64,000 nucleotides of DNA, from NCBI RefSeq assembly GCF_964019385.1, contig NC_088644.1, positions 36,959,647 to 37,023,646 of the forward strand, given 5' to 3'. Each line of letters begins with the position of its first letter. The stretch's first letter is position 1. The DNA is from Sycon ciliatum. Lineage: Eukaryota > Porifera > Calcarea > Leucosolenida > Sycettidae. Both the position numbers and the translations under genes were made by a program. Under the pieces are notes generated by a model that saw nothing but the letters and a program-made list of their open reading frames with translations, ran no database searches and was not told where the DNA came from. Shown here one piece after another: positions 1 through 64,000 of this stretch.

Positions 1-9288
<9,288 letters not shown>

Positions 9289-9322
9289 GCTGTTCAGGCT
9301 GTCACCAGAAGACTGTAGATAA

Positions 9323-10327
9323 TGAGAAGAATCACTCGGCCCTGGCACTGTGGAAGTATCGTTAATGGTGTAGTGTGTTCCCCCGTTTCGTCCGTGGCTG
9401 GCAGGGGTATCTTTTGGGTTAGCTGTTGTACCTCCCATCGATTTCACACACAAGTATCCACCTTGTCTTTTTAGCTTGCTGCAACTGTCGTGTTGGCCAG
9501 CATGGTTCACATCGGTCTGACACTATTGTGCGATTGTGTGGTGTATCCTGATTGCTTGGGGTGCGTGCGTGTGTGTGTGTGTGTGTGCGGTGTGTGTGCG
9601 TGCGCCACGTTATGGCCGTATCCACCATGTCCTTATCGCTTGTACATGAGAGCGAACAAATCCTAAACCTACCATGTCCTCACCGCTTTCGCGTGCGAGT
9701 AAGCGAACCCTTAAGTTTTAAAGTGGCCAATGTCCACTGATTGCTGTGTGTGTGTGTGTGTTCGGATTTCTTTTTTCTTCTTCTTTTTACGGGTTTCTGT
9801 TATTCGTACAGCTGCTGCTGCTGCTCTTTGTTATACTAGTGATGATGCTTGACCGTCTTGTGTTATAGCATGCTGTTCAATTCTTCTTTGTTTTTACTTG
9901 CCAGACCAGAGTGTACCCTCTCAACAAGCAGAGGCGTTCCAACCCGTTGCTAAGCTGTCACGGCGTGCTGCAATCACTCTGCTGACGTGCTGTCTGTATG
10001 CGGTGCACGTGTGTGATATTGGTGCGAATAGGCTTAGCGGAGTCGGGACTGCAGGACGGCTTTGGCCGGGGAGGGGGGGGGGGCATGCGTAGAGTTCGTG
10101 TGAGAGCTGCTGCGTTTCCATCATGTAGAGGAAACCTGTGCTGCTCTACTTTCACGTATAGAATTCACGTGGAATGTGAAGTGGGAAATTTTCCCTTCCA
10201 AATTTGGCAGTTTTCTGCTGCATTTGTATGATGCAGATCCGTACGCGTTTATTTGCGTATGCCCCCAAGGTAGAGAACCTCATCTACGCGTAGAAATCTG
10301 GACCCTACACATGTGAAGCCATAGACT
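9323..10327. other. Intergenic, no gene recognised
   Basis: Sequence downstream of DCAF1. Short GT and pyrimidine tracts only. No exon, RNA gene or clear polyadenylation signal could be supported. Confidence 0.5.
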
Positions 10328-11561
10328 CAGGCTGCGTTTACATGACAACGAAGTACGACCGAAACGGAACAAAATCGTTGAGTTTACTACTATCGTTTAC
10401 ACTACTATGCACGAAAATGCACCCGAAACGGAACGAAATGGAAACGCACTTCAAAGTGTTTTGAAACGTTTTCAAAACGTTTTCGTTCTCGTGTAAACGG
10501 TGAAAACAATTAGAAACAGAACGCGGTCATGGAAACCATTTCGCGTGTACAAACTATGTGCACTAACCTGTCCCCGTGGAAAATCGCGGAAAAATCCCAG
10601 AATTTGTGGTGTAATTTGCGGGTAAATATGGCATAATTTGCGGTAAATATGCGGTGAATACTATTGATATGCGGCAAGTTTGCAGTTGATATGAGGCAAT
10701 TTTCAGTATGTAGTGAAATCAATCAGTTTCAAGTCTCTGGTGTAAGCACTCATCATATTTGAGTACAAAGCCGCCACGATGAGACGTTGCTGACCGAACA
10801 GTGCACTGTGTGTACGTGTAGTGCAACAAAAAAGTTCAAAAAAAAAGCAGGAAAATCGCGGAAAACGCGGTCTTTTAAAACGCGGAAAAAACGCGGCTGC
10901 GGAATCGCGATTTTCTCCGGGGACAGACTAACAGAGTTCATGAGCTAGCCAGCTCCAACTAACGTGTTACTTCCCAACCTTGCGCCAGGCCAGCGCGTCC
11001 CCACCTGATCGTCCGTTTTCGTGTAAACGGTTGAAAACGATTTGTCGTTCTCGTGTAAATGGTTTGAAAGCGATTCGAGGGCAGCACGTTTCGGTTCCGA
11101 AGGTGTCAAAGGTTCAAAAGAAGGTCACCACACGATTTCTGCACAAACATGCACTGATTTTCCTTGTATACAGTGTACAGGAGGTACTGTACTGTAGTTT
11201 TTACAGTCGGCTAGTTGTGTGTCTACTTGGCTCCCAGCAGGTGCCACTGCAAGTCCATAATAGGCCACAGACTGCGCTTGAGCGTGGCTATTCACGGCCA
11301 AGGTGTGCAGAAGTAGTCTTGGGCAGTTTGGGGTGCAAACTGCGCAGTGCAAAAAGCTGTGGGCGTGCCAATTGTGGTGACTGCACAGCAAATATGCGTA
11401 CAGTCATGTACTTAGTAGGGCACATGCACAGAGTGTGCTTCAAGAGGAACTGTGAGCTGGTATAAGAATCCTTCGACACCTTCGTTCATTTATATGAAGG
11501 TTCGTGTGGCAAATTGAGGCCTTCGTTTCACGCCTAGGACTCTCCATGTAAATGCAGCCTC
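10328..11561. mobile_element. Non-autonomous element with GGCTGCGTTTACATG termini
   Basis: Left end caggctgcgtttacatg at 10328 and right end catgtaaatgcagcct finishing near 11560 are inverted repeats. Internal AAACGTTTTC and TCGTGTAAACGG motifs recur in both orientations. It is split by a second element at 10568-10926. The 24728-25092 element has closely related termini (aggctgtgtttacatgag), so the two form one family. No transposase recognised. Confidence 0.7.
10568..10926. mobile_element. CTGTCCC-terminus MITE nested in a larger element
   Basis: Inverted termini ctgtccccgtggaaaatcgc and gcgattttctccggggacag. The flanks read ACTAAC on both sides, which looks like a short target duplication. 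A related element with ctgtccctccaggaaatcgc lies at 60095-60481. Confidence 0.75.
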
Positions 11562-11743
11562 AACCCAGACACCTGTTTTCTATGTGATTTCTCTACATTC
11601 CATGCAGAACCTCACTATATTCACTATAATTATTCACTATATTCATGGTCACTATTAGTGAGGTTCTGTGAATACTAGTACTAGTACTAGTAGTGACTTT
11701 CTGCATGGAATGTAGAAAATCACGGAAGGCGGGTGTCTGGGTT
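11562..11743. repeat. Foldback element, arms about 45 bp
   Basis: The left arm at 11562-11609 (aacccagacacc ... attccatgcag) is repeated inverted at 11699-11743. An inner pair, cagaacctcactata and tagtgaggttctg, extends the hairpin. It abuts the right end of the preceding element. Confidence 0.7.
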
Positions 11744-11950
11744 AGAGTCTACGGCTTCGCTTGTTTTGGGTCCAGCCTGATGATTTCTACGCGGAGATGT
11801 ACTGAGGTTCTCTTCGTTGTGGCACTTGCAAAGAAAGTGCGTACGGAGCTGAATCATACAAATGCAGCAGAAAACCGCCGAATTTGGAAGGGGAAATTTC
11901 CACTACACATCCCACGTGATTTCTTCACCAATACATCAGCAATAGTCCAA

Positions 11951-12141
11951 TACAGTCAGACCTCGCTTAACCGCACACATCCGTTTTCCAAAAAAATATC
12001 CGGATAGGCGAGGGAACCGGATAACCGAACACCGTTTATGTTGGATGCATCACGTATGCTGTAAATATGTAACCAGCTTTTTTCTTCCGGATGGCGAGGG
12101 ATCCGGATAAACGAGGACCGGATAAGCGAGGTCTGACTGTA
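11951..12141. mobile_element. pogo/Tigger-type MITE, copy 1
   Basis: Inverted termini tacagtcagacctcgcttaa and taagcgaggtctgactgta with TA at the ends. The CAGTCAGACCTCGCTTA pattern is typical of pogo/Tigger-derived elements. Closely related to the copy at 12516-12713. Confidence 0.8.
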
Positions 12142-12144
12142 CAG

Positions 12145-12319
12145 TACAGTCAACTTCGCTAATAACGACTTCGGATCTAACGACAATTCGCGAATAACGA
12201 CAGAATTCCCATGCCCAGAGCAAAGTCCCATCCTACTGTAATACATATAATGAGACTTCGCGAATAAGGACACTTTTCTGATGCCCCACCGAGTGTCGTT
12301 ATAAGCGAACTTGACTGTA
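12145..12319. mobile_element. pogo-type MITE, second family
   Basis: Inverted termini tacagtcaacttcgct and agcgaacttgactgta, TA-flanked, with internal CGAATAA(C/G)GAC motifs. It sits three bases after the preceding MITE. Confidence 0.8.
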
Positions 12320-12323
12320 CATG

Positions 12324-12470
12324 TAGTTTCGCAATCTATACCTTCGCATGCAAAGACGACGACTAGACGCAAATCCACGCCATCAGGTACATGCAGACAC
12401 TTCCTTCTATCAAACGTTAACGGCTTTGCATGGCATGCGAAGGTACGCACATGTATAGACTGCGAAACTA
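12324..12470. repeat. Small inverted-repeat element
   Basis: Termini tagtttcgcaatctatacc and the complementary tatagactgcgaaacta; cttcgcatgc also pairs with gcatgcgaag. Possibly another MITE. No coding frame. Confidence 0.6.
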
Positions 12471-12515
12471 TTTTCACCGCTTCCAAACTACCGCTTGAAT
12501 AGTCCAATACAGCAA

Positions 12516-12713
12516 TACAGTCAGACCTCACTTAACCGCACACATTCGTTTTCAACAGAAGTATCCGGATAGGCGAGGGAACCGGAAAATCGAACACACA
12601 TACAGTATGGATGCATCAGTGGCACATGCTGAAGATCAGTAACCAGCGATTTTTTCTTCCGGATGGCGAGTGATCCGGATAAAAGAGAACCGGATAAGCG
12701 AGGTCTGACTGTA
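12516..12713. mobile_element. pogo/Tigger-type MITE, copy 2
   Basis: Same termini and interior as 11951-12141 (tacagtcagacctcacttaa ... cggataagcgaggtctgact). The 15 bases aatagtccaatacag precede both copies, suggesting a shared target or a local duplication. Confidence 0.8.
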
Positions 12714-12843
12714 CCCCATACATAATCATGATGGCGGCTCCTAAAATTGTGTCTCCAATGATTTTTTTAACTTTTTCAATAATAATAATTATTATGTGTT
12801 GTGCAAGTCTTGAAAAAGATTGCGTATCGGAGCGTCAGCTTCG

Positions 12844-12944
12844 ATATAACAGTGTATTGCCTATGACGTCAGTCATTTCCTTCAACCCAGACCGGTCTTC
12901 AAAGTGCAAAAAATAAAATCCAGGCCCAACCCAGGATCATCGCC
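12844..12944 (+). repeat. DIRS left inverted terminal repeat
   Basis: 101 bases starting atataacagtgtattgcc and ending ccaggatcatcgcc. They match the complement of 17641-17741 essentially base for base. The 25 bases outside it (from 12819) are copied, inverted, into the internal complementary region. Confidence 0.93.
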
Positions 12945-13042
12945 TTTTTTATTTCCGCTCAACCCTAGATAGGTTTGCTTTTCAGCGTTTTGTTTGTCAG
13001 GTTTTACAGTAGTTACCGTTTACCGTAGTATTTACTATAGCG

Positions 13043-14068
13043 ATGGAGGACAGTACTGCGCTCGTTTCTGCCGTTTCCTCGGCCGTGCAGGGTTTGTTGG
13101 GCCCGCTGGAGGATCGGCTCAGCGCCCTTGAGGCTTCATTGCAGAGTCGCCGAACTGGTCCAGCGGACAGTTCGGCACCGACTCCGGGCACTTCAGCCAG
13201 CATGTCTGGTGAAGCTGACCCTACAGACTCTTCGAGTGGGCAGGTCCCATCGAACGAGGTTGTGGACGAGCCGAAGCATGCTTCGGTGACTCCCGAGATT
13301 GCAGAATTCCTGGAGAAGGAATTTAGAGTTGGTCTGAAGACCAAGGACCGGAAGGAGATCCTGGACAGGTTTCCCCGGCCAAACACCGAGGTAGCTGTGA
13401 CCCCGAAAATGGATTCGGAGCTGTTGGAGTTCCCTGGGCTGGCGTCCTCGTACAAAAAAGGCGTGGACACCAACTTGTTCTCAGTCCAGAGTAGCGTTTT
13501 GGACTGCCTGGGCCCGCTAACCGAACTGTGGATGGAGGCGCAGCGGGCCCTCGATGCTGATTCGGGTCTTGACCCGCAAGCTGTGCTGGAGCTGATACCA
13601 GTTGCACTGCGCCTTTTGGGCAACGCACACCATAAGCTGTCCTCGCAGCGCCGGCATGCTTTTCTGGAGCACCTGGATAAGGGTTTGACTGGCATGGCGG
13701 ATGCCCCTTATTTGCAGGCTGGCACAGCTCTATTTGGGCCAGAGTTTTTGGCCCAAATGCAGGGCAAAGCTGACTCCCAGAAAGCTCTGGCTGATGTGTT
13801 GCGTCGCTACCGTGATGCCCGTGGCGGCACTAAGCCTCGCTCCCACTCAGCTAGTACCTCAGCCGCAACGGGTGGTGGTCAGTTTTTTCGGCGTTCCGGG
13901 ACTGGCAAGTACGGCGGCAGCTCCCGGTATCAGCCCTACCGCAGCCCGTACACCAACACCCCCGCAGGCCGCAGTCCGTATCGCGGCGGCAGCTCTCACT
14001 CCTCTCCGATGTCCCGAGGCGGAGCCTCCAGCCAGTCCAGCTCCCACCGGAAGGGCAGTCGGTCCTAG
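13043..14068 (+). CDS. DIRS ORF1, gag-like protein
   Basis: 341 residues, starting MEDSTALVSAV soon after the left terminal repeat. No conserved enzyme motif. The N-terminal 40 residues could form a helix. A Ser/Gly/Arg/Tyr-rich basic C-terminal third (from about residue 270) would suit nucleic-acid binding. The gag-like role is inferred from its position as first ORF and from the basic tail. The RT ORF begins 30 bases after its stop in another frame. Confidence 0.75.
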   Translation: MEDSTALVSAVSSAVQGLLGPLEDRLSALEASLQSRRTGPADSSAPTPGTSASMSGEADPTDSSSGQVPSNEVVDEPKHASVTPEIAEFLEKEFRVGLKTKDRKEILDRFPRPNTEVAVTPKMDSELLEFPGLASSYKKGVDTNLFSVQSSVLDCLGPLTELWMEAQRALDADSGLDPQAVLELIPVALRLLGNAHHKLSSQRRHAFLEHLDKGLTGMADAPYLQAGTALFGPEFLAQMQGKADSQKALADVLRRYRDARGGTKPRSHSASTSAATGGGQFFRRSGTGKYGGSSRYQPYRSPYTNTPAGRSPYRGGSSHSSPMSRGGASSQSSSHRKGSRS

Positions 14069-14097
14069 AGACCTTCCTCCCGTCAGCTCTACGGGAA

Positions 14098-16217
14098 GTG
14101 GTGCCCGACGAGATCCTCCGCGCCGGGTCTTCATTGCCCTCCTGGCGGATGCCATTCGTGATATCGGCAGAGGAGATGGCCATCCCACACGGGGGTCGGC
14201 TTCGCCATTTTTACGAACGGTGGACGCTGCTGTCGTCCGATCCATGGGTCCTACAGTCAGTTCGTGGGGTCCACCTCGACCTCCTGAGTGTTCCAGTTCA
14301 GTCTACATGGCCTCATCCACGCCCATTGACAGCGGCGGAGACTGCGGCTGTGTCAGAGGAAGTCAGTTCCTTGGTGCAGAAGGAGGCGATTTACGCCCTC
14401 CCCAGCAACACTCCACCCGGTTGGGTCAGCTCCATCTTCGTGGTTCCGAAGGCTGGTGGGAAGCTGCGCCCGGTGGTCGACTTGCGGGCCCTGAACGGAT
14501 ATGTCCCGTATCATCATTTCAAGATGGAGGGCATCGGCACCCTCCGGGACTTGCTCCAGCCTGGGGACTTCCTCACCCGGCTGGATCTGAAGGATGCGTA
14601 CCTCACAGTGGCGATGAGGGCCAGCGATCGTCGTTTCCTTCGTTTCAGCTGGCAGGGAGTTCTGTACGAGTTCCGGTCACTCCCATTCGGCCTGTCGTCA
14701 GCCCCCTGGACATTCACCAACTCCTCCATCCGGTGGTGGCGACACTTCGCCAATTCGGAATCCGAGTGATCATCTATTTGGACGATCTGCTCATCCTGGC
14801 GCATTCGTTGCTGGCCGCTCGGGAAGCTACGGCGTCGGTTGTGCACCTGCTCTGCAGCCTCGGCTTTGTAATCAACTTCAGCAAGTCGTGCCTGGTCCCT
14901 TCTCAGGAGATCACGTTTCTGGGTTTCCTGGTGTGTTCGACGACCATGACAATCCAGATCTCACAGGATCCCCGGGACAAGCTTCTGCGGACCTGCCGCC
15001 AGCTACTTCAGGCGGATCGCACAACTGTCCGCGAGGTTGCCAGCGTGGTGGGCATGATGCAGTCAGCGTGGCCGGGAGTGTTGCCAGCACCTCTCCATCT
15101 CCGGGGCTTGCAAGATTTGAAGAATTCCGCTCGCCACGCAGCATTGGCATGGGAGTCTGCTCTGATTCTGAACTCTGCGTCCAAGGAGGATCTCCGCTGG
15201 TGGGTTCGTTTTCTGGACTCCTGGAACGGTCGTCCCGTGAAGGTCGAGTGTCCAGTGCTGACGATTGCCTCGGATGCCTCGTCCCAAGGGGGCGGCGGAG
15301 GTTGGGGCGCAGTCTGCGGGACGCAGACAACGGGTGGTCGTTGGTCTGCCGCGGAATCTCGGCTCCACATCAATGCTCTGGAGCTCCTGGCCGGGACATT
15401 TGCTGTCCAGTGCTTTGCCCGTCATGTCCAGAAGGGTCTTGTGTTGCTTCAGATGGACAATCAGTGTGCTGTCGCGTACGTGAACCGCATGGGCGGCACT
15501 CGGAGCCAGCGGTTGAATTCGCTAGCCGCGGACCTGTGGCACTGGTGCCTGGCCCGCCAAATCACCATTCGTGCCGAGTACATTCCCGGGGCCCTCAATG
15601 TCATAGCCGATTTCTGGTCTCGCAATCACAGTTCCTCAGAGTGGCATCTGCTTCCTCAGGCGTTTGCCTTGCTGAAGACCCGATATGGAGGTTGCCACGT
15701 GGATCTCTTTGCCACTCGGATCAACACGCAGCTACCGGACTTTGTTTCATGGCATCCGGACCCACAGGCGGTGGCGACGGATGCGTTCTCTCAGCCGTGG
15801 CAGGAGATGGACGGGTATGCGTTTCCTCCCTTCTGCCTGATCGGCAAGGTCCTACGGCAGGTTCAGACTCAAGCTGTCCCTCGGTTGCTCCTGGTCACCC
15901 CATTGTGGCGCGGGGCCTCGTGGTTCCCAATGCTGCTCCAGATGGTGTCGGAGGCGCCGACGTTGCTACCACACGACAGGTCCCTGTTGACGGATCCTCT
16001 CGGCAATCCTCACCCATTGATGGCCAATGCCCGCCTCCGCTTGGTCGCGTGGCCCATCTCCGGCATTCCTACTCTATGTCAGGGTTTTCTGCAGCAGTGT
16101 CCGACCTCCTCGTTGCCTCCTGGCGGACCAACACCTCCCGTCACTATGACAGCGCTTGGGCACTGTGGAGTCGCTGGTGTGCGCAGCGGTCGATCGATCC
16201 GCTTCGCCCCGCACTGA
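14098..16217 (+). pseudogene. DIRS reverse transcriptase / RNase H ORF, one frameshift
   Basis: Two open segments, 14098-14720 and 14721-16217, in different frames. They join inside the RT domain between SAPWTFT and HPVVATLRQFGIRVIIYLDD, where DIRS-type proteins are continuous; one base appears missing. RT features: PSNTPPGWVSSIFVVPK, LRPVVDLRALN, LTRLDLKDAYL, SLPFGLSSAP, and the catalytic YLDDLL. RNase H features: TIASDAS, HINALELLA, LQMDNQ, VIADFWSR. A conserved DIRS tail follows (VDLFATR, DAFSQPW, FPP). The enzyme would copy element RNA. The break predicts that this copy cannot make full-length RT unless it is a sequencing error or is recoded. Confidence 0.88.
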
Positions 16218-17032
16218 CTCGTGTTCTCGAGTTCTTGTCCGACCAGTTCCAGGACGGTCGCGCGTTCCGCACTATTTCTGGCTACCGGTCCGCTCTCTCT
16301 ACCATGCTCCCTCCCGTCGACGGCACATCAGTTGGCTCTCACCCTACTGTGGTTCGGCTGCTCCGTGGTGCGTACAATCTCCGCCCGCCTGCGCCTCGCT
16401 ACACCTTCACATGGGATGTTCAGCTGGTGTTGGATTTCTTGCGGTCATGGCCAGATGTGTCCGTTCTCAGTGACAAGCAGCTTACTCTGCGCCTTGCTAT
16501 GCTCCTGGCGCTTTCTGGTGCATATCGTTGTGGCGAGCTTTGTCTGCTCTCAAGTGTCTTTTCCCAGCTCTCCGATGGCTCTGTCCGGCTCCCGCTACTT
16601 GGTACTCGGAAGACCCAGCGTGTTGGTGAGCCTCTGCAGACGGTCCAGGTGTGCCCGTTCTCTGTTGCTGCCCTGTGTCCTGTTCAGCATCTGCTTGAGT
16701 ATGGCCGTCGATCTGCCGTGTGGCGGCTAGATGGCTCTGGTCCTTTGCTGCTCTCGTTTCGTAAGCCGCATAAGCCTGTCTCTTCTCCCACCGTTGCCCG
16801 TTGGTTGAAGGAGGTGCTTGGTCTCGCTGGCATTGATACTGCTCAGTTCTCGGCTCATTCTTCCCGTGGCGCGGCCACATCTGCTGCTGCCCGTGCCGGT
16901 GTCTCTACTGCTGTTATCTTGGCAGCTGCTGATTGGAAGCGTGCTACTACATTTCGCCGCTTCTACTGCCGTGATGTCACCCCGCCGGCTGACTGCTTTA
17001 GTGCTGCGGTTCTGCGCTCTGCTACCGCTTAA
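16076..17032 (+). CDS. DIRS tyrosine recombinase
   Basis: 318 residues from the ATG of MSGFSAAVSDLL. The frame is open further upstream, but inside the RT ORF. An N-terminal SAM-like core-binding part (SWRTNTSRHYDSAWALW) is followed by the catalytic part: arginine in YRCGEL, HSSRGAATSAA supplying the H-x-x-R pair, then ADWKRATTFRRFYCRD with the nucleophilic tyrosine. It replaces the DDE integrase of LTR elements and inserts a circular DNA. It overlaps the RT ORF by 142 bases, usual for this group. All catalytic residues are present. Confidence 0.9.
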   Translation: MSGFSAAVSDLLVASWRTNTSRHYDSAWALWSRWCAQRSIDPLRPALTRVLEFLSDQFQDGRAFRTISGYRSALSTMLPPVDGTSVGSHPTVVRLLRGAYNLRPPAPRYTFTWDVQLVLDFLRSWPDVSVLSDKQLTLRLAMLLALSGAYRCGELCLLSSVFSQLSDGSVRLPLLGTRKTQRVGEPLQTVQVCPFSVAALCPVQHLLEYGRRSAVWRLDGSGPLLLSFRKPHKPVSSPTVARWLKEVLGLAGIDTAQFSAHSSRGAATSAAARAGVSTAVILAAADWKRATTFRRFYCRDVTPPADCFSAAVLRSATA

Positions 17033-17457
17033 GTGTGTCCTGCGGCTTTGCACCTGGCGCTGCCCATGCTGGCATGGCTTTTTCTTTCGTTGTGTGCGTC
17101 TCTGACCTCTGCATTGTGTGATCAGGTCTGTTGACTACATGCTTTGTTGACACGTCTTGTTCTTTATTTATACTTCGGCGTGCTTTCGGTGCGCCTTTCA
17201 GTTTCGCCTTCCTTCTCGTTGGACTTGGCCTATTTCCATACTTGGCATGGTTTCTTTTGCATCTCCCGTCCCTACCGGGTTTGCTATTATCCACTTTATG
17301 TCCTCGGTTTAGTGTTTGGGCTATGGCTTGCTATTTGCTTTCATATATCATGGCTCTGATAATATTGTCCCGCTTCACTCCGGTGTGGCGCATGGTCACC
17401 TTTGCTCCTCATTGGTGGTCTGGATTTATAGTGCTGGGGTTTGTTCAGCGCTTTTAA

Positions 17458-17576
17458 CAATACACTGTTATATCGAAGCTGACGCTCCGATACGCAATTG
17501 CCCATTTCGCTAGCAATGGTACATTGCGACGGGAAGTGGGAGTTGTGTGAGGAGCGGAAGCGAGATATAACAGTGT
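17458..17576 (+). repeat. DIRS internal complementary region
   Basis: The first half (caatacactgttatatcg ... atacgcaat) is the complement of the outer left end. The second half (attgcccatttcgc ... gatataacagtgt) is the complement of the outer right end. The halves meet at AATT, so the region records the joined termini. In the DIRS model it templates completion of a circular intermediate. Confidence 0.92.
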
Positions 17577-17640
17577 CCCACCCGGCCCTTCCCTTTCTCT
17601 TGTCATAAATTAATGATCATAGGGTTTCGCTTCAATAACA

Positions 17641-17741
17641 GGCGATGATCCTGGGTTGGGCCTGGATTTTATTTTTTGCACTTTGAAGACCGGTCTGGGT
17701 TGAAGGAAATGACTGACGTCATAGGCAATACACTGTTATAT
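17641..17741 (+). repeat. DIRS right inverted terminal repeat
   Basis: Begins ggcgatgatcctgggttggg. It is the complement of the left repeat. The 68 bases outside it run to about 17809 and are mirrored in the internal complementary region. Confidence 0.93.
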
Positions 17742-17809
17742 CTCGCTTCCGCTCCTCACACAACTCCCACTTCCCGTCGCAATGTACCATTGCTAGCGAA
17801 ATGGGCAAT

Positions 17810-18542
17810 GATACATGATGATTGATGAGCGACTTACAATACATTGTTCAAAATCCGGCCACGTGTTATACCATTCCGATCCAGATTGTAGTATTTCAGC
17901 AGCATGATGATTGACTGGATTTATCTCCAGAACCTCTAATAAAATTGTGGCGAGTACGAGACGTACAGGAAGTAATAAACGACTCCCTAGATCCCTGGTC
18001 TTGAGTCTCTTGACTCCATTCGTGGCCGTGTGGGTTGGATTTCTTTGACCACGACTCGTAATCTCGCCGCATTGACAAAAAAAGCTTCCAAAAATGTCTC
18101 GAAAACTACGTCACGATCGATCATCGTTCTGATGAGCCGTGCATGCAGCATGGTCTCTCTTGGCGAGTCTTGCCAGTCTTGCCAGTCTCTCGTCACTTGC
18201 CAGTCGACCATGGTCGTAGTCATGTCAGCTCAGCGCATGCAGCGTAGATGCCACAGCGGGCATACATACCGTAGATCTACACGTCATGCAGTGATCATCA
18301 AGGTGTTCTTCACGATCGTAGATCTACGATAACTCAACTGCGTGCTGCAAAAATCCATCCTTGATTGAAATAATCATTCCTTGTTTTTCAAGTAACATTG
18401 TTTGTTGGTAGACCTACATGGTGCAGGTGGGTAGGAGTATCCTGGTGACTTTGACTTTACGAGCAAGAAGTTACAGGTGAAGGTCCCAGGAGGAGATGGA
18501 GATGAGCATATGAGTTGATGGTGAAAATATTTCCCCAGAGCA
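17810..18542. other. Flank between DIRS and B4GALT; putative promoter region
   Basis: No gene seen. It would contain the promoter and 5' leader of the galactosyltransferase at 18543. Short repeats of ttgccagtc (18170-18205) and several gtagatctac palindromes are visible. No TATA box could be assigned. Confidence 0.4.
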
Positions 18543-19634
18543 ATGTTTGGCCGATTTGCTTCGTTGACCCTTGGTGCATTCTGCGTAGGATACACTGCTG
18601 TATCAGTTCTCATTCATCTTGTTCTCTTCGTATATCAGGAGCCAGCCAGTATAGCTCAGTATAAGCCAGTTATAAACGCTGAAGATTCACCCGTATCACA
18701 AGCTGGAGTTTTGCCTACTGATAGCGTGATCGATGGAGGACCGATCCGTGAAGTTGACGTTGATACCGTCCCAACGTTAGATGAATTAATTCCTCATATC
18801 GTACCGTCAGGTGTACAGCCTGGTGGACTGTGGCATCCTCCTGTTGGATCAAAAATTGGATGTGGTGGAAACACGCGCAAGTCTCGAGTAGCCATTCTCA
18901 TACCCTATAGGAATAGGCCTGATCATCTTCCCATTTTTCTCAAATACATCCATCCGTTTATGCAGAGACAGAACCTGGATTATGGCGTATATGTTGTAGA
19001 GCAGGACGATGATCTTGCATTCAACCGTGCTGAGCTGTTTAATGTGGGATTCCTGGAAGCCCAGCTCGACCAGCCCTACTCATGCTATGTATTCCATGAT
19101 GTTGATCATGTGCCATCAGATGATCGCAATAGTTACTGCTGCGGCGACGAGCCACGGCATCTATCAACGAACGTGGACCGGTGGGATTACAAGCTGCTGT
19201 ACGATCAGTTCCTGGGCGGCGTGACGCAGTTCGGCGACTCGCACGTGTATGCCATGAACGGTATGTCCAATGCTTACTGGGGTTGGGGCGGAGAGGATGA
19301 TGACGTGCTGTGCCGGTGGAGAACTATTGGTATGACATTCTCCCGGCCACCGAACAGCTATGGCCGATATCGTACGATTGGATCGCACGGTCACAAGTCA
19401 GCGCCAAAGAACAAGGACCGCTTTGAGATTCTAAAGATGGCAAGATCGCGTATGCTCATCGATGGCTTGAACAGTGTTCGGTATCATTTGGTGAATAAGG
19501 ATCGGCACGCGCTCTACACGCATCTGAAAATAAGGTTAGGCAGTCAGAATGTCACCACTATGATGGTAGAGCCGCCGAAGCGCACTCTGCGCGAGATCCG
19601 TGACAAGACCATACCGCATTGGTCATGTCAGTGA
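18543..19634 (+). CDS. B4GALT: Beta-1,4-galactosyltransferase family, single exon
   Basis: 363 residues. Transfers galactose from UDP-Gal to terminal GlcNAc (or Glc/xylose in other members) in the Golgi. Type II topology: a short cytoplasmic start, a signal anchor at about residues 8-31, a stem to about residue 105, then a family 7 catalytic domain. Visible motifs: VAILIPYRNR (nucleotide binding), FHDVDHVP (the DxD metal site, FSDVD in vertebrates), NAYWGWGGEDDD (acceptor and catalytic loop), then IGSHGHKS where the metal-binding His lies, and DGLNSVRYHL near the end. Length is close to the usual 370-400. The whole gene is one uninterrupted frame, whereas vertebrate paralogues are split; a retrocopy or lineage-specific intron loss is possible. 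The exact paralogue cannot be told. Confidence 0.93.
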   Translation: MFGRFASLTLGAFCVGYTAVSVLIHLVLFVYQEPASIAQYKPVINAEDSPVSQAGVLPTDSVIDGGPIREVDVDTVPTLDELIPHIVPSGVQPGGLWHPPVGSKIGCGGNTRKSRVAILIPYRNRPDHLPIFLKYIHPFMQRQNLDYGVYVVEQDDDLAFNRAELFNVGFLEAQLDQPYSCYVFHDVDHVPSDDRNSYCCGDEPRHLSTNVDRWDYKLLYDQFLGGVTQFGDSHVYAMNGMSNAYWGWGGEDDDVLCRWRTIGMTFSRPPNSYGRYRTIGSHGHKSAPKNKDRFEILKMARSRMLIDGLNSVRYHLVNKDRHALYTHLKIRLGSQNVTTMMVEPPKRTLREIRDKTIPHWSCQ

Positions 19635-20069
19635 TGTGAGTGTCCGTGTGTGTGGTGTGTGTGTCTGTGTGTCTGTGTGTGCTTGCACGTGCATGTTGTC
19701 CTCAATGAATGCCCATTGTTTCCTGTGGTTCTGTGTTGCAACTTGTATCGACAAGATGGCACTATTGGGAGGCTGAAAGTGTGCGTTGTTGTGCTGTTGG
19801 TTCGTATTAGCATGTCTTTTATCCCTCTCCGTATTTATTACTATACCGTTCATCCGTGACACGTAGTCTACAATGTTTCCTGGATGTGCCACCATGACTT
19901 CCCCCGCCCCCTCCCCCCCCCCCCCCTCCCCGTTTGTATCGAGCAAATTATTTCAGACGGCCCCCAGTTGTGCGCCAGTGCCACTGTTATCCTTGAGGTG
20001 ATTTTTATGAAACTTTCCATTATGTTATATATAATTTGATTCGACTCTATGCCCTGCATGTGTGCGTGC

Positions 20070-20105
<36 letters not shown>

Positions 20106-20600
20106 GTTTTCACCGACTCTGTGTAATCCCTGTGTACTGTTCTGGTCACGCTGTTCATGGCGCGGTGCACTGACTGCTGACGTTGATGCACTTAGCCAAT
20201 GCGCAGTGTACGTGTAGGTACTGCTTTTTCAAGTCACCGGCAATGCCGTGTGTGTATGCCTGCATGAATCATGAAGCTTTTTGTTGATACGTGTACTTTA
20301 CCTGCTGGACTCCGTTGTAGGTTTCTTTTTGTCCCTGTACATACAAGTATATCTACTCATTTGTGTCACCTGTTTGTCTTCTTTTTCTCGGTGTTGTTAT
20401 GCCCACTGGCTTTGCTCACAACTAATACTAATAGTTAAATTAAAGCTCTTTTCTTCGGAGACTTCTCCGGTTTTTGCCCCTGGCTTTGCTCATATATCTG
20501 ATAGGTTTTCTTACTGTAAAACTATTTCTTTCTTCACCTGGATATTGACAAGGCATTTCTTCTGTTGCATTTCTTGGAAACAGATGGTTTTCAGCTCTTG
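19635..20600. other. Downstream of B4GALT, no gene recognised
   Basis: Short GT tracts (19645-19690, 20070-20105), a C-run at 19913-19927, and AT-richer sequence. No coding frame supported. Confidence 0.4.
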
Positions 20601-20619
20601 ACGGTGAGTTGCCTTTCTT

Positions 20620-20905
20620 TGCTGTGTGTGTGTGTGTGTGTGTGTGTCAGCTAGCTGTTAGTTCGGTTGGTGGATACCCTTTCACTAGATTGTGGTGTCC
20701 GTTGCCATCACGTATGACATAAGGCTATCCTGTTTGAAGGTGTATCATACTTGCCACCCTTGTTGGATTTAGGATCTGTTTTAGTGTCTGTACACCGTTA
20801 GGAGCTGCATCTGCGCCTTGATCCTAGAGGGTGGTGGCGTTCTTGCGGATGCGGAAAACTTGGCTTCCAGCCAAGTCTTGCGCGAACCGTGAATTTTAAT
20901 TATTT
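20620..20905. repeat. Dispersed (GT)n-linked repeat plus a 110-bp repeat shared with 50285-50412
   Basis: After a GT tract, cagctag then ttcggttggtgg matches 22795-22815. The segment 20793-20905, read on the minus strand, matches 50285-50412 over about 110 bases (shared caaggcgcagatgcag, ctggaagcc, aacgccaccaccct). Copies on opposite strands indicate a transposed sequence; a SINE or LINE 3' end is possible. Confidence 0.65.
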
Positions 20906-21499
20906 TTATTCCCGTAGGTATGCGAAAGGCAGTTATTAGAGAATAGTAGCGACTGGTGCTAGCCATGGTTCTGTACGCTTTTTGCGTGCGCGCGTGCGTG
21001 TGTGTATGTGCGTGTGTTTGTGTGTGTATATGTGTTCGTGTGTGTATGTGGTACGGCTGTGCGGTCATCATCACGTGACGGTACGGTCGCTAAAGGCCGG
21101 CGGCGCGGGGCGACGGGTCCTCAGCTAGCTCTTTAGTGTTACTGAAAGATAACATACTACAATGTAGCTATGTGTTGACTTGTGGGCTACTTCTGGCTTA
21201 TAGGCTATTCGTACTACGTTACAATACGCGTCACGTTTTGGAGTACGACGTGCTGGCAGACGTCGGTGCATTCACACAGGCACGCACACGCTACTCGTAC
21301 AGCTTCTTTTGGACACAAACCGCTGGGAACGACAACGAAACTCGGTACAGGGGTCTGGATACGTCGTCTACGTTTTCGTATCAGGAGTACGATTTTCCCG
21401 CCACGTTCCATGTTGTCATGGCTATCCGGACGAAAACGTCACGTACGCTACATTTTGGGTGTAGTGTGAATGGCCCATTATGCACTCAATGGCACTAGT

Positions 21500-22600
21500 G
21501 ATGCCCATCTGAGGTGCGGTCGGACTTAGCAGCCCACACTAGTACTAAAAGTATTACCTTCACTGGGGGCAGGGGTAAATGCAGTTGGATCCCGGGACGG
21601 ACACATTGACGCCGTGAATCCTTTTTCTGCACCTTGTCATCACCCATTTTTTTTGTGCTGCCCCCATGGAAGAATCCCGACTCGGCGGCCCGAACAAATT
21701 TTTCGTATTTTCCCTAGGTTTCCGCGAGTCTAGGGGTGTCATCGATTGGCGAATCCGGATTGAGTGTGAGCGGGCGGTGTAGTCCGAGCAACGCTGGCCC
21801 AATCGAACAAAACAAGGGTGTAGTACGCAAATCATAAAGCCAAAATATACGCAAAAAGATTCTATGAAAGCTGTCAAAAACGCCAAAGTCCATTTCCACT
21901 CCAGCCACTCTCGGTGTGGGGGCTGGTGTGGTCAGATTCCACTCCAAGTACACCTACTCCGGTCTCCGGATTCGGCCGGATTTGGCCAATCGATCGCGCT
22001 CACTCGGAGCGCACTTGCTCGGGATTCGCCCAATTGATCATGTCCTGACAGTATCCATGGAAACCGTGCAATTTATTTATTTATTTTTCATTGGTTTTTA
22101 GCGAATCTGTGAACCCGGTAGGCTGTATACGGCAATACCGGTAGTCCAGCACAGTGCCTGTGTTCGGTGCGCGTACATAACATTGTACATGAAGGTACCA
22201 GTACCCTCGCAAAGCGCAAACCGGTGGCATGGTGGCTGGATCTCATGCACATTGTAAAAAATGATCGTGCCCGTGAACTGTCTTTTGTCCCTTGGACTGA
22301 ACTTTCATACATGTACTGCAGTTTCCGCAAATTAAAAAAAAATACTTGGCCCACTCTTTGCCTACTTTTCTCCGCAACTTCTTACACACATTTCTGGTTT
22401 CTCTCCGCGTTTCCATGGGCACAGATTGTGGCGTGCATGATGAGCCCATAAGTGAGATCATTTCCTGTCAAGCCAGAATTTGGGAATTTTAGGGGATGTC
22501 AGCCGCTGGACAATTCAATAGCTAATCGAAGTATCCCCCCCCCCCCCGGAAGAGCCATGTAACCGGGTTCTAGCAATGAGCAAGTGTGTGCATGTATGTG
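21500..22600. repeat. Interrupted copy of a dispersed repeat
   Basis: 21535-21645 matches 23035-23145 (shared ggatcccgggacgga and aatcctttttctgcacc). 22436-22550 matches 23157-23270 (shared gagcccataagtg). The roughly 790 bases between appear to be an insertion into this copy. The inserted part contains no recognisable protein. Confidence 0.65.
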
Positions 22601-22674
22601 TGTGTGTGTGTGTCTATGTCTGTGTGTGTGTCTGTGTGTGTCTAAAATTAGTGGTGGTCATCAGCCTCGCAAGC

Positions 22675-23340
22675 TGTTGAATGGTGTAATCCCAGCACAA
22701 GTTGCTATGTCTAACATAGCTGTTTGCTATCATCGCTTCCGCGATGGGCAGGTCTGAGGTCTGAGGTGTGTGTCTGTGCGTGTGTCTGTGTGCCAGCTAG
22801 TTCGGTTGGTGGGTACACTTATGCCAGATAGTGTTGGGCCTGTTGCCAACGGGCTCGGCTGCTTGAAGGTGTATTGTTGTACCTACCACCTTTGTTGGTT
22901 TCAGGGTTCATATACTTTCTATTTGAAGTATACATACCTGTTAACCATGGCCCCTGCTTCTGGCTAGATTAACTCTTGTGTAATCAATGGTGCTAGTGAA
23001 GCTTATATTAGATCCACTCTGATTTAGCCACCCACACTAGTACCAAGTATTACCTTCACTGAGGGCAGGGGTACCTGCAGTTGGATCCCGGGACGGATAC
23101 CCTGATGCCGTCAATCCTTTTTCTGCACCTTGTCCTCACCCACTTACTGAGGTGTGGTGAGCCCATAAGTGGGATCATTTCAAGTCCACCCTAGTTTGGG
23201 GATTTCAGGGGATGTCGGCCGTTGGGTGGTTCAATGGCCAATTGAGTCATCTTGCCAAGATTCCTTTTGAGTCTCTCTCCCCTCTCCCGGGGAGACCCAC
23301 GTGACCAGTTTTGGCAGTGAGCAAGTACAAGTACAAGTAC
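22675..23340. repeat. Continuous copy of the dispersed (GT)n-linked repeat
   Basis: Contains, in order, the ccagcacaagttgctatgtc block shared with 1122 and 8330, a GT tract, the ttcggttggtgg block shared with 20650, and the blocks shared with 21535 and 22436. A further partial copy lies at 24450-24620. No coding capacity seen. Confidence 0.6.
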
Positions 23341-23390
23341 AAGTGTGTGTCTGTGTGTGGTGTGTGTGTGTGTGTGTCTGTGTGTGTGGT

Positions 23391-23438
<48 letters not shown>

Positions 23439-23534
23439 TGTGTCTGTGTGTGTGGTGTGTGTGTGTCTGTGTGTGTGTGTGTGTGGTGTGTGTCTGTGTG
23501 TGTGTGGTGTGTCTGTGTGTGTGTGTGTGTCTGT

Positions 23535-23615
<81 letters not shown>

Positions 23616-23626
23616 TGTGTGTGTAT

Positions 23627-23724
<98 letters not shown>

Positions 23725-23730
23725 TCTGTA
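23341..23730. repeat. Long (GT)n microsatellite
   Basis: About 390 bases of GT with GG, TC and TA interruptions. Preceded by four tandem caagta units. Open frames here are repeat artefacts. Confidence 0.97.
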
Positions 23731-24040
23731 CTACATGTGTACAGTACTGTCGGACGCCGAAGAACTGGGGATCAGGGTTCTAGGCTAGCTCGTTCTTATT
23801 TTCAGCGAACACAGCAGTTTCGTTCTTATCTGATGGTACACTGTACTACAGTCTTACATGTACATTTATGCAGAGTTACACGTCTGAGTGTACATTATAG
23901 TGTAAATTACGGTTATCTGTTATCGTTCTTATCTGCAAAAAATCCAGCCTACATCGTTCTTAAACAATTGGTGAAATTCTAGCCTGGCCATTCTTCGGCG
24001 TCCCACAGTACTGTAATGACTGGATGTATTACTAGGGCCA

Positions 24041-24433
24041 GTAGGGGTGAACGGGGTGATCCGGGTACCCGTTTGTTTAGCTGCTGACACGTTAGCAAAC
24101 GAGTACCCGTTAGTCGTGTACGGCGGCGGTACAGTAAGGTGATATTAGCTGGCTTGCACAGTCACACAGTTTGAATGGGATGTTGCTTGTTCGATCCTGC
24201 TACATATGACAAGTTTGACTGTTCTGCATGTAGCGCAGTAAGTGTGGATGCTGTGCTTGTCGCAATGTAGTGCACTTGCTGTGAATTGCATGGCTTTGTA
24301 TGTCCTCCTGGCACAAAATGCGGAAGGCTATTGTATAGTAATTGTTACTATTGGCTGCTAAAGGATACCCGATAACCCGCCCGTTAAGCCACGTACCCGT
24401 TTGTAACCTTAAAGGGTAACCGTTTCACCCCTA
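24041..24433. mobile_element. hAT-like MITE, TAGGGGTGAACGG termini
   Basis: Left taggggtgaacggg and right ccgtttcacccctag are inverted. ggtacccgtttgt and related motifs recur inside. The left flank actagggccag is also found at the left of the 63018-63559 element, so the true terminus may begin in that sequence. Confidence 0.7.
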
Positions 24434-24727
24434 GGGCCCCTATCTACATGTATTACCATGGGGCCTGGCTGTATGAAAGCGTAATGTTGTTCCTGCCACC
24501 TGTGTTGGTTCCAGATTCCACATACTTTCTATTTGAGGCATGAACACAATGTCATGTAACTGGTGATCAGGAGGCTTCATGTGCACTTCTGGCTACATGT
24601 AGGCTAACTTGTGATTAGTCTATGTTGCTGGTTTAGCCTACGTGTTCATGTACATGCAGGCAAGAACAGTCTGCATCACACTCCAACACGGATTACCTTT
24701 GCTGTTATGGATTTGCCTGATACTATC

Positions 24728-25092
24728 AGGCTGTGTTTACATGAGGCGTTTCAACCCGGGTCAGATTTCAACCCGCCATGCGCAGAAAATGAATGGCGCG
24801 TTTACATGACGCATTGCGCTTGACCCGGGTTGAAATCAACCCGGGTCAAGAAAATCGTACAAACGTACTTCTGCGCGTATCTCGTGCCAGGTTTGAACAG
24901 CACTGCACATGCAAATTTCGCGCGAACGGATTTGACCATACAGGACTGTAGAAGTGGACTTTTGGCGGCATATCAGTATTTGACCCGGGTCAACTGTCTT
25001 CATGTAAACGCTCACCTATTTTGTCTATCATACAGACTTTCAACCCGGGCTGAACTCGACCCGGGTTGAAATTTCTCATGTAAACACAGCCT
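24728..25092. mobile_element. Non-autonomous element, AGGCTGTGTTTACATGAG termini
   Basis: Inverted termini aggctgtgtttacatgag and ctcatgtaaacacagcct are perfect over 18 bases. GACCCGGGTTGAAA and its complement recur inside. Family relative of 10328-11561. Confidence 0.85.
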
Positions 25093-25730
25093 CAGACATT
25101 TTCTTCCTTTCTGCACCTTGGCTTCACTCACGAAGAGCCGGGCTCCACTGCCCGCGAGGAGCGCAGTGAAACATCACTTTTGTCAAACTCCATGCCCCTC
25201 GCTTGTGGCTCGCCACACGGCCGGGCTTTTTCGGATGTGACCATGCGCGCTGCATTCGCGGCTCGCGTAGGGGATACTCACACTTGCGCTACTTGTACTT
25301 GCCCACTGCCAGATACTAACATAGTCAAGTGGGTATCCCCAGGAGACTCAGAGGGAAGAGAAAGACCACTCTGTGGACATGGTGTTGACCTAAGCATGAT
25401 TCTCTTGCAATAATGCAGCAGTGGAAACTAGTAAGTGAGTATAGGGATATCCAGTGATCAAAAGACTCAAGATCTGTATCATGATTTGGTGTTGGAATAT
25501 GCTACAAGGAGAAAAGCTATAAAAAATCTTCATAAATTTCTTTTTTTCAGTTGATCAAATAATTATTTTTTCTGAGGGAAAGAAACTATGCAATTATGTT
25601 CTGCAAAATAATCTGTTGTAGGGATAGTTCTACCTAAAGGCAGGTAACCATGGTAACACTACCTATCTTCTCAATGGTGGTCCGGTGCTAAATGTAACTC
25701 ACCAATAGTATTTGAAACTCGGATGTTAAG
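25093..25730. other. Intergenic, no gene recognised
   Basis: The start resembles part of the dispersed repeat (tttctgcaccttgg). Otherwise AT-rich without a supported feature. Confidence 0.35.
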
Positions 25731-25734
25731 CCAA

Positions 25735-25885
25735 TAATAAATGTAGAAAGGAAAATGTCTCAGTACTCTGTCAGTTTTGTGCCTAGTTGTTGCACTTTCT
25801 GACTGTATAATAGTGTCTGGTTACATTGATGGAGAGTTACTCTTAACTCGTATCCATATATCCTTTTCCTTTCTACACCAATAGT
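25735..25885. repeat. Partial copy of the TTGGAAGG/CTCAGTA inverted-repeat family
   Basis: tctcagtactctgtcagttt, ctggttac and aactcgtat follow the same order as the arms at 54853-54950 and 50690-50790. Only one arm is clear here. Confidence 0.55.
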
Positions 25886-25949
25886 ATTATTATTTTTTAT
25901 TAATATTCTAGCTATTACACGGTAGTTTCTGTGTCAAGAGGCATCCATA

Positions 25950-26011
25950 GCCATAGGTACCTGTAGCCATAGGTACCTGTAGCCATAGGTACCTGTAGCC
26001 ATAGGTACCTG
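25950..26011. repeat. 16-bp tandem repeat
   Basis: The unit ccataggtacctgtag is repeated about four times without error, 190 bases downstream of the TTC41-like stop codon. Confidence 0.95.
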
Positions 26012-26201
26012 GTTTGTTTCAACAAACTTAACCCTATACCTAAACATTTCTCCCAAGCAAGAGCTGGTCAAGGCAACGCTCCGAGCCATGACTCAGCAGC
26101 CGTCATGCTGAGCTCTAAAACTCGATCTATCCAACCGTCCACATACCTGCAATCAAGTTGCAGTGTCCCGGTGTCTGATATTTATCCACGAGTACACACG
26201 G

Positions 26202-29200
26202 TTATCTTGCTGTCCGTGCATTGCGACTGCGCTGGCGCCCAGCCACCTCCCATCCATCGCCGTCGCCTCCATCATTGTAGTGATCACCACCCTGACTGCT
26301 CTGCGCTGGTTTGCTTCCCCAGGCACTCGCACCTGCACTGGCCGACTGACGAGTAAGACGCCTCTCATCACTGGCCCCTCTTGATCCTCTCCCTCGTGGC
26401 TTATCTCCTTGCCAGGGAGTGTTATCCACTGGGCGCTGTGAAGAATGATGGCGGCCCCGCCGAGGATATGACTGACCGCGGCCACCTGTGGCTGCGTACT
26501 CATCCTGGCTGGCCGAGCCACCGTGCTGATGGCCTCTACGTCGAGTCTCACTTCGTCCACGATGGTCGTTGGCCGTGCTCACACCACCTGCAATGTCACC
26601 AGCACTCCTGCGCCGGTTGTCGTAAGACCCGCCACGCTGGCGCGTGCTGTGATCCCAGGAGCCCCTGCGGCCACGTCCTCTACCCGGCTGTTGTGTATCT
26701 GTGCCACTGGCACATTGGTTGGCACTGGCGCGTCTTGAAGACATGAGGTCCTCAAGCTGCCCAAGGCGACGGGCAACCGCCTTCGTTATCACATGGGATT
26801 CACCGAGCTTGCTTGAACGTATAGACAGCGATGTGCGTAGTAGCTGCACCGCTTCCTCCTGTGCACATGCATCTCTGGCTGCCAAATGCTTGCCTAGGTG
26901 ATACAGGGTTGTGGCTGTTAGAATGTGCTCTGGTCCCACCGTCTTTCGCCGGATGTCCAGGGCCTGTCGGTATAGCTGTTCTGCTTCTCGAAGTCTGGAC
27001 TCACTCTTGCCATTCAGTAGCAAGCCAGCCAAGTCGTTGAGGATTTCGGCGATGGCCGGGTGCTCGCCGCCATACCATGCTTTCCTGGCTCTGAGAGCAC
27101 CGCGCATGCCCTCCTCGGCCTCCTTTAGTCTGCCCAGGCGAGAGTCACACACGGCAATGTGGTAGAGAACATCAGCCTGGCTTGGCGTGTTGTTGGCCGT
27201 GTCCAGATAGGCCTTGGCTTTCATCAGTAGTGACCAGGCCTCCTGCTGCATGCTGGCAGCGTGTGGGCCAGCGTCCTTGGCCTTCAGGAAGCCGAGTGAG
27301 TCCAGCAAGCGGCCGCGGCGTAACACAAGCTTCGGATCCATTCCGTAGAGGCTATCATCGTCGGCATCATCGAGCACGAACGAGAAGCCAGTGGTACGCA
27401 GAGCCTCACGGAACCAACGCTCTGCTTCGCTGATGTGCAGCTGGAACAGGTTCAACGATGCTAGTTGCTCCTGAACGGAGCTAAGCAGCTCTACCGGGCC
27501 GAGTAAGCGGACACTGTTAAACTCCTGGTGGTCGCCGGTGGTGCACGGCGCATCATCCGTTTCACATCCGTGCACCTCTTGAGCATATTCCATTGCATCC
27601 CGCAGCACATCGGCGGCATCCGTGAACTTCGATGCGGCCGCCAGGAAACGCCCAACCATGCTGGCCAGAAGAGCGTAATAGCGCTGCACAGTGCTCTGGC
27701 GGTCTGCATTGCTGTCTTTAGGACCCCCGCGTGTCAGCAATGCCTTCTCCGTCTCCAGCATAGAGCGATAGGAAGTGAGTTGATCGATACCAGACTTCTC
27801 CAGGGCACGCCAGTAGGTCATCAGATCCAGTCGCAGGCGTCCTTGGTTGTTTTGCCAGTCGACGCAATCCAGAAAGATCGGCGGCTCACACACGGCACGC
27901 TGAAGACCCGCCATGTCACTGGACATCAGACGCTGCCAAGGCAGCTCCTCAGTGCGCCGGATCGAAGGCTTAGTTGCTTGGAAATAATCGGCCAACACGC
28001 GATGCCACACAGCCTTCTTTGCCATCCACGGGTTGTGTGTCTGGAGATCGGCAGCATCCGTCACATCAGCATGCCGTACATCTAGCAGACAGTCAAACAC
28101 TGCCGCACGGAGATGCTGATGGAAGAAACTGAGCATGCCTCCTTGTCGCTCAAACAACGCATCACCGGCGGCCGAGCGGAACGAGGCCCAGTCCAGCGAG
28201 GTCAGTTGTGGGTAGCCACAGGTCTGCAGCGCTACCAGGACTTCGCTGTCCGATAGTCCATGCCGGGACACGGCTAGAAGCTGCAGAGCAGCCGCTACCC
28301 AACCACTTAGCTGGCCAGCAGGTTTAGTTGCTGCTGCATGCACATTGCTGCTTTTGCAGCCGTCTTTTGCAGCTTGAGAGCCATCTGTAGTGGACTGTGA
28401 GTGTGGTATCTGCGATTGAATGCTGTCTTGGCCGTAATCGGTAACCCACCGCTGAATGACCAACGTCCAGAGGTGGCTGGGGGACTTGGCTGCCAGGTAG
28501 TAGCTCAGGCGCTCGCTGACCTTCTCATGCTCGCCGAATATACGCATCTCGTTGGCCAGTGATGCCAGGAAGAATGGCTTGTCGGCCAGCGGAGATGATA
28601 CTACTCTGCTGAGCTGGTCCTCGCTTAGTTGTTTGCAGTGGACAGCGAGATGGCAGCGGACAAGCTGCCGCTTAGCATCGTCATTCTTCAGCAGCGGCAT
28701 CCGAATGACCTGCGTGTCTGGGCGCCGCTTCAGGGCTTTAAACGAGCTGTGATTCTCTCCCGTCGACACCACCATGCAAGACCGCGTCGGCAGTGAGCTT
28801 GGCAGCCAGTCTAGCTCTCCTTCGCCAACGGTTTCACGACTCATCTCCTCCAGGCCATCAAGAATGATGAGGGATCGACCTAGCGCCAGCGCTGCACCGA
28901 AGGCAGCCTTGACACGGCTCAGATCCAGCTGATCCTCATTCTGCTGCTGTCGATCATTGCCGTCAAAGTCCAGAAAGCGCGACCGCAGCTCGGCTATGCA
29001 GTGCAGCATGAAGCCAAGGGGACTTGCACTGCTCGAGCTGCTGCCAACATAATGCGTCACTACGTGTACATCAGGCTCATCAGCACTGATCGCTTTACTC
29101 CAGTTTGCCAGCAGGGCACTCTTGCCGCTGCCTCTCTCGCCGACCAGGATGGCAATGCATGCAGCACGTGACTCCAGTAGCAAGTTGGCCGAAGGACTGC

Positions 29201-30419
29201 TGGGCTTGCCATCACCGCCCTCGCCATCGTTCACGGCTACATGTGTCTCCAGGGCACTCAGGACCGTGTCAAGCTCTGGCGTGGCCACGAATGCCCGGCG
29301 TCTGCTCTCGGCGAAGGCCTCGTGTGCAGCCCACTCGCTGAACAGGTCACTGGCGACTGTGTTTGATTTGCTGATCGTCATGGCTGGACTCAGCTCTGCG
29401 GCCAGCGGAGGATAGACTTCATCAATAATAGCACGCCACTCGCCCATAACCGCATCAGCCAGCTCTTCGTAAGTATTGTACTGGAAAACTGGAAGGCCAG
29501 ATTCTACAATTTTTTGCTTCAGCTGCTGCATGGAAACGGCTGCAAACTCGCTTTCCGCCATAGCGTGCGCCAAGTTGGTGGAATCGGCGAGCTGCGGATT
29601 TCGAAAGTAGAAACGTGCATAGGGGAAACGTTCTCGGAACGCCGCCAGCTCAACTTCCAACGCCGTTATGCTGTAGCTTCTGTACTGTGTGTCCAGCAGC
29701 CACGGGTAGCCGGCCTTTGCAGCTACTCTAAAATTTCTGGCAATCCAATTGTCGGATAGGTCTGCTCCAGGCCCGGGGCCATGGCTACCGGCGTGTTTAT
29801 TGCTAGTACCGCTATTGCCGCCACCACCGTCGGCACTACCACTCTCACCACCTACACCATTGAGAGGCCAGGACGGCGTGGATAGCGTTATCAGATCTGG
29901 TGTATTGGTAGCACCGTGACTGCTGGTCTCCACGGCACCACCGTGTGTGCAAGTCGTGGCAGCTTCTAACGTTACTAGTGATGCGTTGTCGCCGGGTTCT
30001 TCCCCTGCAGCTGGCGGTGGTGGCTGGTGAGACCCGTATCGCTCTCCGATCAGTCCCAGAAAATACGGCCGTGATTTGGCTACATAGTCCAGGCACAGTC
30101 GAATGATATCTCCTGAGCCCGCTTGCTCCTCCGTGATTCCCCAGCGTAAATCCACAGGAGCAAAGTAGGTTCCACGCAAGCGGCAAAGCTGCTCCAGTTT
30201 CGGAAAGACCCGCTTCACTAGAACGTCCCTCTCCTTCTGGAAATCACGGAAAGTGGATGAAACGAAAGGTCGAATCGGCTCTCGCCAACTGAACTGGCGT
30301 TTGGCCACGCTCAGCGAGCGTCGCAGTGGTGGTGGTGGGCGGCTGGAATGACCTGCTGGCTTCTTCCTAGGGCTACCGGGAGCGATAGTCGGCTTGTGTT
30401 CCAAGTTGAATTTGTCCAT
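26202..30419 (-). CDS. TTC41: TTC41-like DUF4062-NACHT-TPR protein, single exon
   Basis: 1,405 residues from the ATG at 30419; the frame is open a little further upstream but without an ATG. Order: basic, Ser/Pro-rich start; DUF4062-like domain at about residues 50-130 (PFVSSTFRDFQKERDVL, YFAPVDLRWGITEEQ, FLGLIGERYGSH); a linker with AGYPWLLDTQYR and LPVFQYNTYEEL; a NACHT-type NTPase with Walker A GERGSGKS near residue 430 and Walker B LIILDGLEEMS near 516; a helical region; tetratricopeptide-like repeats at about 1055-1190 (VLYHIAVCDSRLGRLKEAEEG, EQLYRQALDIRRKTVGPEH); then an RG/RS-rich low-complexity tail from about 1250. Vertebrate TTC41 shares this architecture and the linker motifs; its function is poorly known. 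The RG tail would suit RNA binding, which is inference. No introns interrupt it. Confidence 0.85.
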   Translation of the reverse strand: MDKFNLEHKPTIAPGSPRKKPAGHSSRPPPPLRRSLSVAKRQFSWREPIRPFVSSTFRDFQKERDVLVKRVFPKLEQLCRLRGTYFAPVDLRWGITEEQAGSGDIIRLCLDYVAKSRPYFLGLIGERYGSHQPPPPAAGEEPGDNASLVTLEAATTCTHGGAVETSSHGATNTPDLITLSTPSWPLNGVGGESGSADGGGGNSGTSNKHAGSHGPGPGADLSDNWIARNFRVAAKAGYPWLLDTQYRSYSITALEVELAAFRERFPYARFYFRNPQLADSTNLAHAMAESEFAAVSMQQLKQKIVESGLPVFQYNTYEELADAVMGEWRAIIDEVYPPLAAELSPAMTISKSNTVASDLFSEWAAHEAFAESRRRAFVATPELDTVLSALETHVAVNDGEGGDGKPSSPSANLLLESRAACIAILVGERGSGKSALLANWSKAISADEPDVHVVTHYVGSSSSSASPLGFMLHCIAELRSRFLDFDGNDRQQQNEDQLDLSRVKAAFGAALALGRSLIILDGLEEMSRETVGEGELDWLPSSLPTRSCMVVSTGENHSSFKALKRRPDTQVIRMPLLKNDDAKRQLVRCHLAVHCKQLSEDQLSRVVSSPLADKPFFLASLANEMRIFGEHEKVSERLSYYLAAKSPSHLWTLVIQRWVTDYGQDSIQSQIPHSQSTTDGSQAAKDGCKSSNVHAAATKPAGQLSGWVAAALQLLAVSRHGLSDSEVLVALQTCGYPQLTSLDWASFRSAAGDALFERQGGMLSFFHQHLRAAVFDCLLDVRHADVTDAADLQTHNPWMAKKAVWHRVLADYFQATKPSIRRTEELPWQRLMSSDMAGLQRAVCEPPIFLDCVDWQNNQGRLRLDLMTYWRALEKSGIDQLTSYRSMLETEKALLTRGGPKDSNADRQSTVQRYYALLASMVGRFLAAASKFTDAADVLRDAMEYAQEVHGCETDDAPCTTGDHQEFNSVRLLGPVELLSSVQEQLASLNLFQLHISEAERWFREALRTTGFSFVLDDADDDSLYGMDPKLVLRRGRLLDSLGFLKAKDAGPHAASMQQEAWSLLMKAKAYLDTANNTPSQADVLYHIAVCDSRLGRLKEAEEGMRGALRARKAWYGGEHPAIAEILNDLAGLLLNGKSESRLREAEQLYRQALDIRRKTVGPEHILTATTLYHLGKHLAARDACAQEEAVQLLRTSLSIRSSKLGESHVITKAVARRLGQLEDLMSSRRASANQCASGTDTQQPGRGRGRRGSWDHSTRQRGGSYDNRRRSAGDIAGGVSTANDHRGRSETRRRGHQHGGSASQDEYAATGGRGQSYPRRGRHHSSQRPVDNTPWQGDKPRGRGSRGASDERRLTRQSASAGASAWGSKPAQSSQGGDHYNDGGDGDGWEVAGRQRSRNARTAR

Positions 30420-30428
30420 TGCTGGCAA

Positions 30429-31090
30429 ACCTCCGTAGTCCGGCGATGGGGTGAGTAGGCACCACCACGAGCAACAGGCCGCGCGCGCAGCGCTGCAGCA
30501 TGCACACTGCGTACCGGCACTACAAAGTCCTAAAATCGGAGCGTCTGCTGGCAGTCCATGATCATCACGAGAAAGCTATCCTGGGAAGGTTATCACGGTT
30601 ATCAAGGTTATCCGTGACTGGGGAGTGAGTGCAAGCCGTCGCCAAGACCACATCATGCACCAGTGCCAGTGGTCCTGGACTCCAGACACGACGTCGTCGT
30701 TTCTTTGCTTCGTAAAATCGTATCATTGACAGGAACATTACAACTACAACGTGGAGCAAAATCCGTCACTTGGCCCTCATCATATGGCATGCTAGTCGTA
30801 GATCTACTGAGTGATAGAGTCAGACTCATGGTCATACTCATAGTCATAGTCATACAGTCATACAGTCATAGGCATTTTTTGTCAGTCATTCTGCATTATA
30901 CAGACTACAGACTACAGTCTACATACAGACACCACTACAGGTACCGGACCACCAGGGAGTCGTGAAAACCCGGGCTTTCACGACTCCCTGATCATGATGC
31001 ACACGTACCGACGTGCTACTGCATGCTAGCCTAGCAGCCACGAGTCCGGCTAGTGACTAGTATAAGTCATGTACATGTACATACTGCATG
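30429..31090. other. Upstream region of the TTC41-like gene
   Basis: Putative promoter side. Contains short catactcatagtcatagtc repeats (30825-30870) and a hairpin at 30953-30990. No gene or clear core-promoter element could be assigned. Confidence 0.4.
30953..30990. repeat. 38-bp near-perfect palindrome
   Basis: Arms cagggagtcgtgaaa and tttcacgactccctg flank acccgggc. The strong hairpin has no T-run and does not look like a terminator. Its role is unknown. Confidence 0.85.
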
Positions 31091-31093
31091 TAC

Positions 31094-31219
31094 AGTGCTG
31101 GCAACTGAAATCCGACCCCCTGAGCGGTGGATTCACATTTTTTTGTAGCGCCGTGTTGGGTCTTTGCGATGTGACTGTGAGCTCACCGCTCAGGGGGTCG
31201 GATTTCAGTTGCCAGCACT
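31094..31219. mobile_element. Foldback MITE, GTGCTGGCAACTG family, copy 1
   Basis: About 36-bp inverted termini (agtgctggcaactgaaatcc ... ccgctcagggggtcgg) around a 50-bp loop. Same termini as 32288-32366. Confidence 0.88.
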
Positions 31220-31338
31220 AGTACATGACTGGATCAGTGGAGAGATCGAGAGCGCTCAACACAACAGCCAGTGCCGTACAGTGACAGCCGCGCCATGCGC
31301 CACTGCAGTGAAAACCAAGACTTTCCTAGCCTAGCCTA

Positions 31339-31732
31339 CAGTCCGTTCAGAAAAAATGAACTAACACTTCTAGCTTTTGGCCATAAATGGGTCAAACGTT
31401 GAGTTTTTTTAGAATTTTTTTCTGCAATCCCATCCTCTTCCAATTATGTTTCTGAAGTTTTTTTGTCCAAAAAGCAAGCCATAGCAAGAATAGGATTTCG
31501 GCCAGGTTTTGCCCCAAAAGCACTGAATTGGGAAAAACCATCAAAATCCAGGCCGTTTGACCCCGCCTGCAACAGTGCATTCTGCGGTTCGAACCCCAGT
31601 TCAGGCACCCTTTTTGGACCCTTTTTCAAATTTCAAAGTTAGCAGCACTGCACTGTGTACGATGAAATCACGAAAAATCGCTAAATACGGGAGCTCGCCA
31701 GAGCCAGGACCCATCTTTTTATGAATGGACTG
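31339..31732. mobile_element. Candidate MITE, CAGTCC(G/A)TTCA termini
   Basis: Left cagtccgttcagaaaaaatg and right ttttatgaatggactg are inverted with few mismatches. No coding capacity. Confidence 0.55.
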
Positions 31733-32287
31733 ACCCCTGGCCTGGCAACGGGGGCCCTATGATATTTTTATGATGGGGAGGTGTAACCATGGTAACTGAA
31801 TGACTGCAACTCTTACCCGGCCGGGCGAATTTGACAGGTAGGTTGACAGGCGACCTGCATACGGCCGGCCTGCCATTCATGGTAGAGCTCCAGGCAGGCC
31901 CGGATTTTTCTCCACCTGCTGCGATCAAGACAAAAGTCCCAGCTTGAAAATGCAGGCAGAGCCGCTAGCCGGGACTCGGAAGTACGGGAGTACAGATACT
32001 CCACTCATTTTTAGCTCGGGAACTACCGTAACTAATACTTACTTACTTCACACAAATCCAGTACATGTACGTACATGTACATGTACCATGAGTACCCTGC
32101 CTAGACTAGAGTTTTTCCTGTTGTAGTTGACCATGCCCATGATGGTTGACTCATTGTTGGTCCAGATCGCGAAAACTGCATGTCAGAGAAAAGCCGAGCT
32201 GTGATGTACCATGATGTACGAGCAGTCGACTAGTCGACTGGTAGATCTACAGCAGATCTACTACATGTACTAGTCAGACTACAGAGT

Positions 32288-32366
32288 CAGTGCTGGCAAC
32301 TGAAATCCGACCCCCTGGCCAGGGCGCCGCGCCGGCCAGGGGGTCGGATTTCAGTTGCCAGCACTG
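32288..32366. mobile_element. Perfect palindromic foldback, same family as 31094-31219
   Basis: 79 bases reading cagtgctggcaactgaaatc inward from each end, with only gcgccgcgc-type sequence at the centre. It keeps just the termini of the family. Confidence 0.9.
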
Positions 32367-33378
32367 TAGTAGTAGTCGGCACCGCGCGCTAGCGCTGGGC
32401 CGTGAACATGGTGAAGATCTACGTACCGCGCGTAGATCTACCGGTGGCAGTAGCTGACACGAAGAAGCTCGAAAGTCCAAGTCCTTGGACTTGGAGTCCG
32501 TGTATGGTAGTCTTACTTCTTCGGGAGCATGCAACCAACTAACTGTACGCGGATTCGGTGGAAGTAATTATTTAGTTGAACAGTCAGTGTTGTAACGTTA
32601 CTGTTTCGGTACCAGAGACTCCGCATGGCCGCAGCTCTAATCTAATCGTCGTCAGGTATTTTCAGGGTTACTAGTAGTATGCAGCTGGAACGGGTGCGGT
32701 ACTAGTACTGTAGTACTGTAGTACGATCTGGACAACGGAAGAGCTGACCATTCTTGAATGGGCGTGCATCGCCAAGTCAGTGAACGAAGACGAGCGTTCA
32801 ACCCGTGCTGCTACTCTGCGTTGCACCCATTCAGCTCTGGCTGCCCCCAAACTCTCTATCTTTCCGCTTCAGCTAACCCAACTCCGTGCAACTGCTGTGC
32901 GCACATCGGACCAATCTGGGAAACATCCGCTGACCACTTGGAGCGGCTAAGCACCCACTGAGCTAGCGTGGTCGCATGATCACAGACTGACCATCAGAAA
33001 CGATAATTTTTGTGAAAATAACCACGTCGAGCAAGGCTGTAAATCAGCCGCCGGTGTGCTAGTCGATTCGTGAAGGAAACCGGCTGCTTCACACAGCTCA
33101 GATTGTGTTACGTTCCAAACTCTCGAAAGCCTGCCTGCTGCTTGCAGCGACAGCCGGTCAATTGGGTGAAGGTGTAGTGGAGGTTTGGCTGAGTACTCCA
33201 TACCGGTGTTGGTGGACTGCTGAGAGAAGACGAGCCAGCGGCGGTTGTGTCGTATAATCTCTACGTCTTCACGTGAAAGAAAGTAGCCGAATCTGCTGGA
33301 CGCCGGAGTGTTTCGCATGATTGTACTCCAGCGGAGCGCAGCGGTGGCAACGAACTAATCCGCGGGGGTGGGAGGAGG
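32367..33378. other. Region before the PH-docking gene; putative 5' leader
   Basis: No coding frame supported. The G-rich stretch just before the ATG at 33379 (cgcgggggtgggaggagg) is probably the transcript leader. A hairpin gtccaagtccttggacttgg lies near 32476. Confidence 0.4.
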
Positions 33379-46633
<13,255 letters not shown>

Positions 46634-47239
46634 TATCACCGTCCATATATTTCAGCTGGAAGCAGCGTCTCCTTGAGTGCCCAATGCCTATGTTACAAAT
46701 GTACATATAATTGATTGCATTGTGTTCCCAGTCAAGCAAATAGCAGAATGCCTGCGGTAGTGCGCAATGTGTAAATTATTCTTGCCCCGGAGAGTTTTAC
46801 GAGAGTATTCTTTTCTTTTTGTGCCCAAGAAATGCGAAACGCAGTATATTCCGAATTGACACGGTCCGGACTTTTCTTTTCCTTCCCACCCAGACACGAG
46901 GTGTCGTTGCCCATGCTTTCTTTTACAATGTATGCTTACACTGCCATAACCGCATATCTATATATATAATATCTTGTTGAGATAGTGCATTACATTATCA
47001 ACTGAAGCCTATATCATATTCCTTGCGGTGCACCAATCAATGTCAGCCGCGCACGTGGTGGCCTTTCAAATTGTTCCCTGTAGGTATTATGAAAATCATA
47101 GTAGAGGATGTTCAGGTTCACAAATTCAGCACAGCACTGGTGATGTCAATGTACAGCAAGCAAGCGAATACCTTGATTTGCCACACGATGATGACACACC
47201 AGCAGTAAAGGTCGAGCTTGACAGTCCCTTATAAACATC
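46634..47239. other. 3' side of the PH-docking gene
   Basis: Probably the 3' untranslated region and intergenic DNA. No canonical AATAAA was found within a few hundred bases of the stop. No other gene recognised. Confidence 0.35.
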
Positions 47240-47250
47240 CAACAGTAGAT

Positions 47251-48224
47251 GTAAGCTTTATTGCACAACAGGAGCAATACTTGATACTGATGAATGTTCA
47301 ACCCCACACGATCAACAAACAAAGACTGTTAGTTTTACGTTATGAGTAGTATCAAATCCGAGCTCAAAGTAAACGAAGGCAGAGAGCTGAGACCGAGTCT
47401 CGACTGCAGTTGAAAAGAGAGAGCGAGAGCTTATTTTATAGCGCAATTTAGAGATATGGCGTGATCATTGCCTAGAATGATACGAGGTATTTCCAGGAAC
47501 AACAAGAACAGGTAAAACTGGAATATGAGCAGCCAGTCAGCAGAAAAGCGGAATGCACGTACGTAATCATTCCAGAGAAAGAAAGACATGGAGAAGAAAG
47601 ACCAAATAATTGGGACGTGGGGAACCCGCTCACCCACGTCAGAGTACAATGTGCGTATATGATGGTCACATTGGGGAGCCCGCTCACCCAACGTGCCATA
47701 GTTCAGCGGCTTCTTATGGTAAGTTCTGCTGCATTCTTGGTCTTGCTTGCTTGATACTCTGACCTCTCGTGCGGTCAATGCGGTGACGGTTTTGGTTCTT
47801 GCACACGCCTTGGCTCTGCACTCTTTGCACTTAGCTCGGTTGGTTAGTCTTGGCTCTTTGCACAAAGCACCGAGGCATCGTGGAAACCTGTAGAACTTCG
47901 TAGTGACGTGGTTTTTCACAAAGCCTGGAGTCACATTTCCCGGAAATGAAGCACTTCCAGGAAACGTACAACACGAGAACCTACCTGACCAGGTTCCGGC
48001 TTTGGATCACATGATGTGTCATGCCAAGAAGGCATGTCACCTACATTGTACGTGGGAAAGCGCGTGTCGCTCAACCTTCATGCTAAGCACGTGGGACAAG
48101 ACACTGGCCAAACCACGTTGTACTAAAAGGGCGTGACAGCTCAGCACAGAGCTGCTCACTACGTAGATCCTGCTGTCACAGGACTATCAGGCAGCAGTCG
48201 TCACGGTCAGGGACGTGACACATA
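47251..48224 (-). mobile_element. LTR-like insertion flanked by an 11-bp repeat
   Basis: caacagtagat occurs directly before (47240-47250) and after (48225-48235) this 974-base block. Read on the minus strand it starts tatgtgtcacgtccctgacc and ends gcaataaagcttac, with AATAAA near the end as in an LTR. Two similar 25-bp blocks around cccgctcaccca lie at 47620-47695. No pol sequence is present. A duplication of 11 is long for an LTR element, so a TPRT-type insertion is an alternative. Confidence 0.45.
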
Positions 48225-48442
48225 CAACAGTAGATACAGTAGCCAGACCGCAAAGCAGGAGCTAGAAGTGATGACGTTGAATGTTCAACTAACATTTCCA
48301 ACACGTTGGTCTTCTTCAGAATAATGGAATGGGGGAGATGGGACGTGAGGATGTGCCAAAATTGGTGCGATATTGTTCAAACCTATCAATATTCACCCTT
48401 GAATACTGAAAGAACTCGGATTGCTGCCAGTTCATTTTTATT

Positions 48443-48917
48443 TACCGTATTTCCTCGATTAATGGACCATGCTCGAATAATAGACCATGCTCAAATAGTA
48501 GACCCTCCTAGAGGCCTCACGGAAAATAGTAGACCATGCCCGAATAAGAGACCCGGTCTCTTATTTGAGTTCATCGCTTTGCGCATGCGCACTAAGAAAG
48601 CACGTGGTGGATCAAAAAAGGACGCGATTTTAGGTTGAAAAACTACAATTTTTGTAGTGGCTAGTGCTTTCTTTCATTATTTGAGCGCGGTCCACTATAT
48701 TTTCATCGGCACATCGCTGGAAATGGTGGATTTTTAACACGTCATAATATAGAAGTTCTATATTATGACGTGTTATAAATCCACCATTTCCTGCGATGTG
48801 TCGATGAAAATATAGTGGACCGTGCTCAAATAATGGACCATGCCCAAATACGAGACCGGGGGTCCAACCCTCTTCAAAAAACAAAAGACCGGGTCTACTA
48901 ATCGAGGAAATACGGTA
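48443..48917. mobile_element. TACCGTA-clan MITE (AATAGACCATGC type) with inner palindrome
   Basis: Termini taccgtatttcctcgattaa and the complement ending atcgaggaaatacggta. GACCATGC(T/C)C(G/A)AATA recurs. An inner palindrome with arms cacgtcataatatag and ctatattatgacgtg sits at about 48738-48775. Confidence 0.9.
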
Positions 48918-49857
48918 TACCACAATCATAAATTTTACCTGCCCTTTGTAATCTGTCTCCCACAGGACATTTCCAAACACAATGGTGAAAATGAACTTTG
49001 ATGTTAGTACACAGTTCAGTTCAACTCTGAGAGTAGTGCTGTCCAAATCATGCCATTACGCGGAAACACAAGGGCTTTCTGCGTCTGAGCAGCTGAATTA
49101 CCTTGGTGACAAACGCTAAAAAGACAAGGACTATAACTGACTGTGGATCTAAAAAAAAATTCTAAAGGTTATGCACTGGGCACTCATGCATTTGGCACCT
49201 GTATCATTATAGGCTGTAGCTAGAGGAGACTGTGATCGCAGTAATGCGAGATTTTTATTTCGGAAGATTTGACGGAGTCATGGCTATGTTCCAGAGTCAA
49301 AAGTGCCGAACTTCGCCAAGGTTAGACTGAAAAATCCCGAGATGTTGAAAGTTATTGAGTTTGCAACTTTGCCGATACCATGGAAACCGTGTGCAGATCT
49401 ACGAGTTACTCAGTACATGTACACATGCACAGTCGTCGCCAACAAAAATCCGGCCAATGCCATGGATACAGTGGTACTGGTATGGTACTATGTAGTATGT
49501 GTTCACCGGCGGTTCTTCATGGTGGCAAGGTGGCATGTACCAGCATGTACAGTACCAGCGCAGAACCGAAGCACCGAACAGTCTGTCCTGCACTCTGCCT
49601 GCTGCAGCCGAGTCGAGCACTCCACTAAGCGAGTGTATGCAGGCCCGGCAGCGGGGCATGTGCCGTGCACTAGGCTAGTACGAGCGGCCGCTGGCAGTGC
49701 ATGCGGCCCATGCACCGTATACAGCTACCGGTAACTAATACTTAGCATAGCATTGGCCGGATTTTTTTGGTGACAACTGTACGTCACAGCTGTTCCCACG
49801 GGGCCATCTAACAATATGGCGGCTTTTGCGACAAATCCCAACAGTATTTAAAACTGT

Positions 49858-50821
49858 AAAATAGAAGAAGAAAACACATGGAAACGAGTTATGAAGCAAC
49901 TATCCACGATGTAACAAGATAATAAGCGGTCAGTACATGCGATAGCAGGGCACAAAACTGACAGGCTACTGAGACATTCAGCGACCTAAGACCTAGCTCC
50001 AACACATCTCCAGTGCGCAAACCAACAGCCTTCCAACTTGGAAGGTTCAAGGTTGGGTAGGACGAAAGAGAGGAAGGTGAGCCCAGCGGAATGTGCACCA
50101 GCTAAGTCCCACGGCAACAAAGAATGCCGACTGTTACGGGACGATGACGAAACCATTTAATAACATGACAACGTGGTCTAACTACAATTCGAAGCAGCAA
50201 AGCAACACACCACCCGACTTGGGTAGGTCAGCAATATCGGAGATGAAGGAAGGGGGAAGCTTTGCGAAAACGAATTGTACAAAAATATATAGAATAAATA
50301 AATTTCACGGTTCGCGTGAGACACGGCTGGAAGCCGAGTTTTCCGCATTCGTCCGTAGGAACGCCACCACCCTATAGGATCAAGGCGCAGATGCAGTGCC
50401 TAAACGGTGGGAGGTGAGTAGATAAGACCCACCACAAAGTGGTCAAAGACCGAAATCCCATTAACTGCATCCATGAATTGTACAAAACCGGACGCCAATA
50501 TCTAACGGTGCTCCTCATGCATGACACTATTGTGGACGAGTTGACTACAATAACAAGTAGTTTCACACGACATAGCTGGTGCACATTTCAGCTGCGCTCC
50601 CCTTCCCCTCTTTCATCCTACCCAACCTTGAACCTTCCAAGTTGGAAGGCTGTTGGTTTGCGCACTGGAGATGTGTTGGAACTAGGTCTTAGGTTGCTGA
50701 ATGTCTCAGTAGCCTGTCAGTTTTGTTCCCTGCCATCGCACGTACTGACCGCTTATTATCTTGTTACATTCGTGGATAGTTGCTTCATCTCTCGTTTCCA
50801 TGTGTTTTCTTCTTCTATTTT
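49858..50821. mobile_element. Large inverted-repeat element with about 250-bp arms
   Basis: 49858-50105 is the near-perfect complement of about 50571-50821; both arms contain aaccttccaagttggaaggc or its complement. The loop carries the 110-bp repeat shared with 20793-20905. Related arms lie at 54622-54985 and a half copy at 25735. This element abuts the 3' side of the RAG1-like relic. Confidence 0.8.
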
Positions 50822-51095
50822 TATTTCATACTGGCTCAGTATCTGAGTTCTATTTTATAATGCGAAGGGAATTATAACACTTTTACATCAAAACCATAAC
50901 AAACCGAATTTTTGTACTTGCTGACACGTTCACGCATCAACGCGTTCTCGATCGCCTCGAAAATATTATGGCGAGGAAAGAGATTGAGAACAAAGGAAAA
51001 ATTATTATTTGAGAGGAGAGAAAAAAAGCTCAAACGAGATGGAAGGCCGAGAATTTCAGATAGGCCAGGAAACAAGATGCAGAGGCACACTTGCT

Positions 51096-54000
51096 TTACT
51101 GCAAGGGTTTCTTCTTCCTGCTGAATGGACGGAGCGACTCGTGTTGTGGGAGAGTTGCAATCAAATGCATCTGTGCAACAGACTTGAGGCGCTACAAGGG
51201 ATTGCGGATGGCCTCGTGGTGTCTCCTCAGCTCGTTGAAGCAGGCGTAAATGCTCTCACTCCCTTGCTCTGCGAGGAGACCAAGACCAATGCCTCCCCGC
51301 GGATGGACAGCACGGCATGCACCTCCAATATGTGCGATTTCAACGTGATGTGGCCGAGCTGCTTGCTGACGACAATATCTCGGCATGCGGCCATAAATGT
51401 CTCGATAAAATAAAGCCTTCTAGCTTGCATATCGTGGCCTCGTCCATAGGCCTGCAGTGGCTGAAGAGGGCAGTGCACTCGCCATACAGGGACATCAGGC
51501 GCTGGCAATCCTCATGATTTCAATTTGCCTCTGGGAGCAGCAGTGGCGCACGAGAAGCTACTGCAGATAAATGGGCTGAGGTTATTTCAGTTGTCACTGC
51601 TGGCTGAAGAGCTATGTGCACATGGTTGCCCACAAAAGCACCTCTGTGGTGTGCTTGCCTATCGATTCCATTGCGTTGGAGAAGTGGCTCGATGCTTTCT
51701 AAACATGGCCCCTCAAACTTTTTGTTCTGTTTTATTGCAGACATTTGGTCGGTAGTGACTGTCTCCGTGCAAGAATGCAGCACGGCATGCATCACTGGTC
51801 TTGTAGATGTTGTGTCAAGCTCTCCACTGTGGCAGCAGGTATGTCAAGCTCAGAAAAGAGAACAATGCACTGGAGTTGCTGCTGCACTAAATGTAGTTGT
51901 TGGGTAACTGCAGAAATCTCCTCATCTGTTTTGCCGCCTTCCGAATGCAGTGAGGATAGCTTTTCAAAGCTGCCAGCATCACCAGCTAATGCTGTAACAG
52001 CAACGACTGCAGGGATGACAGTGGCTGCAGGAACGGCTGCAGGTACGGCAGTGGCAGCAGAACCGCCAGTGTCTGCTGTAGTAGCAACGGCGGCAGGAAC
52101 AGCGGTATCTGCAGCAGCTGTTCTACTGGCAAGCTCAATGTCGAGGACTTTGAGCTCAGCCTGAAAAGCAGTCAGCATCCACGGGAAAATACCCAGATCC
52201 AGATGAAGAGCCGGGATTACAACATTCTCCGCGGGAATGGGTAAGATCACTGGACGGATGCTGTTGTTGTAGTTCTTTGCGTTCTTTGGATATGAGGCAC
52301 TGTTCGTGAATCCAGTGAAATAGGTATACAGAGTTTCTAGTGTTCTGTTGGTAGAATCGGCATCTGGGTTTTGGGGCTGGTGGAATGTCCATATTCTTCT
52401 TCTGACATAGACAGCGTAAGCATGGTCGGGTGCCACTGGACCCTGACAAACTATATGCTTTCGTTTGATATTCATAGCCGCCAAGTAAAAACAACGACTT
52501 GTTCTTCCATGTTGCTGTTGTCTGCAGATCTCTGACCTCATCACGATAGACCCCCAGCGCAGTTTCAAGGTTCGATGTGTCTTGTGCCTCAAAGATGTAA
52601 ATCAGGATAATGTTGAGTAGTGAATTTGGCCGCTGCACATTCGCGATCTGCAGGACGAACTTGAAAGATCCTCCGCCGTGATCACCACCGAGTTTGATCC
52701 ACACCTCATTCTCGGGGATGCATTTGTTGGTACCGGTATGCTGTCCATGCTTATCGTACCAATCAAGGTACACCATGATGATGTCGATGAGGCTTGGAAA
52801 GTACATGATGGGTACAATCTCCATGGTGCCATTTCTTGATGCCATGGGCATGGTCTTGTGCATGAAATGCGGTATTTGGCTGGCAACAAATGCTCTGGCT
52901 TTGCGCTCAGATTCCATCTGCAGCCCAAAGCCACGCAGCCGCAAAGCTACAGCTTTCTGACTCTGTTCCACGGGAGCTCAAGATCGGCTTTCAGTGCTAG
53001 CAGTGAGCCCTCGCCTGAGGCTGTTGGTTTCAAGCCAGCCTCTTTCAGCAGCTCCTCTTCTTCTGCACTGCTCAAACGCTTCAAGCGAGCCACTTCCTGT
53101 ACCCGAGCACCCTCCTGGCCACCTGACGCTATCATCTCGGCTCGCTCCAAAACAGGAGATCTGCGCCGCACAGTCCTTGCGATGGCATCGACAGACGATT
53201 TTTCACACACAGTTGTGTGCGTGAACGTCTGTGGCCTGCCCTGGCCTGGCCTGGCCTGGCCTGGCCTGGCCTGGCCTGGCCTGCCCTGGCTGCCTGTTTT
53301 CACTTGCAGTGTACTATCTTGAACTTTGGCTGTCACAAGATGGCCAGTTAAATTATCGGCCATGAAGCCTTTCAATTTGCTGGGGGAAAGCAGTGAGGAT
53401 GTCAGCAACAACTGTGGATTTGCTGATAGATCCACGAAGAGCTGGTTCATGGAAGTCACAGTGAACGGACCAGTTCTCAAGCGGTTGGCAGAACAGGTCG
53501 CTTGGCTTTGCCAGTTCTGAAGCGTGCGGTGTACGTTGGCAGGCTGGACACTGTGCGCCATTGGTCAGCGCCTGGCATATGCACTTTGTACAAAATACTT
53601 TATAACAACATGGTGACTGCACACCGTTGCTCGGCATGCTGTGGCAGATGTTGCATTGTACTGTGGCTGCTGCACTGCTGTCGGCAAATCTTGACATAGT
53701 CAACTCGCACTCTGCTTGATAGTCAGGTGCAAATATGTCATGCACCTCACTTTCAGGTATGTCCATGCCATTGCTAGATTCACATGCACTGCTACTGCTT
53801 GATGTCATTTTTGCTGCTCCGCTTGCTGTTTTTGTCCGTTTGCTTGGTCGACTACCCTTCGATATTTGTTCACACTTGGTGCAGACTCTGCACTTCACAG
53901 GTTCATGACTCTTCCAACTAAATGTGACCCGTTGTCCACAACCACCGCCACTGGGATTGAACTTTTCTGCGCTCTGTGATCTCTTCAAGACTCTTTGGCA

Positions 54001-54211
54001 AAGAGCACAGATGTATGTTGGGTGGTAGAGTCGTCACTACTAACATCAATACTGAACAGGTTTTCGAGGGCTTCACTGTTGTCAGACACTGGATATCTGG
54101 TCTGTTGGGAACACGCAGTAAATGTTGCGCCTCCAACACGGCATACATGCTGCATATATGCTGCATGGTCCTCCATTTCGTGCAATACGTCACAGATGTG
54201 TATATCTCCCA
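51096..54211 (-). pseudogene. RAG1L: RAG1-like gene, broken (N-terminal zinc region, RING, DDE-type core)
   Basis: The last acceptor-like site (tttgttttcag) precedes 54211; any upstream exon is not identified. Minus-strand segments, in order: HVCRVGGATF, TRYPV and LFSIDV (to about 54025); HPTYICALCQRVLKR, FSWKSHEPVKCRVC, then a RING (CNIC, CCYKVFCTKC, CPAC; 53354-54024); LKADLELPWNRVRKL (to about 52950); MESERKAR, WIKLGGDHGGGSF, LFLLGGYEYQTKAYSLSG and CLRCLC (to about 52370); NRTLETLYTYF, PALHLDLGIFPW; RQAHHRGAFVGNHVH; LGHITLKSHILEVHAV; GLLAEQGSESIYACFNELRR; a stop at 51192-51194; and LKSVAQMHLIATLP to 51096. This follows vertebrate RAG1 from N-terminal zinc region to C-terminal core. Candidate catalytic codons: D 52681-52683, D 52197-52199, E 51255-51257 or 51267-51269. 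At least five frame changes show it is decayed. Whether it was a host gene or a transposase is open. Confidence 0.8.
53236..53290. repeat. Decamer/pentamer tandem repeat (CCTGG / GGCCTGG)
   Basis: ggcctggcct-type units repeated about five times, within the RAG1-like relic between RING and core. It would add Arg-Pro-Gly-Gln-Ala repeats if translated. It probably expanded after decay or sits in a linker. Confidence 0.85.
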
Positions 54212-54286
54212 CTGAAAACAAAAGAAAAGCAAAGGCCCATCGTATTTTTGAGTTCACCATCGTATTCAAAAGAACTTGCGAACATA

Positions 54287-54591
54287 TACCGTATATTCTC
54301 TATTATAAGCACAGGTCTCCATTACTAGTACAGTCTCTAATACTAGCACACTGTGAGCACCTTTCGAAACATTATAAGCACAGTCTCTATTATTAGCACG
54401 GTCTTGGTGGAAATCAATGCTGCATGCATGATATCCAGTATGTATGTCTTCTTGCTCTGTCACGTGTGGATGTATTGGTTGAAAAAATATAAGCACGGTC
54501 TCCAATATAAGCGCGGTCTCCAATATAAGCACAGGGTACAGGGGTGTTGAAAAAATATAAGCACGGCGCTTATAATAGAGAATGTACGGTA
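54287..54591. mobile_element. TACCGTA-clan MITE (ATAAGCACAGTCTC type)
   Basis: Termini taccgtatattctctattat and the complement ending aatagagaatgtacggta. ATAAGCAC(A/G)G(T/G)CTC recurs at least five times. It lies about 75 bases upstream of the RAG1-like relic. Confidence 0.9.
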
Positions 54592-54621
54592 AAAGAAAAC
54601 TTCCTGACTCACCTATATCTC

Positions 54622-54985
54622 ATCGTAAAAATGATTCAATTCGGATGGTAAGCCAATTAAATTATGGTGAAAAAAGAAGGACAATATGTTACGAGTTATG
54701 ACTAACTGTCCACCAACGTAACCAGATCTTATACAGCCAGCGAGTGCGACAAAATGGCACAAAACTGACAAGGAGCTGAGCCTTCCAAGTTGGAAGGTTG
54801 TTGGTTTGCGCCTTGGAGAAGTATTGGAGCTAGGTGTCAGGTCGCCAAATGTCTCAGTACTCCTTGTCAGTTTTGTGCCATTTTGTCGCACTCACTGGCT
54901 GTATAAGATCTGGTTACGTTGGTGGACAGTTAGTCATAACTCGTAACATTATGTCCTTCTTTTTTCATCGTAAAAATGATAAATC
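54622..54985. mobile_element. Inverted-repeat element related to 49858-50821
   Basis: Arms at 54622-54784 and 54853-54985 pair over most of their length (gttacgagttatgactaact with its complement). The centre reads cttccaagttggaaggttgt, as in the large copy. The RAG1-like relic therefore has a member of this family on each side. Confidence 0.8.
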
Positions 54986-54991
54986 TTTGAT

Positions 54992-57867
54992 TTTTGCAAA
55001 ATCAGCGGGTGCCCGCCACCATTAGATGGCCAAAAATCGCTGGCTGAAACAGTCGTGATGTACTCTAGAAATTTTCGGTGCTCAATATTTTCGGTATGAG
55101 GGCAACAGGCTAGGTTAGGTGAACAGAAATTTTCGGTTCAGAGAAGCAGTTCCGTATTGGATTATGTGTGTTAGTGTTTGTTCGGTGTATTGAAATTTTA
55201 GGTATGATACAGACGCACCGAAAGTACCGAAAATAAAAGTACACCGAAAATTTGTGAAATTACAGTACTCGTACACGGCTGTTAGCTGCACTTGGATCGC
55301 GGCAACTTAGTTTTCTGCACGTGAACCATAAAAAATCAATGCATGCTCATGCATAACCAGTCAGCTGGCCTGCTCGCCCACGCATTTGACAGGTAACAAT
55401 TCCATCAAATTTGAGATATCGCTTCGTTCTAAGTCTCAAAACAGTTCTAAAGTCACCAAACCACGCTGGTAATCGATGGCTATTCAATGTTAACATCTTC
55501 AGGAAGACTTCAGCCGTTTCCCGAGAGTTTGGGCATCGTTGCCGTTATTTTTCACGGTGTTCTTCTTCCTCCTGTCTGGAGCTGCAATTGCATCCTGGAA
55601 TTATTTGAAAGGTATTTCGTGCGGGCTGTGGGGGGTTCCAACAGGCATAAACTGACATCGCTATAGGATAACTGGTAACTTTCACCCTTCAAGGAGGTAG
55701 AGCAATGAGAATTTTTTTGTGGCGGTCGTCCAATTTTTGTGGCGGACGTGGCTGTATTTGTGCACTTCCAAGGCTTCCATTCTGCCTGATACTACTCTCT
55801 ACTGTATGGGAATCGTTATTTAGGCACCTGTAGCTGTCTTATTTGGTAGATCTGATGTTTTCAATCACTTGAGACACTTTGTCTAGCCTATTTGTCTTTC
55901 GTTCGTGCCATCTATCAGTTTTGTGGGGTGCCTTAGCCTGTATTTGTGAAGTTCTCGAGTAAAGACCCTAATTCTTGACTGGAGTCACGACTTGAATTGT
56001 AATTGCTGGGCGAGCCCTCGTTCACGCAGTTGTCCTTATCGTAATAGTCAATATCTGCTTGCTGGACGGACTAGCGGCTAGCATAGGGATGACCAAATGG
56101 TCCAAGTGTGTACTAGTACACGATTATTGTTTCCATCATCGTGAAATGAGCGTTGTGGAATTGCAGTCGTCTGCCTTTGGCACTGAGGACATGAGGAGAG
56201 TTGATTGTTACTTCTGCTCAGCAATGAAGCGATCATCAGCTCTCTTTGTCCTAATTATTGAGAGGACATACCGGCATCGCAATCAAGTAAAGATTAGGCA
56301 AACCTCGCCAACCTCCAAAGAGAGTCGAAGGTATTTTCTCCAAATGCAAAGACGATCTTTGTGAGTTTGTGACTTGCATTTGCGTGCATACATGAGCAAG
56401 TCACGGACCACGGCACGTGCGCGGTTACCATGGCATCTTGAACCGACGCCATCTTTCTAAGTTGCCGCTTCTTGACAGCCGTGCGTATGCTTCAACCATT
56501 CACCTGGTGCGTGGGTACATAGAGGTAACGCTTCCATTGCTGTTTTCCGTGCGAAGTCTTTTCGGGAAATAAACGGAATGCTCCTGGCCTATGAAAAGTT
56601 AGGAAGCTTCTGCATTTCGACTTTCGGAATGACTATTGTTTCTTGACTGCTGCCTGTACTGGGTTTGGGAGTCGGCTGAGCAGCCGAACGTTCGGGAAAG
56701 AAACACGCTAGTTGAACGGAAAGAAGCAGTCGAGTCGAAACGTATTTTCGGTAGAACCTCTTTTATGAAAGACTTCAGTTTCTGCTTTGACTGTTCGGCT
56801 GCAGAGGATTCGACGGCGTGAACGATCGAAAGTCGAAAGGCGAAGCATCTAAAAAAATCACTAAATAAAAAGCATATTATCTAGTATTATCTACTGATAC
56901 CCCTGACCAGTGCGTACACACTACAAGACAACCCAAACTCTACAGCACAGGAGAGAATGCAGCGAGCAAAACAATGTTTCTCACCCGCCTCGTCGTTCCC
57001 GTTTCTGGAGTCGACGGTCTGCATAATTACGCCAACCGGCAACCCGCTGTCTTCTGCCTTTTCTGTACTCCTTTTCCGGTTGTGACGACTCGATCAAGTG
57101 GCCGGTCCCTTGCTTAGCAGGAGGTAACACACTCGTTGGTCACATCGCTGACCGCTGGGGCGCTGTCCCTGCTCTCCTCCCGTCGACGGACGACACGTCC
57201 TTCTCCGTAGCGAAGATAGTCTCTTCTCGTGACCACCGACACGTCCACTAATGCCACTATTGTAATACGGACTTCCTCTTTCTTTTCGACACTGTACGTA
57301 CTCCGTAGCAGGTGTCTGCGGCTCCACCAGCAATCCCATCGCTGCCAACAATTGATAGAAAGCTAGTGGGGCACCTCCACAGGAAACCCAACAACAGAAC
57401 ACCAACCATTGTGCAAAGAGAACTCCAGTCTCAAGTCATGAGTCGAAGACAAGAGACTATTCGTTGTCTACAAGTACAACCTGTTTGTGAAAACAGCCAG
57501 TGTTCATGGTGTTACTACGCGCCAAAGCAAGCGCTGTTGAGTGTTGTCTGTTGTACTGTTTGTAGAGTGCAGTGCCAGTGGAACCACATATACATGTAGA
57601 CGTATACTACTGTATACTAGTGTAGCAGCGGGTGCCAGAACAAACATTATTTTACTGGTGCAAACAGCGATTCCTGGACAGATTGGCTGAGGTGTCTGTA
57701 GAGTGTAGATCTACTGACTACTGTGTAAGAAGTATGATTATCACACCTACAGCTACAATGTATCTTGTTCATGTGATAAAACCTCTTTTTCCCCCAGACA
57801 CAATGAACACAATACCACCGGTATACACAACTGCACTTGGGCTAAATTAGTGCCCCCCCCCCCTAAT
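54992..57867. other. About 2.9 kb with no recognised gene
   Basis: Only short frames. A motif tttcggt recurs at 55070-55260 with the complement accgaaa, perhaps a degraded repeat. A frame at 57348-57460 weakly recalls a Tc1 transposase helix-turn-helix, but not convincingly. Confidence 0.35.
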
Positions 57868-59205
57868 AAGTTGGGTTCCAAAACCTGTGGTCAGGCTGCT
57901 GGCAAGACCGTAATCTGTGGTCATCTCGTAGACAACACGCGTAGTCGTGGGCGGAAATTGCTCGGAATACGTCGCATGCAGTCGAGGGGTGCCGCAAGGA
58001 TCCGTCCTCGGCCCCCTCCTGTTCACACTATACATCCGTAACCTTCGATGCTGCTTGCCCCAGCAGGTCACAAACCAGGAATTTGCAGACGACATTGCAA
58101 TTGAAGCCTCGGGCAGTTGCGAACAAGTGTGCTCTTCTCTAAGCACAGCCATCACTGGCCTGTCGCAGTGGTTGGAGGACCGCGGGCTAATGCTGAACCA
58201 AAAGAAAACGCAAGCTCTGTTGATTACCCCAAGAGGCCCAGCCCCTGACACAGATAACATTCGAATTCGCTGTGGGAATGCAGCCCTTGCAGTTGTGGAA
58301 CAAGCGCGGTACCTGGGCGTAATGGTAGATGGGCAGCTCTCCTGGGAGCCTCACGTCAATCACACAATCCAGCAGGTGCGGAAGTCAGTAGGTGCGCTGT
58401 GGCGGAGCCGCCGAAGCCTCACCCTGGCGTCAAAGATCCTGTTTTACAGGTCGATGATCCAGGGTAGGTTGTCGTACGCTTCCAACGCCTTTTATCCGTC
58501 ACTTCAAATTGGCAACATGGAGCCCCTCACACGTCTAACGAAGTGCGCTATCCGCGGCTTCTTCGGTCTGCCACCGTGGTCGCGCACGAGCCCGATCTTT
58601 GAACAGCTCCGCCTCACCACCCTGGAGGACATGTTTAACATTAAGCTCCTCATCTTTGTCCGTCGTTGTCTGTTCTCCCGAGCTAGCTCCCTCTTCACCA
58701 GCTTCTTCGTGAGAGTTACTGGTGACCGCACTCGGGGAGCAGCACATCACCTCGTTCGAGTACCATTTTGGCCCGGTCCTGCGGGTCGAGCGACCATGCA
58801 GTTCATCGGCGCAGTCCTGTGGAACCAGCTCCCGCCTGATCTCCGTTCCGAGCCCAGCCACCTTCAGTTCTGTGCCCTGCTAAAAGCGCATCATGGCTCC
58901 GTTTAAATGCTTTTCGGCTAGTGTGTTTCTGTGGTATAGCGGACTGAAGAATAGTAAACGTGTTTTGCAATATATGTATGAAGCTATTTTGTATATAGTA
59001 TGTTCCCATTCCGTTTTTGCTTTGGTGTAGCCCTGAGGTTGATTGCTTATTTATTTCTACCCTTCCTCTCTCCATACTTCTGTCCCCCCCCCCCCCCCTC
59101 TCTCTCATTCCTTCTGTCGTCCACATGTATCAAAGGAGGCGAAATCGCCTGTTTGTGGTGCGACGTTAAATAAACTTCTACAACAACAACAACAACAACA
59201 ACAAC
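57868..59205 (+). mobile_element. 5'-truncated LINE (non-LTR retrotransposon)
   Basis: The reverse-transcriptase 3' half is followed by about 300 bases of 3' UTR ending ttaaataaacttcta and a (CAA)n tail at 59181-59205. Upstream RT motifs, endonuclease and ORF1 are absent, as expected from 5' truncation. The clade is not certain; the CR1/L2/Jockey side fits the motifs. Confidence 0.85.
57932..58906 (+). pseudogene. LINE reverse transcriptase, C-terminal part
   Basis: Open for about 324 residues after a stop at 57929-57931. Motifs: SRGVPQGSVLGPLLFTLYI (RT block 4), EFADDIAIEA (catalytic FADD), LMLNQKKTQALL, ARYLGVMVDGQLSWEPHV, then the thumb/connection region and a typical LINE end (LWNQLPPDLR). 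The first RT Asp block lies upstream and is missing. Confidence 0.88.
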
Positions 59206-60094
59206 ACGACAGACCTAACCTTGTTTATGCCTTATGAACATACGGCAATCGGGGGTGATACTCAAATGCTGTTCCATTATACGGTGCATACAGGCGAGAA
59301 TATGGATATTGGCCATCTTCAGGGATTGGGCGAGCATAGACCCTGCTACTTTTATTGCTGCTGTCTTCAAGGCGTTAGCTCTTTAAAAAAAATTAAAATG
59401 TCACACAATCACCCCATCACACCCATATACCCAAAGACAAAGTGACGGAAAAATCTACCGGTACCTGCACAGTGTTAGTACTGTTACATACACTGGGCAA
59501 CTGGGGCGAGACGATGATTTGTCTTTGGGTGTCCCCCCAGTGGCAGCAAGCAATACGGCTGCCGATACAGGTCCTAATGCGATGTGTGATGTGTGGTCCA
59601 GTATCGCTCAGAGATGGCAGGTAAAACAGGGAGAAGCACACAATTTCCAAGGACAGAAACTATTCGATGTCAGCCCCTTAGGTGATCATGATGACACGGG
59701 GGTCACCTCGAGCTTCCGATCAGCACAGCAGATAGACAAAGAGTTCCTATAGATGGTGTGGATCTCGGCACATAATGTCCCCAGGCGTCGGTGTGTAGAA
59801 CTGTTAGTCGTGTTACCGATTCTACACGCTCAACCCGGTGTACCCCAGCAGGCCTGCTTAGACTCAGCGGGCGGCGGGCGCGAAGCAGCCCTTTTTCTCG
59901 CCCCCATGCCCACCACGCGCAGTACACTATGCAATACTGAGTTTTTGGCGTTCCGAGCTGGCCTATTGTAAAAGGGCATTTCTATACCGAGAAAGCTGCC
60001 ATGCATTGAGGTGCGACCTTTCGTGTCCAATTTCCTTGTTCTTGTTTATGCAAGTTGTCCACTAACTGATGATGATCAAACTGATCCCATTAGC
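59206..60094. other. Intergenic, no gene recognised
   Basis: Short frames only; no splice-supported exon. Confidence 0.35.
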
Positions 60095-60481
60095 CTGTCC
60101 CTCCAGGAAATCGCGATTCCACGGATGCAACAAATTTCGCGATTTTGGCCAAAACCCGCAAATTTCTGAAAAGTCCCCGATTTCCCGCGTTTTTTGTTGT
60201 TTTCTGCACTTCTTTTTACATTTTTCTGCACTTTTCACGCAGTATACAGTGCTTTCCATGATCCTGTACGTGGGTTATTTGCACAGTACGCAAATAGCGA
60301 TTCTAATGATGCAACAAATTACGTGATTTGGCCCAAATCCGCAATTTCCTGCCAATAATTCCGCGAGTTCCTGGCAAGTTCCGCATCTTTCCGCACTTTT
60401 CGCCGCATTTTTTGTTGTTTTCTGCCGCAATTTCTTGCGCAAGTTTTCGATGACTTTTTCCGCAAATTCCCGCAGGGACAG
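60095..60481. mobile_element. CTGTCCC-terminus MITE with target duplication
   Basis: Inverted termini ctgtccctccaggaaatcgc and gcaaattcccgcagggacag. CATTAGC flanks both ends directly, a clean 7-bp target duplication. Internal ATGCAACAAATT(T/A)CG occurs twice. Same family as 10568-10926. Confidence 0.85.
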
Positions 60482-60894
60482 CATTAGCCGGGGGTGAGCT
60501 ACACACAGTCTGATAAGCACTGGGGTTTAGTCACACAGTTCCTGGCAGTCCCCTTACCACCCTACTTCTGAAAATGCTCTACTGTTCAACACGACAGAAT
60601 CATAAGACATTGAATCTGTATTCTCACGATGGCCGCAGCCAAAAGGAAATGTATGGGCCCTACTATTGGGCATGTTTAGAAATCAATCAAACAATGCATG
60701 CATTGTGTCTTCCGATCTGATGCAGGACGCGTTTGCGAAGCTACATTGTACTTTTAAGACGAAATGATAGTAGCCGACGCGCCGAAATAGAAAATAAAAT
60801 AAAAAAGCTACTAGAGGAAGCAGCAATCCCCAAACCAAGAAAGAAAACTCTTTCTCTCTCCCCGTTTCTATGAGCACTAGTATCTTACTCCCAG

Positions 60895-61146
60895 TCTCTT
60901 GGAGTGCTAGTATCTCACCCCCCCCCCCCCCCCGTCTAGTCTTGGAGTGCTAGTATCTCACCCCCCCCCCCCCGTCTAGTCTTGGAGTGCTAGTATCTCA
61001 CCCCCCCCCCGTCTAGTCTTGGAGTGCTAGTATCTCACCCCCCCCCCCCCCGTCTAGTCTTGGAGTGCTAGTATCTCACCCCCCCCCCCCCGTCTAGTCT
61101 TGGAGTGCTAGTATCTCACCCCCCCCCCCCCCGTCTAGTCTTGGAG
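60895..61146. repeat. Minisatellite with variable C-tracts
   Basis: Six units of gtctagtcttggagtgctag followed by tatctca and a run of about 10-17 C. The non-C part is nearly invariant; only C-run length varies. A degenerate unit precedes it (about 60870). Confidence 0.95.
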
Positions 61147-63017
61147 CGAAACTTACAGTCTCTTACTTTGTCGAATCAGGAGCCAGAAAGACTTCCTGTT
61201 TGGATGTAGATTGCAGTCACAGTGTGTAAATGGTGTGCCTCAGGATGCCAAGGAAGCAACTATGCCCTGTCTCCAAATGCACTCCATTATCTCAAAGACC
61301 CTCAATCAAAGTGCTGTACAAATCCGCGCCAAGTGTCTGTATCCCCTGTATAAAAACCACGAAGTCAAACGAATGAACATCAATGTCGGCGATAGCATCG
61401 ATAGAAACTTGATGAGTTGACGGGAAACTGTCAAAGGACAGTAGAATGTGCTGGTTGAACCTTCATTTAATGGCGGTGTTGGCAAGCGATTGGAGGGTTT
61501 ATCGGGTGTTAGCGGCCGTCGTGAATTCCCTTCGGGAACGGACAAGATAATTTACCTTTTTTTTGGCAAGCGATGTTAATGGAACGATTGTATTGCTAGG
61601 TGCTAGGAATTGGTTCAGAGAACAATCATCAGATATTTGAACAATTTTGGCATGCTATTGGTTCCTAAAAATGGCCGCTGAGTACCCATGAGGGAATATT
61701 GTCGACTGTTTGATCGAGATCGGTTCAAAATAACATTACGACTTGTCATGATTTGTCTACTGCACAGGTGCACAGGCAGCAGACAATTTACTAGTCATGT
61801 ATCAGTAACTTATGATATGACGCGTCATCATACGCTACCTGTGAGAGAGTCATGTGACACGACGCACCAATCGTTAGGCTTACGTCATCAGGTCTTCATC
61901 ATGTCCGGGATACAGGATGTCATCGGGGTCGTCTGCTTTCAGCGCGAAAGTTAGTTGTTGTTTCCTATCCCTACTCCAATTCATCCCCACTTTACATGTA
62001 CAAGTATATGGTACACGTTATGTCCTCCGACAGCGAGCACAACCTCCAGCATCGTTCAAAGGGATTAATGTACTATTGCAATTTCTCTGCTAAACTGACG
62101 ATGGCAGCGCGTCCGCGCCCATCTGTGCGACATCACTGAGGACATGCACTGGTCTGCCTTGAAATACATCAGACATCAATTGTAGCGTCTCTGACGTTCT
62201 CGCATCATGATATCATCATTTGTTTGCATGTACACGTCATATTTTCCTCATCGTCACAAACACTGATTCACCATACTCTCGCACACAGTGCAATACCTAC
62301 TACACGTACTTCGCTACCATAATAATTATGTAATGTTTGGCTAGCATAGTTCCAATACACATTACGACATCTTTTGATGTTACGCACTCCTCGCCTACAA
62401 CGCTATTGTAGAAAAGTAGTCTTTACTCATCTCTTGTAAGTTCTGTTTGCATCCAAACACTTCTTCCAAACAGCACACGTCAGATATCTAACAAAACAAC
62501 AAACTTCATTGCACAGTCTTCTATCACAATCTCTTTCCTATATAAACCTCCTTTCTCTTCACTTTCTTCATGACATTTAGTGTCCGCCAGTCTTGTAAAG
62601 ATCTTGGAAACTAACACTCGTTGCACTGTATCTAGACTACTAAACAATATCCATCTTGAACTTTTACTGGCATGATTTCTGTGGGTTCTCCACGATGCCA
62701 GCAGGCAACAGGCAGCATGATGTATTACGAAGTGCACAAACGCAATACGTATGATGGCCACTAGCAGGAAGCAAGCAGACAGGAAGTCATTAAACGAATA
62801 TCGAATGAGATTCGGATGGCATGGGATCAGAGTCAAACCCTACCGTGGCTGGTTTATCGCCATAGCTCCCTCTGTTTTATTGGACGAGTACTTTCACGCC
62901 ATGAGTCAAGTACAGGAATGAGGCGTCGGGAACGAAGACTTCCACAAACTAGTCTTACCACTCTCTTAGTATTGACTCGCATTGCTTTTGCTATGCCTAG
63001 GCAGTCACTAGGGCCAG
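61147..63017. other. About 1.9 kb with no recognised gene
   Basis: AT-moderate sequence with short frames lacking family resemblance or splice context. Confidence 0.35.
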
Positions 63018-63559
63018 TAGGGGTAAGCGGATTATGTTCGGAAAATGACCAGATTATGCTCTAGCGGATGCTCGCATGATGCTCGAGAAAACAGCCAATT
63101 ATGCTTTATATGCTTCACCAAAAAGACTAAAAGAACAGATAATCGTCATGAAAAAAGGACTCAGACCATTGCCATGATGTGGACTGGAAGCTACATGTAT
63201 GTGGAAGTGCAAGACAATAAAATGCAAGAGGAATACCAAATTCACAAGCGAACACTGAACTTTTGGCAGGTGTCCTATAGTGTTCATTCAGAAAGTGATG
63301 GACATCACGCAACTGCATTGTAAACAAAAGGGGGCTTGTCAACTGACAGCCGCTTTATTTAGTTTGCAATGTCCTATAGTGGCTGCTAAAATATTATTCC
63401 AAATCGACAAGAAGCGCTATGTATGATTCTTCAATAGCAGGTGTGTATATAACAACCTCATGGGGCATCTGCCCTTGTTTTTCGGATGCCATCTATGCTC
63501 CTTCTAAAAAAAGGACATGATTATGCCAAAAATTATGCCGGCATAATCCGCTTACCCCG
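63018..63559. mobile_element. Non-autonomous element, AGGGGTAAGCGGATTATG termini
   Basis: Left aggggtaagcggattatg and right cataatccgcttacccc are inverted over 17 bases. AATTATGC and GATTATGC motifs recur. The left flank actagggccag matches that of the 24041 element. No transposase. Confidence 0.75.
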
Positions 63560-64000
63560 AGCCGTCACACATTCCTGCATATTTCATTTCTAAGGCTTAG
63601 GCATATACTGGCTTCTATACTTTGTATAATTATTTGATTCCTTTTCAGGGATTGAACACCTGGTTTAATTTTGTCCTGATAGATCTATTAAATATTGACT
63701 GCGTACTATTGTACTAGGCCATTATGACATAAAAACTTTGTAGAAAACCTGGGCTTCACCTCTGCCTTTTACTCGACGTTTTCCTCGTGATCAAGTATGA
63801 TACACAGGTTTTGTCTGCAGCTTGTGGGCCTGTTGAGACGGCGCCTTCGCTATTTGCTACACAGATTGATTATGACCAACGGTTGAGTGGCACTACCCAT
63901 CACTGTCATCCTTGAATTCTGGATTTTGTCAGAACCGTAGTCGGAGCAGAGACAGGCTGAGGTTAGTGCATTTGATGTCAAGCAGAACGGTACCTCACCG

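Follow-up and report, generated by a model that had tools for sequence, protein, structure and literature searches.

The locus described here lies in a 64,000-nucleotide stretch of Sycon ciliatum DNA (the window) and is very probably a decayed, non-coding copy of a cut-and-paste DNA transposon of the Chapaev superfamily. Motifs read in the frames of its minus strand follow the order of RAG1, the enzyme responsible for cutting antibody genes, with an N-terminal zinc region, a RING finger and a DDE-type core. The assignment to Chapaev rests on agreement with the published description of that superfamily in the termini (CAC...GTG), the length of the target-site duplications (4 bp) and the protein architecture, with Chapa and RING domains together and a core bearing C(2)C and H(3-4)H.

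The window element

The preliminary description placed a RAG1-like feature at 51096 to 54211 and had it lie in one minus-strand run. Its motifs are present on that strand, in the order it gave and at about those positions, and the real extent of the element is larger, from about 49785 to 55057 (Table 1). The single run stands as to order and falls as to frame, since tblastn with L017, a relative of 1009 aa, finds eight ordered segments between 54176 and 51099 that are spread over frames -1, -2 and -3. One frame change separates the IDV half of the zinc region from the HPT half, and residues 259-306 and 709-799 of L017 have no tblastn counterpart in the window. In Pfam searches, the window frame at 53988-54269 matches PF12560 (RAG1_imp_bd) weakly and under the cut-off (E 0.005), the second segment matches RING model PF13923, also under the cut-off (E 6.3e-5), and the core frame matches DUF1280 over the cut-off (E 4.9e-12).

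Table 1. Parts of the window element, with the matching residues of the relative L017
Feature	Position	Strand	Remarks
Whole decayed element, very probably Chapaev type	49785..55057	-	5273 bp including later insertions; CAC...GTG ends
3' terminal inverted repeat	49785..49824	+	CACAGCTGTT..., inward reading
5' terminal inverted repeat	55018..55057	-	CACGACTGTT..., inward reading
Zinc region (Chapa / RAG1_imp_bd), first half: CRxGG, RYPV, IDVSSDD	54030..54176	-	L017 residues 1-49, tblastn
Zinc region, second half (HPTxxCxxC, WxxHxxxxCxxC), RING finger, C2H2-like start	53431..54024	-	L017 residues 53-258
Linker after zinc part, different frame	52950..53372	-	L017 residues 307-432
Core: first predicted catalytic Asp (GGDHGG), changed GGYEY, CLRC	52375..52938	-	L017 residues 436-626; DUF1280
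Core segment, PALHLDLG	52128..52364	-	L017 residues 630-708
Core segment behind variable insert (GNHVH)	51418..51735	-	L017 residues 800-905
Core segment, H-x4-H motif	51299..51406	-	L017 residues 908-943
C-terminal core, AEQGSES (candidate last catalytic Glu)	51099..51290	-	L017 residues 947-1009

The GGYEYQ block, listed by the preliminary description among the core motifs, is there as sequence; as a family motif it is an altered form of GDYE or GDYD, one of which occupies the GGYEY site in all 14 aligned long-ORF transposases (alignment A1) as well as in eight close relatives. The window copy carries a Gly at the site of the relatives' second predicted catalytic Asp. It encodes no intact protein and could at most be mobilised by its relatives, if its ends still function.

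Terminal motifs facing inward begin at 49785 on the plus strand and at 55057 on the minus strand, with the subterminal sequence GCCATCTAA common to both; looser versions of the terminal motif turn up by chance in the region. The right end is fixed by this motif together with six relatives whose similarity ends at 55057-55059, among which L030 and L031 are neighbouring copies and not independent. The left end rests on the terminal motif, the shared GCCATCTAA and the flank only, because the fetched relatives fall short of it. The flanking bases are ACGT on the left and ATGT on the right, so that a 4-bp duplication agrees at three of four bases. Close relatives are 85-92% identical to the window element (blastn pieces of at least 300 bp).

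Two internal features apparently are nested insertions. One is a palindrome at 54662-54973, with arms of 114 nt at 96% identity, which looks like a later insertion since it lies almost wholly in a stretch missing from the relatives that reach there. The other is an inverted pair at 49858-50108 and 50569-50821 (253 bp, 94%). Five close relatives (L005, L006, L015, L030 and L031) have one internal deletion in common, their alignment skipping from window position 52703 to 53457; since five copies carry it, two of which (L030 and L031) lie next to each other, amplification of a non-autonomous deletion form seems likely. A separate short element at 55274-56483 has inward-facing CACGGCTGT ends between identical 4-bp flanks (CGTA/CGTA); it probably belongs to this transposon group as a non-autonomous member.

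The window holds several further features. At 13043-17029 a reverse transcriptase has beside it, in a neighbouring frame, a domain of the Phage_integrase type (tyrosine recombinase), an arrangement like that of DIRS-like retroelements, and a second reverse transcriptase fragment lies at 57947-58903 (RVT_1, 2.7e-15). The long minus-strand frame at 26205-30428, with DUF4062, NACHT-like and TPR domains, resembles nephrocystin-3 (the NPHP3 TPR and NACHT matches are under the cut-offs), and 18543-19631 contains a galactosyltransferase-like gene (Glyco_transf_7N, 9.3e-40; 7C, 2.5e-22).

Copies in the genome and their transposase

The genome searched comprises 538 Mb in 313 contigs. With the window core frame as query it yielded at least 146 matches, some of them two or three per element. 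The search for intact paralogues proposed in the preliminary description was rewarded, in that 78 of the matches listed fall in frames that run for 950 aa or more with no stop codon, a count that leaves out L009, which holds masked letters. For each of two families three copies were fetched; within a family they share 98.9-99.7% identity across 3.75-3.86 kb, and the similarity breaks off at CAC...GTG ends.

Fifteen elements were fetched with their flanks. Both ends are readable in 13 of these, each beginning with CAC, and exact 4-bp target-site duplications flank 11 (L032, L034, L035, L037, L038, L039, L040, L041, L044, L045 and L046; the 3' end of L041 was chosen with the flank match in view). 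The remaining four show no exact 4-bp duplication: the flanks of L036 agree once shifted by 2 bases, those of L043 agree either over 5 bp or after a one-base shift, the altered 3' end of L033 is next to a flank without a match, and the 3' end of L042 was not found. A duplication of 5 bp, the length reported for RAGL and Transib elements, would fit only L043.

The transposase of the long-ORF relatives is approximately 1000-1050 aa long and is encoded in one uninterrupted frame. It opens with a Chapa zinc region, which is followed by a RING finger and a C2H2-like stretch, and it ends in a DDE-type core that contains the motifs C-x2-C and H-x4-H. All 14 members of alignment A1 match PF12560 at an E value of 0.0079 or better, eight of them clearly over the cut-off and L042 at it. 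A match to zf-RING_2 is seen in 10 of the 14 at E values up to 1, while a RING model exceeds the Pfam cut-off in only 4. DUF1280 (PF06918) is found in every member, always over the cut-off, and in L017 it spans residues 418-575, including the invariant Asp 521. These matches and the span over Asp 521 indicate that DUF1280, a family of unknown function, is probably part of the Chapaev-type transposase core.

Core alignment A2 was read for the 13 sequences that reach the C terminus (L007, which is cut short, was left out). In all 13, D107, D178, C197, C200, H518, H523, E540 and E544 are invariant, so that two Asp, two candidate Glu, the C-x2-C motif and the H-x4-H motif are kept throughout. Comparison of the transposases of L041 and L042 gave a dS of 1.58 and a dN of 0.15, which shows coding constraint in this one pair; dS was saturated in four other pairs. 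In the 11 elements checked for further genes, none had an ATG-started ORF of more than 87 aa outside the transposase frame, a search that a spliced partner would escape.

A homeobox search of the same genome listed 117 matches, only 2 of those at 80 bits or more. A tandem array of NK-like homeoboxes lies at G000:C1:64401823-64600837 (L049-L051, L053, L054, L056-L058 and L063), with eight members closely alike and L063 more diverged. Of 30 fetched loci, 21 were inspected at the homeodomain; many of these look NK-like and none was recognised as Hox. This set points to a non-bilaterian host, probably a sponge. A cox1 search of the genome gave no match.

Relation to RAG1 and alternative readings

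The best PDB hit of a profile of the 14 transposases is RAG1 (3.2e-23), in a continuous match over RAG1 102-380 that covers the zinc region, the RING and the C2H2. This hit, together with PF12560 in 14 of 14 relatives, puts the motif pattern beyond chance. That zinc-finger and RING motifs arose by accident or convergence on an unrelated DDE core is hardly credible. TRAF6, RING2 and further RING proteins also match the profile, as such a reading would have it, but the RAG1 match is unbroken, and the zinc region upstream of the RING by itself (query 4-104) matches RAG1 fragment chain 21wb_A at 1.3e-11. With hhalign, the N-terminal part scores 127 against RAG1, the maximum in 100 shuffles being 21. 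For the N-terminal half, chance motifs were rejected on the profile-PDB match and on these shuffles, and the evidence that this half is homologous to RAG1 is strong for the family.

For the core, a distant link to RAG1 is plausible from motif spacing, weak alignments and the literature. A second colinear RAG1 stretch (881-1005) is weak, at 5.0 bits, and aligns the H-x4-H motif and the last Glu. Aligned by hhalign with the core of mouse RAG1, the family core scores 28.2, a value that 2 of 150 shuffles reach, and in the best such alignment the family's second Asp falls slightly off that of RAG1. The spacing from Asp to Cys (19) and from His to His (5) equals that of mouse RAG1, and that from His to Glu is 21 in A2 (to E544) versus 20; the residues concerned in the mouse protein are D708, C727, H937, H942 and E962. 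A core-only profile run against the PDB gave 10 matches up to an E value of 10, with no RAG1 or Transib among them, and PF12940 (the RAG1 recombinase core) was found in none of the 14 A1 members (nine searched at E up to 0.1 and five at E up to 1). The diverged copy L001 has the sole PF12940 match in the genome, over the cut-off (27.6 bits, 1e-6) and in the C-terminal part only; PF12940 was not found in L077, its closest long-ORF relative. The RAG1 homology claimed by the preliminary description is accordingly borne out for the N-terminal half, where the HMM search that it proposed does return RAG1 for the zinc and RING part, and not for the core alone, which that search assigns to DUF1280 and to no RAG1 chain.

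Under the preliminary description's own reading, the locus would be truly RAG1-like (RAGL/ProtoRAG), that is, a RAG1L gene or a transposon akin to the V(D)J recombinase and accompanied by RAG2L. The zinc region, RING and core in RAG1 order, the best PDB hit and the PF12940 match of L001 speak for this, yet it is very unlikely and was rejected on duplication length, the core search and the lack of a visible partner. The duplications measure 4 bp, against the 5 bp reported for RAGL and Transib, the core-only profile recovers no RAG1, and PF12940 is missing from the A1 members and L077. Neither RAG2 (PF03089) nor RAG2_PHD (PF13341) has a match in the genome, in searches in which no positive control responded, and the 11 elements checked for ORFs offer no unspliced candidate. 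What had been called a RAG1-like locus is instead very probably a defunct copy of a Chapaev-type transposon that is present many times in the genome. Nor do the elements fit Transib, with 4-bp duplications, a zinc region and a RING in place of a 5-bp duplication and a core-only protein. It is also highly improbable that such a transposon has here become a domesticated host gene whose apparent frameshifts are introns. The several frame changes between segments are exon-like, but the relatives encode the same protein in a single uninterrupted frame, the second predicted catalytic Asp is lost in the window copy, and terminal repeats with near-matching flanks still delimit one insertion. One-frame relatives, lost Asp and surviving ends led us to reject a spliced, domesticated gene.

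Probable placement in the Chapaev superfamily and its meaning

Chapaev elements are described as having duplications of 3-4 bp and CAC/GTG ends (PMC4079192). Both are seen here, with CAC...GTG termini in 13 of 15 fetched elements and CAC also at the window ends, and with exact 4-bp duplications in 11 of 15 and three of four bases in the window copy. Kapitonov and Koonin (2015) described the Chapa domain and two Chapaev subgroups with Chapa followed by RING (PMC4411706); the same pair occurs in our family, where, following that paper, Chapa is taken to correspond to the N-terminal part of RAG1, and PF12560 is the model that detects it (14 of 14). PMC12730594 places Chapaev and Transib together with RAG1 on the strength of two motifs, C(2)C and H(3-4)H. 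A DDE core with both is present in 13 of 13 A2 cores, the window copy being without the second D. The elements therefore share with Chapaev the ends, the duplication length, the Chapa zinc domain, the RING and a DDE core with C-x2-C and H-x4-H. They differ in that their host is probably outside the animals named for Chapaev (lancelet, sea anemone, Hydra, Aplysia and others) in the relevant part of PMC4411706. Against the assignment count the 4 of 15 fetched elements without an exact 4-bp duplication, the window flanks that agree at only three of four bases with a left end set by motif and flank alone, the RING over the cut-off in only 4 of 14 transposases, and the core that on its own finds no RAG1 chain.

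RAGL elements have been reported in protostomes, cnidarians and a microalga (PMC7204232, PMC9435367). With RAG1 and RAGL (ProtoRAG) the family shares a homologous N-terminal zinc region, a RING, the C2H2 that follows, the order of core motifs, and the D-to-CxxC and H-to-H spacings; it differs in showing no RAG2L partner, in its 4-bp rather than 5-bp duplication, in a core beyond the reach of a core-only profile search, and in the His-to-Glu distance. Transib elements resemble it in the class of DDE core, in C(2)C and H(3-4)H and in CA...TG ends (PMC12730594), and differ in having 5-bp duplications, as RAGL does, and no identifiable domain besides the core (PMC8355894, PMC4411706). N-RAG-TP of Aplysia is a transposon encoding a protein like the RAG1 N terminus only, a part that is here fused to a DDE core (PMC8355894).

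The transposase would bind the CAC...GTG ends, cut with the D-D-E residues and join the element to its target with a 4-bp stagger, and its RING may have the ubiquitin ligase activity that has been reported for RAG1. Since the Chapa and RING architecture and its bearing on RAG1 have been in print since 2015 (PMC4411706), the elements belong to a known transposon type. That paper has Chapaev distantly related to Transib and argues that the RAG1 layout is ancestral, so the bearing on RAG1 assembly raised in the preliminary description has already been argued. Of the papers found on Chapaev together with Amphimedon or Porifera, none is by its title about sponge Chapaev.

The window copy is a fossil that points to a genome rich in long-ORF transposases sharing the N-terminal half of RAG1. 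Tentatively, we suggest that an early-branching animal, probably a sponge, may carry many near-identical, possibly mobile Chapaev families whose transposase has the whole RAG1 order. If so, this would support the RAG1 layout being one old transposase design and not the late joining of a Transib core and a separate N-terminal element, and it would supply intact proteins for testing the original role of the RAG1 N-terminal half. The relatives could serve for studying what the zinc region and the RING do in transposition, and when the two were joined to the core.
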